Part shown: positions 1-57,480 of the stretch, in pieces
Position numbering within the stretch: the first letter of the stretch is position 1
Layout: the number at the start of each line of letters is the position of its first letter
NCBI GenBank assembly: GCA_902588595.1
Contig: CACIPT010000004.1
Span: 1 to 57,480 of the forward strand
DNA from: an uncultured Pelagibacteraceae bacterium
Lineage (GTDB): Bacteria; Pseudomonadota; Alphaproteobacteria; Pelagibacterales; Pelagibacteraceae
Direction of reading: 5' to 3'
DNA: 57,480 nucleotides
The notes under the pieces: generated by a model
What the model was told of the DNA's origin: nothing
The model's database searches: none
The model's input: only the letters and a program-made list of their open reading frames with translations
Translations under genes and position numbers: made by a program

Positions 1-23
1 TTCCCTACACAATTTATAAAAAG

Positions 24-689
24 TTATCCCTTTTTATAATGAATTATTTTATCTAAGATTTTACTCATCTCAGTAGACGAAAGAATCTTAGGCTTTCCTA
101 ACTTTAATGCAATTATGTATTGATGACAAATATTTTCTATCTCTTGTGCTAATTCAAAAGCTTGTTTTAAAGTTCCTCCGATTGTTAACTGTCCATGATT
201 TGACATAAGACAACCTTTTCTCTTTTCTAAAGCTTTAATAATATTTATTGATAAATCTGGTGTACCAAAAGTTGCATATTCTGCACATTTAATATCATCT
301 CCACCTGCTAGAGCGACCATATAATGAAAAGCAGGAATTGGTTTACCATGAGTTGAAACTGCAGTCGCATGAGGAGAGTGAGCATGAACAATTGCTTTTG
401 CTTCTCTTTTTTTTATATAAACATCTTGATGAAAACGCCATTCAGATGATGGATTTAATCCTGAATTAAACATTTTTAGATTGTCGTATTTTTCATTTAA
501 AGCAAGAAAAACTATATCTTCTGGCTTAAGAGTTTCATATTTAATTCCAGAAGGTGTTAAAAGAAATCCTTCAACGTCATTTTCTATTACCCTTATTGAG
601 AGATTTCCTGATCGAAGCGGAGATAAATTTGTAGTATTAAACTTAAGTGCAAATTTAATTATATCTTCTCTTTCTTTTATATTTTTCAT
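24..689 (-). CDS. Class II (FucA-like) aldolase, probable methylthioribulose-1-phosphate aldolase
   Basis: Zinc-dependent class II aldolase of 221 residues, the usual family length. Seen: the phosphate-binding stretch SGNLSIR, the acid/base glutamate in PSSEWRFH, the zinc pair in HAHSPHA and the third zinc histidine in SNHGQL. The long match to the L-fuculose-phosphate aldolase pattern (YATFGT, HYMVALAGG) favours an aldolase over the MtnB dehydratase. It is last in a three-gene unit after mtnP and mtnA and overlaps mtnA by 4 bases, so the likely substrate is 5-methylthioribulose-1-phosphate, split into dihydroxyacetone phosphate and methylthioacetaldehyde (the DHAP shunt). The aldolase fold is firm; the substrate is inferred from context. 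Confidence 0.8.
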   Translation of the reverse strand: MKNIKEREDIIKFALKFNTTNLSPLRSGNLSIRVIENDVEGFLLTPSGIKYETLKPEDIVFLALNEKYDNLKMFNSGLNPSSEWRFHQDVYIKKREAKAIVHAHSPHATAVSTHGKPIPAFHYMVALAGGDDIKCAEYATFGTPDLSINIIKALEKRKGCLMSNHGQLTIGGTLKQAFELAQEIENICHQYIIALKLGKPKILSSTEMSKILDKIIHYKKG

Positions 690-1756
690 TTAAATAGATC
701 TTTCAATCCTTTTTCAGATGCTTCACATACACCTTTTTCAGTAATCAATCCTGTAACATATTTAGCAGGTGTTATGTCAAAAGCTAAATTCATTGATTTA
801 CTTTTTTTTGGATATATTTTTACTTTTTTAATATTTCCATTTTCATCCAATCCTTCTATATGAGATAGTTCTTCTGAATTCCTCTCTTCTATTGGTATAT
901 CTTTATAATTTTTTATATCCCAATCAATTGTTGAGCTTGGTAAAGCAACATAAAAAGGAACATTATTATCTTTAGCTGCTAATGCTTTTAAATAAGTCCC
1001 AATTTTATTACAAACATCGCCGTTAGCTAACGTTCTGTCTGTTCCAACAATGCACATATCAACTTCTCCTCTTTGCATTAAAATTCCACCTGTATTATCT
1101 GCGATAATAGTATTAGATATTTCTTCTTCATTTAATTCATAAGAAGTTAAATTAGCTCCTTGGTTTCTAGGTCTTGTTTCATCAACCCAAACATGAACTG
1201 GAATTTTTTTCTTATGAGCATGATAAATTGGCGAAGTAGCTGTTCCCCAATTAATTGTTGCAAGCCAACCTGCATTACAATGAGTTAATATGTTTACTGT
1301 ATCTTTCTTTTTATTATAAATTTCTTCAATAATTTTTAATCCATTTAATCCAATATTTTCACAAAACTTTACATCTTCCTCACATATTTTTTTTGATTCA
1401 TTTAAAGCTATATTTAAAATTTCATTACTATTAACTCCTGATAACTTTTTCATCATTCTATCAACTGCCCATTTTAAATTTATAGCTGTTGGTCTAGAAT
1501 TAATTAAATCATTAGCTGATTTTTTTAAAAACGATTGATCATTGTTTTCTAAGATTGCTAAAACTAGGCCATATGCGGCTGTAGCGCCAATTAAAGGAGC
1601 TCCTCTAACTTCCATAATTTTAATTGCATTTATAGAGTCTTTTACTGTTTTGAGATCTTTAATTATAAATTGGTGCGGAAGTTTAGTTTGATCAATAATT
1701 TTTACTGTATTATTTTCAAACCAAATTGTACGGTATTCTTTTCCTTCAATTTTCAT
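686..1756 (-). CDS. mtnA: S-methyl-5-thioribose-1-phosphate isomerase
   Basis: Cytosolic isomerase that converts methylthioribose-1-phosphate (aldose) to methylthioribulose-1-phosphate (ketose). Its 356 residues fit the family. Seen: the catalytic cysteine in THCNAGWLAT, the catalytic aspartate in VGTDRTLANGDV, and the N-terminal MEVRGAPLIGATAA motif typical of MtnA and distinct from the eIF2B regulatory subunits of the same fold. It overlaps mtnP upstream and the aldolase downstream by 4 bases each, so the three are probably translationally coupled. It supplies the ketose substrate for the downstream aldolase. Confidence 0.95.
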   Translation of the reverse strand: MKIEGKEYRTIWFENNTVKIIDQTKLPHQFIIKDLKTVKDSINAIKIMEVRGAPLIGATAAYGLVLAILENNDQSFLKKSANDLINSRPTAINLKWAVDRMMKKLSGVNSNEILNIALNESKKICEEDVKFCENIGLNGLKIIEEIYNKKKDTVNILTHCNAGWLATINWGTATSPIYHAHKKKIPVHVWVDETRPRNQGANLTSYELNEEEISNTIIADNTGGILMQRGEVDMCIVGTDRTLANGDVCNKIGTYLKALAAKDNNVPFYVALPSSTIDWDIKNYKDIPIEERNSEELSHIEGLDENGNIKKVKIYPKKSKSMNLAFDITPAKYVTGLITEKGVCEASEKGLKDLFK

Positions 1757-2625
1757 TTATTTAAAACTCTACCAGCTATAGTTTTGAGTTTATCTTTAGT
1801 TTTTTGAGTTCTTTTTTCTGGAACTGTAATTATTGCAACATCCAAACAATTGGTTGTTGGGTCTTTTGGATCAATATGATTTTCAAAATTTTCAATTAAA
1901 TTTTTAATCATACTTTTTGCTTTTTCAGCATTGCCTAAAAGAACTTTAATTACTTGCTGAACATCAACATTTTCGTGATCTGGGTGCCAACAATCATAAT
2001 CAGTTACCATTGAAACTGATGCATATCTAATTTCAGCTTCTCTTGCTAATTTAGCTTCAGGCATATTAGTCATACCAATTACATCTGCTTTCCATGATCT
2101 GTATAGATTTGACTCTGCTAGAGTTGAAAATTGTGGTCCTTCCATAACAATATATGTTCCTCCTCTTTGATATTCTATCTTTTCTTTTTTAATTGCCTCT
2201 TCACATGCATTCATTAATCCATTGGATGTTGGATGTGCCATTGATACATGAGCCACTATTTCATCGTCAAAAAAAGTTTTATTTCTTGCAAAAGTTCTGT
2301 CAATAAATTGATCAACAATTACAAACTTTCCTGGAGGTAAATCTTCTTTTAAAGAACCAACTGCTGAAACTGATACAATATCTGTTACTCCCAGTTGCTT
2401 TAAAGAATCAATATTTGCTCTAAAGTTTATATTTGATGGATTTATAAAATGACCTCTTCCATGTCTTGGTAGAAAAAAAATTTCTTTATTTTTATAATTA
2501 GTTTTTAAAATTTTATCAGATGGTTTTCCCCATGGTGTTTTTAGGTCTAATAATTCTCTTTCTTTAAATTCTTCAACATCATATAGGCCACTACCACCAA
2601 TTATTGCTAATTTATTGTTTGCCAT
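1753..2625 (-). CDS. mtnP: 5'-methylthioadenosine phosphorylase
   Basis: Purine nucleoside phosphorylase family, MTAP branch, 290 residues. It cleaves MTA (from polyamine synthesis or SAM turnover) with phosphate into adenine and methylthioribose-1-phosphate. Seen: the N-terminal IIGGSGLYD, the phosphate-site RHGRGH, and the MTAP-type specificity region GMTNMPEAKLAREAEI followed by TDYDCW. It heads the mtnP-mtnA-aldolase unit and is divergent from apt across only 41 bases, so both promoters lie in that gap. Adenine released here is the substrate of apt next door. Confidence 0.95.
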   Translation of the reverse strand: MANNKLAIIGGSGLYDVEEFKERELLDLKTPWGKPSDKILKTNYKNKEIFFLPRHGRGHFINPSNINFRANIDSLKQLGVTDIVSVSAVGSLKEDLPPGKFVIVDQFIDRTFARNKTFFDDEIVAHVSMAHPTSNGLMNACEEAIKKEKIEYQRGGTYIVMEGPQFSTLAESNLYRSWKADVIGMTNMPEAKLAREAEIRYASVSMVTDYDCWHPDHENVDVQQVIKVLLGNAEKAKSMIKNLIENFENHIDPKDPTTNCLDVAIITVPEKRTQKTKDKLKTIAGRVLNK

Positions 2626-2666
2626 ATCAAAAAAATAATTTATTTATTTATATATCGTAATTTATT

Positions 2667-3194
2667 ATGGATTTAAAAGATTATATTAGATCAATTAAAG
2701 ACTATCCTAAAAAAGGAATTCTTTTTAGAGATATAACAACATTAATTAAAAATGAAAAAGCATTTAAAGAGTGTATTGATCAAATAGTTGAAAGAACTAA
2801 AAAATTTAAAGTAGATAAAATAGCAGCTATTGAATCAAGAGGTTTTGTTTTTGCATCTGCGGTATCATATATACTTAATAAACCATTTGTATTATTAAGA
2901 AAAAAAAATAAACTTCCTGCAGAAACTCATTCCGTAGATTTTCAGTTAGAATATGGAACAGCCACTATAGAAGTTCATAAAGACTCGATTAAAGAAAATG
3001 ATTCGGTTTTAATTATTGATGATTTAATAGCAACTGGAGGAACTGCTAATGCTGCAGCTAAGCTAGTAGAAATATCAAAAGGGTCTGTTGCAGGATTTGT
3101 TTTTGTTATAAATCTTTTTGATTTAGGTGGATGTAATAATCTAATTAAAAAAGGTCACAAAGTAGAAAATTTAATTGAATTTCCAGGACACTAG
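2667..3194 (+). CDS. apt: Adenine phosphoribosyltransferase
   Basis: Converts adenine and PRPP to AMP and pyrophosphate. Its 175 residues are normal for Apt. Seen: the N-terminal IRSIKDYPKKGILFRDITTL characteristic of Apt, the PRPP-binding loop VLIIDDLIATGGTA, and the AIESRGFVFA stretch. It is divergent from mtnP, which makes adenine, so the two form a local adenine-recovery pair. The stop TAG shares a CTAG with the stop of the convergent glycosyltransferase gene (4-base overlap). Confidence 0.96.
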   Translation: MDLKDYIRSIKDYPKKGILFRDITTLIKNEKAFKECIDQIVERTKKFKVDKIAAIESRGFVFASAVSYILNKPFVLLRKKNKLPAETHSVDFQLEYGTATIEVHKDSIKENDSVLIIDDLIATGGTANAAAKLVEISKGSVAGFVFVINLFDLGGCNNLIKKGHKVENLIEFPGH

Positions 3195-4051
3195 TTTTTT
3201 AATCTATAGTATGATTTTTTTCCCATCATTGAATTTAATAAACCTGAAATTCTCATTTGATAGATTTTTCTTTTGTGTGAATTTATGGTTATTAAATAAT
3301 AAATAAATTTAATTTTTGCTGAAATAAAATTTGAAAAAACTTTTATAAATGCATTTAAATAACCATAATGCTTTTTATTAAAATAAAACTTTGACCACAT
3401 CCAATGCCAGTTTCTAAGATATTCTATTTCATTTTTTTGATTATTGTCTAAAGATGAAGCTCCAAGATGATCTATTAATGAATTTTTAATAATATAAATA
3501 TTTTCATTCATTTGTTTTACTCTTAAACACAAATCATCATTTTCTAAGTATAAAAAAATGTTTTCATCAAAAAATTTATTATCTTTAAATTTTGGTTTAT
3601 TTAAAATCATTGAGAAACCATCAATTGAATCTACATCAATTATATTTTCATATATTACTTTTTCATTTATAAAATTTTTATAATTTGGATAATTTAAATT
3701 ACTATGCATAGGTGATATTATTGTAAAATCTTTTAAATTTTTTGTTGCTTCAATTAGATTTTCAAATGCATCTATCTTGAAAACAACATCTGGGTTTAAA
3801 ACATAAGCGTATTGTGTTTTAGCTTTTTTAATACCAATATTATTAGATGCTCCCATACCCAAATTTTCATTCATTATGACCTCAATATTGTCATATTTAG
3901 ATTCTAAATCTTTCATTAAATTTATGTCATTTGAATTTTCTATGATAATTTTTTTTGAAACTTTTGGTAAAGAATCCATGCATTTGTAAATGACTTTATC
4001 GCTTTTAAAACAAACGATTATAAATGTAATATTATCTAGATTTAAATCCAT
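3191..4051 (-). CDS. Family 2 glycosyltransferase (rhamnosyltransferase-like)
   Basis: GT-A fold glycosyltransferase with the layout of WbbL-type rhamnosyl- or galactofuranosyltransferases. Seen: N-terminal FIIVCFKS, the MNENLGMGASNNIGI nucleotide-binding stretch, the metal-binding YVLNPDVVF, and the acceptor-side FLYLENDDLCLR. The ORF track begins at a TTG at 4063; I place the start at the in-frame ATG at 4051 (MDLNLDN), 286 residues. It lies beside dTDP-sugar genes and could use their product, but donor and acceptor cannot be read from sequence. The C-terminal part is basic and may sit at the membrane surface. Confidence 0.8.
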   Translation of the reverse strand: MDLNLDNITFIIVCFKSDKVIYKCMDSLPKVSKKIIIENSNDINLMKDLESKYDNIEVIMNENLGMGASNNIGIKKAKTQYAYVLNPDVVFKIDAFENLIEATKNLKDFTIISPMHSNLNYPNYKNFINEKVIYENIIDVDSIDGFSMILNKPKFKDNKFFDENIFLYLENDDLCLRVKQMNENIYIIKNSLIDHLGASSLDNNQKNEIEYLRNWHWMWSKFYFNKKHYGYLNAFIKVFSNFISAKIKFIYYLITINSHKRKIYQMRISGLLNSMMGKKSYYRLKN

Positions 4052-4098
4052 TGAGATAAACAAGTATACTTAAAGTAAGGTTTGATGTAAAAAAAATA

Positions 4099-5121
4099 AT
4101 GCACAATATTTTAGTGACCGGCGGTCTTGGTTTTATAGGAAGTAATTTAATCAAAATTCTTTTATCAAAAAAATATAAGGTAATAAATATTGATAAAGTA
4201 AGTTACTCATCAAACTTTTATAATACTAAACCATTTTTAAACAATAAAAATTATAAATTTATCAAATGTGACATTAGAAATAAAAACAAAATTGACAAAA
4301 TATTTAAACAGTTTAAACCAAATTGTATTTTTAACCTTGCCGCTGAAACACATGTAGATAGATCAATTGATGGACCAAAAAATTTTATAAATTCAAATAT
4401 AATTGGAACATTTAATATCTTGGAATCTTTTAAAAAATATTATTTAAATAACAAAAAAACACGGTTAATTCATATTTCTACAGATGAAGTTTATGGAGAT
4501 GTTTTAAAAGGTCGTTCTAAAGAAAAAGATGCATATAGTCCTAGTTCTCCATATTCCGCTTCCAAAGCATCTTCTGACCATTTGGTCTATTCTTATATAA
4601 GAACATTCAAGATACCTGCAATTGTTACAAACTGTTCAAACAATTATGGACCGAGACAACACCCAGAAAAATTAATTCCAAAATTGATATATAATATTTT
4701 AAATAATAAAAGTTTGCCAATCTATGGTAATGGAACAAATTCTAGAGAATGGATATTTGTAGATGATCATTGTGATGCTCTGATAAAAGTATACAACAAA
4801 GGAAAAATAGGTGAATTTTACAATATAGGATCTAATTATAATATTAACAACTTGCAAGTAACTAAAAAATTATTATCTGTAGCAAAAAAAATAGTTCAAC
4901 CTGGTAAAAAAGTAAAAATTAAATTTGTCAAAGATAGACCTGGTCACGATATGAGATATGCGATTAATAGTAATAAAATTAAAAATAAACTTAAGTGGAA
5001 ACCAAAAATAAACTTTATTAAAGGTCTAGAAAAAACATTCTTATGGTATTTTAAAAATCAAAAATACTATTCAAATTTGAATAAAAAAGATATCACTAGA
5101 AGAATTGGTGTAAAAAAATGA
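4099..5121 (+). CDS. rmlB: dTDP-glucose 4,6-dehydratase
   Basis: Extended SDR enzyme making dTDP-4-keto-6-deoxyglucose from dTDP-glucose. Seen: the NAD-binding GGLGFIGS near the start, the dehydratase triad region STDEVYGD (Thr-Asp-Glu), YSASKASSDH with the YxxxK pair, and the family landmark NNYGPRQHPEKLIPK. Its 340 residues are normal. It overlaps rmlA by 4 bases (ATGA) and heads the rmlB-rmlA-rmlC run. No rmlD is visible in the window, so the final sugar may not be dTDP-rhamnose, or rmlD lies elsewhere. Confidence 0.94.
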   Translation: MHNILVTGGLGFIGSNLIKILLSKKYKVINIDKVSYSSNFYNTKPFLNNKNYKFIKCDIRNKNKIDKIFKQFKPNCIFNLAAETHVDRSIDGPKNFINSNIIGTFNILESFKKYYLNNKKTRLIHISTDEVYGDVLKGRSKEKDAYSPSSPYSASKASSDHLVYSYIRTFKIPAIVTNCSNNYGPRQHPEKLIPKLIYNILNNKSLPIYGNGTNSREWIFVDDHCDALIKVYNKGKIGEFYNIGSNYNINNLQVTKKLLSVAKKIVQPGKKVKIKFVKDRPGHDMRYAINSNKIKNKLKWKPKINFIKGLEKTFLWYFKNQKYYSNLNKKDITRRIGVKK

Positions 5122-5986
5122 TAAAAAAAGGAATCATATTATCTGGAGGTATGGGCACAAGAATGAGTCCCTTAACAAAAGTGGTAAACAAACAGCTTTT
5201 GCCGATATATGACAAACCTTTAATTTATTATCCCTTATCTATTTTGATGTTAGCAAAAATTAAAGATATATTAATTATTGTAAATAAAGGTCAATTAAAT
5301 CTATATAAAAGATTATTACAAAATGGAAAAAATCTAGGCATTAAAATAACTTTTATTGAACAAAAATATCCCAAGGGATTGCCAGATGCATTTATTCTGG
5401 GAGAAAAATTTATAGGCAAAGAAAATGTAGCACTTATCTTGGGAGATAATTTTTTTTATGGGCAAAGCTTGTCTGGAAAACTTCTTGAAAGTAAAAAGTT
5501 AAAAAATGGGGCAAAGGTTTTTTTACATAGAGTTAGTAAACCAGAACTCTATGGAATTGCAAAAATAAATAAAAAAAATAAAATTGTATCAATTAAAGAA
5601 AAACCTAGAAAATATATTTCAAATTTTGCAATTACAGGACTTTATTTCTTTGACAATAAAGTAATAAAATTTTCGAAAAATTTAAAACCATCAGGGAGAA
5701 ATGAGCTTGAAATGATTTATTGAAAAAATATTTATCAGATAAAAAGCTTTCTGCAGAAATAATTGGTAGAGGTGGAGCTTGGCTGGATACAGGTTCAATA
5801 GAAGATTTTTATAAAACTAGTAATTTTGTATCATCAATAGAAAATCAACAAGGATTTAAGATAGCTTGTCTCGAAGAGATTTCTTTAAATAATAATTGGA
5901 TCAAAAAAAAAGAAATTATAAATGCAATAAAATTTTATGGTAATTGCAATTATTCAAAATATTTAAAAAACCTCATTTCTTCATGA
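5118..5986 (+). pseudogene. rmlA: Glucose-1-phosphate thymidylyltransferase, split by a frameshift
   Basis: RmlA activates glucose-1-phosphate with dTTP to dTDP-glucose. The ORF track splits it into 5118-5723 (201 residues) and 5720-5986 (88 residues, TTG-initiated). Together they cover a whole RmlA of about 290 residues: N-terminal LSGGMGTRMSP and NKQLLPIYDKP, metal-site LGDNFFYG, then in the other frame GRGGAWLDTGS and QGFKIACLEEIS. The first frame ends ELEMIY-stop where the family has ELEIT(D). Restoring four bases (for example AACT after GAAAT) would read E-I-T-D-L-L-K-K-Y-L and rejoin the frames, so a 4-base deletion or a sequencing error is likely. No classic slippery heptamer is seen. 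Confidence 0.85.
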
Positions 5987-6507
5987 TTATAAAAACTAAT
6001 TTTAAAGATTTGTTTCTTATTCAGAATAAAGCTTTTAAAGATAAAAGAGGTCATTTCAAAGAATTAATAAGAGAAAATAAAATAAAAAAAAAATTTCCTT
6101 TTTTAGTAATGTCATATTCTAAAAAAAACGTTATTAGAGGTCTTCATTTACAAACAAAAAAATCTCAAGGAAAATATATATCAGTTTTAAAAGGTAAAGT
6201 TTTTGACGTTGCAGTTGACCTTAGAAAAAACTCTAAGACATATGGAAAAACCTTTTCTTGTATATTAAGTGAAAAAAATTCTAAGTCTATTTATATTCCT
6301 GCAGGTTTTGCTCATGGTTTTTGTGGATTAGATAAAGAAAATTATATTATGTACAGTTGTACTAATTACAGACATGCAAAAAGTGAAAAAACAATAAAAT
6401 ATAATGATAGTAAATTTAAAATTAAGTGGCCTATAAAAAAACCTATCGTTTCTAAAAGAGATCGATCAGCAATATCATTTACTGAATTTGAAAAGAAATA
6501 TTTATAA
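5983..6507 (+). CDS. rmlC: dTDP-4-dehydrorhamnose 3,5-epimerase
   Basis: Cupin-fold epimerase acting on dTDP-4-keto-6-deoxyglucose. Seen: the catalytic histidine in VIRGLHLQ, the VFDVAVDLRKNS strand, IPAGFAHGF, and the partner aspartate in VSKRD. The ORF track starts at 5944 inside rmlA; I use the ATG at 5983 (MIIKTNFKDL), which overlaps the rmlA stop as ATGA and gives 174 residues, close to the usual length. Its key residues are intact although rmlA just upstream is frameshifted. Confidence 0.93.
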   Translation: MIIKTNFKDLFLIQNKAFKDKRGHFKELIRENKIKKKFPFLVMSYSKKNVIRGLHLQTKKSQGKYISVLKGKVFDVAVDLRKNSKTYGKTFSCILSEKNSKSIYIPAGFAHGFCGLDKENYIMYSCTNYRHAKSEKTIKYNDSKFKIKWPIKKPIVSKRDRSAISFTEFEKKYL

Positions 6508-6513
6508 TTGAGA

Positions 6514-7359
6514 CTATTTTTTTTTTATAAAAGCAATATCATTTCCCTGTTTACCCATAAAAATTTCAATTGAATTATAATGATTTAAAAAATATTTTTT
6601 ATCTTCTTCATTAATATAAATTGAGTTAAATTCTTCATTGCTAATAACTTTATTTAATATTTGCTTAAGGGTAGGTCCTGAACAGTTTTTTCTCATATCT
6701 TCTCTTGTGTCAGGAAAATTAAGTTCTTCGACTATATATACACCTTTTGATTTTAATTTTTTAAAACACATAAATAAACAAATTATTTGGTCTTTTAAAA
6801 AATGTCCTGCGTCCTCAATTATAATATCATAGCTTAGATTATTATTAATTATTTTATCATTAATTGAATTTTCTGAACTACAGTCTATAAAAAAATTTTT
6901 TATTCTTTCTGACTTGTACCTAAAAATGTCCGGATATATATCTCCGGAATATATATTTGACTTATTTAAATAGAAAAAAATTGCAGCCATTGCATTACCA
7001 TTAAAAGATCCAAGTTCTAAAATATTACATTCAATGTTTTTATAAATTTTTAAATACTTTTCGTAAAATTCTGAGTAACCATGACCATCAATTAATTTTT
7101 TTTTTCTCTTTATAGGTTTGGGATACTGATCAAAAACTTTCTTAGCTTTATCGCTTCCAAAATACTCAAGTAAAAAATCCAATGATTTATTATTAAAACT
7201 ATCATCATTAATTTTATCAAGATTTTTTACTTTTGGTAAAAAAAACAAATTAAGCAAATAAGAAAATGGTAAAATAAAAAATATATATATTTTTAAAATA
7301 AATTTTGCTTTATCAACTCTATGCTTGTAATAAATGCTATAAAAACTGCTCAATTTCAT
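6514..7359 (-). CDS. Class I SAM-dependent methyltransferase with an N-terminal hydrophobic segment
   Basis: Seen: a hydrophobic stretch around residues 20-42 (KIYIFFILPFSYLLNLFFLP), then the FGSDK and HGYSEFYEKY signatures of the MycE-like sugar O-methyltransferase group, then the SAM-binding motif NILELGSFNGNAM and an acidic IIEDAGH that would sit at the active site. 281 residues. It lies opposite to its neighbours inside the sugar cluster, so methylation of a surface sugar is plausible. The hydrophobic segment could tether it to the membrane. The substrate is not known from sequence. Confidence 0.72.
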   Translation of the reverse strand: MKLSSFYSIYYKHRVDKAKFILKIYIFFILPFSYLLNLFFLPKVKNLDKINDDSFNNKSLDFLLEYFGSDKAKKVFDQYPKPIKRKKKLIDGHGYSEFYEKYLKIYKNIECNILELGSFNGNAMAAIFFYLNKSNIYSGDIYPDIFRYKSERIKNFFIDCSSENSINDKIINNNLSYDIIIEDAGHFLKDQIICLFMCFKKLKSKGVYIVEELNFPDTREDMRKNCSGPTLKQILNKVISNEEFNSIYINEEDKKYFLNHYNSIEIFMGKQGNDIAFIKKK

Positions 7360-7443
7360 AAAATTTGTTTTAATTTAAAATTTAATATAAAGAAATATTT
7401 GTTTTATTAACATGTAAATTTATAAAATTAGAAATATATTTTG

Positions 7444-8280
7444 ATGAAAATCTACTGCATAACACATAAACCAAATGATAATATTGAGAAACTAGGACTA
7501 ATTCCTGTTGGAGTTGGTAAAGGAAATTTTCCTAAAAATTATATAATTGAAAATTCTAAAGATAATATTTCAGATAAAAACTTTTGTTATTCAGAAACAT
7601 CTTTTCATTACTGGATATGGAAAAATATTCTTCCTTCTTATAATGATGAAGAATGGTTGGGAACATGTCAATATAGAAGGTATTTTGTTAAGAAAAATTT
7701 TGAAGATAAAACAAAAAATCTTACACATGGTTTCTTGAATATAAAAAATATTGATGAACTAAATCTAATTTTACAAAAAGAACCAGCTAATGAATGGAAT
7801 AATTATGACATTATTTTATGCAATCCATACAACTTATCTGGTGTAAAAAAATCTAAACTTTTAAAAAATGCTTTTAGGTCTATATTAAAAGATCCGGAAA
7901 TTCTTTTTAATAAAAAAAAACATACAATCAAACTTCATTTTGAAATGAATCATGGTTATGGAAATATTGAAAAAGCTGCAAACTTATTGCCGTCTGAAGA
8001 TAAAAATGATTTTTTAGATTATGTATCTAAAAATACTCAATTAAATGGTAATTGTATATTTTTATCTAAAAACAAAAAATTAATGAACGATTTCTATAAA
8101 AATTTATTTTCTTGGCTAACAAACTGTGAAAAGGTTTTTGGTTTTGATGGTAATAAGTATGGTACAAAGAGAATATATTCTTTCTTAACTGAAAGATATA
8201 TGCCTTTTTGGTTTTCGAAATACTCTAAGGTATTAGCGTGGCCCTGGGTCTTTTTTGATATAAGTAAATATGATAGTTAA
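7444..8280 (+). CDS. DUF4422 family protein, probable surface-sugar transferase
   Basis: DUF4422 proteins occur in capsule and O-antigen loci and are treated as glycosyltransferase-like. Seen: SETSFHYWIWKNILP followed by EEWLGTCQYRRYF, which match the family's core pattern (sELTalYWiWKn and yvGlcHYRRYF). The ORF track starts at a TTG at 7441; the ATG directly after it at 7444 is the better start, giving 278 residues. It sits between the methyltransferase and the CDP-sugar epimerase-like gene and is probably co-transcribed with the latter (12-base gap). Activity is inferred from family context only. Confidence 0.75.
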   Translation: MKIYCITHKPNDNIEKLGLIPVGVGKGNFPKNYIIENSKDNISDKNFCYSETSFHYWIWKNILPSYNDEEWLGTCQYRRYFVKKNFEDKTKNLTHGFLNIKNIDELNLILQKEPANEWNNYDIILCNPYNLSGVKKSKLLKNAFRSILKDPEILFNKKKHTIKLHFEMNHGYGNIEKAANLLPSEDKNDFLDYVSKNTQLNGNCIFLSKNKKLMNDFYKNLFSWLTNCEKVFGFDGNKYGTKRIYSFLTERYMPFWFSKYSKVLAWPWVFFDISKYDS

Positions 8281-8292
8281 TTTTGATATTTT

Positions 8293-9345
8293 ATGTCTGT
8301 AGTATTAATAACAGGTTCTTGTGGTTTGGTAGGTTCAGAATCTTGTTCTTTTTTTAATAATAAAAATTTTCAAATTGTAGGTATAGATAATAATTTTAGA
8401 AAAAAATTTTTTGGTAAAGATGGTTCAACAAATTGGATTAAAAAAAAATTAAATTCTGAAATCAATAAATATAAACATTACAACATTGATATTAGAAATT
8501 TTAGTAGTTTATCAAAAGTATTTAAAAAATATGGTAATAATATAAAATTAATAATTCACGCTGCTGCTCAACCCTCTCATGATTTTGCTAAATCTAATCC
8601 AAGATTGGATTTTGATATAAATGCACTAGGAACTTTAAATTTATTAACTTTAACAGAAAAATATTGTAAGTATGCTCCGTTTATTCATATGTCTACCAAT
8701 AAAGTATATGGGGACAATCCAAACAAAATTAGTTTAAAAGAAAAAAAATTAAGATGGGATTTAAATAAAGGAAATAAGTTCTATAATGGAATTGCCGAAG
8801 ATTTTTCTTTAGATTCATGCACACATAGTTTTTTTGGAGTTTCAAAAGTTTATTCAGATTTAATTACACAAGAATACGGAAAAAATAATAAATTAAATAC
8901 TGCTATATTTAGAGCTGGATGTATTACTGGACCAAATCACTCAGGAGCAAAATTACATGGTTTCTTATCTTATTTAATCAAATCAGCTTTGACTAAAAAT
9001 TCTTATAATATTATTGGATATAAAGGAAAACAAGTAAGAGATAACATACATAGCTATGATTTGATTAATTGTTTTTGGGAATTTTTTAAAAAACCTAAAA
9101 AAGGTGAAGTATACAATATTGGTGGAGGAAGATTTTCTAACTGTTCTATATTAGAAGCTATAAAAATTGTAGAAAAATTAGAAGGAAAAAAAATAAATAT
9201 TAAATATACTAAACAAAATAGAGTTGGTGATCATATTTGGTATATTTCTAATAATTCAAAATTTAAAAAAAATTATCCAAATTGGAAACAAAAATACAAT
9301 ACATTAAAAATTATAGAAGAAATTTATAATTCTTTTAAAAATTGA
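8293..9345 (+). CDS. CDP-paratose 2-epimerase-like SDR
   Basis: Extended SDR of 350 residues that follows the CDP-paratose 2-epimerase pattern closely: N-terminal ITGSCGLVGS, HAAAQPSHD, HMSTNKVYGDNPN, FYNGIAEDFSLD, the long GPNHSGAKLHGFLSYL, GYKGKQVRDNIHS and NIGGGRFSNCS. Such enzymes invert C2 of a CDP-dideoxyhexose. The usual SDR YxxxK reads FGVSK here, with Phe where Tyr is expected. No CDP-glucose pathway genes (rfbF, rfbG, rfbH) are in the window, so its nucleotide sugar is uncertain. It is the last gene of the island before tRNA-Met. Confidence 0.82.
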   Translation: MSVVLITGSCGLVGSESCSFFNNKNFQIVGIDNNFRKKFFGKDGSTNWIKKKLNSEINKYKHYNIDIRNFSSLSKVFKKYGNNIKLIIHAAAQPSHDFAKSNPRLDFDINALGTLNLLTLTEKYCKYAPFIHMSTNKVYGDNPNKISLKEKKLRWDLNKGNKFYNGIAEDFSLDSCTHSFFGVSKVYSDLITQEYGKNNKLNTAIFRAGCITGPNHSGAKLHGFLSYLIKSALTKNSYNIIGYKGKQVRDNIHSYDLINCFWEFFKKPKKGEVYNIGGGRFSNCSILEAIKIVEKLEGKKINIKYTKQNRVGDHIWYISNNSKFKKNYPNWKQKYNTLKIIEEIYNSFKN

Positions 9346-9359
9346 ATTTAAATTATTTT

Positions 9360-9436
9360 TGGTAGCGGGAAGTGGGATCGAACCACTGACCTCGGGCTTA
9401 TGAGTCCCGCGCTCTAACCAACTGAGCTACCCCGCC
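9360..9436 (-). tRNA. tRNA-Met (anticodon CAT)
   Basis: Read on the minus strand: acceptor GGCGGGG pairs with TCCCGCT using G-U at both ends, D arm GCTC/GAGC, anticodon loop CTCATAA, T arm AGTGG-TTCGATC-CCACT, discriminator A and an encoded CCA. The standard D arm and GUUGGUUA loop point to an elongator Met rather than the initiator; tRNA-Ile with a lysidine-modified CAT anticodon cannot be excluded. The anticodon stem has an A31/G39 mismatch next to the loop. It marks the right edge of the sugar island. Confidence 0.93.
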
Positions 9437-9571
9437 ATTACATTAAATAGACTTATAGTAGTTTTATCTAAGATTTCAATAAATTCAGAGAAAATTTTGT
9501 AATTTTTGTTTATAAAATATCAAACTTAAAAATGTAACCTAGGCATTGTATAAATATAAAAGAATATAAAT

Positions 9572-10867
9572 ATGAATAATATAAATCATAAAATTTCATA
9601 CCTCGTAAGGCTATGTAATGAAAAATCTTTTGATCAGGCTCTTATTGAGTTTAAATCATTAATAAAACAAAATTTTAATGATCCAATTATATATAATTTA
9701 GGAGGCATTATAAATGTCAATCTTAAAAACTTTGAAGTTGCAATTGATTGTTTTTCAAAAGCTTTAAAAATTAATCCAAATTATGCAGAAGCAAATAATA
9801 ATATGGGTGCTTTACTAAAAACTATTGGTCGAACAAAAGATTCGATTACTTATTTTGAAAAAGCTATAAAAATAAAACCTGATTTCACAAATGCTTACAA
9901 TAATCTTGGTGCATCATATAACATTATGGGTAAATGGGATTTAGCTATTCAAAATTACGATAAATGCTTAAAAATTAATCCAAATGAAAAAGATTCTTTT
10001 AATAATCTTATTAATCTTTTAACTTTTCATGATCCTCAAGAAAAAGATTTAAATTTTATAATTAAAACAAATAGTTTATTAAAAATGAACAATTTTATAT
10101 TTGATGAAAAAAAACAAATTAATGATAATCAAATAATTAATTATTTTAATATTTCTAATAATGTTATAATAGAAAATCTAAACAAAACTGAATATAATTA
10201 TACTGAAATATTCAGAAAAAATACATATAACTTAAACTGTAAAAGACATTTTGAAGTTTTCAATAATTTTAATGTTATCCCTGAGTTTTGCTTTAGTTGT
10301 TATAAAGTTCAAGTTGAGCCAAAAAATATAATTGATTTATTAAAATTATATATAGTGTTTGATAACTTGAATTTAAAAAAAAATAATACTAGAAAGTGCT
10401 TTATTGAAGTAAGACCTGAAATTACAGGACTTTATAAAGGGTTAATTTATTGTAGAGGTATAAATGAAGCAGAACAAATTGAAAATTTATTAACTCCAAT
10501 TATAAAAACTGTAATAGATAATAAGACGCCTATTGCAATAAAACGAGGATGTTCAGAGTTTGCAATTTCTTATCCAAAATTTAAAGATAAAAAAAATGCC
10601 ATGAATTATGAAAAGTCTTGGAAAGAAAAAGAAAACTTAATAGACAAACAACGAATCAAAGAAGATAATGTTATTTTAAACGATACAGTAGCTGGACTTA
10701 CAGTAAATGATTTTCTAATCATGAGGAATTGGATGATGTATGCAAAAAAAATTGGTGATAAAAATTACGATAAATTTGATTGTGACATTCAAATATCAAA
10801 GTACATGGAGTGGCAAGTCTCTAGACAGTTAGACTTTAGAAAAAGTGAATATAGCAAAAAACTTTAA
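9572..10867 (+). CDS. TPR protein with an unrecognised C-terminal domain
   Basis: 431 residues, no signal peptide. Residues about 38-140 hold three tetratricopeptide repeats (for example NLGGIINVNLKNFEVAIDCF, YAEANNNMGALLKTIGR, TNAYNNLGASYNIMG), a protein-protein interaction scaffold. The remaining ~290 residues match nothing I recognise. They carry a cysteine-containing FCFSCYKVQ near residue 240, a conserved-looking FIEVRPEITGLYKGLIYCRGI and a tryptophan-rich NWMMYA near the end. The gene stands alone after the tRNA and before guaC. No function is assigned. Confidence 0.8.
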   Translation: MNNINHKISYLVRLCNEKSFDQALIEFKSLIKQNFNDPIIYNLGGIINVNLKNFEVAIDCFSKALKINPNYAEANNNMGALLKTIGRTKDSITYFEKAIKIKPDFTNAYNNLGASYNIMGKWDLAIQNYDKCLKINPNEKDSFNNLINLLTFHDPQEKDLNFIIKTNSLLKMNNFIFDEKKQINDNQIINYFNISNNVIIENLNKTEYNYTEIFRKNTYNLNCKRHFEVFNNFNVIPEFCFSCYKVQVEPKNIIDLLKLYIVFDNLNLKKNNTRKCFIEVRPEITGLYKGLIYCRGINEAEQIENLLTPIIKTVIDNKTPIAIKRGCSEFAISYPKFKDKKNAMNYEKSWKEKENLIDKQRIKEDNVILNDTVAGLTVNDFLIMRNWMMYAKKIGDKNYDKFDCDIQISKYMEWQVSRQLDFRKSEYSKKL

Positions 10868-10927
10868 AGTTTTGTTAATATATTCATATTTTTCGCATCA
10901 ATTTATTAAAAATTTAAATAAAAAAAC

Positions 10928-10936
10928 TTATCCACA
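10928..10936 (+). promoter_or_regulatory. Perfect DnaA-box match upstream of guaC
   Basis: The 9-mer TTATCCACA equals the classical strong DnaA box. It lies about 50 bases before the guaC ATG, in the 118-base gap after the TPR gene. A single box does not make an origin. In E. coli a purine gene promoter (guaB) is reported to be DnaA-responsive, which makes a regulatory reading possible. Chance occurrence cannot be excluded. Confidence 0.4.
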
Positions 10937-10941
10937 AGTCA

Positions 10942-10957
10942 TATTTCAATTGAAATA
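10942..10957. promoter_or_regulatory. Perfect 16-base palindrome upstream of guaC
   Basis: TATTTCAA followed by TTGAAATA is an uninterrupted perfect palindrome 28 bases before the guaC start and 5 bases after the DnaA-box match. Size and symmetry suit a homodimeric repressor operator overlapping the promoter. The regulator is unknown. In A+T-rich DNA short palindromes do arise by chance. Confidence 0.4.
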
Positions 10958-10985
10958 ATGTTTTTCGACTATACTTTCATCATCG

Positions 10986-12020
10986 ATGAGAATTGAAGAA
11001 GAACTTAAATTAGACTACTCAGATGTATTATTCAGACCTAAAAGAAGCACTCTAAGAAGTAGAAAAGATGTTAACCTTTTAAGAACATATAGGTTTAAAT
11101 ACAGTAAAAATGAATGGTCAGGTACACCAATCATGGCGGCAAATATGGATGGCGTTGGTGAGCTAGGTATTGCTGAAAAATTAAACGATCATGGAATGAT
11201 TACATGTTTAACTAAACAACATGATGTTAAAAAAATTAAGCAATATAAGAAAATTAAATCAATGTATCAGAATATAGCTATTAGTATCGGAATTAAAAAA
11301 GAGGACTTTCAAAATTTAGATAAAATGATGAAAGAGTTTAGCTTCTTTAAATTTATTTGTATAGATGTTGCTAATGGTTATTCGGAGCATTTTACAAGCT
11401 TTATTAAATCAGTAAGAGATAAGTACCCAACAAAAACTATTATCGCAGGAAATGTTGTTACAGCTGACATGACGCAAGAATTAGTACTAAGTGGAGCTGA
11501 CATAGTTAAAGTTGGTATAGGACCCGGAAGTGTTTGTACAACAAGAATTCAAACTGGTGTTGGATATCCACAATTGAGTGCAGTAATTGAATGTGCAGAT
11601 GCTGCTCATGGATTGGGTGCACATATAATAGCTGATGGAGGATGTACATGTCCCGGAGATGTTGCAAAAGGTTTTGGTGGTGGTGCAGACTTTGTAATGC
11701 TTGGTGGTATGCTTGCTGGTCATGATGAAGGTAAAGGCAAATTAGTAAAATCGAATGGGTCAAAATTTATTGAATTTTATGGGTCAAGTTCTCATGTTGC
11801 AAATAAAAAACATTATGGCGGATTATCAGATTATAGAAGCAGCGAAGGAAGGGCTGTTAGAGTTAAATATAGAGGAAAAATAAAAGATACTATTTTAAAT
11901 ATATTAGGTGGTGTTAGAAGTAGTTGCACTTATGTTGGTGCTCCTTCATTAAAACAACTAAGCAAATGTACAACTTTTGTAAGAGTCAGCAATCAATATA
12001 ACGATACCTTCGCTAAATAG
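10986..12020 (+). CDS. guaC: GMP reductase
   Basis: IMPDH/GMPR-family TIM-barrel enzyme that reductively deaminates GMP to IMP with NADPH. Seen: N-terminal LDYSDVLFRPKRST, AANMDGVGE, the catalytic cysteine loop GIGPGSVCTTR, and GADFVMLGGMLAGHDE. Its 344 residues match GuaC, and it lacks the CBS pair of IMP dehydrogenase. It stands alone with a 118-base upstream gap carrying a DnaA-box match and a palindrome. It links guanine and adenine nucleotide pools, alongside apt and the adenine deaminase-type enzyme in the window. Confidence 0.93.
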   Translation: MRIEEELKLDYSDVLFRPKRSTLRSRKDVNLLRTYRFKYSKNEWSGTPIMAANMDGVGELGIAEKLNDHGMITCLTKQHDVKKIKQYKKIKSMYQNIAISIGIKKEDFQNLDKMMKEFSFFKFICIDVANGYSEHFTSFIKSVRDKYPTKTIIAGNVVTADMTQELVLSGADIVKVGIGPGSVCTTRIQTGVGYPQLSAVIECADAAHGLGAHIIADGGCTCPGDVAKGFGGGADFVMLGGMLAGHDEGKGKLVKSNGSKFIEFYGSSSHVANKKHYGGLSDYRSSEGRAVRVKYRGKIKDTILNILGGVRSSCTYVGAPSLKQLSKCTTFVRVSNQYNDTFAK

Positions 12021-12078
12021 AGGTTTCAATTCCAATAAATAATTTGTTATATTTTTTTTATAAAAAAAATTATTCAAA

Positions 12079-13050
12079 ATGGAAAAAAAGAATATTAATC
12101 TATCGGGTCCAACAAAAATTTCTCATAATAAAATTTACAATCTTTATTGTGATAATTATGATTCTTTACATTATTTGTTTGTCGAATTCCAATTCGCTTG
12201 GTTTCAACAAGCTTATCAAGCTTTGGGTGATTTAGATAAGTATAATATCTTGGTATATTTGTATAAAGAAAATTTTGTTGAACTTAACGAAATATTTAAA
12301 GTTAAATCTTTAAATGAATTTTATATAAATCCTAGTTTTAATTTAGAAAAAATTAACATAATTAAAATAGCTAAAAGTCTTATAATGTCTAAAGAAACTG
12401 CAAGAAGAAAAATTTTAGAATTGGAAAAAGAAGGAATATTAATAAAGAATAAAAAAACAATTACTGTTACTTTAAAAGCAGGTCTACTTCAAAAACCAGA
12501 ATCTACAATTAATTCTTTCTCAAAAATTTTAGATTACATTTCATATTTTTTATACAAAGAAAAAAAAGTAAAAAAATATTATGAAAGAGAGTTTTTTATA
12601 AAAAAAATAAAAGAAAGATTTACCCAAATTTTAGCAATTTTTCTAGAATACCAAATACAATATTTGCTTAAAAGAAAAAAATTGGCAAATAATGATTTGG
12701 AAATAATTTTCATTATTGGAACCTTGTTTTACAATCAAGTCATGTTTTTAAAAAAATCTAAAAAAAATCCTCATTATAAGAATGAATGGGTAGATAGCGT
12801 TTTAAATATTGGAGATAAAAAAGGATTAAATGCTATGACAATTAGCGACCTTACTGGAATCCCAAGGCCAACTGTAATTAGAAAATTAATAAAATTGTTA
12901 AAACAAAAAGATATATATAAAGACGAAAATAATCTTTATTATTTGGTGAAAGGGAAATTTAGTGCTAACTTAAACAAACATAGATTAAATAACATAAAAG
13001 AGCTCAGCTCTACAATATCACGAATTAATAATATTATTTTTTCTTCTTAA
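12079..13050 (+). CDS. Putative regulator with two winged-helix DNA-binding segments
   Basis: 323 residues, no signal peptide. Two helix-turn-helix-like segments are visible: around residues 94-122 (AKSLIMSKETARRKILELEKEGIL) and around residues 250-285 (MTISDLTGIPRPTVIRKLIKLLKQKDIY), each followed by a short beta-wing-like stretch. The middle is helical and lysine-rich. This duplicated layout looks like a transcription factor, but I recognise no named family. The stop is shared with the next gene through TTAA. Its target is unknown; guaC just upstream is one candidate. Confidence 0.65.
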   Translation: MEKKNINLSGPTKISHNKIYNLYCDNYDSLHYLFVEFQFAWFQQAYQALGDLDKYNILVYLYKENFVELNEIFKVKSLNEFYINPSFNLEKINIIKIAKSLIMSKETARRKILELEKEGILIKNKKTITVTLKAGLLQKPESTINSFSKILDYISYFLYKEKKVKKYYEREFFIKKIKERFTQILAIFLEYQIQYLLKRKKLANNDLEIIFIIGTLFYNQVMFLKKSKKNPHYKNEWVDSVLNIGDKKGLNAMTISDLTGIPRPTVIRKLIKLLKQKDIYKDENNLYYLVKGKFSANLNKHRLNNIKELSSTISRINNIIFSS

Positions 13051-13280
13051 ATAGAAACGATTATCCCAGTTACAACTATAACCGCCGCAACCAAACCAAA
13101 AAAAATTGTTGATTCTATTTTTTCTTTTTTTTGAGCTAACCTTACTTTGTTTAATAGAACGTTTATATCTACTCTTTTTTTTGTTTTTGAAGAAGAATTT
13201 TTTAATGAGTGAAGCTCACCTTCCATATTTTGGGTCTCAACTGAACTATTTGTGATATTCTCTCCACTCATATATTTCAT
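13047..13280 (-). CDS. Small tail-anchored membrane protein
   Basis: 77 residues. The first ~50 are polar with a basic KTKKRVDINVLLNKVRLAQKKEK region, followed by one C-terminal hydrophobic helix (STIFFGLVAAVIVVTGIIVSI) that ends at the terminus. This is the layout of a tail-anchored inner-membrane protein. A second in-frame ATG three codons in (MSGEN) is an equally good start. No family recognised. It is convergent with and overlaps the winged-helix gene by 4 bases. Confidence 0.55.
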   Translation of the reverse strand: MKYMSGENITNSSVETQNMEGELHSLKNSSSKTKKRVDINVLLNKVRLAQKKEKIESTIFFGLVAAVIVVTGIIVSI

Positions 13281-13361
13281 ATTTAACCACAGTTATCGCA
13301 GCCTAACAATTAAATATTAGTCCAAATTGGGTTCAATGTTATTTTATGGGTAAAAATGAAC

Positions 13362-15806
13362 TTAAATATTCTTAAAGTCTTTTTTATTGATTGGTTTAGA
13401 TAAAATTTCAGCTTTATATTTAATTTTTTCAATCTCTATTTCTATTGTTTTATTTTTTAAGACACTTAAATCTTCTTCTGTTTTTACGTAACCAAAAACT
13501 AAATTTTTATTAAAATTAAATGAGTAGCTTCCTGAAGTTGTTCTTCCTATAATTTTACCATCAATATAGATGGGTTCATCATGGAGCGTCAATGGTTCAC
13601 CTGGTTTACTTTCTTTTAAAGTTAGCATAATAAATTTTTTTATTCTTTTTTTATCTTTAATTTTAAGTAATGCTTTTTTACCTACAAAATCTACGTTCTT
13701 TTTATAACTAATTGCAAAATTAAGTCCTGCTTCGTATTGGTTTTCTTCTGGTGAAATATCATGTCCCCAATGTAAAAAACCGCTCTCCATTCTCATAATA
13801 TCCATTGCATGCATCCCACATTGACTTAATTGATATTTTTTTCCGATGTTTATAATTAAATTATAAATTTCTTTTGCTATGTTTTTTTCTATATAAAGTT
13901 CATAACCTAGTTCGCCAACATAAGATAATCTTTGTGTCCATATTTGATTATTGTTAATACTAATATATTTTGCAGTTCCAAATTTAAAATTTTCATTAGA
14001 ATAATCGTCATTACTTAAATCTTTCATTAAATCTCTACTTTTTGGTCCAAATACTCCAAGCACACAATAATCATCTGTAACATCTAATAATTCAACATCT
14101 TTAGATAAGTGTTTTTTTATATGAAATTTATCATGTTCTCTATTTGCGGCCCCAGTTGTAATTCTAAAATTATTTTCTGCCAAACATACAGTGGTCAAAT
14201 CCGTTTCGATTCCTCCATCTTCATTTAACATTTGAGTGTAAGTGCATTTTCCAATTTCTTTTTTAATATTTGCTGTACAGATTTTTTGAAGTTCTTCATG
14301 AACAGTTTCACCTTTTAAATCATATTTAGCAAATGGAGTTAACTCAAATAATCCAATATTTTCTCTTGTATTTTTTGTTTCAAATTCTGCAGATGGATAC
14401 CAATTTTGGTAATTATAAGAATATTCATATTCTGCCTTTTCACCATTTTTTGCAAACCACATTGGTCTTTCGTATCCACCTGAAACTCCAAAACATGCTC
14501 CATTTTTTTTTAGCTCTTCATGATAAGGAACAAGCTTTTGATTTCTTGAAGTTTTGTGTTGCTTAAATGGCCAATGCATTCCATATAAGTCTCCTAGAGT
14601 TTCGGTGATTCTTTCTTTAATAAAATCTATTTCTGAATGAAAATTTTGAAATCTTTTAATATCATAAATAAATAAATCTTCATTTATATGGCCATTCATT
14701 ATCCATTCAGCTGTAACTTTTCCAACACCTCCTCCACTTCCAATTCCAATACTATTTAAACCACAGCATGCAAATAAATTTCTTAACCCTGGCACTTCTC
14801 CTAAAAGAGTATTTGTATCCGGAGTAAAAGATTCTGGTCCTGCAAAAAATTTTCTAATTCCAGCTTTTTCTAAAATTGGGACTCTTTTTAAAGCTGCTTC
14901 TAAATATGGTTCAAAATGTTCAAAATTTTCAGGAAATTCTCCATATGAAAAATCTTCTGGAACTCTATTAGTTTTTTTAAATGCCGGAATTGATTTTCCT
15001 TCAAATATTCCTATTAACATTTTTCCTGCGTCTTCTTTTAAATATAAACTGTCATCAAAATCTCTTAAGACAGGAATATTTTTTGGCAACTCGTTTATTC
15101 CTTCGGTAATTACATAAAAATGTTCTGCTGGATATAATGGAATGCTAAAACCTGAATCTTCACCTATTTGCCTTGACCACATTCCAGTTGCAAGAACAAT
15201 ATATTCACATTCAATAGTTTGACCGTTAACAATAACTCCTGCTACTCTTCCATTTTTTTTTATTATTTTTTCAACTGGTGATTTTTCGAATATTTTAACT
15301 CCTTCTTTCCTTGCCGCTTTTGCTAATAAATTTGTTACTCCAATTGGATCAGCTTGGCCATCTCCTGGCATAAAAATTCCACCCAAAACATCTTTTTCAT
15401 TAATAATTGGATATATTTTTTTTATCTGATCTATATTTAATACTTCAACATTTACATCAAATAACTGTGCTGTGGTTGCTTGTCTTTTAAGTTCTTGCCA
15501 TCTTCCCTTTGTGGTAGCAATAGACAGAGCTCCATTTAGCTTTAATCCACTTGAAAAATCTACTTCTTTTTCTAATTTTTTATAAAGTTCTAATGAATAT
15601 TTTCTAATCTTTGTTACACCAGCCGAAGGTCCTAGTTGACTAACAAGTCCTGCAGCATGCCAAGTAGTGCCTGAAGTTAACTGGTCTCTTTCAAACAAAA
15701 TGACATCCTTCCAACCATATTTTGCCAAATGATAAGCGCATGAAGTACCAGAAACACCACCGCCTACAATAACTACTTTTGTGCTTTTCGGAAAATTATT
15801 TTTCAT
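13362..15806 (-). CDS. Dimethylglycine/sarcosine dehydrogenase-like flavoprotein with GcvT domain
   Basis: 814 residues in two parts. The first ~400 form a D-amino-acid-oxidase-type FAD domain: VVIVGGGVSGTSCAYHLAKYG at the N-terminus and TSGTTWHAAGL, whose histidine is the covalent FAD site in DMGDH and sarcosine dehydrogenase. After residue ~430 comes a GcvT-like tetrahydrofolate domain (ENIGLFELTPFAKYDLKG, SYVGELGYELYI, ESGFLHWGHDI). The family oxidises N-methyl groups to formaldehyde or methylene-THF. It suits demethylation of betaine-derived glycines, with proXWV in the same window. Which methylated amine it uses is not settled. It overlaps the upstream glycosyltransferase by 1 base (TAATG). 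Confidence 0.87.
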   Translation of the reverse strand: MKNNFPKSTKVVIVGGGVSGTSCAYHLAKYGWKDVILFERDQLTSGTTWHAAGLVSQLGPSAGVTKIRKYSLELYKKLEKEVDFSSGLKLNGALSIATTKGRWQELKRQATTAQLFDVNVEVLNIDQIKKIYPIINEKDVLGGIFMPGDGQADPIGVTNLLAKAARKEGVKIFEKSPVEKIIKKNGRVAGVIVNGQTIECEYIVLATGMWSRQIGEDSGFSIPLYPAEHFYVITEGINELPKNIPVLRDFDDSLYLKEDAGKMLIGIFEGKSIPAFKKTNRVPEDFSYGEFPENFEHFEPYLEAALKRVPILEKAGIRKFFAGPESFTPDTNTLLGEVPGLRNLFACCGLNSIGIGSGGGVGKVTAEWIMNGHINEDLFIYDIKRFQNFHSEIDFIKERITETLGDLYGMHWPFKQHKTSRNQKLVPYHEELKKNGACFGVSGGYERPMWFAKNGEKAEYEYSYNYQNWYPSAEFETKNTRENIGLFELTPFAKYDLKGETVHEELQKICTANIKKEIGKCTYTQMLNEDGGIETDLTTVCLAENNFRITTGAANREHDKFHIKKHLSKDVELLDVTDDYCVLGVFGPKSRDLMKDLSNDDYSNENFKFGTAKYISINNNQIWTQRLSYVGELGYELYIEKNIAKEIYNLIINIGKKYQLSQCGMHAMDIMRMESGFLHWGHDISPEENQYEAGLNFAISYKKNVDFVGKKALLKIKDKKRIKKFIMLTLKESKPGEPLTLHDEPIYIDGKIIGRTTSGSYSFNFNKNLVFGYVKTEEDLSVLKNKTIEIEIEKIKYKAEILSKPINKKDFKNI

Positions 15807-16936
15807 TAAAGCTTTTTAAGTAATTTTATCCAACGGGTCATATCTTTTGACATTTCAATATAGAATTTCTTAGTCAAATTAGTTTGGTAAGGAAAATTAG
15901 TTTTGTGAGCAAAATTATTCAATTCTTCAGCTATATTTTGATAAATATCAAAAACACTCCCATCGTTTAATTTTAAATTGATAAGCCAATCAAAAAATTC
16001 ATCTATAGTTCTTAATGCGCCCCATTCTTTGTTTGCATCGTCTCTATAGTTATGACTATGTCTTTCATGTGAAACTAGTGGATTACCAAAAGAAATAAAT
16101 TTATTTTTTGTTTTAATTGCTTTTTGTAAAAAATAACCTGAAAAAATATCTCCTAATCTATCAAATTTTAAACCACCACCAATATCAAACCCCATTTTAA
16201 TATAATAATATGCTGGTAAAAATTCTTTTTTAATTGAAGTATTTTGTGTGTTTATTGGACAATAAGTTTTTTTAGATATAATTATTTCGTCACATTTTTT
16301 TACATCAATTTTTTCTTTCTTTACTAGCCAAGAGATTGCATCTACATCTGGGGCAATTGTCCACATGCCAACGTTGCAAGCAATTTGTAATGAATTATTT
16401 TTTTTGTAATCATATATGTTTTTATAATCAATATTTCTTTTATTTAATGGAAATCCTCTAGGATGAATAAAATTATTCTTTCCTAATAAAGTACAGTTGT
16501 TAAATAAGCCAGTTTTAGAATTAAGAATTTTTTTATTTTTTTGATGTCCTAGTCTTTTTCTATGTTCTTGTACAAAATTTTTTAAAATAGGAAAATTATC
16601 ATCATCCATTGAAATAATAAAATCGAAATCATTTTGGTAAGCTAAAATAAAACCAACGTTTCTTCTATGATCAGAGTTATATTTAATGAAATTTTTAATT
16701 TTTAATTTTCTTTCAAAAGCATGTTGGTCTTCAATTGATAAGTATAAAATATTTATACCTTTTTTTTTAAATTTTTTAATTTTTGGAAAAATTGACTTAG
16801 GAGTTTTATAGTCTGGTATATAAATAATTGATGTGTATTCAATTTCTTTGCTATTAATTATTTCTTTACAAATTCTTTCTAACCATCCATTATCAAAAAT
16901 TGTTGTAACAATAATTGCGCACTTATTTTTTTTCAT
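15806..16936 (-). CDS. GT-A-like glycosyltransferase, STELLO/reversibly-glycosylated-polypeptide type
   Basis: 376 residues, no signal peptide. Seen: N-terminal CAIIVTTIFDNGWLERI, a metal-binding FIISMDDDNFP, FIHPRGFPLNKR, CPINTQNTSIKKEFLPAYYY and a downstream RLGDIFSGYFLQ. This order (DDD, PRGFP, IN-QNT, GDI-GY) recalls DUF288/STELLO and the RGP proteins of plants and some bacteria, which bind UDP-sugars. The resemblance is from memory. It lies oddly inside an amino-acid catabolic run, between ald and the DMGDH-like gene, overlapping the latter by 1 base. It may glycosylate or mutate a nucleotide sugar; the donor is unknown. Confidence 0.6.
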   Translation of the reverse strand: MKKNKCAIIVTTIFDNGWLERICKEIINSKEIEYTSIIYIPDYKTPKSIFPKIKKFKKKGINILYLSIEDQHAFERKLKIKNFIKYNSDHRRNVGFILAYQNDFDFIISMDDDNFPILKNFVQEHRKRLGHQKNKKILNSKTGLFNNCTLLGKNNFIHPRGFPLNKRNIDYKNIYDYKKNNSLQIACNVGMWTIAPDVDAISWLVKKEKIDVKKCDEIIISKKTYCPINTQNTSIKKEFLPAYYYIKMGFDIGGGLKFDRLGDIFSGYFLQKAIKTKNKFISFGNPLVSHERHSHNYRDDANKEWGALRTIDEFFDWLINLKLNDGSVFDIYQNIAEELNNFAHKTNFPYQTNLTKKFYIEMSKDMTRWIKLLKKL

Positions 16937-16963
16937 TAAAGTTTTATTGTATCTAAAATACTG

Positions 16964-18079
16964 TTATTTAAAAATCATATTTGGGTTCATAAAGTCATAG
17001 CCAAACGCATCCGCAACAGCTTTATAAGTTACTTGTCCATTATAAATATTTAAGCCTGCTAAAAAATTTTTATCATTAGTAAGTGCTTTTTTATAACCTT
17101 TGTTTGCAATGTTAAGTAAAAAAGGCAATGTTGCTTTGTTTAATGCAAGAGTTGACGTTCTTGGAACTCCGCCTGGCATGTTGGCAACACAATAATGAAC
17201 AACATCATCAACAATATAAGTAGGTTCAGCATGAGTTGTTGGTTTGCTTGTTTCAACACAGCCACCTTGATCAATAGCTACATCAACAATTACTGAGCCT
17301 CGTTTCATTAATTTTAACATATCTTTAGTTACTAATTTTGGAGCTTCTGCTCCAGGAATTAATACTCCACCAACTAATAAATCTGCTTCTGCAATCAATT
17401 TGTTTAAATCAGTTTTGTCACTTTGTTGAGGAATTATTTTATCACCAAATATTTTTGTTAATTGTTTTAATCTTGCTTCAGACTTGTCTACAATGTGAAC
17501 TTTTGCTTTCATACCGGTTGCAATAATCGCTGCATTTTCTCCAACAACACCTCCACCTAAAATAACTACTGTTCCACATTCAACACCTGGTGCTCCGCCT
17601 AATAAAAGACCTCTACCTTTTTGATTTTTTTCTAGACAATGTGCGCCGGCCTGAACTGACATTCTTCCTGCAACTGCACTCATTGGAGCAAGTAAAGGTA
17701 GTCGTCCGTTATCATCCGTAACAGTTTCATAAGCAATACAAATAGATTTTGTATCAATCAATCCCTTAGTTAGTTCTTTTGCTGCAGCTAAATGAAGGTA
17801 AGTAAAAACAATTTGATTTTCTCTAATCATTTTTACTTCATTTGATAAAGGTTCTTTAACTTTAACTATTATTTCTGCATCATTAAAAATATCTTCTGCT
17901 TTTTGAACAATTTTAGCACCAGCAGATTTGTATTGATCATTATCAAATCCCGCTTCAAAACCACCATTGTTTTCAATTAAAACTTCATGACTATTTGAAA
18001 CTAAAGATTTAACACTATCTGGAGTGAGCCCAATTCTAGTTTCTTGAGGTTTGATTTCTTTAGGAACTCCAATTTTCAT
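16964..18079 (-). CDS. ald: Alanine dehydrogenase
   Basis: NAD-dependent oxidative deamination of L-alanine to pyruvate and ammonium. Its 371 residues are typical. Seen: N-terminal MKIGVPKEIKPQETRIGLTP, the catalytic-region YLHLAAAKELT, the nucleotide-binding VVILGGGVVGENAA, and the C-terminal NMPGGVPRTST signature. It follows the transaminase by 6 bases on the same strand. The pair forms a standard amino-acceptor cycle: the transaminase makes alanine from pyruvate and Ald restores pyruvate and releases ammonium. Confidence 0.96.
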   Translation of the reverse strand: MKIGVPKEIKPQETRIGLTPDSVKSLVSNSHEVLIENNGGFEAGFDNDQYKSAGAKIVQKAEDIFNDAEIIVKVKEPLSNEVKMIRENQIVFTYLHLAAAKELTKGLIDTKSICIAYETVTDDNGRLPLLAPMSAVAGRMSVQAGAHCLEKNQKGRGLLLGGAPGVECGTVVILGGGVVGENAAIIATGMKAKVHIVDKSEARLKQLTKIFGDKIIPQQSDKTDLNKLIAEADLLVGGVLIPGAEAPKLVTKDMLKLMKRGSVIVDVAIDQGGCVETSKPTTHAEPTYIVDDVVHYCVANMPGGVPRTSTLALNKATLPFLLNIANKGYKKALTNDKNFLAGLNIYNGQVTYKAVADAFGYDFMNPNMIFK

Positions 18080-18085
18080 GAAGAA

Positions 18086-19432
18086 TTAATTTTTTTTTGA
18101 TTTGGCGTAATTATTTATTCCAGTTCTAAGTTTTTCAATTATTTCATCAATATGTTTTTTTTCTGAAATAAACATTGGAGCAATAATCAAACAATCTCCT
18201 GTTGCTTTAAAATTAATGCCTGCTTCGTAGCAATGTTTATAACAAGTAAAACCAGCTTTGCCAGGTTTCTGATCTAATTTCATATCAATACCAGCCATTA
18301 ATCCATATCCTCTAATATTATCCACAACATCTAAATCTTTAAGAGAAAATATTGCTTCTTGGTAATAAGGAACTAGTTCTTTAACTCTATTAAAAATATC
18401 TTCTTTTTCTATAATGTCTTGAACCGCTAGTCCTGCAGCTACTGCAACTGGAATAGCCGAATAAGTATATCCATGAAATAATTCAATTGCACCTTTTGGA
18501 GCATTATCAACGATAGTATTATAAATTTCTTCTTTGCATGCAACTGCACCTAATGGAACAACTCCATTCGTTGTTGCTTTAGCCATAGTCATAACATCAG
18601 GAGTAACTCCAAATTCTTGAGATGCAAATTCAGAACCCATCCTTCCCCATCCGGTAATTACTTCATCAAAAATCAAAAGAATTCCATGTTTGTCACAAAT
18701 TTCTCTAAGTCTTTGTAAGTAACCTTTTGGTGGAACTAACGTTCCTGTAGATCCAGCTGTTGGTTCTACTATACATGCAGCAATATTTTCAGCTCCAAAG
18801 TTTGATGCAAATCTTTCGAGATCTTCTGCTATTTCTGCACCTGTTTCTGGTTGTCCACTAATAAATTTATGATCAGGTAAATGAGTATGTCTCATATGAA
18901 CCACGCCTGGCATTAATAAACTTGCATAAGTTTTAACATTGTTAATCATTCCTCCAACTGAGGTTCCTCCAATATGCATTCCATGATAAGCACGTTCTCT
19001 TCCAACAATTCTAAACCTTGAACCTTGTCCATTAGCTTTATGGTAAGCAATTGAAATTTTTATTGCAGTTTCAACAGCATCAGATCCGCCTGTTGAGAAA
19101 AATATTCTATTTAAATTTCCTGGTGTATGTTTTGTAATTCTTGTTGCTAACTCAAAAGAACCACCAAATCCTTGTTGAAATGGTTGTGTGTAATCTAAAG
19201 TTTCTAGTTGCTTTGTTACAGCATCAACGATTTCTTTTCTTCCATGTCCAAAAGGATTGCAAAATAATCCTGAACTTGCATCAATCATGGTTTTTCCATG
19301 GTGATTTTTTAAATACATTCCTTTAGCTTCAGTAATTAATCTTGGATTTTCTTTAAAATCTTTATTTGCTGTAAATGGCATCCAATGCTCATTTAAAGAG
19401 TTTGGCATTTTAAATTTAGTTTCAGAACTCAT
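18086..19432 (-). CDS. Omega-amino acid:pyruvate transaminase, probable taurine/beta-alanine type
   Basis: PLP-dependent class III aminotransferase of 448 residues. Seen: EHWMPFTANKDFKENPRL typical of the beta-alanine:pyruvate group, FFSTGGSDAVETAIK, IFDEVITGWGR and the PLP-lysine region TMAKATTNGVVPLGA. It is divergent from tauABC and directly upstream of ald, so taurine:pyruvate transamination to sulfoacetaldehyde and alanine is the best contextual call. Sequence alone reads closer to BauA-type enzymes, so beta-alanine or other omega-amino acids are real alternatives. The divergent gap to tauA (204 bases) holds two inverted repeats that may control both directions. Confidence 0.8.
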   Translation of the reverse strand: MSSETKFKMPNSLNEHWMPFTANKDFKENPRLITEAKGMYLKNHHGKTMIDASSGLFCNPFGHGRKEIVDAVTKQLETLDYTQPFQQGFGGSFELATRITKHTPGNLNRIFFSTGGSDAVETAIKISIAYHKANGQGSRFRIVGRERAYHGMHIGGTSVGGMINNVKTYASLLMPGVVHMRHTHLPDHKFISGQPETGAEIAEDLERFASNFGAENIAACIVEPTAGSTGTLVPPKGYLQRLREICDKHGILLIFDEVITGWGRMGSEFASQEFGVTPDVMTMAKATTNGVVPLGAVACKEEIYNTIVDNAPKGAIELFHGYTYSAIPVAVAAGLAVQDIIEKEDIFNRVKELVPYYQEAIFSLKDLDVVDNIRGYGLMAGIDMKLDQKPGKAGFTCYKHCYEAGINFKATGDCLIIAPMFISEKKHIDEIIEKLRTGINNYAKSKKN

Positions 19433-19513
19433 AGTAATTTTAATTTTTTTTGTTAATTCAGTTATTGATTTTTTAGACTAATTTTTAAAAGCTCTCTATA
19501 AAAATCGTATTTT

Positions 19514-19543
19514 AAACTATACACTTTTAAGTTGTATAAGTTT
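19514..19543. promoter_or_regulatory. Inverted repeat in the transaminase-tauA divergent gap
   Basis: AAACTATACA and TGTATAAGTTT form an imperfect inverted repeat (one extra base on one side) around an internal CTTTTAAGT. It sits roughly midway between two divergent starts, where a shared operator for a taurine-responsive regulator would be expected. No regulator gene is adjacent. Confidence 0.35.
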
Positions 19544-19560
19544 ATTATTGAATAGGGGTC

Positions 19561-19579
19561 TTATAAACTATCGTTTACA
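19561..19579. promoter_or_regulatory. Second imperfect palindrome before tauA
   Basis: TTATAAACT-A-TCGTTTACAA is an imperfect palindrome with matching outer TT-TAAAC arms, about 60 bases before the tauA ATG. tauA itself has a strong ribosome site (GAGGAG). Candidate operator only; no regulator is identified. Confidence 0.3.
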
Positions 19580-19636
19580 AGTCTCTTATTTTCCACTTTA
19601 ATTATGTTTTTAAATTTAAAAAATAGAGGAGATTAA

Positions 19637-20614
19637 ATGAAAAAAATAATTAGTTTTATTCTAGGAACTATTGTTGCTCTCAACTTGTCAGTTTCAGTTG
19701 CTAATGCTGCTGCAAACGAAGTTAGGGTTGCATTTTTCTTAGAGTGGGCAACTCCAAACCAAGAAGATAAAGTTAAACAAACTTTTGATAAAGCTTTGGG
19801 TGTGCCAGTAAAATGGACTAACTTTGCAACTGGTGGTGAGATGACAGAAGCTATGTTGTCAGGAGATATTGATATATCTTACTCACAAGGTTTAACACCT
19901 TTCGTAAACGCTGTTAATGCTAAAGCACCTATTAAGCTTGTTGATATTGCAGTTATATACGGAATGGGTGGAACTACTTGCGTTGCTGCTAAAGGTATCG
20001 ATAAAGGAAATGCTGCTTCTAAATTAGACGGTCAAAAAGTTGCTGTTCCTTTAGGAACTATGGCTGACTATGTTTTCAAAGAAACAATGAGAGTTGTAGG
20101 AGCTGATATTTCTAAAATGAAAGTTGTTGATATGAATCCAGAGGATGGATCTGCAGCATTTGTTAACGGTGACGTTGCAATGGCATGTTTATTCGGTGGT
20201 AAATCTATTAAAGCAGCTAAAGAAAAAGGTGCTTCATTACTAACTGTTAAAGAAGCTCAAGATGCTGGTATTGCTGGTATTGATATTACTTCAGTAACTA
20301 ACAAATTCCTAAAAGAAAACCCAGGAATGGTTAGAACTTTCGTTGAAGTAACTCACGAAGCAAATGCTAGATACAATGCTGGAAAATCAGACATGAACGT
20401 AATCGCAAAAGATGCGGCTATGGATCTTGCTGGAACTAAAAAGCAAATGGGTGGATTTGAATTCCCTAATGCAGGAACAATGAAATCTAAGTATCTGAAT
20501 AAAGGTGGTATTCTTATGACTTACCTAGAAGTTATGGGTAATATGTTTGCTACTTCAGAAAACCCAGCTCTTAAAGATTACGCAGCAGTTGTAGATACTA
20601 GTTATCTTCCGTAA
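19637..20614 (+). CDS. tauA: Taurine-type ABC transporter substrate-binding protein
   Basis: Periplasmic binding protein of 325 residues. The signal peptide MKKIISFILGTIVALNLSVS ends near VANA-AANE. The mature start EVRVAFFLEWATPNQ and the ATGGEMTEAMLSGDIDISYSQG segment match the TauA/SsuA binding-protein fold that takes taurine and related sulfonates. The ribosome site is strong (GAGGAG). It is followed by a rho-independent-like hairpin and then tauB and tauC, so tauA mRNA should be in excess. The substrate is taurine by context (transaminase and ald divergent); other sulfonates are possible. Confidence 0.88.
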   Translation: MKKIISFILGTIVALNLSVSVANAAANEVRVAFFLEWATPNQEDKVKQTFDKALGVPVKWTNFATGGEMTEAMLSGDIDISYSQGLTPFVNAVNAKAPIKLVDIAVIYGMGGTTCVAAKGIDKGNAASKLDGQKVAVPLGTMADYVFKETMRVVGADISKMKVVDMNPEDGSAAFVNGDVAMACLFGGKSIKAAKEKGASLLTVKEAQDAGIAGIDITSVTNKFLKENPGMVRTFVEVTHEANARYNAGKSDMNVIAKDAAMDLAGTKKQMGGFEFPNAGTMKSKYLNKGGILMTYLEVMGNMFATSENPALKDYAAVVDTSYLP

Positions 20615-20637
20615 TTAAGAGTTAAAAATAGAATATT

Positions 20638-20677
20638 AAATAGGCGCCAATTGAATAAATTGGTGCCTATTTTTTTT
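20638..20677 (+). terminator. Rho-independent-type terminator/attenuator between tauA and tauB
   Basis: AAATAGGCGCCAATT pairs with AATTGGTGCCTATTT (one G-U), with a 5-base loop GAATA and a run of T directly after. It begins 23 bases after the tauA stop and ends about 30 bases before tauB. Partial termination or 3'-end protection here would raise binding protein over permease and ATPase. Confidence 0.88.
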
Positions 20678-20707
20678 GTGAAAATTTTAATATAAAGTCC
20701 TATTATT

Positions 20708-21505
20708 ATGAGTGATTTAGTTTCTCAAAATGTAAATATGATTTTCAAATCTCCTAAAGGAGAAACTGTTCATGCACTTAAGGATATAAGTTTTACTTTA
20801 AAAAAAGGTGAACTTTTAACTGTTCTTGGTCCGTCGGGTTGTGGAAAAACTACTTTATTAAATATTGCAGCAGGTTTTCTTCGTCCAACTTCTGGAAATA
20901 TTACTCTTGGTGATAAAGAAATAGATGGACCAGGCGTTGAAAGGGGAATGGTTTTTCAGCAAGGTGCATTGTTTGAATGGTTAACAGTTGCAGAAAACGT
21001 AAACTTTGGTTTGCGAATGAAAAAAGAAGATCCAGTTAAAACTGCAGAAAAAGTTGAAGAATGGCTTGAAATTGTTGGTTTAAAAGGTTTTGGAAATACT
21101 CCTACTTACCAATTATCTGGAGGTATGCAGCAAAGAGTAGCTCTTGCAAGATGTTTAATCAATGATCCAGATTTAATATTAATGGACGAGCCTTTAGGTG
21201 CTCTAGATGCTTTAACTAGAGAAAAAATGCAGTCTCTTGTTTTAAAAATTTGGAAAGAAACAGGAAAAACAATTATTTTAATTACTCACTCAGTTGAAGA
21301 AGCGCTGTTATTAGGTGAACGCGTTTATGTTATGGCTCCTCGGCCTGGAAGAATACACAAAGAATATAAACTTCCTTTTGCCAACATGGGTTTAAACGAA
21401 GATTTAAGAGAAATAAAAAATAACAATGAGTTTGTATCTAAAAGAGAAGAAATTTTATCAATGATTTGGGATATGGAAGAAGAAATAATGGGTAAAGAAA
21501 ATTAA
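20708..21505 (+). CDS. tauB: Taurine-type ABC transporter ATPase
   Basis: Nucleotide-binding subunit of 265 residues. Seen: Walker A GPSGCGKTT, Q-loop GMVFQQGALFEW, ABC signature LSGGMQQRV, Walker B LILMDEPLGALD and the switch histidine in LITHSVEEA. It belongs to the SsuB/TauB group. It lies 1 base before tauC and ends the post-hairpin segment's ATPase role. It powers uptake of the TauA ligand. Confidence 0.92.
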   Translation: MSDLVSQNVNMIFKSPKGETVHALKDISFTLKKGELLTVLGPSGCGKTTLLNIAAGFLRPTSGNITLGDKEIDGPGVERGMVFQQGALFEWLTVAENVNFGLRMKKEDPVKTAEKVEEWLEIVGLKGFGNTPTYQLSGGMQQRVALARCLINDPDLILMDEPLGALDALTREKMQSLVLKIWKETGKTIILITHSVEEALLLGERVYVMAPRPGRIHKEYKLPFANMGLNEDLREIKNNNEFVSKREEILSMIWDMEEEIMGKEN

Positions 21506-21506
21506 A

Positions 21507-23402
21507 ATGATTACTGGAATTATCACTTTTTTAGTTATTTTTGCTGTTATTGGTTCTATTCTTTATGGGCAAAGATTAATCAAAACTGAAAAAAGTGATG
21601 CTGTTTTTGGAAATCCAGAAAGAGCAAAAGGTGGTGTACATTGGGTTATAGTTGGATCTAGTTTTCTTTTACTGTCTTGGCTTTATTATTCTTGGGATAT
21701 AGCAAAAGCATTCTATCCAAAATCCGCCAATGAACTTTGTCAAGTTGCAAAGGTTAATGAGTCATTACTATCATTAAAATATCTTTTCCCAATTGAAGAA
21801 AGGCAGCATAAAAGTACTGCTCTTATTAAACGTGAAAATATTAATATACAAAATAAAATAACAATTATTCAAAATTTACCCGATTTAAAAGATCAAGATA
21901 AAGAATTATTTGTTAAATTACTTAACAAAACTAAAAAAACTATACCTTTATTGACAGATGAAAAACTTTTAGAAAATGATATCAAAAATAAAATTAAAGA
22001 TTTAACTAATAAAATTACTTGGCTAACTGAAGATTTTCAAAAAGTAAGCTACCCCCCAATAAAAAGTATAGAAGAAGAAAATAAAAGAATTGAAGATTTA
22101 AAAAAACAGCTTGGATGGGGTGCAACAGGAATGGAAGTACCTCCTCTTCCAGAAAGCAAAAAAGGTTTAAAATTTCATGCTGCTGCTCAAGAATTAAATG
22201 AAATTAGTGATGAATTTTTTTCATTAAGAAACCACAATCCTGAATATTTAAAATTATTAGAAGAAATTAGAAAAGAAATTAAAGAATATAAAGATGGTTT
22301 GGATGATAGCCAAGAATTAGAAATGACTTACATAAAAGAAATTAAAAAACTTGGACAAAGAATTGAATATGAAAGTGTTTTTCCTCCTACCACTTTAGAT
22401 GAGATGGAAAAATCAATTAGAGAATTTGATGTTGTTCAAAAAAATGAACAAGGAAATTTAATTTATATTGATGCTTTATTGTTTCCTGCGGGAACTATAG
22501 TTGCTAGTGGTCCAACTTGTGCAGAAGATGGTCCAGGTAGATGGCTTCCAAAACCTTCTGATACATTTAGAATTTTTGGAGATCTTTTAAAACCAAGTGT
22601 TGGATTTAAAATGATTCCAATGATTTGGTACGAAATGATGGGAGTAAACAGAATAGTTGGTTTTATATTACCTGACTGGATAGCAGATGTAATGCCAGGT
22701 AAATATCCAGTTCACAGTGCGGACGGAACAGTAAAACCTAACTTTAAAAGTAAAGTTTTAGACGTTGTAACAGGTGATTTTGAAGCATTTAAAATTCCAG
22801 TTCCAACAGGACATATTTGGGATTCATTTTTAAGAGTATTTTTAGGATTAACACTTGGTATTATTTTTGGTGTTCCATTAGGTTTATTTATGGGTCTAAA
22901 TAGATTTGCTAAAGGGTTTTTTGATCCTTTAGTTGAGTTATATAGACCAGTTCCCCCTCTTGCTTGGGCTCCATTAGTTATTACAGTTTTTGGAATTGAT
23001 AACCTTGGAAAAGTATTTTTATTATTTATGGTTTCATTTTCTATTATGATTATTTCAGCAAGAGCTGGTGCATCAGGAACTCAACTTTCAAAAATCCATG
23101 CTGCCCATTCATTGGGGGCTTCTAGATGGCAAATATTAAGGGAAGTTATATTTCCTAATTCATTGCCTGAAATATTAACAGGTGTAAGAGTTGCTGTTGG
23201 TATGTGTTGGGGAACATTAGTTGCAGCAGAATTTTTAGCTGGTACGTCAGGTATTGGATTTGTTGAAAACGTTGCAAGAAAATATATGCAATATGAAGTC
23301 ATTTGGATTACCATTTTCGTTATGGGAATGCTGGGATTATTATTTGATGTTACTATTAGAAAAATAATAGATAAAACTATTCCTTGGAGAGGAAAAGGTT
23401 AA
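21507..23402 (+). CDS. tauC: Taurine-type ABC permease with a large N-terminal extension
   Basis: 631 residues, more than twice a normal TauC (about 275). The first ~65 hold two hydrophobic helices (FLVIFAVIGSILYG and WVIVGSSFLLLSWLYY). Residues ~80-330 are polar and helical with repeated heptad-like Lys/Glu stretches, plausibly coiled coil. A Cys-containing ASGPTCAEDGPGRWLPKP follows. The usual permease domain occupies ~430-630, with FLGLTLGIIFGVPLG and the EAA loop HSLGASRWQILREVIFPN that docks on TauB. The extension may lie outside the membrane, reaching toward TauA. Substrate and topology need experiment; the permease call is firm. Confidence 0.85.
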   Translation: MITGIITFLVIFAVIGSILYGQRLIKTEKSDAVFGNPERAKGGVHWVIVGSSFLLLSWLYYSWDIAKAFYPKSANELCQVAKVNESLLSLKYLFPIEERQHKSTALIKRENINIQNKITIIQNLPDLKDQDKELFVKLLNKTKKTIPLLTDEKLLENDIKNKIKDLTNKITWLTEDFQKVSYPPIKSIEEENKRIEDLKKQLGWGATGMEVPPLPESKKGLKFHAAAQELNEISDEFFSLRNHNPEYLKLLEEIRKEIKEYKDGLDDSQELEMTYIKEIKKLGQRIEYESVFPPTTLDEMEKSIREFDVVQKNEQGNLIYIDALLFPAGTIVASGPTCAEDGPGRWLPKPSDTFRIFGDLLKPSVGFKMIPMIWYEMMGVNRIVGFILPDWIADVMPGKYPVHSADGTVKPNFKSKVLDVVTGDFEAFKIPVPTGHIWDSFLRVFLGLTLGIIFGVPLGLFMGLNRFAKGFFDPLVELYRPVPPLAWAPLVITVFGIDNLGKVFLLFMVSFSIMIISARAGASGTQLSKIHAAHSLGASRWQILREVIFPNSLPEILTGVRVAVGMCWGTLVAAEFLAGTSGIGFVENVARKYMQYEVIWITIFVMGMLGLLFDVTIRKIIDKTIPWRGKG

Positions 23403-23414
23403 GATTTAATTTAA

Positions 23415-23639
23415 ATGGACAGAAATAAAATCTTAGAATGGTTAGGTGTAATTACAGCAATAATTTATTCATTATTAGTTGCTTTAAATATTGGTGCTGA
23501 ATTTCTTGGATTTACTTTACTTTTAATTTCTGCATTTTTAATTGGTTTATGGGCATATTTTGGTAAGCACAAAGGAATTTTATTATTACAAATATTTTAT
23601 GCTTCTGCTGGAATAATTGGAATGATTAGGTGGTTTTAA
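23415..23639 (+). CDS. Small three-helix membrane protein in the tau operon
   Basis: 74 residues made almost wholly of hydrophobic helices: WLGVITAIIYSLLVALNIG, FLGFTLLLISAFLIGLWAYF and ILLLQIFYASAGIIGMIRW, separated by short GKHKG-type turns. It is 12 bases after tauC and shares its stop with the start of the dehydrogenase gene (TAATG), so it is clearly in the operon. I recognise no named family with confidence. An accessory subunit of the transporter or a small metabolite carrier are the obvious guesses. Confidence 0.68.
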   Translation: MDRNKILEWLGVITAIIYSLLVALNIGAEFLGFTLLLISAFLIGLWAYFGKHKGILLLQIFYASAGIIGMIRWF

Positions 23640-24643
23640 TGAAAAGAAATGAATTAAAAAAACTGATAACAAAAATTCTTATCAAGCATAAATTAAGTAA
23701 AAATCATGCAAATATTTGTGCAGATGCTTTGATAAATGCAGAATTAGTTGGAGCTCATTCCCATGGTTTGTCCAGATTAAAAATGTACTGTGATCGAATA
23801 AACAAAAAAGTAATTAATCCAAAGCCAAAAATTAAAATTAAAAAAATTTCTCATTCTATTTCGCAAATTGATGCAAATAACAGTATCGGTTTTGTTGCCG
23901 CTGATATTGGAATAAAACAAGCAATTCAAAATACAAAAAAAACAGGAATAGGATTAGTTGCAATTAAAAATAGTGGACACTATGGTCTTTCTGGTTATTA
24001 CGCAGAAAAAGCGGTTAAGAAAAATTTAATAGTTTTTTGTTTTACTAATGCACCTCCAGCAATAGCTCCTCATGGAGCAAGAAAAAGTTTATTTGGAACA
24101 AATCCAATATGTTTTGGGACGCCTACATCATCAAAAATTCCTTTTATTTTAGATACATCTGTTTCAGTAATTAATAGAGGTAAAATAAGAGTTGCCGCAA
24201 GAACCGGAAAAAAAATACCAGAAGGAGTTGCTTTAGATAAGTTTGGCAAACCAACCACAGATGCAAAAAAAGCATTAGCGGGTGTTCAATTGCCAATAGC
24301 AGGTTTTAGGGGTTCAGGACTTGCATGGATGGTTGATATATTAAGTGGTGTATTTACTGGAGGTAATCATGGTGGAAAAGTAAAAGATCCTTTTGATGAT
24401 TTTTCAGGTCCTCAAAACATTGGTCATTTATTTATTGTTATGAAGCCTAATCTTTTTGTTGGAAATTATAGCGAAAGAATTAAAGAAAATATTAAAAGAA
24501 TAAAAAGATTACCTAAAATAAAAGGTGTAAAAGAAATTTTATATCCTGGTCAAAGCAAGCTACGTAAATATAAGAAAAATCTTAATAAAAAAATTAATAT
24601 TCCAACAAATATTGCTGGAGATTTAAAAAAATTAAATGCTTAA
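23639..24643 (+). CDS. Ldh2-family (malate/lactate/sulfolactate-type) dehydrogenase
   Basis: NAD(P)-dependent dehydrogenase of the MDH2/ComC fold, not the Rossmann LDH. Seen: HSHGLSRLKMY, IKNSGHYGLSGYYAEKA, APHGARKSLFGTNP and the C-terminal FRGSGLAWMVDILSGVFTGG, all family landmarks. The ORF track starts at a GTG at 23630; I use the ATG at 23639, which overlaps the previous stop as TAATG, giving 334 residues. Members oxidise 2-hydroxy acids including (R)-sulfolactate. In the taurine operon a sulfonated hydroxy acid is attractive but unproven. It overlaps dhaL by 8 bases. Confidence 0.85.
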   Translation: MKRNELKKLITKILIKHKLSKNHANICADALINAELVGAHSHGLSRLKMYCDRINKKVINPKPKIKIKKISHSISQIDANNSIGFVAADIGIKQAIQNTKKTGIGLVAIKNSGHYGLSGYYAEKAVKKNLIVFCFTNAPPAIAPHGARKSLFGTNPICFGTPTSSKIPFILDTSVSVINRGKIRVAARTGKKIPEGVALDKFGKPTTDAKKALAGVQLPIAGFRGSGLAWMVDILSGVFTGGNHGGKVKDPFDDFSGPQNIGHLFIVMKPNLFVGNYSERIKENIKRIKRLPKIKGVKEILYPGQSKLRKYKKNLNKKINIPTNIAGDLKKLNA

Positions 24644-25223
24644 TAAGATAGTTTTAACCAATATTTTTAAAAAATTATTGGAAGAAGCAAAAAATTCTTA
24701 TGATGATTTTAATGCTGCAGATGGAAAAATAGGTGATGGTGATTTAGGAGTTACAATTTTGCATGGTTTAGAAGAAGTAAATAATAACATTAATAAATTC
24801 AACGATGATATGGGTGCTAACTTTATGCTTTGCTCACAAGCTTTTGTTAAAAGATCTGGATCTAGTTTTGGTACATTAATTGCTTTTTCATTCATGAATA
24901 TTTCTAAAAATTTAAAAGGAAAAACTGAATGTAGTCATGAAGACATTATTGATATTTTTAAAACAGCATTAAAAACAATACTTGAAAGAGGAAAAACTAG
25001 TTTGGGAGACAAAACTATTGCAGACAGTTTGGATCTAATAATAAAAATGCTTAAAGATAATAAAAATTATTCAAATGTACTTAAATTAGCAACAAAACAG
25101 GCTTTAGACGATTTTAAAGGAAAAAAAATAAGAATAGGGAGAGCAAGAATGTTTGAGGATAAAACAAAAGATTTAGATGACCCAGGTATGCTTGCTCTAA
25201 ATAGGTTAACTGAAGTTTTTTAA
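24636..25223 (+). CDS. dhaL: DhaL-type dihydroxyacetone kinase ADP/ATP-binding subunit
   Basis: 195-residue all-alpha nucleotide domain of DAK kinases. Seen: the aspartate-rich metal loop DGKIGDGDLGVT and RSGSSFGTLIAFS. In most DhaL the loop reads GDGDHG; here His is Leu. It overlaps the dehydrogenase by 8 bases on one side and shares its stop with the convergent deaminase through TTAA. Its partner dhaK is about 2.2 kb away with two opposite-strand genes between. No dhaM is seen, so it would use ATP directly. Confidence 0.83.
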   Translation: MLNKIVLTNIFKKLLEEAKNSYDDFNAADGKIGDGDLGVTILHGLEEVNNNINKFNDDMGANFMLCSQAFVKRSGSSFGTLIAFSFMNISKNLKGKTECSHEDIIDIFKTALKTILERGKTSLGDKTIADSLDLIIKMLKDNKNYSNVLKLATKQALDDFKGKKIRIGRARMFEDKTKDLDDPGMLALNRLTEVF

Positions 25224-26209
25224 ATTTTAGAAATCCACTCTTTCTTTTTTTCTTCATTTAAAAAAGAAGATTTAAATGAGTTAACAAGTAGTGTTCTTAC
25301 TTCATCTTTTGAAAGATTTAATGCTAGTTGAGTTTCAATTAAATTTTTATTTAAATATCCCCCAAAATAAGCTGGATCATCTGAATTTACCATAACCATT
25401 AATTTTTTATCTAACATTTTCTTTAAATTATGTTCCTTTAATTCATTAAAAACTCTTAATTTTATATTTGAAAGAGGACAAACTGTTAAAGGAATTTGAT
25501 TTTTTGATAACTTCTCAACTAATTTTTTGTCTTTAAGGCATTGAACGCCATGGTCAATTCTTTTTACATTAAGAAGGTTCAAGGCTTCCCACATATATTC
25601 TGGTGGCCCTTCTTCACCTGCATGAGCAACAGTTATAAAGCCATATTCAATAGCTTTTTTAAATAATTTTTCAAATTTACTTGGAGGGTTGCCCGTCTCA
25701 GAAGAATCTAATCCAATTCCATAAATCTTATCTTTGTGAATTAAAGCCTGATCAAAAATTTTAAAACCCTCCTCTTCATCTAAATGCCTTAGAAAACACA
25801 TTATAATTTTAAAACTCAAACCAAATTCTTTTTCAGCTTTTTGAAAGGCTTTATAAATTCCATTTATAACAATATCAAAACTAATTCCTCTCTTGGTATG
25901 GGTCTGGGGGTCAAAAAAAATTTCAGTATGAACTATGTTGTCTTCCTTACATTTTAATACATAAGCCCAAGTAAGTTCAAAAAAATCTTGTTCTTTTATT
26001 AATACTTTTGCTCCTTCGTAATAGGTTTTTAAAAAAGATTCTAAGTTACTAAAATTATATGCTTTTTTAACGTCATCAATGTTTTTAAATGGAATATCAA
26101 TATTATTTCTTTTAGCTAAAGCAAACATTTGCTCAGGTTCGAGAGTTCCTTCTATATGCAAATGCAATTCTGCTTTTGGCGATTTTTTTATAAACTCTAA
26201 TAAACTCAT
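25220..26209 (-). CDS. Adenine deaminase-type member of the adenosine deaminase family
   Basis: Zinc hydrolase of 329 residues. Seen: zinc pair HLHIEGTLEPEQMFALAKRN, VAHAGEEGPP, RIDHGVQC and NSDDPAYFGGY. The DPQTHTKRG and FLRHLDEEEGF stretches match the fungal/bacterial adenine deaminase branch (PA0148 and AAH1 type) better than true adenosine deaminase, so I expect adenine to hypoxanthine plus ammonia. That fits MtnP releasing adenine in this window. It overlaps the epoxide hydrolase gene by 4 bases (ATGA) and the pair is transcribed against the dhaL/dhaK genes. Confidence 0.85.
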   Translation of the reverse strand: MSLLEFIKKSPKAELHLHIEGTLEPEQMFALAKRNNIDIPFKNIDDVKKAYNFSNLESFLKTYYEGAKVLIKEQDFFELTWAYVLKCKEDNIVHTEIFFDPQTHTKRGISFDIVINGIYKAFQKAEKEFGLSFKIIMCFLRHLDEEEGFKIFDQALIHKDKIYGIGLDSSETGNPPSKFEKLFKKAIEYGFITVAHAGEEGPPEYMWEALNLLNVKRIDHGVQCLKDKKLVEKLSKNQIPLTVCPLSNIKLRVFNELKEHNLKKMLDKKLMVMVNSDDPAYFGGYLNKNLIETQLALNLSKDEVRTLLVNSFKSSFLNEEKKKEWISKI

Positions 26210-27345
26210 AAAGATTTGGCAAAATCTCTAATATCTTTAACTAATAAATCTGGTTGTTCAAGAGCTGCAAAATGGCCTCCTTTTGGCATTTTAGTCCAAC
26301 GTTGAATATTATAAATTCTTTCAACATAAGATCTTGGAGCCCATTCTAAATATTCTTTTGGAAATAAAGCTGCTGCTGTTGGAACTTTTAAAGGAAGATG
26401 TTCTTTAGGAAGTGCTCTACCGCCCTCTTCTCTTCTTCCATAATAAATCCAGGATGCTGTATTAAATGTTTTTGTTACTAAATAAACCATAATATTTGAT
26501 AATAAAATATCTTTTGAATAAACACTTTCAATGTCTCCATTTTTTATATCAGACCAACCTCTCATTTTTTCAATTATCCATGCAGCAACACCTACTGGGC
26601 TATCCATCATTGCATAACTTAATGTTTGTGGTTTTGTAGCTTGCTGTGTTCTATAACCATCTTCAATTCTTTGTTCTTTTTTAAATCTTTCTTGCCATTC
26701 TTTTTCTTCGGTTGTTTGTGGTCCATCTGGGTGTCGAGTAATTAAAATATTAATATGAATTCCTAACAAATTTTCTGGAAAATCATACGCTAGCCATGTG
26801 CATATTGTTCCTCCAAAATCACCTCCTTGTGAAATATATTTTTTATAGCCTAAAACATTGGCCATTAATGAATTAAATATTGCTGCCATTTTTCTTGGAC
26901 CAATTGGTCTTGAAGGACGTCCTGAAAATCCATAACCAGGTAAAGATGGAACAACGACATCAAAACCATCTTCTTCTTTTCCTCCATATTTTTCAGGATG
27001 AGCCAATTGATCAATAATATGTAAAAATTCTACTATCGATCCAGGCCAACCATGATTTAGCAATAATGGCTTTGGATTAGATCCACTTCCTTTTTCATGA
27101 ATAAAATGAATATCAATTCCATCTATATAGGATTTAAAATTATTAAATTTATTTATTTTTTCTTCTGTTTTTCTCCAATTAAATTTATTAACCCAATAAT
27201 CAGCAAATTCTTTCATGTAATCTAAATTTGTTCCGTAATCCCAACCTCCATCGTCAGGCATCTCGTGCCATTGGTAGTTTTTCACCTTTGAATATATATT
27301 TTGGAGACTTTCTTCTGAGATATCTACTTTAAAAGGTTTTGTCAT
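26206..27345 (-). CDS. Epoxide hydrolase-like alpha/beta hydrolase
   Basis: 379 residues with an N-terminal EHN-type lid region (residues ~1-110) and an alpha/beta hydrolase core. Seen: the oxyanion-hole HGWPGSIVEFL, the nucleophile aspartate in SQGGDFGGTICTW, and the catalytic histidine in GGHFAALEQPD. This is the microsomal-type epoxide hydrolase layout, which opens epoxides to diols. It is first of a two-gene minus-strand unit with the deaminase. The natural substrate is unknown. Confidence 0.85.
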   Translation of the reverse strand: MTKPFKVDISEESLQNIYSKVKNYQWHEMPDDGGWDYGTNLDYMKEFADYWVNKFNWRKTEEKINKFNNFKSYIDGIDIHFIHEKGSGSNPKPLLLNHGWPGSIVEFLHIIDQLAHPEKYGGKEEDGFDVVVPSLPGYGFSGRPSRPIGPRKMAAIFNSLMANVLGYKKYISQGGDFGGTICTWLAYDFPENLLGIHINILITRHPDGPQTTEEKEWQERFKKEQRIEDGYRTQQATKPQTLSYAMMDSPVGVAAWIIEKMRGWSDIKNGDIESVYSKDILLSNIMVYLVTKTFNTASWIYYGRREEGGRALPKEHLPLKVPTAAALFPKEYLEWAPRSYVERIYNIQRWTKMPKGGHFAALEQPDLLVKDIRDFAKSL

Positions 27346-27389
27346 TTTACTAGTATATATATTTTTAAATATAAAATATAAAAATAGTT

Positions 27390-28385
27390 ATGAAAAAAAT
27401 AATCAACAATCCAGCTAATTTTGTAGAAGAGTCTATTGATGGACTTATTAAATCTCATCCAGATGTTTATGCTTTAGCTAAAGAGAACAACAGAGTAGTT
27501 ACAAGAGCAAATAAAGCTTCAAATAAAGTTGGAATAGTAACTGGAGGTGGATCTGGTCATTTGCCTGTGTTTACTGGATATGTTGGTGAAGGATTTTTAG
27601 ATGCTTGTGCTATTGGATCCGTATTTGCATCTCCATCTGTAGATCAGATGGTTTCAGCTATAAAAAATGCAGATAATGGTAATGGAGTTTTGTGTATCAT
27701 TGGAAATTATGGTGGTGATGTAATGAATTTTGAAATGGCTTGTGAAATGGTGGAAGCTGAAGGGATTAAAACAAAAAAAGTAATTGTTGCTGATGATATT
27801 GCAAGTGCAAGTGTAGCAGAAAAATCAAAACGTAGAGGAATAGCAGGAATGATATTTGTTTTTAAAGTTGCAGGTGCAATTGCTGAAACTGGCGCATCTC
27901 TTGATGATGTTTTTAAAACTGCAACAGAAGTTAATAATAATATTAGAACTCTTGGTGTAGCTGTTTCACCTTGTATTTTACCTGAAGCTGGAAAACCCAC
28001 TTTTGAAATTAGTGATGATGAAATTGAAATAGGAATGGGTATACATGGAGAACCTGGAATTAAAAGAGAAAAATTAAGACCTGCAAATGATTTAGTTGAC
28101 GATTTATATAATAGAATTATCGATGATTCTAAATTAGCTGCTAATGATAATATTGTAGTTATGATAAATAGCTTGGGTGCTACACCTCTTGAAGAGCTAT
28201 ACATTATATCTAAAAGAGTTAATGAAAATTTATCTAATTCTAAAATAAAAAATATTAAAACTTATGTTGGAAGATACGCAACTTCTATGGAGATGGCAGG
28301 AATGTCAATTACAACATTAAAATTAAATGATAATTTAAAAAAATACCTTCTTGCAAAAAGTGATTGCCCTTTTTGGAATAATTAA
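27390..28385 (+). CDS. dhaK: DhaK-type kinase substrate-binding subunit
   Basis: 331 residues. Seen: GGGSGHLPVFTGYVGEGFLDA (His-56 equivalent kept), NYGGDVMNFEMA with the catalytic aspartate, and GMGIHGEPGI, whose histidine forms the hemiaminal bond to the keto-sugar. The usual GSGHEPAH reads GSGHLPVF, so the substrate may not be dihydroxyacetone; other DAK kinases take erythrulose-type sugars. It is separated from dhaL by two opposite-strand genes and has its own promoter region (44 bases). It overlaps the BASS gene stop by 4 bases. Confidence 0.87.
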   Translation: MKKIINNPANFVEESIDGLIKSHPDVYALAKENNRVVTRANKASNKVGIVTGGGSGHLPVFTGYVGEGFLDACAIGSVFASPSVDQMVSAIKNADNGNGVLCIIGNYGGDVMNFEMACEMVEAEGIKTKKVIVADDIASASVAEKSKRRGIAGMIFVFKVAGAIAETGASLDDVFKTATEVNNNIRTLGVAVSPCILPEAGKPTFEISDDEIEIGMGIHGEPGIKREKLRPANDLVDDLYNRIIDDSKLAANDNIVVMINSLGATPLEELYIISKRVNENLSNSKIKNIKTYVGRYATSMEMAGMSITTLKLNDNLKKYLLAKSDCPFWNN

Positions 28386-29230
28386 ACTTTATTTCTTAAA
28401 AAATAAATAAATATAAATCCAGTTATATACATTATTAGTGCATAAGCTGCTGTTGGTATCATGTATACAATTTCATTAGATATTTCGGTAGCAACAAAAA
28501 CTGCCAAAGTTCCATTTTGAAGTCCACATTCAAGTGAAATGCATTTTATTTGTTCTATTCCAGATGTAAAAGTTTTTGCAAGATAATATGCAATAATCAT
28601 CATTGCTATATTTAAAGTTAATACTACTAGACCGGCTTGAGCAAGGTAAGTAGTAATATTTGCTCCTTCTTCAATCCAAATTGCAATAAATACAATTAAA
28701 AATAATATACCTGTAACTTTATCAATAAATGAAATTTTTGAACTTATAAAGTTTTCAGCAAATTTTCTAATAATCATTCCTAATATAACCGGTACTGCAA
28801 CGACTAAAGTCATTTTTAATGCAGTCCCCATTATATTAATATTTTCATTAGCGAAGCTAACTCCCAAAAGATCTGCTGAAGTAAAAACAATTAATGGAAC
28901 TGTTATAATGCTAATGATGCTTATAATCGCTGTTAGCGAAACTGATAAGGCTACGTCTCCTTTTGCAAATTTTGTTAAAACATTTGATGTAATACCACCT
29001 GGTGCCGCTGCAATTATCATCACACCTAAAGCAATTTCTGGTGATGTTCCTAGAACTTTTATTAATGCAAAAGCAACTATTGGTAAAATAATCAGCTGAG
29101 ATACAAAACCTACTAAAAAATCTTTTGGATTTTTTAATACCCTTGTAAAATCTTGGGTTGTTAAGCCTAAACCAAGGCCAAGCATTATTAAAGCTAGCGC
29201 TATTGGTGCTATTTTAGTTACAATTTCCAT
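28382..29230 (-). CDS. BASS-family sodium symporter (bile acid/organic anion type)
   Basis: 282 residues forming nine or ten hydrophobic helices. Seen: the N-terminal MLGLGLGLTTQDF, the crossover helix GVMIIAAAPGGITSN and ECGLQNGTLAVFVA (ExxxQN) that contribute the sodium sites. The family moves organic anions such as bile acids, pyruvate and sulfonates with sodium. It lies divergent from the Pta-like gene (82-base gap) in a carbon and sulfonate catabolic block, so a small organic acid is likely. The substrate is not readable. Confidence 0.87.
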   Translation of the reverse strand: MEIVTKIAPIALALIMLGLGLGLTTQDFTRVLKNPKDFLVGFVSQLIILPIVAFALIKVLGTSPEIALGVMIIAAAPGGITSNVLTKFAKGDVALSVSLTAIISIISIITVPLIVFTSADLLGVSFANENINIMGTALKMTLVVAVPVILGMIIRKFAENFISSKISFIDKVTGILFLIVFIAIWIEEGANITTYLAQAGLVVLTLNIAMMIIAYYLAKTFTSGIEQIKCISLECGLQNGTLAVFVATEISNEIVYMIPTAAYALIMYITGFIFIYFLRNKV

Positions 29231-29312
29231 AGTTCCGACACAGTTTTCTACTGTATGTTATTTATTATAATTTACTATAAATTAAATTTATATATACAAA
29301 AAACTAATAAAA

Positions 29313-30224
29313 ATGCTCTCAGATAAAGAAATAGTTTGTCCTGAAAATCTTCTTAATGTTGCACATAAGAAAAAAAATGTGGTTGCCGGGATAGTAAATG
29401 CTGGAAAACCTCTTCCAATGCTGTCTGTGATGGATGCTGTAAAAGAAAAATTAATCATACCAATTTTTATTGGTGATAAAACTGAAATTCAAAAATGTGC
29501 AGATGATTTAAAATTTGACATATCAAAATTTGAAATCATTCATGAGCCTGTAGAAAACAATACTGCAAAAGTTGTGGCAAAATTAGCATCAAAAAAAAAA
29601 ATAAGAATAATTGTTAAAGGTCATATTCATACAGATGTCCTTATGAAAGAAGTTTTAAAAAGAGAATATAATTTGTTGGGCAAAACAAGATTAAGTCACA
29701 TATGGCATATGACTTTAGAGAAAGAAGATAAGCCGCTAATAATCACTGATGGAGCTTTAAATGTTATGCCTAATGTAAAAACAAAAATGCACATACTAAA
29801 AAATGTAATTAATTTTTCAAATAGAATTGGAATAGAAAGACCTAAAATAGCTGTTTTGTCTGCAACAGAAGAAGTTTTGGATAGTGTACAAAGTTCATTG
29901 GACGCAAAAGAAATTACTGACTTAGCAAATAAAGAAAATTTAAATGCAGATGTTTTTGGTCCGCTTGCATTTGATAATAGTATTTCAAAAAAATCAGCGG
30001 CAATTAAAGGAATTAAAAATGCTGTTGCTGGTCAAGCTGATGTTTTGTTAGTTCCGAGCGTTGAGGCAGGTAATGGTTTAGTTAAAATGATGATATATTT
30101 TATGGGTGCATGTGCTGCAGGTGTAGTTATTGGAGGAAAAGTTCCTGTAGTTATAACTAGTAGATCAGATGATGCACCAGCAAGATTGGCATCAATGGCA
30201 GCAGCAGTTGTTGCATTAGATTAA
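29313..30224 (+). CDS. Phosphate acetyl/butyryltransferase-family protein
   Basis: 303 residues of the PTA_PTB fold. Seen: NAGKPLPMLSVMDAV at the N-terminus, IVKGHIHTDVLMKEVLKRE typical of the family, DGALNVMP, VPSVEAGNGLVKMMIYFMGACAAGVVIGGKVPVV and SRSDDAPARLAS. It would interconvert acyl-CoA and acyl-phosphate. Taurine pathways use a Pta after Xsc, but Xsc is not in the window. It is followed after 31 bases by the HisD-like gene in the same direction. Acetyl versus other acyl specificity is open. Confidence 0.83.
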   Translation: MLSDKEIVCPENLLNVAHKKKNVVAGIVNAGKPLPMLSVMDAVKEKLIIPIFIGDKTEIQKCADDLKFDISKFEIIHEPVENNTAKVVAKLASKKKIRIIVKGHIHTDVLMKEVLKREYNLLGKTRLSHIWHMTLEKEDKPLIITDGALNVMPNVKTKMHILKNVINFSNRIGIERPKIAVLSATEEVLDSVQSSLDAKEITDLANKENLNADVFGPLAFDNSISKKSAAIKGIKNAVAGQADVLLVPSVEAGNGLVKMMIYFMGACAAGVVIGGKVPVVITSRSDDAPARLASMAAAVVALD

Positions 30225-30255
30225 TTAATGTTATAAAAAACTTTTCTAAATAATT

Positions 30256-31536
30256 ATGGCAATCAAGTATATTAAAAAATCACCAAAAACATCATCTACA
30301 GATGATACTAAAACTCGAGAAATTGTAGAAAATATACTTAAAGATATTGAAAAAACAAAAGAAGATGGATGTAGAGAACTTTCAAAAAAATTTGATAAAT
30401 TTGAAGGCGATGTAATAGTTTCAAAAGAAAAAATAGAAGAAATTAAAAAAAACTTAGATCAAAAAACCAAGGATGATGTTCAGTTTTCTCATGAAAGAGT
30501 TAGAAAATTTGCTGAAGCTCAATTAAAAAACTATGGTCAAGATTTTGAAGTAGAACTTTCCGATGGTTTGTATGCTGGTCAAAAATTAATTCCCGTTAAT
30601 ACAGCAGGATGTTATGTCCCCGCTGGCAGATATGCACATATAGCTTCAGCTGTTATGAGCGTTACAACGGCCAAAGTTGCAGGAGTGAAAAATATTTTAG
30701 TTTGCAGCTCGCCAAAACCAAGTGTGGGAGTACACCCTACTATTGTTTACACAGCTGATCTTTGTGGTGCTGATGTAATAATGAATTTAGGTGGTGTTCA
30801 AGCTATTGCAGCAATGACAAATGGTTTATTCGGAAATGCACCAGCAGATATATTGGTTGGTCCTGGAAATCAATTTGTTGCTGAAGCAAAAAGAATTTTG
30901 TTCGGTAAGGTTGGAATTGATTTATTTGCTGGTCCAACAGAAATTGCAATTATTGCAGATGAAAATGCAGATGCGGAAATTGTTGCAGTAGATTTAGTAG
31001 GTCAAGCAGAACATGGTTATAATTCTCCTGCTTGGTTATTCACTACAAGTAAGGATTTAGCTGATAAAGTTATTAAAAGAGTGCCAGAATTAATTGCTGA
31101 ATTGCCTGAATTACCAAGAACTAACGCTGAAGCTGCATGGAAAGATTACGGTGAAGTCGTTCTTTGCGATACAGATGAAGAAATGGCTTCTATAAGTGAT
31201 GATTATGCTCCTGAACATTTAGAGGTACAAACAAAAAATTTGGAATGGTTTCACAATAGACTTAAAAATTACGGTTCATTATTTGTTGGCGAAGAAACAA
31301 CAGTTGCTTATGGAGATAAATGTTCAGGTACAAACCATATTTTACCAACTAAAGGTGCTGGAAGATATACTGGTGGACTATTCGTAGGTAAATTTATCAA
31401 AACATTAAGTTTTCAACGAATGACAAAAGAATCTACTAAACTAGTTGGTGCAGCAGCTGCAAGACTTTCAAGATATGAAGGAATGGAAGCCCATGCTAGA
31501 ACTGGCGATGTAAGACTTAAAAAATACGGTTTTTAA
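30256..31536 (+). CDS. HisD-family dehydrogenase, sulfopropanediol dehydrogenase-like
   Basis: 426 residues. The zinc and catalytic residues of histidinol dehydrogenase are all present: GQAEHGYN, YAPEHLEV, YGDKCSGTNHILPT and EGMEAHARTGDVRL. No histidine-biosynthesis gene is nearby, and the KGAGRYTGGLFVGKFIKTL stretch fits the paralogue group that includes HpsN, which oxidises 2,3-dihydroxypropane-1-sulfonate to sulfolactate. Context (taurine uptake, Ldh2-type dehydrogenase, Pta-like) supports a sulfonate role. True HisD remains possible if the genome has no other copy. Its stop is shared with the convergent lysE-like gene through TTAA. Confidence 0.8.
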   Translation: MAIKYIKKSPKTSSTDDTKTREIVENILKDIEKTKEDGCRELSKKFDKFEGDVIVSKEKIEEIKKNLDQKTKDDVQFSHERVRKFAEAQLKNYGQDFEVELSDGLYAGQKLIPVNTAGCYVPAGRYAHIASAVMSVTTAKVAGVKNILVCSSPKPSVGVHPTIVYTADLCGADVIMNLGGVQAIAAMTNGLFGNAPADILVGPGNQFVAEAKRILFGKVGIDLFAGPTEIAIIADENADAEIVAVDLVGQAEHGYNSPAWLFTTSKDLADKVIKRVPELIAELPELPRTNAEAAWKDYGEVVLCDTDEEMASISDDYAPEHLEVQTKNLEWFHNRLKNYGSLFVGEETTVAYGDKCSGTNHILPTKGAGRYTGGLFVGKFIKTLSFQRMTKESTKLVGAAAARLSRYEGMEAHARTGDVRLKKYGF

Positions 31537-32147
31537 ATTAAATTTATAATATCCAAAAATACATAGCTAGATAAAACAGTCATAAATATAATAATAAAAA
31601 AATTTATAACTTTCCAAACCTTTGAATTAATTAAATAATTTGAAAAAAATTTCGCTAAATAGCCTAAAGAGAAAAAAAATAAAAAAGAGGCAATTGATGC
31701 TCCTATGCCAAAAAAGTATTTGTGAGTAATCAAAAAATTTTTTGAAAAATTTCCTAAAAAAAAGACTGTATCTGAATAAACATGTGGATTTAAATATGTA
31801 AAACCAAGTGTTTTAACAATTACATTCTTTAGTGATAATATATTGCTACCAAAATTAATATCAGACTTATTATATAGTGATCTTATTTTGCTATAAATGA
31901 AATAAATCAAAAAAATGAAAAGCAAAATATTAAAAATTAACTCAACATTTTTAGTGAAGTAAAATTTAAAATATTCAAATAAAAAAAGTCCTAAAAAAAT
32001 TAAAATTAGATCTGATACAGAACAAATTAAACAAACTAAAAATATATATTGTTTTTTTAAACCTTGTTCTATTACAAAGATGTTTTGAGCTCCTATAGCT
32101 AAAATTAAACTTAAACCAGTGAAAAAACCTAAAAACAAAAAACTCAT
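31533..32147 (-). CDS. LysE/ArgO-family amino acid exporter
   Basis: 204 residues, five to six hydrophobic helices. Seen: the N-terminal signature SLILAIGAQNIFVIEQGLKKQ of LysE/ArgO, and GFTYLNPHVYSDTVFFLG, the conserved NPH region in the fourth helix. The family exports basic or other amino acids. It overlaps the MFS gene upstream by 4 bases, so the two transporters are co-transcribed. Confidence 0.87.
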   Translation of the reverse strand: MSFLFLGFFTGLSLILAIGAQNIFVIEQGLKKQYIFLVCLICSVSDLILIFLGLFLFEYFKFYFTKNVELIFNILLFIFLIYFIYSKIRSLYNKSDINFGSNILSLKNVIVKTLGFTYLNPHVYSDTVFFLGNFSKNFLITHKYFFGIGASIASFLFFFSLGYLAKFFSNYLINSKVWKVINFFIIIFMTVLSSYVFLDIINLI

Positions 32148-33313
32148 TTTTTGCTTAATATATCTGCTCTAAAACTTGAATAAACTATTAAAACTAAAAA
32201 AGGAATACATAGTAAGTTCATAGTTGTCCAACTAGTTAAACTTAAAGATATACCAGCAGATAAACTTGCTAATGCCATTGTAGAAAATACAATTAAATCA
32301 TTAATTCCTTGTGCTTTAAATTTTTCCTCTTCTTTGTAAGTTAAAACAACTAAACTAGTTCCAGAAATAAATAAAAAATTCCATCCCAATCCTAAAAATA
32401 TAAGAGCTACCATATAATTTGCATATGAATTTTCAAATAAACTTAAAATTATTGTTACAACAAGAAATAAAACTCCAATATAGATTACATTGCTATGGCC
32501 AAACTTTTTAATTAAATTTCCTGTAATTAATGATGGAAGAAACATGGCTGCCACATGCAATTGAAGAACTAAGCCTGTTTTTTCCAAACTCATTTTTTCC
32601 ATTAAATGCATACTCATAGGTGTTGCTGTCATTAAATACGACATTACAGCATAAGCAAATGCAGAAGCCACTACTGCTTGTAAAAATTTTGGTTGAGAAA
32701 TTATTTCAAATAATCTGCGTCCACTATATTTATTATTAAATTCTATTTTTGTTGTTTCGTTATTTTTATAAAAAAATAAAAATATTGCTGGCATAAAAGT
32801 AAATGCAGCAAGCAAAAGATAAGAGCCCATATATAAATGATCAGGAATAAGATTTTTTGTATAATTTGCTGATGATATTCCTAAAAAAGCTGCAAAAATG
32901 CCCGCTAACATTAAAATTGAAATAGCTTTAGGTACCTTTTCTTTTTCTACGCTTTCAGCTGCAGCAAAACGATATTGATGATTAAATGCAGCTCCCATAC
33001 CAAGAATTAAACATGAAACACAAAATAAAATAAAGTTTTGTTGGCTGATAGCAAAAGCACCTAATAAAGAAGCTGCTGAACTTCCAAAAGCTGCAAAAAT
33101 AAAACCTAATCTTCGTCCTATTTTGCTCATAATTCTTGCTGCTAAAATAGTAAAAATTGCGGTACCAACAACGTAAATAGCTGTAGGCAAAGTTGATAAA
33201 AACTTTATAGAAGTAATTTGCGATCCTATAATTCCACTCAAAAAAACTGTGATTGTTGCAGCTGTAAATCCAAAAACTTGACTAATAGTTAACAACAAAA
33301 CATTTTTGTTCAT
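32144..33313 (-). CDS. Major facilitator superfamily transporter
   Basis: 389 residues with about twelve hydrophobic helices. Seen: the loop 2-3 type motif RIMSKIGRRLGFIFAAFGSS, and a second-half counterpart GNLIKKFGHSNVIYIGVLFL. The central NNETTKIEFNNKYSG loop splits two six-helix bundles. The order is normal for drug or metabolite carriers. It lies 3 bases after proW and overlaps the lysE-like gene by 4 bases, so it may ride on the betaine operon transcript. Substrate unknown. Confidence 0.85.
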   Translation of the reverse strand: MNKNVLLLTISQVFGFTAATITVFLSGIIGSQITSIKFLSTLPTAIYVVGTAIFTILAARIMSKIGRRLGFIFAAFGSSAASLLGAFAISQQNFILFCVSCLILGMGAAFNHQYRFAAAESVEKEKVPKAISILMLAGIFAAFLGISSANYTKNLIPDHLYMGSYLLLAAFTFMPAIFLFFYKNNETTKIEFNNKYSGRRLFEIISQPKFLQAVVASAFAYAVMSYLMTATPMSMHLMEKMSLEKTGLVLQLHVAAMFLPSLITGNLIKKFGHSNVIYIGVLFLVVTIILSLFENSYANYMVALIFLGLGWNFLFISGTSLVVLTYKEEEKFKAQGINDLIVFSTMALASLSAGISLSLTSWTTMNLLCIPFLVLIVYSSFRADILSKK

Positions 33314-33316
33314 TAA

Positions 33317-34819
33317 CTAAACTCTTTTCTTTCCCTGAACAACTCTATCTAAAATTAATGCTACAAATAAAATCGCTATACCAGCTAGTATGCCTTGACC
33401 AACATTGGCATACTGTAAAGCTTCAAGAACATCTTGTCCTAAACCTTTTGCACCAATTAGAGAAGCAACTACTACCATGGCAAGACTTAACATCACTGTT
33501 TGGTTTACACCTGCAAGAATAGATGGAGTTGCTAATGGCAGATCTACTTTTCTAAGTAAATACCATTTAGATGCACCATATGCTATTGCAGCTTCCCTTA
33601 TAGTTTCGGGTACTCCCCTTAAGCCCAAAACCGTAAGTCTTACAACAGGAGTTCCTCCAAATATCATTGTAATAATAACTGCTGCAACTTTTCCTGTGCC
33701 AAAAAATGCAATGACCGGAATCATAAATACAAAAGCAGGCATGGTTTGCATAAAATCCATAATAGGCCTTATCATTGAATAAAATCTTTGACGTCTAGCA
33801 CAATAAATTCCAAGTGGAATTCCAATCGCAATACTTAAAATTGCTGCAGTGCCAAGTAAAGCAAGTGTAGTCATAGCTTTAACCCAAAAACCAAGAAAAC
33901 CCATGTAAGCTAAAAATCCAGCTGAATAAATAGATGTTCTAATTCCAGCTGATAAAGCTGTAAGAACTACAATGGTAGTTATTATTACTATCCAAGGAGT
34001 TTTTACAAAAAGCAATTCTAAAAAATCTAACACTGACCTAATACCAATTGTAATTGCTGTAAATAAAGCATCTCCTTTAATAACTGCATAATCAAATATT
34101 GTTTCAACCCATTTGATTGAGGTAAGTCTAATTTCTGGATGAGTAGGAAAGTCATTCATAACTTCCATTAAACCAGGAAAACTATAATGAACTACTGAAA
34201 ATAACATTATTACAGCAGTAAAAATTCCACTTAATATGTAGTTTTTCATTTTCATACCAGGACTGATCAATTTATTTGAAAGCCATTCTGAATATCTTTT
34301 TTCTAAAATAGTATTGGCTAATACTCCTTGAATTAACTTAACTAATATTAATACACCAAACCCAAAGATTGTTATCCAAATAGCAGAAGCTTCTATTTGC
34401 TGAACATCTATTACATATTCTTTCATAGCCTCTTCTAAAGATTTTATTGCTCTTTTATAGACTTCTACTTTGTCTGGATTGTTTTCAATCGCTGCTTCAA
34501 GTTGTTTGTTTCTAAAGTCAATTGTTGACTGAATTTTATCAATTTTTTCTAAAGCGTCTTTTGTAATATTTCCAAATAAACCTCTAATAATTTGAACAAC
34601 AGCAAAAGTTTCAATAATTAAGAATGCTAATGCATAATTCCATATATTTCTCATTCCAAACCAAATTGGACCTAGTAATGATGCAAATAAATTAAATGAA
34701 AAAGAATAAGATGGTTTGCTACCAATTTTTTTAAATTCTTGAATGTAATATTTGGAATTTGTAATAACAAAATTGCTAATAAGTTCTGACCTAGATAAAT
34801 TTTTATTTTCTTTACTCAT
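33317..34819 (-). CDS. proW: Glycine betaine/proline-type ABC permease with long N-terminal region
   Basis: The ORF track gives 506 residues from a TTG; I use the ATG at 34819 (MSKENKN), preceded by AAGGAA at good spacing and overlapping the proV stop by 8 bases, giving 500. The C-terminal ~200 are a normal ProW permease, with AIAYGASKWYLLRKVDLPLATPSI as the ATPase-docking loop. The first ~280 hold several extra hydrophobic helices and a charged coiled-coil-like stretch (KIDKIQSTIDFRNKQLEAAI). E. coli ProW is about 354. It parallels the extended TauC in this window. Confidence 0.86.
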   Translation of the reverse strand: MSKENKNLSRSELISNFVITNSKYYIQEFKKIGSKPSYSFSFNLFASLLGPIWFGMRNIWNYALAFLIIETFAVVQIIRGLFGNITKDALEKIDKIQSTIDFRNKQLEAAIENNPDKVEVYKRAIKSLEEAMKEYVIDVQQIEASAIWITIFGFGVLILVKLIQGVLANTILEKRYSEWLSNKLISPGMKMKNYILSGIFTAVIMLFSVVHYSFPGLMEVMNDFPTHPEIRLTSIKWVETIFDYAVIKGDALFTAITIGIRSVLDFLELLFVKTPWIVIITTIVVLTALSAGIRTSIYSAGFLAYMGFLGFWVKAMTTLALLGTAAILSIAIGIPLGIYCARRQRFYSMIRPIMDFMQTMPAFVFMIPVIAFFGTGKVAAVIITMIFGGTPVVRLTVLGLRGVPETIREAAIAYGASKWYLLRKVDLPLATPSILAGVNQTVMLSLAMVVVASLIGAKGLGQDVLEALQYANVGQGILAGIAILFVALILDRVVQGKKRV

Positions 34820-35864
34820 TTTCATTTCCTTCAACAACAGCTTTTAATAGATCAGATTGACTTATAATTCCTATTTTTTGATTATTTTTGTCTGAAACAA
34901 CTATTGGTTTATCTTTTGAAATTGAGGTTTCTATTAATTTACTTAAAACTGCGTTTTCACTTACTATTTCAGTATCATTCGCTAATGGACCGAATTTTTT
35001 TTCATAATCTTTTAGAGATTGCATAATTGTTTTTGCTTGAACAACTTTTAATCTTGAAATTCCTTTAACAAAATCAGCAACATATTCATCTGCTGGATTG
35101 ACTACAATTTCTTCAGGTGTTCCAATTTGAACTACCGCTCCATCTCTCATTATAGCAATTCTATGCCCTACTCTTACTGCTTCGTCTAAATCATGTGTGA
35201 TGAACACAGTTGTTTTTTTCATTTGTTTTGAAAGTTTTATAAATTCTGATTGAAGTTGTCTTCTAATTAACGGATCTAATGCACTAAAAGGTTCATCCAT
35301 TAATAAAAATTCTGGATCAGCTGCTAAGGCTCTAGCTAAGCCTACTCTTTGTTGCATACCTCCTGACAATTCATGTGCATATTTATTTCCCCATCCTTGA
35401 AGTTCTACAATATTTAAAATTTTGTTTGCAGCATCCAATCTATCATTTTTACTTACACCTCTTATTTCTAAAGGCATTGCAATATTGTCTAGGACTGATC
35501 TATGTGGCATTAAAGCAAAATTCTGAAATACCATTCCTATTTTTTTATTTCTTAATTCTTGTAAACTGTCTTTGTCAAACTGCATTACATCTTGATCGTT
35601 AATTAATATTTTTCCAGAAGTTGGTTCAAGAAGTCTATTTATATGTCTAACCAATGTAGATTTTCCACTACCTGAAAGTCCCATAACACAGAATATTTCT
35701 CCCTTATTTACGTCAAATGAGACATCTGAAACTCCTATTACAGAGTTATATTTTTCTAATGCTTCCTGTTTTGAAATATTTTTATTTTGAATTACATCCA
35801 AAGCTTCTTTTGAATTGTTTCCAAAAATTTTCCAGACGTTTTGAATTTGTATGGCTGTTTCCAT
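34812..35864 (-). CDS. proV: Glycine betaine/proline-type ABC ATPase
   Basis: 350 residues. Seen: Walker A GLSGSGKST, signature ELSGGMQQRV, Walker B FLLMDEPFSALD, switch ITHDLDEAV, and a C-terminal ~75-residue tail (KPIVVSDKNNQKIGIISQSD) that looks like a single CBS-type motif, the ionic-strength sensor region in OpuA. Normal ProV has two CBS motifs (~400 residues), so the sensor is shortened here. It is separated from proX by a hairpin. Confidence 0.92.
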   Translation of the reverse strand: METAIQIQNVWKIFGNNSKEALDVIQNKNISKQEALEKYNSVIGVSDVSFDVNKGEIFCVMGLSGSGKSTLVRHINRLLEPTSGKILINDQDVMQFDKDSLQELRNKKIGMVFQNFALMPHRSVLDNIAMPLEIRGVSKNDRLDAANKILNIVELQGWGNKYAHELSGGMQQRVGLARALAADPEFLLMDEPFSALDPLIRRQLQSEFIKLSKQMKKTTVFITHDLDEAVRVGHRIAIMRDGAVVQIGTPEEIVVNPADEYVADFVKGISRLKVVQAKTIMQSLKDYEKKFGPLANDTEIVSENAVLSKLIETSISKDKPIVVSDKNNQKIGIISQSDLLKAVVEGNENE

Positions 35865-35902
35865 ATAATACTTATAAAAATAAAAAATTTAATTGAAAAA
35901 CA

Positions 35903-35931
35903 TTACCTGGCAACTTTTTGTTGCCAGGTAA
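35903..35931 (-). terminator. Hairpin between proX and proV
   Basis: TTACCTGGCAAC and GTTGCCAGGTAA form a perfect 12-base stem with a 5-base loop. On the minus (coding) strand it begins about 20 bases after the proX stop and is followed by TGTTTTTC, a modest T run. Partial terminator or mRNA-end protection between binding protein and ATPase genes, as in the tau operon. Confidence 0.82.
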
Positions 35932-35952
35932 ATATAATTTATTAATCTAAAT

Positions 35953-36915
35953 TTACAGTCCTAACCAACCGTCAACTGTAGATTTGTTTTTACTCATCCA
36001 ATCTCTAGCAACTTCTCCTGGTGCTCTTTTCTTAACAGATACTTCGTATGCCATCCAAGATACGTCATCAGCAGTTATTTGGAATTTTTTGAAAAATTCA
36101 ACAATTGCTGGAGATTTTTTCTCTAAAGATGTTCCCCAACCAATTTGGATTTTTTTAAGGGCATCTTTTGATGCCACATAAGATTTTTTATACCAATCTG
36201 GATCTGCTTTTGGCTGTATCATCTTATACTTAGCAGGATCATGTTTAGGCTCTTCTAACATTACTACATCTGCCATTCCCCAAATCGCATGAGGTTTGTA
36301 ACAGTAGAATGCATAACCTTCACCTTTTTTGATTGAATCTAAAACTCTAGCATTTTTAACAGCTTCTGCTGCTCTTATAGGTTCAATTCCAGCATCAAGT
36401 AATTTATAATCTCTTACTTTTACTTCATTAACATTAGCTGAAGCCCATCCATCTGCACCAATCCAGAACTCACCTTTGCCATTGCCATCGCTATCCATAG
36501 CTTTAACAACTTCAGGTCTTCCTAAGTCTTCAATTGCAGTAATATTCATTTTTTTTGCAAATTGTTGTGAAACACAATAACCTTGGTTTCCTTCGTAAGA
36601 ATTGCTGCTTAACTTAAGAGTTCCTTTTGGAACTAAATCATTAGTGTAAGCTTCTTGGTTTGGTAACCAAATATCAGGGTGAACTTCTATTTCACCTTTA
36701 CTTCTGTCAATTGCTCCGTAGATTGCAGTATTGTTTCCTGGAACTAATTCTGCTTCTCCACCCATTTTATCAATAACTACTGCAGCTAATAAATTTGCTA
36801 TAGCAGTTGCACCTGTCCAACCTGGATCACCAATTTTTACTTTTTCAGCAAAACTTGAAAAAGGAACTAGAATTGAGATCAAACCAGCTATCAAGGTACT
36901 CTTTAATACTCTCAT
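35953..36915 (-). CDS. proX: Glycine betaine/choline-type substrate-binding protein
   Basis: 320 residues with signal peptide MRVLKSTLIAGLISILVPFSSFA. Mature KVKIGDPGWTGATAIANLLAAVV matches the OpuAC-type binding fold. Aromatic residues expected to form the quaternary-amine cage occur in IGADGWASANVN, YCYKPHAIWGMAD and DDVSWMAY. It is the first gene of proX-proV-proW and the hairpin behind it probably keeps its mRNA in excess. Ligand: betaine-like compounds by family; the exact one is not settled. Confidence 0.9.
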   Translation of the reverse strand: MRVLKSTLIAGLISILVPFSSFAEKVKIGDPGWTGATAIANLLAAVVIDKMGGEAELVPGNNTAIYGAIDRSKGEIEVHPDIWLPNQEAYTNDLVPKGTLKLSSNSYEGNQGYCVSQQFAKKMNITAIEDLGRPEVVKAMDSDGNGKGEFWIGADGWASANVNEVKVRDYKLLDAGIEPIRAAEAVKNARVLDSIKKGEGYAFYCYKPHAIWGMADVVMLEEPKHDPAKYKMIQPKADPDWYKKSYVASKDALKKIQIGWGTSLEKKSPAIVEFFKKFQITADDVSWMAYEVSVKKRAPGEVARDWMSKNKSTVDGWLGL

Positions 36916-37003
36916 ATTTTCCCCTATTGTTAATTAAATTTATAAAGCAATTTTAACTATGTTATTTTTGAAGAGTCAATTTATAAGAAAGTTATTTTTA
37001 AGA

Positions 37004-37756
37004 CTATTCTAAGAAATTTTTTACCGTTTCATTGAACTTTTGAGGTTCTTCGAGATGAGCGTTGTGACTACAACCCTTAAAGATCTCTAATTTACTATTA
37101 GGTATGTTTTTTTTTAAAGTATCAACTTGATCAAAATTATAAGAAACATCTTTGTCACCCCAAATGATCAAGGTATCTTGTTTAATGTTTTTTAAATTTT
37201 CATACCCTCTCCAATTTTTCATGGCAACAAGAGCATTATCAGCAGTTTCTTTAGAAATATCTTTAACTGCATTTTCACATAAATAATAATATTTAGCTTT
37301 GGCACCTTCTACAAACCATTTTTGTGGAACTCTACTTACTGTTTCTTTTAATCCATCTTTTTTTAATCTTTCTCTTGTCGTATCCATTGATTCAAATCTT
37401 CCTGGAATATCTCCAATTGAACCAGTTGCAAAACAAATTAGTTTTTTAATTCTATCTCCAGAAATTTTTACCATTTCTTGGACTATCATTCCTCCCATTG
37501 AATGTCCCATCAAATGAAATTCATTTATTTTTTTTTTATCAAGACATTTGAATACAAATTTTCCAATCTCATTAATGCTATTTAAAGACTGAGCTTTGTA
37601 GCTTTCTCCGAAACCTGGTAGTGCAGGAGTAATTACTCTAAAATGCTTGCTTAAGAATTCCTTTTGTAAGCCCCACATTTCTGAGGAACCTAAATATCCA
37701 TGAACTAAAACTAAAGGAAAACCTGATCCAATATCATCAATATATATATCTTGCAT
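37004..37756 (-). CDS. Alpha/beta hydrolase
   Basis: 250 residues. Seen: oxyanion-side LVHGYLGSSEMW, nucleophile elbow GHSMGGMI, the acid in IIWGDKDVSYN and the histidine in GCSHNAHLEEP. Resembles the 3-oxoadipate enol-lactonase/haloperoxidase-type core, but the substrate cannot be told. It stands alone, divergent from the cupin gene across 31 bases. Confidence 0.83.
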   Translation of the reverse strand: MQDIYIDDIGSGFPLVLVHGYLGSSEMWGLQKEFLSKHFRVITPALPGFGESYKAQSLNSINEIGKFVFKCLDKKKINEFHLMGHSMGGMIVQEMVKISGDRIKKLICFATGSIGDIPGRFESMDTTRERLKKDGLKETVSRVPQKWFVEGAKAKYYYLCENAVKDISKETADNALVAMKNWRGYENLKNIKQDTLIIWGDKDVSYNFDQVDTLKKNIPNSKLEIFKGCSHNAHLEEPQKFNETVKNFLE

Positions 37757-37787
37757 AAATAATTATTGTAATTAGTTTTACACCTTT

Positions 37788-38141
37788 ATGAGTAAAAGAA
37801 AAATAACACAAGTTAATAATTTAAATTTTGAACCATTTGATAGATATGGAAAAGTAATACCAGGCATGACTTGGCACAAAATTAGTTTTGATAAAAAAAC
37901 CAATTATGGAACTTACATTTCTAAATTAGAGCCTGGAACCAAAACAATTCCTCACATCCATAAAGGCTATGAAGAGTTTTTCATATTAGAAGGAGAATTA
38001 ATAGACTCTGATGGAAAAATTTTCAAAAAAGGTGATTTTGTTACATACGAACCTAATAGTGAACATTCATCTCACACAGAAAAAGGTTGTTTAATTCTCA
38101 CTTTTATGAGAGGAGAAAATAAACGCATTAAAGAAAAATAA
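37788..38141 (+). CDS. Cupin-domain protein
   Basis: 117 residues, one cupin barrel. Motif 1 reads PGTKTIPHIHKGYEEFFILEGE (metal His, His and Glu) and motif 2 has YEPNSEHSSH with a histidine. ChrR/quercetinase-like small cupins look like this. It precedes the racemase gene by 9 bases, likely one transcript. Metal and substrate unknown. Confidence 0.8.
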   Translation: MSKRKITQVNNLNFEPFDRYGKVIPGMTWHKISFDKKTNYGTYISKLEPGTKTIPHIHKGYEEFFILEGELIDSDGKIFKKGDFVTYEPNSEHSSHTEKGCLILTFMRGENKRIKEK

Positions 38142-38150
38142 TTATATTTT

Positions 38151-38846
38151 ATGATTGGTATTTTAGGTGGAATGGGAACTCAGGCTGGTTTGGATTTTTG
38201 CAATAAATTAGCAAAATTAAATAGAGGAAAACTTGATCAACAATATCCTATGTTTGTACTTTATAACAAGTCTAATACTCCTAGAAGACCTGAAAATCTG
38301 AAAAAATACTATAATGTTTTAAAAGCACTTGTCGATGGTTGTAAAATGTTACAAAAAAATAAATGTAAATTTATTGTTATGCCATGCAACACTGCACATT
38401 ATTGGCACAAAGATATACAAAAAAAAATTAAAATTCCTTTATTAAGTATGCCTAAAGAAGTTCATCTACATACAAAAAAAACATGTAAAAAAAATTCTAC
38501 AATTGGCATTTTATGTACTGAAGCTACATTAAAAACAAAAGTTTATAACGATTATTTTGATAAAAACTTTAGATTAATTAGTCCTGAAAAAAAACTACAA
38601 AAAAATTCTGTTAATAAATCAATTAAACTAGTTAAAATGGGAAAAGTTAAAGAAGCTGAAATAGCACTGAGGGCTGCTGTAAAACATCTAATAAGAAAAA
38701 AGTGTAAAAAAATTATTTTAGGATGTACTGAACTGCCAATAGCAATTTTTGCCTATAAATCATTCAGAAAAGCAAAAGAATCAAAGCTTTTTATTGATCC
38801 AAACTTATTATTGGCTGAAGTCTGTATGAAAAAGTACAAAAAATAA
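38151..38846 (+). CDS. Aspartate/glutamate/hydantoin racemase-family protein
   Basis: 231 residues. Seen: N-terminal MIGILGGMGTQAGLDF, first catalytic cysteine in VMPCNTAHYW and second in ILGCTELPIA. These two cysteines are the acid/base pair of cofactor-independent amino acid racemases; the layout is aspartate racemase-like. It follows the cupin gene directly. The product could supply D-amino acids; the substrate is not resolved. Confidence 0.87.
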   Translation: MIGILGGMGTQAGLDFCNKLAKLNRGKLDQQYPMFVLYNKSNTPRRPENLKKYYNVLKALVDGCKMLQKNKCKFIVMPCNTAHYWHKDIQKKIKIPLLSMPKEVHLHTKKTCKKNSTIGILCTEATLKTKVYNDYFDKNFRLISPEKKLQKNSVNKSIKLVKMGKVKEAEIALRAAVKHLIRKKCKKIILGCTELPIAIFAYKSFRKAKESKLFIDPNLLLAEVCMKKYKK

Positions 38847-38847
38847 A

Positions 38848-38952
38848 TTATTTTTTTCTTTTTCTTCTTATTCTTTTGTCAATTTCTCTGGCAATAATTA
38901 ACAATGCAACGACTTGGAGTATTGTCCAAATTAAATCCCAGTCTAAACTCAT
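38848..38952 (-). CDS. 34-residue membrane microprotein
   Basis: Too short for the ORF track. The reading is MSLDWDLIWTILQVVALLI followed by IAREIDKRIRRKRKK: one short hydrophobic helix then a strongly basic tail, as in small single-span inner-membrane proteins. It starts 3 bases after the methyltransferase stop, so it would be translated from the same mRNA. No family recognised. Supported by coding frame and position only. Confidence 0.5.
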   Translation of the reverse strand: MSLDWDLIWTILQVVALLIIAREIDKRIRRKRKK

Positions 38953-38955
38953 AAA

Positions 38956-39609
38956 TTATTTTTTTTCATTCATAACAAAAAATAGTTTTCTTGGAAATGT
39001 ACCTTCTTCAAATTTTTCTAAAGAAATATTTTTAAAACCATTCAATAAAGAATTAACTTTTTCCTCTGAAAAATAATGAACAATAAATCCATCATTTTCA
39101 TAAAGATCTTCTCCCCTATGGATACCGTTTTGAAAATCTCCATCATTTATATGACGTACAGTATAAATATTAATACCGCCCGGTTTTAAAATTCTTAGAA
39201 TTTCATTATTTAATTTTTCTAAATCACTTGTTGTTAAAGCCATACAATAAAGCATATGAGAATAACACGCTTCTATTGAATTATTTTCGAAAGGAAGTTT
39301 TTCTCTTACATCAAACAATTTTGTTGAAATATAATTAGATAAATTATCTTTTTTAGCTTTTTGATTAATTACTTTAATTCCTGATGGGCTATAATCTAAT
39401 GCAATAGTATGAATTGAATTTTTTGCAAAAAATATAGTATCCCTTCCTAATCCTGCTCCAATCTCAACTATTTTACCAATTTTTTTTTCTTGAAATAATT
39501 TTAGAGCTTTTTTTGCTGATAAGCTTGGATTTAAACCAAACATCTCAGGCTTATTTGAGAAATTGCTTTCCCAATGCTGAGATTGTTGGTCTAATTTTTT
39601 TTGATCCAA
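38956..39609 (-). CDS. Class I SAM-dependent methyltransferase
   Basis: 217 residues. SAM-binding motif VEIGAGLGRDTIFFAKN, acidic ALDYSPSGI and DVREKLPFENNSIEACYSHM, then LKPGGINIYTVRH. The small size and TehB/thiopurine-methyltransferase-like layout suggest a small-molecule methylase, perhaps of a thiol or metalloid. It starts 2 bases after the peroxiredoxin stop and precedes a 34-residue ORF, so the three form an operon. Confidence 0.8.
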   Translation of the reverse strand: MDQKKLDQQSQHWESNFSNKPEMFGLNPSLSAKKALKLFQEKKIGKIVEIGAGLGRDTIFFAKNSIHTIALDYSPSGIKVINQKAKKDNLSNYISTKLFDVREKLPFENNSIEACYSHMLYCMALTTSDLEKLNNEILRILKPGGINIYTVRHINDGDFQNGIHRGEDLYENDGFIVHYFSEEKVNSLLNGFKNISLEKFEEGTFPRKLFFVMNEKK

Positions 39610-39611
39610 AT

Positions 39612-40274
39612 TTATTTTACTGGGTCTGGAACTTTACGTAAATAAGGCTTTAAAGTTTCCCAACCATCTGGATATATTTTTTTTGCTTCCTCGTTAGTTA
39701 CTTTAGGAACAATAATTACTTTATCACCAGGTACCCAATCTGCAGGTGTCGCAATTTTGTGTTTGGCTGTACGTTGCATTGAATCTATTGTTCTTAGTAT
39801 CTCATTAAAGTTACGTCCAGTTGTCATTGGGTAAGTTAAAAACAAACCTATTCTTTTATCAGGTCTAATAACATAAACGGTTCTAACTGTTTCGTTATCA
39901 ACAGCAGTACGACCCATGGATGTTGTTCCAGCATCACCCTCTAGCATGTTGTAAAGTTTTGCGACTTCTAATTTTTCATCTGCTACAATTGGATAATTTG
40001 GCTTTAAACCACAAACATCTTTAATGTCATCTAACCATTTAACGTGATCTGATACTGGATCTACACTTAAACCCATAACTTTTACATTTCTTTTTTCAAA
40101 CTCCGGCTTCATTTTAGCTAAAGCACCAAGCTCAGTTGTACAAACTGGCGTAAAGTCTTTAGGGTGTGAAAACAAAATACCCCAGCTATCCCCAAGCCAC
40201 TCATGAAATGATAATTTTCCTTCAGAAGTTTCTGCTGTAAAGTCTGGAGCTACGCTATTAATTTTTAAAGTCAT
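39612..40274 (-). CDS. Peroxiredoxin, 1-Cys Prx6 type
   Basis: 220 residues, the Prx6 length. Seen: catalytic PVCTTELGA in DFTPVCTTELGALAKMKPEFE, VMGLSVDPVSDHVKW and a C-terminal dimerisation arm (TPADWVPGDKVIIVPKVTNE). Only one cysteine lies at the active site. It reduces peroxides. The ribosome site is strong (AAAGGAGA). It heads a unit with the methyltransferase and small ORF, divergent from the persulfide dioxygenase. Confidence 0.93.
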   Translation of the reverse strand: MTLKINSVAPDFTAETSEGKLSFHEWLGDSWGILFSHPKDFTPVCTTELGALAKMKPEFEKRNVKVMGLSVDPVSDHVKWLDDIKDVCGLKPNYPIVADEKLEVAKLYNMLEGDAGTTSMGRTAVDNETVRTVYVIRPDKRIGLFLTYPMTTGRNFNEILRTIDSMQRTAKHKIATPADWVPGDKVIIVPKVTNEEAKKIYPDGWETLKPYLRKVPDPVK

Positions 40275-40358
40275 TTAATTCTCCTTTGAATTTTTTTTTA
40301 AATTATTATAAGCAAGATTGATTTGCTATGCAATTTTTTATAGTATTGAACATTGCCA

Positions 40359-41051
40359 ATGATATTTGAACAATTATTCGATACCAAATCTTCAACCTAC
40401 ACTTACATTATATCTAGTGGCAAAGGTAGAGAGGCTTTAATAATCGATCCTGTAATTGAACACACTGAAGAGTACGTAAAAATATTAGAAAAATTAGATT
40501 TAAAATTAGTTAAAGTAATAGATACTCATATACATGCTGATCATATCACTGGATTAAATGAACTAAATAAAAGAACAAACTGTACAAGAATTATGGGAGA
40601 AAAATCTAAATCTGAAGTGATAGATTTAAAAATAAAAGACAACGAAAAAATAAATGTAGAAAATATAGAGCTTAAAGCAATTTATACTCCAGGACATACA
40701 GATTGTTCTTATAGCTATTTAATGAACGATAGAGTTTTTACAGGCGATACTCTTTTAATAAACGGAACAGGAAGAACAGATTTTCAATCAGGAAACTCTG
40801 AAGATGCTTATGACTCTTTATTTAACAAATTATTAAAATTACCAGAAGGTACCTTGGTATATCCGGCTCATGATTATAATGGAAAAAAATATTCAACTAT
40901 TAAAAATGAAAAAAATAATAATCCAAGACTACAAGTTAGTTCAAAAGAAGAGTATGTAGAAATAATGGAAAATCTAAATTTAGAAAACCCCAAAATGATC
41001 GATATAGCTGTTCCGGCCAATTTAAAAGGTCTTACATTAAATCAGATTTAA
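40359..41051 (+). CDS. Persulfide dioxygenase-like metallo-beta-lactamase protein
   Basis: The ORF track starts at a TTG; I use the ATG at 40359 (MIFEQLFD), giving 230 residues. Seen: metal-binding THIHADHITGL, TPGHTDCSYSY, FTGDTLLINGTGRTDFQSG and YPAHDYNGK. GRTDFQSG and the His/Asp set are typical of ETHE1/Blh persulfide dioxygenases, which oxidise glutathione persulfide to sulfite. It sits beside the cysteine-rich ORF and cysE-cysK, so sulfane-sulfur handling fits. Glyoxalase II-type activity is the alternative. Confidence 0.86.
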   Translation: MIFEQLFDTKSSTYTYIISSGKGREALIIDPVIEHTEEYVKILEKLDLKLVKVIDTHIHADHITGLNELNKRTNCTRIMGEKSKSEVIDLKIKDNEKINVENIELKAIYTPGHTDCSYSYLMNDRVFTGDTLLINGTGRTDFQSGNSEDAYDSLFNKLLKLPEGTLVYPAHDYNGKKYSTIKNEKNNNPRLQVSSKEEYVEIMENLNLENPKMIDIAVPANLKGLTLNQI

Positions 41052-41069
41052 GTTGAGGCAATATTACAC

Positions 41070-41097
41070 TTGTTTTTTAAATAACCTTTATTATATT
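41070..41097 (+). promoter_or_regulatory. Possible promoter before the metallothionein-like ORF
   Basis: TTGTTT and TATATT are spaced 16 bases apart. The predicted transcript would begin about at the ATG at 41104, i.e. leaderless, and no ribosome site is seen before that ATG. Read by eye from A+T-rich DNA, so weak. Confidence 0.3.
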
Positions 41098-41103
41098 GGT
41101 TGC

Positions 41104-41223
41104 ATGGCTTGTGAAAATAAATCTTGTAACTGCAAAAATTGCAATTGTGAAGAATGCAAATGTGATGGTAGCAAAGTTTGCACATGCTCCCCTGAATCAA
41201 ATAGTTGTTGTTGTAACAGCTAA
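41104..41223 (+). CDS. Metallothionein-like cysteine-rich small protein
   Basis: A 39-residue ORF too short for the ORF track. It holds 12 cysteines in 39 residues: [23 protein letters not shown] and a terminal CCC. Such CxC and CxxC spacing with no aromatic residue and few hydrophobics is what metal-thiolate cluster proteins look like. It sits between persulfide dioxygenase and cysE-cysK on the same strand, 52 bases after one and 35 before the other. I recognise no exact family (BmtA has a longer, histidine-containing pattern). Zinc, copper or cadmium binding, or sulfur storage, is inferred. Confidence 0.72.
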
Positions 41224-41258
41224 TTGTTTATTTAAATAATCAAAATCATTTAAATATC

Positions 41259-41828
41259 ATGAATAATTTTTTAGAATCCATAATTAATAGAGATCCGGCT
41301 GCAAAGTCTAAGTTAAGTGTAATATTAACTTACCCAGGTGTAAAAGCAGTTTTTTTTCATAGAATAGCTAATTTTTTTTCTATTGCTAAGTTAGATTTAT
41401 TAGCAAGAATGATATCTCAATTTTCAAGATTTTTAACTGGAATTGAAATCCACCCAAAAGCAAAGATAGGCGAAAATTTATTTATTGATCATGGAATGGG
41501 TGTTGTAATCGGAGAAACTTCTGAAATAGGAAATAATGTAACAATATATCATATGGTAACTTTGGGAGGAATTTCTCCTAGCATTGAATCTAATGAACAA
41601 AGAAATGTTAAAAGACATCCTACATTAAAAGATAATGTTGTTGTTGGATCCGGTGCGCAAGTTTTGGGTCCAATTGAAGTTGGAAAAAATGCAAAAATTG
41701 GAGCAAATGCAGTTGTAACAAAAGATGTTCCTGAAAATGCAGTTATGGTTGGAATACCTGCTAAAAATGTTGGAACCACAACAGAAGAATTTAAACCTTA
41801 TGGTATAACCCCAATTAGTGGTAAATGA
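41259..41828 (+). CDS. cysE: Serine O-acetyltransferase
   Basis: Left-handed beta-helix acetyltransferase of 189 residues, the short SAT form lacking the long N-terminal helical domain of E. coli CysE. Seen: [20 protein letters not shown] with the catalytic histidine, [23 protein letters not shown], and [20 protein letters not shown]. It makes O-acetylserine from serine and acetyl-CoA for the next enzyme, cysK, whose start overlaps its stop by 4 bases (ATGA). Confidence 0.94.
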
Positions 41829-42826
41829 AAAACTCTCAAAACAACTTCATAGAAGGAATTGGAAACACTCCATTGATTAAGCTTAAAGCGGCTTCTGAAA
41901 TAACTGGATGTAATATTTACGGAAAAGCTGAATATCAAAATCCTGGTGGTTCAGTAAAAGATAGAGCTGCGCTTGCTTTAATAAAAGATGCTCAAGATAA
42001 AAAGTTAATTTCAAAAGGTGGAACTATTGTTGAAGGAACAGCAGGAAACACGGGTATTGGCTTATGTTTAATTGGAAATTCAATTGGATATAAAACTATA
42101 ATTGTAATGAATGACAATCAAACTCAAGAAAAAAAAGACATGCTTAAAAATATTGGAGCAGAATTAAAATTAGTTCCACCAAAACCATATAAAGATGATG
42201 GAAATTTTGTAAAAGTTGCAGCAAGATTAGCAGACGAATTAAAAAGTTCTAACAACCATGGGGTGGTTTGGGCTAATCAATTTGATAATACTGCTAACGC
42301 TAAAGGACATTATGAAACAACTGGACCTGAAATTTGGAACCAGACCGATGGCAAAGTTGATGGTTTTGTTTGTTCTTCTGGAACTGGAGGAACAATTGGA
42401 GGGGTTAGTAGCTACTTAAAAGAAAAAAATAAAAATATAAAAATTTATTTATCAGACCCAACAGGTTCGGCTCTTTACAATTATATTAAAAATGGAGAAT
42501 TAAAAAGCGAAGGTGGATCTATTACAGAAGGAATAGGATCTAGTAGAGTTACAGCAAATTTTGCTGAAGCAAAAATAGATGGAGCTTTTTCAATAAGTGA
42601 TCAGGAATCATTACCTATACTTTATGATTTAATTCAAAACGAAGGTTTAAGTTTAGGAACAAGTTGTGGCGTAAATATTGCTGGAGCAATAAGATTAGGG
42701 AAAGAATTGGGTCCCGGAAAAACTATTGTTACAATTCTTTGTGACAAATCAGATAAATACAACTCTAAGATGTTTAATAAAAAGTTTTTACAAGAAAAAG
42801 GTCTTCCATTTCCAAGTTGGATTTAG
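41825..42826 (+). CDS. cysK: Cysteine synthase
   Basis: PLP fold-type II enzyme, 333 residues. Seen: GNTPLIKL near the start, PLP lysine in [28 protein letters not shown], and the phosphate loop [10 protein letters not shown]. It forms cysteine from O-acetylserine and sulfide. It overlaps cysE by 4 bases. Beside persulfide dioxygenase it closes the local sulfur loop. The C-terminal part is normal for this family. Confidence 0.94.
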
Positions 42827-42860
42827 TTCTATATACTTTAATAAAAAAAAAGGAGAAAAT

Positions 42861-43157
42861 ATGGAAAAAGAAATGCTTGCAATAGCAAAACTTAAATCTG
42901 GTGAAGGAAAATTTGAAAAGTTCATGGGGTTTATGCAGTCAGATGAAGGAATGGCAGTAAGAAAAACTATTGCTCATGTTGAAAAAACAGTCCCAGCAAT
43001 AGGACCTGATAAAAGTTATGTTATGTTTAAAGTCTCAGTTCATAATGAAGAAGAAATGAAGAAGTTCGCTTCGGGTAATAATCCAATAGCAAAACCTATT
43101 TTCGATGAATGTGTCGAAGTTGTTCAAATGTATGAATTGAGCAAAGTTAATCTATAA
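42861..43157 (+). CDS. Small hypothetical alpha/beta protein
   Basis: The ORF track starts inside cysK; I use the ATG at 42861 with ribosome site AAGGAGA (MEKEMLAIAKLKSG), 98 residues. Beta-alpha-beta pattern (AIAKLKSG, YVMFKVSVHNEEEMKKF) suggests a ferredoxin-like dimeric barrel, like its DUF1330 neighbour. I do not recognise a named family. It opens a run of six small genes in the same direction after cysK. Confidence 0.65.
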   Translation: MEKEMLAIAKLKSGEGKFEKFMGFMQSDEGMAVRKTIAHVEKTVPAIGPDKSYVMFKVSVHNEEEMKKFASGNNPIAKPIFDECVEVVQMYELSKVNL

Positions 43158-43169
43158 GGATTAATAAAA

Positions 43170-43457
43170 ATGACTGGGTATGCAATTACTCAAATTGAAG
43201 TAACTAATCCTGAAGACTACAAAGAATATTTAGCAAAAGTTACAGACATAGTTACAAAATTTGGTGGAGAATATTTGGTAAGAGGTGGTGAGTTTCAATG
43301 CTTTGAAGGAGAATGGAAATATCCTAGAACAGTGGTGATTAAATTCCCTTCTTATGAGAAAGCCTTAGAGTGGTATAACTCTGAAGAATACAAACCAGTA
43401 AGACAGATACGGTTAGATAATTCTGTCGGAAATTTTATAATAGTAAAAGGAGCTTAA
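43170..43457 (+). CDS. DUF1330 family protein
   Basis: 95 residues of ferredoxin-like alpha/beta barrel. Seen: YAITQIEVTNPEDYKEYL, LVRGGEF, VVIKFPSYEKALEWYNSEEY and a terminal FIIVKG, all DUF1330 hallmarks. No enzyme activity is proven for the family. Its ribosome site is AAGGA, and the downstream gene starts after 4 bases. Confidence 0.87.
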   Translation: MTGYAITQIEVTNPEDYKEYLAKVTDIVTKFGGEYLVRGGEFQCFEGEWKYPRTVVIKFPSYEKALEWYNSEEYKPVRQIRLDNSVGNFIIVKGA

Positions 43458-43461
43458 GAGT

Positions 43462-43788
43462 ATGTCTGTTGTTCAAAAACTAATTGATGCTCAAGATAAT
43501 CAAGATTTAAAAGCATATAATGAAGTTCTTAGTGAAGATTATTATTGGTTAAGACACTCAACTGGAGAAAAAGTTCCCAGAGATGAATTAAGTAAATGGT
43601 TAATTAGCCCTGATGCTCCAAAAACTGAAAGTTCTCGTATCATTTATGAAAATGATGAAATAGGAGTGGCTCATTATTTTATTTCTTTTAAAGACGGTTC
43701 AAGACAAGCTGTTCTTGTAGTCTACATTATAAAAGATGGTAAAATAATTCGATCTGAAACTGGCGCTACTAGTATGCCAAAACAATAA
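43462..43788 (+). CDS. NTF2-like (SnoaL-type) protein, first of a tandem pair
   Basis: 108 residues: helical N-terminus VQKLIDAQDNQDLKAYNEVLSEDYYW then strands (IGVAHYFISFKDGSRQAVLVVYII) as in the cone-shaped NTF2 barrel. The next gene is a clear paralogue with matching order (RHSTGEKVPRDEL and MHSSGNKLGKQD, DGKIIRSETGAT and DGKIAYMETGAT). Such proteins are small enzymes or ligand binders. Substrate unknown. Confidence 0.75.
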   Translation: MSVVQKLIDAQDNQDLKAYNEVLSEDYYWLRHSTGEKVPRDELSKWLISPDAPKTESSRIIYENDEIGVAHYFISFKDGSRQAVLVVYIIKDGKIIRSETGATSMPKQ

Positions 43789-43803
43789 AGAAAGGAAAAA
43801 AAT

Positions 43804-44124
43804 ATGTCAATAATAGAAAAAATGACCAAAATTATTAATGAAGGAGATGTAGCTGCAGGTGAACAAATGATACATGATGATTATCAGTTTTTAATGCATT
43901 CATCTGGAAATAAACTAGGCAAACAAGATATATTAAAATGGCTTGGTATGAAAGACGTTCAAAAAGAAAAAGTAAGAGTACTTTTTGAAAATGATGAAGT
44001 TGGATTTGAACATGCGTTTGTAAGTTACAAAGATGGTAATAAAGAAGCGGTTATGACTTATTACAAATATAAAGATGGAAAAATTGCTTACATGGAAACT
44101 GGAGCAACAAAACTTCCAAAGTAA
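43804..44124 (+). CDS. NTF2-like (SnoaL-type) protein, second of the tandem pair
   Basis: 106 residues, paralogous to the preceding gene over its whole length, so a local duplication is likely. The pair may form a heterodimer. Ribosome site AAAGGAA. Its stop overlaps the VOC gene start by 1 base (TAATG). No catalytic set can be named. Confidence 0.75.
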   Translation: MSIIEKMTKIINEGDVAAGEQMIHDDYQFLMHSSGNKLGKQDILKWLGMKDVQKEKVRVLFENDEVGFEHAFVSYKDGNKEAVMTYYKYKDGKIAYMETGATKLPK

Positions 44125-44510
44125 TGAGTAAAGTAATTGGTTTTGTTATGGTTGGAACTAATGACCTTGAGAAATCAAGTAAGTTTTATGATTCTGTCCT
44201 GGTTCATCTTGGAATGAAAAGAGTTACCATAACTGAAAGATATATTGGCTATGGTCATTCAAGCGAAGATAGTGGAGTAAAATTTTATATTACAAAACCA
44301 CATAATAAAGAAAATGCTAACGCAGGAAACGGTACAATGGTTGCCTTGTCAGCTGAAACAAAAGAAGCAGTAGATAAATTTCATAAAACAGCATTAGAAA
44401 ATGGCGCTACTGATGAAGGAGCTCCAGGGCCAAGATCTGATGGAAATTATTATGGCTATATACGCGATCACGACGGTAATAAAATTACAGCAAGATGTCT
44501 TTTAAGTTAA
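44124..44510 (+). CDS. VOC-superfamily (glyoxalase/dioxygenase-like) protein
   Basis: 128 residues, one pair of beta-alpha-beta-beta-beta units. Seen: FVMVGTNDLEKSSKFYDSVLVHLGM at the start and NYYGYIRDHDGNKITARC at the end, where a metal-site glutamate is usual but is not obvious here. Glyoxalase/bleomycin resistance-type fold. It directly abuts the SMR gene (stop TAA then ATG). Confidence 0.85.
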   Translation: MSKVIGFVMVGTNDLEKSSKFYDSVLVHLGMKRVTITERYIGYGHSSEDSGVKFYITKPHNKENANAGNGTMVALSAETKEAVDKFHKTALENGATDEGAPGPRSDGNYYGYIRDHDGNKITARCLLS

Positions 44511-44846
44511 ATGACTAATATTACAGCTTATATAATTTTAATAGTCGCAGTAGTTTTAGGAACTGCATCTAATGGTTTTGCTAAAGGGGCTCAAGGTTTT
44601 ACTTTATTAGTTCCAAGCATTTTAACTGCAGTAACTATAGTTGGATGTATGTACACATTATCGCTTGTTATGAAAACAATTCCTGTTGGTATTACTTATG
44701 CATCATTTGCAGGATTATGTATTATTGCAACTACAATAGTTGGAATGTACAAATTTAACCAGATGCCTGATTTTTATACAATTGTTGGCCTTGTTTTAAT
44801 TATAGCTGGAGTTTTAATCGTTAACTTATTAGGAAAAGCTAATTAA
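44511..44846 (+). CDS. SMR-family transporter-like protein, first of a pair
   Basis: 111 residues with four hydrophobic helices and the SMR ending IVGLVLIIAGVLIVNLLGK. The proton- and drug-binding glutamate of the first helix (E14 in EmrE, A-E-V-I-G-T) is absent: the matching segment reads VAVVLGTASNGFAKGAQG, with no acidic residue. PVGITYASFAG matches helix 3. A drug antiport role is doubtful. It is 1 base from its paralogue; the two probably form a heterodimer. Confidence 0.82.
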   Translation: MTNITAYIILIVAVVLGTASNGFAKGAQGFTLLVPSILTAVTIVGCMYTLSLVMKTIPVGITYASFAGLCIIATTIVGMYKFNQMPDFYTIVGLVLIIAGVLIVNLLGKAN

Positions 44847-44847
44847 T

Positions 44848-45183
44848 ATGAAACCGCTCACTGGATACATTTTTTTATTTGTTGCTATATCATGTGGAAT
44901 AGGCGCAAATAGTTTTGCAAAAATATCTGATGGGTTTTCAAAATTAACACCAACTGTTGCTTGTTTGCTTTTAATGTGTGTAACTATGTTTTCACTTGCA
45001 AAAGGAATGTATGCAATTCCAGTTGGTTTTGCGTATGCCACTTACAGTGCAGTTACAGTTGCATCAATATTAATATTTGGAATTATTAAATATAACCAAA
45101 TGCCTAACATGTATGGTTTAATTGGAATTATTTTAATTATAGCTGGGGTCTTAATTGTAAATTTACTAGGTAAAGTAAATTAA
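44848..45183 (+). CDS. SMR-family transporter-like protein, second of a pair
   Basis: 111 residues, paralogue of the gene before it (same length, same LIIAGVLIVNLLGK end). First helix FVAISCGIGANSFAKISDG has no acidic residue in the membrane either, so the essential SMR glutamate is lost in both partners. Helix 3 reads PVGFAYATYSAV. It may flip a lipid or move a neutral compound as EmrE-like ArnE/ArnF do; this is inference. Confidence 0.82.
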   Translation: MKPLTGYIFLFVAISCGIGANSFAKISDGFSKLTPTVACLLLMCVTMFSLAKGMYAIPVGFAYATYSAVTVASILIFGIIKYNQMPNMYGLIGIILIIAGVLIVNLLGKVN

Positions 45184-45204
45184 ATTTAACATAAGGAGAA
45201 AAAT

Positions 45205-46119
45205 ATGTCTGAACTAATAGCGTTCATTGGTGTTGGTAATATGGGAAATCCAATGGCTCAAAATTTAGTTAAAGCAGGAAAAAAAGTTAAAGTCTTTGAT
45301 GTTTCAAAAAACATGATCGAAAAAGCAAAAGAAAAAAAATTAGATGTTGTGGAAAATTTAGATGATCTAATTACAAACGAAGTAACAACTGTAATCACAA
45401 TGCTTCCAGAAGGTAAAAATTCAAAAGAAGTTTATTTAGGAGAGAAAGGTATAATTAATAAAGTATCAAATAATTGTCTTCTTATTGATTGCTCTACAAT
45501 TGATATTCAAACATCCATTGAAATAGGAAAAAAAGCAACAGAAAAAGGAATTAAAATGATTGATGCTCCCGTCAGTGGTGGTGTCATGGGTGCAGAAAAA
45601 GCAACTTTAAATATTATGGTTGGTGGAACTAAGGAAGCTTTTGATATTGCCCTACCTTTATTAAAAATAATGGGGAAAAATATATTTCATGCTGGAGATC
45701 TTGGCAGTGGTAATGGAGCAAAAATTTGTAATAACATGTCTTTAGGAATAACAATGATCGCAGCTTCTGAATCTTTGATGTTGGCTAAAAGATTAAATAT
45801 AGATATTAAAAAAGTTCATGAAATAATGAAAAATGCATCAGGAAATAGTTGGCCAATTTCAGTTTATCCGCCTTTGCCTGGTTTAATTGATGGAACACCA
45901 TCTAATAATAATTATCGACCAGGATTTTCTGCGGGCATGATGAATAAAGATTTAAAATTAGCTAATGAATGTGCAAAACAAGTAAATGCTTCTACTCCAC
46001 TAGCGAAAATGGCTTTGGAAATTTATGATAAATTTTGTGAAGAAGGCAATGATACAAAAGATTTCTCTGCTATATCAAAAGTTGTTGGTGGTGACGCTTG
46101 GAATTATCCAATCGATTAA
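45205..46119 (+). CDS. mmsB: 3-hydroxyisobutyrate dehydrogenase-type beta-hydroxyacid dehydrogenase
   Basis: 304 residues. Seen: NAD-binding FIGVGNMGNPMAQNLVKAG, substrate-site DAPVSGGVMGAEKATL, the catalytic lysine in GNGAKICNN, and KDLKLANE. Oxidises 3-hydroxyisobutyrate to methylmalonate semialdehyde in valine breakdown; related enzymes take other 3-hydroxy acids (tartronate semialdehyde, sulfolactaldehyde). The C-terminal NNYRPGFSAGMM favours the MmsB group. Ribosome site AAGGAGA. Its stop abuts the convergent CMD gene with no gap. Confidence 0.87.
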   Translation: MSELIAFIGVGNMGNPMAQNLVKAGKKVKVFDVSKNMIEKAKEKKLDVVENLDDLITNEVTTVITMLPEGKNSKEVYLGEKGIINKVSNNCLLIDCSTIDIQTSIEIGKKATEKGIKMIDAPVSGGVMGAEKATLNIMVGGTKEAFDIALPLLKIMGKNIFHAGDLGSGNGAKICNNMSLGITMIAASESLMLAKRLNIDIKKVHEIMKNASGNSWPISVYPPLPGLIDGTPSNNNYRPGFSAGMMNKDLKLANECAKQVNASTPLAKMALEIYDKFCEEGNDTKDFSAISKVVGGDAWNYPID

Positions 46120-46512
46120 TTACTTGTAAATTTCATCGACCTCAACACCATAAGCTTCTACTAATTTATTATTCTGATTAGCTATTCCCATGACATCAAT
46201 CATTTCTTTGATCATCTCTTCAGTTGCACCTTTTTTCTTTGCAGCAAAAGTATGAGATTTAGTGCAATACTCACAGCTATTTGTCATTGAAACTGCAACA
46301 TAAATTAATTCTTTAGTTACTGCATCTAATGCACCTGCTTTCATAACTTGTTTTAATGAATTCCAAGTTCTTTCTAAAGTTTCTGGACTATTTGCAAGAT
46401 ATTTCCAAAAATTTGGAACTTCTGTAATTTTTCTTGCACTTTTTATCTCATCAAAAACTTCTTTAACTTTTCCTGTGGCTTCATTTTCTGAGATTGGTTT
46501 AAACATTGGCAT
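46120..46512 (-). CDS. Carboxymuconolactone decarboxylase/AhpD-like protein
   Basis: 130 residues, all-alpha. The AhpD-type redox motif is present in TNSCEYCTKSHTFAA (CxxC then a histidine three residues on). Family members act as peroxidase partners or decarboxylases. The start has a strong ribosome site (GGAGGA). Downstream of the GFA gene by 16 bases, likely one transcript. Confidence 0.85.
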   Translation of the reverse strand: MPMFKPISENEATGKVKEVFDEIKSARKITEVPNFWKYLANSPETLERTWNSLKQVMKAGALDAVTKELIYVAVSMTNSCEYCTKSHTFAAKKKGATEEMIKEMIDVMGIANQNNKLVEAYGVEVDEIYK

Positions 46513-46528
46513 TTTTCCTCCTTTGTTT

Positions 46529-46972
46529 TTATTTCTCTATTACCATTTTTTCTCCTGTGCCATTCCAATAACCTGTCTTATAGACTTCAGCATCTTTTGA
46601 ATAACCTATAAATTGAAGAGCTTCTTGTCCCCAAATATTACAATTGATGTTTATGTTTTTACGCTGGTCCATTGTACCAATAGAGATGTGTTGATTCTCA
46701 CTACTAGGAAGTTTAATCCCAATTTGTGTACCGCAGGTAGAACAAAATAGATTAATCATTGGTCTACCGTGTTCAGTTGTTGTATCCTCATAAGAAGCGG
46801 GACGATCGCCAACAAACTTAACATCATCTTGCTTAAACAGTACAAATGATCTAAATGCGCTTCCACTTGTTGTTTGGCACCAGTTGCAATTACAATTAAC
46901 CTTCCAAGTTGGCTCACCAGTTATTTTATAAGCAACTTTTTCACATCTACAACGTCCACTATATTTTTCCAT
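46529..46972 (-). CDS. GFA-family (CENP-V/glutathione-dependent formaldehyde-activating) protein
   Basis: 147 residues, beta-rich zinc fold. Seen: CRCEKVAYKI, CNCNWCQTTSGSAFRSF and LFCSTCGTQIG, the zinc-cysteine sets of the family. Only some members condense formaldehyde with glutathione, so activity here is open. A link with the formaldehyde produced by DMGDH-type enzymes in the window is possible. Ribosome site GGAGGA. Confidence 0.87.
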   Translation of the reverse strand: MEKYSGRCRCEKVAYKITGEPTWKVNCNCNWCQTTSGSAFRSFVLFKQDDVKFVGDRPASYEDTTTEHGRPMINLFCSTCGTQIGIKLPSSENQHISIGTMDQRKNININCNIWGQEALQFIGYSKDAEVYKTGYWNGTGEKMVIEK

Positions 46973-46994
46973 TATTTCCTCCTTTTATTTTTTT

Positions 46995-47933
46995 TCATTT
47001 AATTATTCCTACTTTTTCTTTTTTTTTGCCCTTTCTAACTTCATCAAAATAAACAATAGTTGTTGGTACATCAGTGTTTTGATAATAGTCTTTGCACTTA
47101 TTATAAAGTTTTATTGAATTATTGTGTCCTGGATATTTATTTCCCTGAAATTTATAAAAAGTAGTATATTCTTCAGTTGTATATCCTTTTTCCTCAAAAC
47201 ACTTTTCAATACCATCTAAGTTCTTATAATTTAAATATCTTGAAATACCTGTGCGGTAGACTCCAAACTTATAGTAAACATATTGTTTTGTTTTTGTCGG
47301 ACCTTTGTAATCATACTTTAGTTCATTATTTATCCATACTTTAAAGAAACCATCTTTTTTTTTAGACCATTTTGCGTGAACTAAAATATCATGCCATTTT
47401 CCTGGCATTACATTTTTTCCAACAAGCTTTCTTTCTTCATAATCATCTTCGCCGATTGTTTTAACAACTGAATAACTATATTTTCTCTCTTTAAACATAA
47501 AAACTGGCTCACCTTTCCTTTGATGAAATTGCCCATAATTATTACTTAATGGATAAAGATTTTGATGTTCTTCTGGAAAATAAACTGACCAACTAAACCA
47601 ATATTCTCCTTTGCTCATTAAGTCTTTTTTACCTCCAACAGTTAATTCATGACGTTCACGATCATTTTTGCAATCACTCCAACCATCTGGATCGCTTCCA
47701 CAATCGCCTGATCTGACCTCAAACCTAATTGATTTATTTCCTGCTCTTACAGGATGACCATCTTTTTTATCTACGACTTGCATGCCATAGTCTTTGTAAT
47801 ATTTGCCTGTTAAACTTTTATGTACTTTTTTAAATCCTGATGAAGTGTCTTTAGGAAGTTTAACTAGCTTTTTAGCTAATCCAACATCACACCATAACAA
47901 ACCAATAGATAAAATTAATAAAAGTTTTTTCAT
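46995..47933 (-). CDS. Secreted polysaccharide lyase-like protein (heparin lyase I fold)
   Basis: 312 residues with signal peptide MKKLLLILSIGLLWCDVGLA. Seen: SIRFEVRSGDCG, ERHELTVGGK, EYWFSWSVYFPEEH, NYGQFHQRKGEPVFMFK and KWHDILVHAKW, DGFFKVWINNELKYDYKGP: the beta-jelly-roll pattern of the Polysacc_lyase (heparin lyase I/glucuronan lyase) group. A secreted glycan-cleaving enzyme is unusual for a streamlined oligotroph. It overlaps the oxygenase gene by 4 bases. Polymer unknown. Confidence 0.8.
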   Translation of the reverse strand: MKKLLLILSIGLLWCDVGLAKKLVKLPKDTSSGFKKVHKSLTGKYYKDYGMQVVDKKDGHPVRAGNKSIRFEVRSGDCGSDPDGWSDCKNDRERHELTVGGKKDLMSKGEYWFSWSVYFPEEHQNLYPLSNNYGQFHQRKGEPVFMFKERKYSYSVVKTIGEDDYEERKLVGKNVMPGKWHDILVHAKWSKKKDGFFKVWINNELKYDYKGPTKTKQYVYYKFGVYRTGISRYLNYKNLDGIEKCFEEKGYTTEEYTTFYKFQGNKYPGHNNSIKLYNKCKDYYQNTDVPTTIVYFDEVRKGKKKEKVGIIK

Positions 47934-48850
47934 ATCTTTAAATTATTACTCTCTTCAATTTTTTGAGCTATATGTTCTCCTGCAGTTATATCAGAAAACT
48001 TTGAAGGGTTTTCAGAATTAAAACAACTTGGAAAAACACTCACTTTTGTCGAACTATCCGGATCTGCAAAAAAAGCTATGGAATATCTTTCTTTATTACT
48101 TACCATTGGTCTTACCCGATGAAGTGTTGATTTATAAATTTTATTTGTCCATCTGGATAATAAATCTCCTGTGTTAACAACTATTGTATTATGAATAGGT
48201 GTAGCTGGAATCCATTTACCTTCAGAACTTTGAACTTCAAGTCCACCAATATCATCTTGAAATAACAAAGTTACTGTACCAAAATCCGTATGTGCTCCTG
48301 CTCCCATTTGTTCTTCTTTTATATCTTTTTTAATAATTGGATAATGTAAGTATCTAAGAGTCATATTTTCTCCAGTATGGCACTTTTTAAAAAAATCTTC
48401 AGGTACATCCAATGCCAATGCTATAGCCTCCATAATTTGAAAAACTCCTTCAAGGCAAGATTTGAACATTCTGTTAGCATCAGATGCAAATTGAGATGAT
48501 GGCCACAAAGCTTTATTGTTTAAATTATTTGGTACATTTCTCATTGTAATTGTTTCCTTTAAATCCGGAGCTATATTTGAGTCTAATTGTTGTCCTCCAA
48601 TTGACTGATATCCATGATTTGTTTTCTCTAGATATTGGATTTCTTTCTTTTTTTTATCAGGTAAAGAAAAAAAGTTGGCACTTGAATTAAAAGCTTCTTT
48701 TATCACTTGTTCGTTAATATTAATATTTTTTACATACATAAAGCCAACTTTTGATGCTGCTTCATGAACTTTTTTAGCTACTGAATTACGTAATTTTTTG
48801 TTATCAGATTCTAAACCTGAAAAGTCGATAATTGGAATTTCTCTAATCAT
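47930..48850 (-). CDS. 2-oxoglutarate/Fe(II)-dependent oxygenase, IPNS-like
   Basis: 306 residues, double-stranded beta helix. Seen: N-terminal IPIIDFSGLES, iron ligands HTD in GAHTDFGTVTLLFQD and the distal histidine in STLHRVRP, and the oxoglutarate-binding RYSIAFF. Related to isopenicillin N synthase and plant dioxygenases. It overlaps the lyase gene by 4 bases. Substrate unknown. Confidence 0.87.
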   Translation of the reverse strand: MIREIPIIDFSGLESDNKKLRNSVAKKVHEAASKVGFMYVKNININEQVIKEAFNSSANFFSLPDKKKKEIQYLEKTNHGYQSIGGQQLDSNIAPDLKETITMRNVPNNLNNKALWPSSQFASDANRMFKSCLEGVFQIMEAIALALDVPEDFFKKCHTGENMTLRYLHYPIIKKDIKEEQMGAGAHTDFGTVTLLFQDDIGGLEVQSSEGKWIPATPIHNTIVVNTGDLLSRWTNKIYKSTLHRVRPMVSNKERYSIAFFADPDSSTKVSVFPSCFNSENPSKFSDITAGEHIAQKIEESNNLKI

Positions 48851-48887
48851 TTTAAGCTCGGAACCACGATCCCTAAAAGTTTTTTCA

Positions 48888-50570
48888 TTAGTTATAAATT
48901 GATTCTATTTTTGGCATTAATGTTAACAATTCTTTTGTGTATTCATGTGATGGATTTTTAAACAATTCTTCAGTTTTTGAAATCTCGCAAAGCTTTCCAT
49001 TCTTTAATACTGCTATTCGATCACACATTTGTCTTACCACTGGTAAATCATGGCTAATGAATAAGATTGTCAAATTTAATTGTTCTTGTAAATCTTTTAA
49101 TAAATTTAATATTTGCGCTTGAATACTTACATCTAGAGCGGAAGTTGGTTCATCACACACAAGAAGTCTTGGTTGAGTGGCAAGAGCTCTTGCAATTGAT
49201 ATCCTTTGTCTTTGACCTCCAGAAAATTCATGAGGATATCGTTCAGCTGATTGCTGTGTTAATTCAACAGATTCTAATAAATCATAAATATAACTATCTA
49301 TATCTTTTGAGCTTATTGAAGGATTGTGAAGTTTAATAGGCTCTGAAACTATATCTTTAACTTTTAATCTTCCATTTAAAGATGAATAAGGGTCTTGAAA
49401 TATCATTTGAATTTGTTTTCTAAACTTCATCATTTCTTTATTACTTTTAATTTTTGTTATGCAAACATTATCAAAATCAATATCTCCAGCACTTGGGCTA
49501 TGTAAATTAACAATCATTTTTGCTATTGTTGATTTACCGCTACCACTTTCACCAACTAACCCGAAAGACTCACCTTCTTTAATGTTAAATGATACATCGT
49601 CTACTGCCATTACAGAATTTTTAGAACTTTCTGTAAAAAAACTATCATCAAACGATTTACTTAAATTTTTAACTTTAACTAAATCTTGATCAATAATTTC
49701 TTTTTTTGTCCATCTATTTAAAATTTTGATATTAGTTTCACCTTGGTTCTTATTTCCTTTTTCAATTATTTTAAATCTATCTATTTTTTTATTTGTAGGA
49801 GGAACTGAACTTACGAGTGCTTTGGTATAAATTTCTTTGGGATTTGTTAGTATTTCTTTCGTTGGTCCTATTTCTACAAGATCTCCATTTTTCATTACTG
49901 CTACTCTGCTAGTTGTCTCAGATATGACACCCATATCATGAGTAATTAATATTACTGCTAAATTTCTTTCTTTAGTTAATCTTTTAATTAAATCTAAAAT
50001 TTGAGATTGTATTGAAACATCTAGAGCAGTAGTTGGTTCATCAGCTATAAGAAGTTCAGGTTCACAACATAGAGCTAAAGAAATAACAACTCTTTGCCTC
50101 ATTCCTCCTGAAAATTGATGAGGGTAATTGTCAAATCTTGTTTCAGCATCTTTTATTCCTACTTCTTTTAATAAGTTAATAGCTCTATTTTTTGCTTCTT
50201 CTGTACTTAATTTTAGATGAGTTTGAATTGTTTCAATTAATTGTTCTCCTATCGTAAGTATAGGATTTAAAGATGTTTGAGGGTCTTGGAAAATAAGACC
50301 TATTTTTTTTCCTCTTAATTTAAGAATATTTTCAGGATTTTCATAAATGTCTGTTCCATCTAGTATTATTGATCCACCAGATACTTTTCCTGGTTCGTCT
50401 ATAAGATTTATGATTGCATTACCAACTGTGCTTTTTCCTGACCCAGATTCTCCTACCAAACCAAGTATTTCACCTTTTTCAACGTTTATATTTACTTCCT
50501 TTGCTGCATAAACAGTTTCTCTTCGCATTTCATAGTTAACACTTAAATTATTTATTTTTAAAAATGTCAT
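48888..50570 (-). CDS. Peptide-type ABC transporter, fused double ATPase
   Basis: 560 residues combining DppD- and DppF-like halves. Two Walker A motifs (both GESGSGKST), two signatures (FSGGMRQRV and FSGGQRQRI), two Walker B (LLIADEPTTALD and LLVCDEPTSALD). The linker around residues 255-300 carries the oligopeptide-type PP region (SSVPPTNKK). It shares one base with the dppC-like stop/start. Powers uptake by the binding protein upstream. Ligand peptide, opine or other oligomer. Confidence 0.9.
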   Translation of the reverse strand: MTFLKINNLSVNYEMRRETVYAAKEVNINVEKGEILGLVGESGSGKSTVGNAIINLIDEPGKVSGGSIILDGTDIYENPENILKLRGKKIGLIFQDPQTSLNPILTIGEQLIETIQTHLKLSTEEAKNRAINLLKEVGIKDAETRFDNYPHQFSGGMRQRVVISLALCCEPELLIADEPTTALDVSIQSQILDLIKRLTKERNLAVILITHDMGVISETTSRVAVMKNGDLVEIGPTKEILTNPKEIYTKALVSSVPPTNKKIDRFKIIEKGNKNQGETNIKILNRWTKKEIIDQDLVKVKNLSKSFDDSFFTESSKNSVMAVDDVSFNIKEGESFGLVGESGSGKSTIAKMIVNLHSPSAGDIDFDNVCITKIKSNKEMMKFRKQIQMIFQDPYSSLNGRLKVKDIVSEPIKLHNPSISSKDIDSYIYDLLESVELTQQSAERYPHEFSGGQRQRISIARALATQPRLLVCDEPTSALDVSIQAQILNLLKDLQEQLNLTILFISHDLPVVRQMCDRIAVLKNGKLCEISKTEELFKNPSHEYTKELLTLMPKIESIYN

Positions 50571-51496
50571 TAATTTAGTTTTGGATTAAGAGTATCTCTC
50601 ATCCAATCTCCTAGTAAGTTAATTGAAAATGCCAATATAACTAAAAATATTGCTGGGAAAAAAGTAATCCACCATTCACCAGAAAATAAAAAATCATTTC
50701 CAAGTCTAATCAATGTTCCTAATGAAGGTGTTGTTGGCGGAACGCCTACTCCCAGGAAACTTAATGTTGCTTCTGCTATTATTGCAAGTGCAAGACCTAT
50801 TGTTCCAATTACTAGAACTGGTCTTAAAATATTTGGCAAAATATGTTTAAACATAATAATTACATTTGAAACTCCAATAATTGTTGAAGCAGAAACATAG
50901 TCTTTATTTTTTTCAACCAAAGTGGCAGCTCTTGATACTCTTGCAAACTGAGGCCACTCGGAAATTCCAATTGCAAAAATTAAAACGTAAATTGCCATTT
51001 CATCATGTAATTCTCTTGAAATAATTCCGCGTGCAATTCCATCGACTAAAAGAGCCATTAAAATACTTGGTACAGTTAACTGTACATCTGTTAATCTCAT
51101 AACAATCATTTCATATTTTCCACCAAAATATCCTGCGCTTAATCCCAATCCTACTCCTATGACTAAAGCAAATATAACCGCTGAAAAACCTACAATTAAA
51201 GAAATTCGAGACCCATAAAGAATTGTCGCTAACATATCTCTACCTTGGCCGTCAGTTCCTAAAATAAATTTAGCAAGACCTTCTTCGGTCCATGATGGTG
51301 GAGTAAATGCATCCATTAAAGATAATGATGATGGGTCAAATGGATTATATGGTGTTACGAGTTCAACAAAAAAAGAACAAAAGAAAATTATAATTAATAT
51401 TAAAGTAGAAAGTATAGCCGTAGGTGACTTTATAAAACTAAAGTAAATATCGCTGTCTTTTATTCTATTTAATAATGTTAAATTTTTATTATCCAC
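50570..51496 (-). CDS. Peptide-type ABC transporter permease (DppC-like)
   Basis: 308 residues, six hydrophobic helices. Seen: FILGTDGQGRDMLATILYGSR typical of DppC/OppC and the permease docking loop VSASTIIGVSNVIIMFKHILPN. Starts with GTG (no ATG possible without cutting the N-terminus) overlapping the dppB-like stop by 8 bases. Second permease subunit of the peptide-type transporter. Confidence 0.89.
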   Translation of the reverse strand: MDNKNLTLLNRIKDSDIYFSFIKSPTAILSTLILIIIFFCSFFVELVTPYNPFDPSSLSLMDAFTPPSWTEEGLAKFILGTDGQGRDMLATILYGSRISLIVGFSAVIFALVIGVGLGLSAGYFGGKYEMIVMRLTDVQLTVPSILMALLVDGIARGIISRELHDEMAIYVLIFAIGISEWPQFARVSRAATLVEKNKDYVSASTIIGVSNVIIMFKHILPNILRPVLVIGTIGLALAIIAEATLSFLGVGVPPTTPSLGTLIRLGNDFLFSGEWWITFFPAIFLVILAFSINLLGDWMRDTLNPKLN

Positions 51497-52472
51497 TTAC
51501 TGCCTCCGCTTTAACTCTAATTCTTGGGTCAATGAAGTAATATAAGATATCTACAATGAAATTTATCATCACAAAAACAAATGCTATAAAAACTAAGTAC
51601 GCAGACATAATTGGTATATCTACGAATTGAACAGCCTGAATAAATAAAAATCCCATACCAGGCCATTGAAAAACAGTTTCTGTAATTATTGAAAAGGCAA
51701 TTAAAGTACCGATGTTTATTCCTGCAATTGTAATTACAGGTATCAATCCGTTTTTTAATGCATGCTTATAATGAATACTTTTTTCATTTATGCCTCTTGC
51801 TCTTGCAAATTTAATATAGTCGGTTTGCAATATTTCCATCATCTCAGCACGTACAAGTCTAATGATATAAGTCATTTGAAAAAGGCTAAGAGTTACAGAA
51901 GGAAGAATTATTGCTTTTAGCCCAGATAAAGTTAAAAAACCTGTAGTCCAATAACCAAGGCTAACAACTTCACCTCTACCAAAAGAAGGTAATACTCCTA
52001 AAATTACTGCAAATAGATAAATAAATAATATACCTATTACAAATGTGGGGAGTGAGACGCCCAGTAAAGAAATAGCTAATATAGCATCACTTAAAAAGCC
52101 TTTTCTATTTATACCCGTGTAAACACCTAGTAAAGTTCCAGAAACTAGTGCAATTAAAGCTGAAACTAAAACAAGCTCAATTGTTGCTGGTAGTCTTTCA
52201 GAAATTAATTCTGAAACAGGTCTTCTTAATTGATAAGATATTCCAAACTCACCTTTTGAGGCATTAACTACAAATCTTGAAAACTGAATATGTATAGGGT
52301 CTAGTAGTCCTAAAGTTTCTCTAAGTTCTGCTCTTTCTTCATCTGATGTTTCTTCACCAACCATATTATTGATTGGATCTCCTACAAAATTAAATAGTGA
52401 AAAAGAAACAAAGGCAACGACAAGCATCACCATGGCAGATTGTATCAGACGCTTAAAAAAATACTTAATCAA
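51489..52472 (-). CDS. Peptide-type ABC transporter permease (DppB-like)
   Basis: 327 residues. MIKYFFKRLIQSAMVMLVVAFV is the usual DppB start; the first codon is TTG, the next Met being inside the first helix. Later: PSVTLSLFQMTYIIRLVRAEMMEI and FARARGINEKSIHYKHALKNGLIPV (docking loop). It lies after an 18-base hairpin that separates it from the binding-protein gene. First permease subunit of this transporter. Confidence 0.88.
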   Translation of the reverse strand: MIKYFFKRLIQSAMVMLVVAFVSFSLFNFVGDPINNMVGEETSDEERAELRETLGLLDPIHIQFSRFVVNASKGEFGISYQLRRPVSELISERLPATIELVLVSALIALVSGTLLGVYTGINRKGFLSDAILAISLLGVSLPTFVIGILFIYLFAVILGVLPSFGRGEVVSLGYWTTGFLTLSGLKAIILPSVTLSLFQMTYIIRLVRAEMMEILQTDYIKFARARGINEKSIHYKHALKNGLIPVITIAGINIGTLIAFSIITETVFQWPGMGFLFIQAVQFVDIPIMSAYLVFIAFVFVMINFIVDILYYFIDPRIRVKAEAVSG

Positions 52473-52484
52473 TTTATGAAAATC

Positions 52485-52523
52485 TTTTTTACAAGCCCTT
52501 TTTATAAAAGGGCTTGTAAAAAA
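52485..52523 (-). terminator. Long hairpin between binding protein and permease genes
   Basis: TTTTTTACAAGCCCTTTT and AAAAGGGCTTGTAAAAAA form a perfect 18-base inverted repeat with a 3-base loop. It begins 5 bases after the binding-protein stop on the minus strand. Unlike the tauA hairpin, what follows on the coding strand is an A run (it is part of the stem), so it may act as an mRNA-protecting or bidirectional element rather than a strict terminator. Confidence 0.8.
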
Positions 52524-52528
52524 TTAAT

Positions 52529-54088
52529 TTATCTTACGTTAGAAAAACGGAATAATGGTTCATTATTCGGTCTTATAGGAACATCAACACTTCTTTTTGA
52601 TGCCCAAGAAATTACTTGGTGGTGTAAAGGCAGATAAGCAATATTATCTCTTACAATTTCCCAAGCTTTTGCTATTGCAGCATTTCTTTTTTCTAGATTA
52701 ACTTCACCTTCCATTACTCTAATTGCAGCATCAACTTCAGCATCGCTAAAGTTAACTTTGTTCCAGCTTGCGCCAGTCTCGTATAAGTAATGAAACACGT
52801 AGTGACTATCTAAAGTAGGAACTCCCCAACCTAACATATAAAAGTCTCCTTGGTTGTCTTTAAGTTCCTTAAAGTGTTTGCTTTTAGTTTGAGCAAATAA
52901 ACTTACATTAACACCGATTTTTCCTAACATTCCAACAACAGCTGTACAAATTGCTTCATCGTTTACATATCTGTCATTAGGACATCTAAGTTCAACATCA
53001 AAACCATCAGGATAACCCGCATCAGCTAATAACTGTTTTGCAGCATCAACATCATAAGGTAATCTTTCATCAAGTGCTTTAGTGTATCCTGTAACTCCTG
53101 GGAAAGTAATTATTCCCGCAGGTTCACTTAAACCTCTCATAACTTTTTTCTTAATAGCTTCTATGTCAATCGCTTGATAAAGAGCCTGTCTAACCTCTTT
53201 TTTCTTAAATGGGTTATCACCAGTATTACCAGTTCTAAGTTGGTCTGCGGCTTGATCCATTCCTAAAAAGATTGTACGCATTTGTGGTGTACTTTGAACT
53301 TTGTGATTACCAGAAGCTCTAATACGATCTAAGTCTTGAACTGGAGCATCTGTAACAACATCTAACTCGCCAGATAACAATGCAGCAACTCTAGTAGCGG
53401 CATTCTTAATTGGAAGTAAGTGTATCTCAGTTATATTGTGTTCAACTTCACCCCACCATTTACTATTTTTTTTAAAGACAGTTTTTGTATTAGGCTCTCT
53501 TAAAGTAATTTTAAAAGGACCAGTTCCCATTGCGTTAGTTGCAGAGAATGTTTCTTGTCCAGCATCCCAGTTTTGTGGAGCCAGTGCAAAATTTTTCTCA
53601 CACCATTTTTTAGACATTACGAATATATTTGACAATTGATTCAAAAGAATTGGATTTGGTTCTCTTGTTTGAATTTCAACTGTATAATCACCAGTTGCTT
53701 TTACTGATGTAATAGTACTTATATATTCTTTAAAGTCTGATGTACGTTGTTGAGCTCTTAAGATACTAAATACAACATCTTCAGATGTCATAGGTGTTCC
53801 ATCGCTAAACTTCACATCTTTCCTAAGATTAAATTTCCAAGTCTTAGGTGTTGTAGCTTCCCAGCTTTCCGCCAGTTGCGGTCCAATAGACATATCTAAG
53901 CCTCTAGTAACTAAAGCTTCATAAATTTGTCTTGATACCATTGTTGTTGGTCCTTCGTTTTGAGCATGTGGATCAAGTGTTAAACTATCACCTTGCATTG
54001 ACCATTTAATTGTTTTTGCAAATGATTGTGTTGTTGCAAAAACAAATAATATTGCCATCAAAAATTTGACCAAATTTTTTGATTTCAT
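52529..54088 (-). CDS. Peptide-type ABC transporter binding protein (SBP family 5)
   Basis: 519 residues with signal peptide MKSKNLVKFLMAILFVFATTQ ending near SFA-KT. Mature: WSMQGDSLTLDPHAQNEGP, AESWEATTPKTWKFNLRKDVKFSDGTPM, and RQALYQAIDIEAI, all the pattern of DppA/OppA/NikA-type proteins. A strong ribosome site (GGAGGGG) lies before the start. First gene of this ABC operon. Ligand unknown; peptide, glutathione or other oligomer. Confidence 0.92.
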   Translation of the reverse strand: MKSKNLVKFLMAILFVFATTQSFAKTIKWSMQGDSLTLDPHAQNEGPTTMVSRQIYEALVTRGLDMSIGPQLAESWEATTPKTWKFNLRKDVKFSDGTPMTSEDVVFSILRAQQRTSDFKEYISTITSVKATGDYTVEIQTREPNPILLNQLSNIFVMSKKWCEKNFALAPQNWDAGQETFSATNAMGTGPFKITLREPNTKTVFKKNSKWWGEVEHNITEIHLLPIKNAATRVAALLSGELDVVTDAPVQDLDRIRASGNHKVQSTPQMRTIFLGMDQAADQLRTGNTGDNPFKKKEVRQALYQAIDIEAIKKKVMRGLSEPAGIITFPGVTGYTKALDERLPYDVDAAKQLLADAGYPDGFDVELRCPNDRYVNDEAICTAVVGMLGKIGVNVSLFAQTKSKHFKELKDNQGDFYMLGWGVPTLDSHYVFHYLYETGASWNKVNFSDAEVDAAIRVMEGEVNLEKRNAAIAKAWEIVRDNIAYLPLHHQVISWASKRSVDVPIRPNNEPLFRFSNVR

Positions 54089-54149
54089 TTCCCCTCCTAA
54101 TTATTTAATTTAAAAATCTAGCTTAATAATAAGGGAAACTAAAGAAGAA

Positions 54150-54872
54150 TTATTGCGCCAATTTTTTGAAATTTTCGTACAATATTTTAGAATATTCGTT
54201 CATACTGGGAATATGCATTTGGGAATCCTTATCAAATTTATCTAATGCTCCTTCTCCCAGTTGTTTTTCTAAAGCAGACTTATACTCTGGAACACATCCC
54301 CATTCACCTACTGTTGTTTTTTTAACCTCTATATGAAATTGAATTCCATAAGCATGATCTTTGTACTTAAATATTTGATATTTTGTTTCTGGCGATGAAG
54401 CTATTAAAGTTATGTCGTTATTTTTTTCTAATCCTTGAACCTCATAAGAATGCCATTGCAGAGATGTAATTTTTTCTGGAAATTTATAAAATAATAAATC
54501 ATTTTTTTTATTTTCAGAAAAATTTATATTTAACATTCCAATTTCAGGTTTTTTTGATTTTACTACTTTTCCACCTGCGACCTCTCCTAACAATTGGCAT
54601 CCCAAACAAAAACCTAAATAAGGTTTTTTTAAAAAAACAACAAATTCATTGATAGCTTTTTTTTCTTCTATTAACCAAGGATAGTCTTTTTCCATCCATG
54701 TATCCATTGGACCGCCCATACAAAACATTGCATCAAACTTTGATAAATCTGAAGGTATTTTTTGACCTTCATCTAACTCAATTGTGGTTAACTCAACACC
54801 ATCCTTAATCATTAAATCTTTTATATATCCTGGATCTTCTATATTAATATGTTGTAAAACAATTATCTTCAT
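54150..54872 (-). CDS. Class I glutamine amidotransferase-like protein
   Basis: 240 residues. Seen: the nucleophile cysteine in LGFCLGCQLLGEVAGG, FCMGGPMDTW and the His-Glu pair in GIQFHIEVKK. This is the GMP-synthase-type GATase domain as a stand-alone protein, often annotated as amidotransferase or gamma-glutamyl hydrolase-like. It is 2 bases after the YfhO-like gene and 61 bases from the transporter, so shared transcription with the former is likely. Amide acceptor unknown. Confidence 0.84.
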   Translation of the reverse strand: MKIIVLQHINIEDPGYIKDLMIKDGVELTTIELDEGQKIPSDLSKFDAMFCMGGPMDTWMEKDYPWLIEEKKAINEFVVFLKKPYLGFCLGCQLLGEVAGGKVVKSKKPEIGMLNINFSENKKNDLLFYKFPEKITSLQWHSYEVQGLEKNNDITLIASSPETKYQIFKYKDHAYGIQFHIEVKKTTVGEWGCVPEYKSALEKQLGEGALDKFDKDSQMHIPSMNEYSKILYENFKKLAQ

Positions 54873-54874
54873 TT

Positions 54875-57082
54875 TTATCTAAAATTAAAATTAAATGGTT
54901 TATAAACAAATCTAATTTCAGAATTGCCAGCTTGAACTTCAACAGATTTATATGCATCAAATAATTTCATCAAGTTTTTTTCTTTTTTATTAACATATAC
55001 CTTCCAGTTACTATCCCAAGTGTCAATGAGAGATATCCACCCATGTTTGTCAACATTGATATCAATTATTAATTCGTCTCCGTTGTATTTGATTAATTCA
55101 AAATAAAATTCATTTTGAATTTCATATGATTTAGAGTCGTTTAGAAAAGACAATATGTCATCATGCTTTAGGTCTTTTGAATAAAAAATTTTTTTTGAAA
55201 AATTATCCATTCCATAAAAATATTTAATATTTGCTCTTATAGAAAAATCTAAATCTTCTTTAAATTTGCCATTTCTTTGAAAATATTTATCAAATAATTT
55301 TGTATGTTTTTCATTGCCCCAATAATTTATATAATTGATGTTAAACTTCTTGTTATTTCTATAATAAGTGTTTCCTTCGTATCTGTTATTGCCACTTTTT
55401 TCTAATGAGACCCTATTGCTCAAAAAAGCCATGTTTAAATCGTTTAATGCATCTTTATTAGGAAAATTATAATTTTTTTTTAATTGTAATTTTTCATAAC
55501 CATCATCGTAATATCTATAAGGAATAGACCATTGTATATTTGATAAAAAAAACAACTCACAAATAGAAATAAATAAAATTAAATAAATAAATAAATAATT
55601 TCTTTTTTTAAAAATATTTGAAAAATTATAAATGTTATTAATAGACAAAACTAAAACAAATGAAATTAAAAAAAATACAGGATAAATTGAACCTTTATAA
55701 AGATTAACAAAAAATGAAAAAAATTCTGGTAATAAATTTTCTGCATAATCTATTCTTATTAGTTGCCAAGTATCCCAAAATAAATTTTTATAATCTGAGA
55801 AAAAAATAAAATATATTTGAGTTAAAAAAATTAAAACAAAACTAATTGCTATTGCATAGTTTAATTTTTTTTTTACTGATAAATCATTTTCATTTAATAT
55901 ATTAACAAATTTATTAATTGATAAAGCAAGAATTACAGAAATTATTGGAACTAAAATTATATTCATTCTTAACCAAAATCTAAAATTTTGAATAAAATCG
56001 ATATTTTTCCAAACGATTGAAAAGATAAGTGAACCTTCTGAATTTGAAAATTGGTAATTTAACAAAAATAAAAAAATAAAAAAAATAAAAAAATATTTTA
56101 AAATTAAGTCTTGATTTGAAGAAGATTTATTAAAAAAAATTGAAAATATCATTAATACAACTATTAAAAAAACAGATGCTGCTCCAAAATAGTACCATCC
56201 TTCTGCCATTGAAAATGGAGGATAAATCCATGATCCAATTTGATCGTAAATATTTGATGAACCTAAATAAGAAAAGCTAATATCAGAAATATTTCTTCCT
56301 CTTGTAATATTCATAAGCTGAGAAATTTTTAATAACCATGGAGATGATAAAACTAAAGCGGTAATTGCTGGATATAAACATTTTAGAATGAAATTCTTAT
56401 TAGAAAGAATATTTGTTTTTTTTTCAAAAAATAGATTTTGCTTTACAGGTTTAAAGAGTAAAAAAATGAAATAGAAAAGAAATAAAATAAACCCATAAAA
56501 AATATAATATGGATAGCCTGCTGTTAACAACATTAAACTTGAAAAGAAAATTATTACGAAATTTTTTTTATAATTGGTATTCAATAATACAGAATTAATT
56601 CCGTATAGTATCCATGGAAACCAAGCAAAGGTATGTAATGCATTTGGGAATCTTAACAGTTCAGTTATTTTTAAACTTAAAGATGTTATTAAAACAGTTG
56701 TTAAAGCAATTTTAAAATTAATATTTAAAGTTCTTAAATATAAAAATAATCCAACATTAAAAATTGATATAGCCGATATGGTATAAATTAAAAAAGAATA
56801 CTTTGATAAATCTCCAATAAAAAAACTAACTAAATATAGTATCCAGCTCGGAAGATAAATATATTGCGTTAAAGGATTAAAAATTAAAGAGTATCCTGCT
56901 CCTTCAGATGGTGACCAAAGAGGTAAATGGCCTGATATTAAAAGTTCAAAAATATATTTCTTATAAACAAAATAATACAGTTCAAAATCATTGCCTACTT
57001 CCAAATATTGAAAAGTTAAGGGTGCTAAAAAAATAAATGGAAATATTATTAGCAAAATATAGATAAATTTATTAGTTCTCAT
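54875..57082 (-). CDS. YfhO-like polytopic membrane protein (GT-C type)
   Basis: 735 residues. About 12 hydrophobic helices from residue 7 on, with an early acidic loop (LEVGNDFELYYF) as in GT-C glycosyltransferases, and a soluble C-terminal ~200 residues ending NFNFR (for example LIDTWDSNWKVYVNKK and EVQAGNSEIRFVYKP), the YfhO ending. These enzymes use polyprenyl-phosphate sugars. It is divergent from a dolichol-phosphate-mannose-synthase-like gene that could make such a donor. Confidence 0.78.
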   Translation of the reverse strand: MRTNKFIYILLIIFPFIFLAPLTFQYLEVGNDFELYYFVYKKYIFELLISGHLPLWSPSEGAGYSLIFNPLTQYIYLPSWILYLVSFFIGDLSKYSFLIYTISAISIFNVGLFLYLRTLNINFKIALTTVLITSLSLKITELLRFPNALHTFAWFPWILYGINSVLLNTNYKKNFVIIFFSSLMLLTAGYPYYIFYGFILFLFYFIFLLFKPVKQNLFFEKKTNILSNKNFILKCLYPAITALVLSSPWLLKISQLMNITRGRNISDISFSYLGSSNIYDQIGSWIYPPFSMAEGWYYFGAASVFLIVVLMIFSIFFNKSSSNQDLILKYFFIFFIFLFLLNYQFSNSEGSLIFSIVWKNIDFIQNFRFWLRMNIILVPIISVILALSINKFVNILNENDLSVKKKLNYAIAISFVLIFLTQIYFIFFSDYKNLFWDTWQLIRIDYAENLLPEFFSFFVNLYKGSIYPVFFLISFVLVLSINNIYNFSNIFKKRNYLFIYLILFISICELFFLSNIQWSIPYRYYDDGYEKLQLKKNYNFPNKDALNDLNMAFLSNRVSLEKSGNNRYEGNTYYRNNKKFNINYINYWGNEKHTKLFDKYFQRNGKFKEDLDFSIRANIKYFYGMDNFSKKIFYSKDLKHDDILSFLNDSKSYEIQNEFYFELIKYNGDELIIDINVDKHGWISLIDTWDSNWKVYVNKKEKNLMKLFDAYKSVEVQAGNSEIRFVYKPFNFNFR

Positions 57083-57132
57083 TAATTGTTTAAATAATAC
57101 TATATATAAGTAAAAAAAATAAAATTAAATAT

Positions 57133-57480
57133 ATGAAGTTCTCAATTATAATTCCAATTTTTAATGAAAAAAACAATGTTTCATTACTGGCCTCTAAAAT
57201 TAATTCAAGTTTGAAAAAGTTTAAGTACGAAATTATTTTTGTAGATGATTCATCGACGGATGGTTCTAGGAAAATATTGTTAAAATTAGTTAAAAAATAT
57301 AAAAATTTAAAGGTTATTTTTAGAAGAAATAAAATTAGAGATTTGTCTAAATCATGTAGCGAAGGATTTGAGAAATCTAAGTTCAAACACATTGTGGTAA
57401 TGGATGGGGATCTTCAACATAATCCAAAATATATTTCAAAAATGATTTCAATTTATAAAAAAAATAATTGCGATTTTGTA
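57133..57480 (+). CDS. Dolichol-phosphate-mannose-synthase-like GT2 glycosyltransferase (partial)
   Basis: 116 residues read to the window edge, not in the ORF track because it runs off the end. Seen: FSIIIPIFNEKNNVS, FVDDSSTDGSRK and VVMDGDLQHNPKY, the typical DPM1/polyprenyl-phosphate sugar transferase order. It would make polyprenyl-phosphate sugar on the cytosolic face. Divergent from the YfhO-like protein, which may use that product. The minus-strand ORF listed here is its shadow. Confidence 0.88.
   Translation, partial: MKFSIIIPIFNEKNNVSLLASKINSSLKKFKYEIIFVDDSSTDGSRKILLKLVKKYKNLKVIFRRNKIRDLSKSCSEGFEKSKFKHIVVMDGDLQHNPKYISKMISIYKKNNCDFV

Follow-up and report, generated by a model that had tools for sequence, protein, structure and literature searches.

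In the window, by which we mean the whole stretch of 57,480 nucleotides that was analyzed, a short and very cysteine-rich open reading frame (ORF) begins 52 nt past the stop codon of an MBL-fold gene and ends 35 nt ahead of cysE, with all of these genes on the forward strand (Table 1). The translated peptide lacks phenylalanine, tryptophan and tyrosine, spaces its cysteines as C-x-C and C-x-x-C and has a CCC end. The original prediction had described a 39-residue, 12-cysteine frame open from ATG to TAA and located between a persulfide-dioxygenase gene and cysE-cysK on one strand, and both the frame and its placement were reproduced. Chance does not readily give such a peptide: when the window was copied 40 times by a Markov model, no ATG ORF of 25-80 aa held more than 7 cysteines. 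The product of the MBL-fold gene has PDB entry 4ysb as its best match (1.8e-70) and also matches human ETHE1 (4chl, 1.1e-53), while no NCBIfam name is reached above cut-off; by these matches it is a persulfide-dioxygenase/ETHE1-like protein.

Table 1. Coordinates of the peptide gene, its predicted signals and the genes on either side within the window.
Feature	Positions	Strand	Details
MBL-fold persulfide-dioxygenase/ETHE1-like gene (upstream neighbor, context)	40353..41051	+	PF00753; PDB 4ysb, 4chl
-35-like box TTGTTT	41070..41075	+	From sequence; family columns -34 to -27
-10-like box TATATT	41092..41097	+	From sequence; family columns -12 to -8
Metallothionein-like peptide gene	41104..41223	+	Encodes 39 aa with 12 Cys; positions include the stop codon; purifying selection
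Terminator-like hairpin UAGUUGUU-GUUGU-AACAGCUA, then U-rich AUUGUUUAUUU	41202..41222	+	Spans the CCC codons and stop codon
cysE, serine O-acetyltransferase (downstream neighbor, context)	41259..41828	+	TIGR01172 above cut-off (NCBIfam)
cysK, cysteine synthase A (context)	41825..42826	+	NF007989 above cut-off; 4-nt overlap with cysE

Homologues of the peptide are numerous within SAR11, the most abundant bacteria of the ocean. A matching ORF occupies the same place in nine other same-genus genomes among the 61 near genomes, and a profile search of 399 sampled genomes of the window's genus (Pelagibacteraceae, SAR11) returned homologues at E<1e-6 in 80. At the looser threshold of E<=0.1 this search reported 94 genomes, 14 of them with weak matches (such as L009) that were rejected as homologues because stops lie inside the frame. 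Further out, the profile was positive in 25 of 248 genomes of the family sample, including two of a second genus, and in 36 of 297 of the order sample, and the window's own genome was the only positive in the class (385 genomes) and phylum (399 genomes) samples. Phages and plasmids gave no match to the peptide by tblastn, the peptide and its profiles found no match in Pfam, NCBIfam or the PDB, and a search of the locus against Rfam was also negative. Judged from titles, abstracts and selected passages, the few publications found to name metallothionein together with SAR11 or Pelagibacter do not appear to describe such a gene. The resulting collection holds 92 distinct peptides of 36-44 aa from 114 distinct loci, with cysteine making up 30% of residues. 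Loci with names place the hosts in the Pelagibacteraceae (SAR11), for the most part under names of the single-cell isolate type, and at 54 of the 80 named cysE loci the peptide ORF is situated 139-169 nt upstream of cysE. Homologues with conserved cysteines beside cysE, which the original prediction had asked for, were thus found in many related genomes. On this comparative evidence the ORF is a functional gene, belonging to a previously unnamed family that is restricted to SAR11.

The peptide is not universal, even within the genus. Mapped onto a 168-row tree of cysE, its presence and absence require only 5 changes, compared with a mean of 29 after shuffling, which indicates a trait that is inherited and occasionally lost. 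All nine of the most complete genus genomes examined are without the peptide gene (loci L201-L209), and in 7 of these 9 cysE lies beside a divergent VOC/glyoxalase-like gene. In the same nine loci cysE is mostly not beside a persulfide-dioxygenase-like gene, and the operon seems to have been rearranged within the genus. Two complete genomes of the family (G423 and G425, genus g5) have no cysE match at E<=1e-20. One peptide-less clade (L069, L080, L092 and similar loci) carries a TATATA box approximately 8 nt ahead of the start codon of cysE. The arrangement looks as though the ORF had been excised from the interval separating promoter and cysE, and it suggests that cysE itself may be read there from a leaderless mRNA.

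The cysteine architecture is strongly maintained wherever the peptide occurs. Six N-terminal core cysteines and a C-x-C...CC end are kept in 85 of 93 peptides, 11 or 12 cysteines are present in 89 of 93, and 74 of 93 have no aromatic residue (F/W/Y). Among the first 20 positions after M1, the most constant residues other than cysteine are N5 (91/92) and N12 (82/92). The comparison of synonymous and non-synonymous change that had been proposed as a check came out clearly, with the frame under strong purifying selection: the whole ORF has a dN/dS of 0.22 (bootstrap 0.18-0.29) over 23 closest pairs that are independent of each other, against 0.018 at cysteine codons and 0.34 at all other codons (0.26-0.47). 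Neutral simulations in which cysteine codons were either held or free gave non-cysteine values of 0.51-1.41, and since the observed 0.34 falls below all of them, the peptide itself must matter and not merely its cysteine codons. Small size, a cysteine share in the region of the usual 20-30%, C-x-C and C-x-x-C motifs, few aromatics and selection on the cysteines, which are sequence features of the metallothionein class, are all present.

The signals ahead of the gene are constant in position. A spacer of 16 nt separates TTGTTT from TATATT in the window, and with this placement the transcript would be expected to start on the peptide ATG. An alignment of 92 loci anchored at the ATG shows TATAT in columns -12 to -8 (1.6-1.7 bits) and the consensus TTGTTTTT in columns -34 to -27 (0.9-1.8 bits), and the best -35 site starts with TTG at 78 of 92 loci. 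A distance of 4-8 nt from the end of the -10 box to the ATG is seen at 78% of distinct loci, compared with 16% for Markov sequence. Promoter scores taken as a sum of matches barely exceed the Markov null (a fraction of 0.41 of null sites reaches the observed median), hence it is the fixed position of the promoter that is informative. No Shine-Dalgarno-like motif occurs within 20 nt of the ATG at any of the 92 loci. Together with the placement of the -10 box, this makes a leaderless peptide mRNA well supported across the family, with a 5' end that is predicted from the promoter, and the leaderless transcript suggested for the window alone can now be extended to its relatives. The gene would be a clean case of a small gene that is expressed without a leader and conserved within one bacterial genus.

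At the other end of the gene, the predicted hairpin of the window has a minimum free energy of -8.6 kcal/mol vs. -3.2 kcal/mol for synonymous-codon versions (p 0.03), and the family peptides have a mean z of -1.85 in the same comparison. Among 49 distinct tails in the classes CCCxx*, ENCCCNK* and TSCCC*, 36 have the hairpin at p<=0.05, and it is absent from the three CCCC tail classes (0/18). Pairing was evaluated per tail class, as mixing tails of different register gives no covariation signal; it exceeds 1000 of 1000 shuffles, with G-C, C-G and A-T exchanges at one pair, although the sequences are related and the excess is therefore support and not proof. The hairpin of the window is not picked up by a strict pattern scan in which a minimum of 3 G-C pairs is required. 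The stretch 3' of the hairpin is T-rich (T 0.51 vs. 0.38), and we read the structure as a putative terminator or damper of a short peptide transcript.

The explanation that we consider probable is that the gene encodes a metallothionein-like metal buffer expressed from its own short leaderless mRNA. With near-consensus -35 and -10 boxes, transcription would begin at the ATG, and the hairpin over the last codons and the stop codon would in most lineages end or dampen the transcript before cysE. The cysteines of the peptide, in their C-x-C, C-x-x-C and CCC spacings, would enclose several soft metal ions (Zn, Cu(I) or Cd) as a cluster, and the peptide would thereby buffer or sequester metal ions in the cytosol. 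Cysteine genes adjoining a thiol-rich product are consistent with a metallothionein, but not decisive. Several observations speak against this role, namely that the peptide matches neither PF02069 nor any other Pfam, NCBIfam or PDB entry, that no metal sensor or operator adjoins its gene, that the constant neighbor is a cysteine-biosynthesis gene and not a metal gene, and that many SAR11 genomes do without the peptide, including the nine most complete of the genus mentioned above.

Comparison with characterized metallothioneins yields likeness in architecture without kinship in sequence. MymT of Mycobacterium tuberculosis and the fungal Cu-metallothioneins, which bind Cu(I), are short, rich in cysteine and equipped with C-x-C motifs, and so is the SAR11 peptide; it is likened to them by general description, with no sequence match to either in the libraries searched (Pfam, NCBIfam and PDB). 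Eleven cysteines is the count of a four-metal cluster, for example that in the alpha-domain of vertebrate metallothionein, and the eleven core cysteines of the SAR11 peptide equal this number by analogy. With SmtA, BmtA and PmtA (PF02069) the peptide shares small size, cysteine richness, C-x-C and C-x-x-C motifs and a presumed metal-thiolate cluster. Unlike those proteins, however, the SAR11 peptides hold 11-12 cysteines in 36-44 aa, usually have no histidine and are too short for the zinc-finger part. The PF02069 profile matched neither the peptide (E<=10), nor 10 family members, nor anything in the window's genome, and in 20 relatives nothing rose above the cut-off that a control genome passes. 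The label "metallothionein-like" therefore stands for the cysteine architecture, whereas sequence kinship to known bacterial metallothioneins was not found, and most likely this is a new SAR11-restricted family that is metallothionein by architecture and not a member of PF02069.

The metal context is sparse. A P1B heavy-metal ATPase (TIGR01525) was not detected in 18 genus genomes, with and without the peptide gene, nor was an ArsR-type sensor (PF01022, HTH_5) in the same 18, with 14 of 14 controls positive in each search. Although a negative search does not prove that such genes are missing, the outcome agrees with peptide buffering in which no dedicated sensor takes part. No metal sensor or operator was seen beside the peptide gene. 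Cyanobacterial metallothioneins of PF02069 are paired with an SmtB/ArsR repressor, though not universally (PMC7387436); the SAR11 gene differs from the SmtA type in having no divergent SmtB-type repressor and no ArsR match in those 18 genomes. SAR11 bacteria have been described as having few detoxification systems in a screen with Pfam profiles (PMC4161860), and a conserved peptide too small for annotation cut-offs and without an entry in Pfam or NCBIfam would escape such counts. A sizeable share of SAR11 lineages may, our results suggest, buffer metals by peptide where pumps and sensors go undetected. The gene offers a directly testable tie between metal handling, cysteine supply and the scarce reduced sulfur of the ocean.

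The position of the hairpin raises the possibility of a second function. The leaderless gene might be both a new SAR11 metallothionein and a translation-sensitive leader of the cysteine operon, with translation tuning read-through into cysE-cysK so that cysteine supply matches the demand of a product that is 30% cysteine; one promoter would then set metal buffering and cysteine supply together, in genomes where neither metal ATPases nor ArsR sensors were detected. Constraint at the level of the peptide combined with a hairpin whose folding would be prevented by a ribosome translating the last codons points in this direction, as do the ORF losses after which a -10 box stands immediately ahead of cysE, as though the promoter were common to both genes. 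However, the hairpin is missing in several lineages, and a plain terminator fitted into the tight space of a compact genome would give the same picture, so we hold this dual role to be unlikely, albeit the least so of the alternatives. It overlaps with the metal-buffer reading, and the probabilities that we attach to the readings do not sum to one.

Less likely still is some other thiol protein, such as a sulfane-sulfur carrier for persulfide dioxygenase, a store of cysteine or a redox buffer served by MsrB or peroxiredoxin. The neighborhood invites the idea, with persulfide-dioxygenase-like, peroxiredoxin and cysE-cysK genes nearby and, in genus g8, msrB (by eye). Fixed C-x-C and C-x-x-C spacing and the very low dN/dS at cysteine codons point, however, to a geometry that a store or a redox sink would not need. 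The persulfide-dioxygenase link drawn in the original prediction is borne out by the ETHE1-like neighbor in the window, but it is not constant: in genus g8 the peptide gene adjoins not the dioxygenase but cysE-msrB or msrB alone (msrB being named by eye from its translation). At one locus (L047, genome G589) the order is peptide-cysE-msrB-like, with the dioxygenase missing.

A purely regulatory leader ORF for cysE-cysK, with an inert peptide, seems very improbable. Under this model scarce cysteinyl-tRNA would slow the ribosome at the cysteine codons and the hairpin would be blocked, allowing transcription to enter cysE-cysK. A leaderless cysteine-rich ORF with a CCC end directly before these genes is what it calls for, and the stability of the 3' hairpin in most CCC-class tails, its excess of pairing over shuffles and the U-rich stretch 3' of it are all in favor of the model. 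A precedent exists in the leaderless polycysteine sORFs of mycobacteria (Canestrari et al., 2020, cited via PMC9031893; PMC4633059, Fig. 7), which resemble the SAR11 ORF in being leaderless, cysteine-rich, ended by a cysteine run and upstream of cysteine or sulfur genes. The mycobacterial sORFs are cis attenuators, whereas in the SAR11 ORF cysteine codons are conserved at fixed spacing across the whole frame and not in one control run, the remaining residues are conserved as well, and the gene persists without cys genes. Selection was found not to be confined to control codons, non-cysteine dN/dS being lower than in every simulation that kept cysteines only, and the gene is not tied to the operon. 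At L137 (G226:C5:16179-17495) an intact peptide gene follows the dioxygenase with cysE and cysK gone from the locus, through an apparent deletion that joins the peptide gene to the gene that usually follows cysK, and no close cysE was found elsewhere in that genome (66% complete). At L192, in the second genus, the intact gene is 3 nt ahead of an msrB-like gene with TTGAAA/TATAAT kept, and no cysE was found in the genome (G1391, 80% complete). The layout of a putative terminator overlapping cysteine codons is seen in most lineages but is absent in those with CCCC tails. In one SAR11 isolate cysE and cysK were unresponsive to sulfur limitation (PMC5069961), although that strain may lack the peptide gene. 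As for a spurious ORF or assembly artifact, which the shortness of the unlisted ORF and the AT-rich genome might bring to mind, this is refuted by 92 distinct homologues that come from independent assemblies yet share position and promoter, and by strong purifying selection, and we give it practically no credence.

Elsewhere in the window, two tandem pairs of small genes were recognized by eye on the forward strand downstream of cysK. The first encodes similar SnoaL-like small proteins (43462-43788 and 43804-44124), and the second, according to the translations, small multidrug-resistance-like membrane proteins whose genes are one base apart (44511-44846 and 44848-45183).
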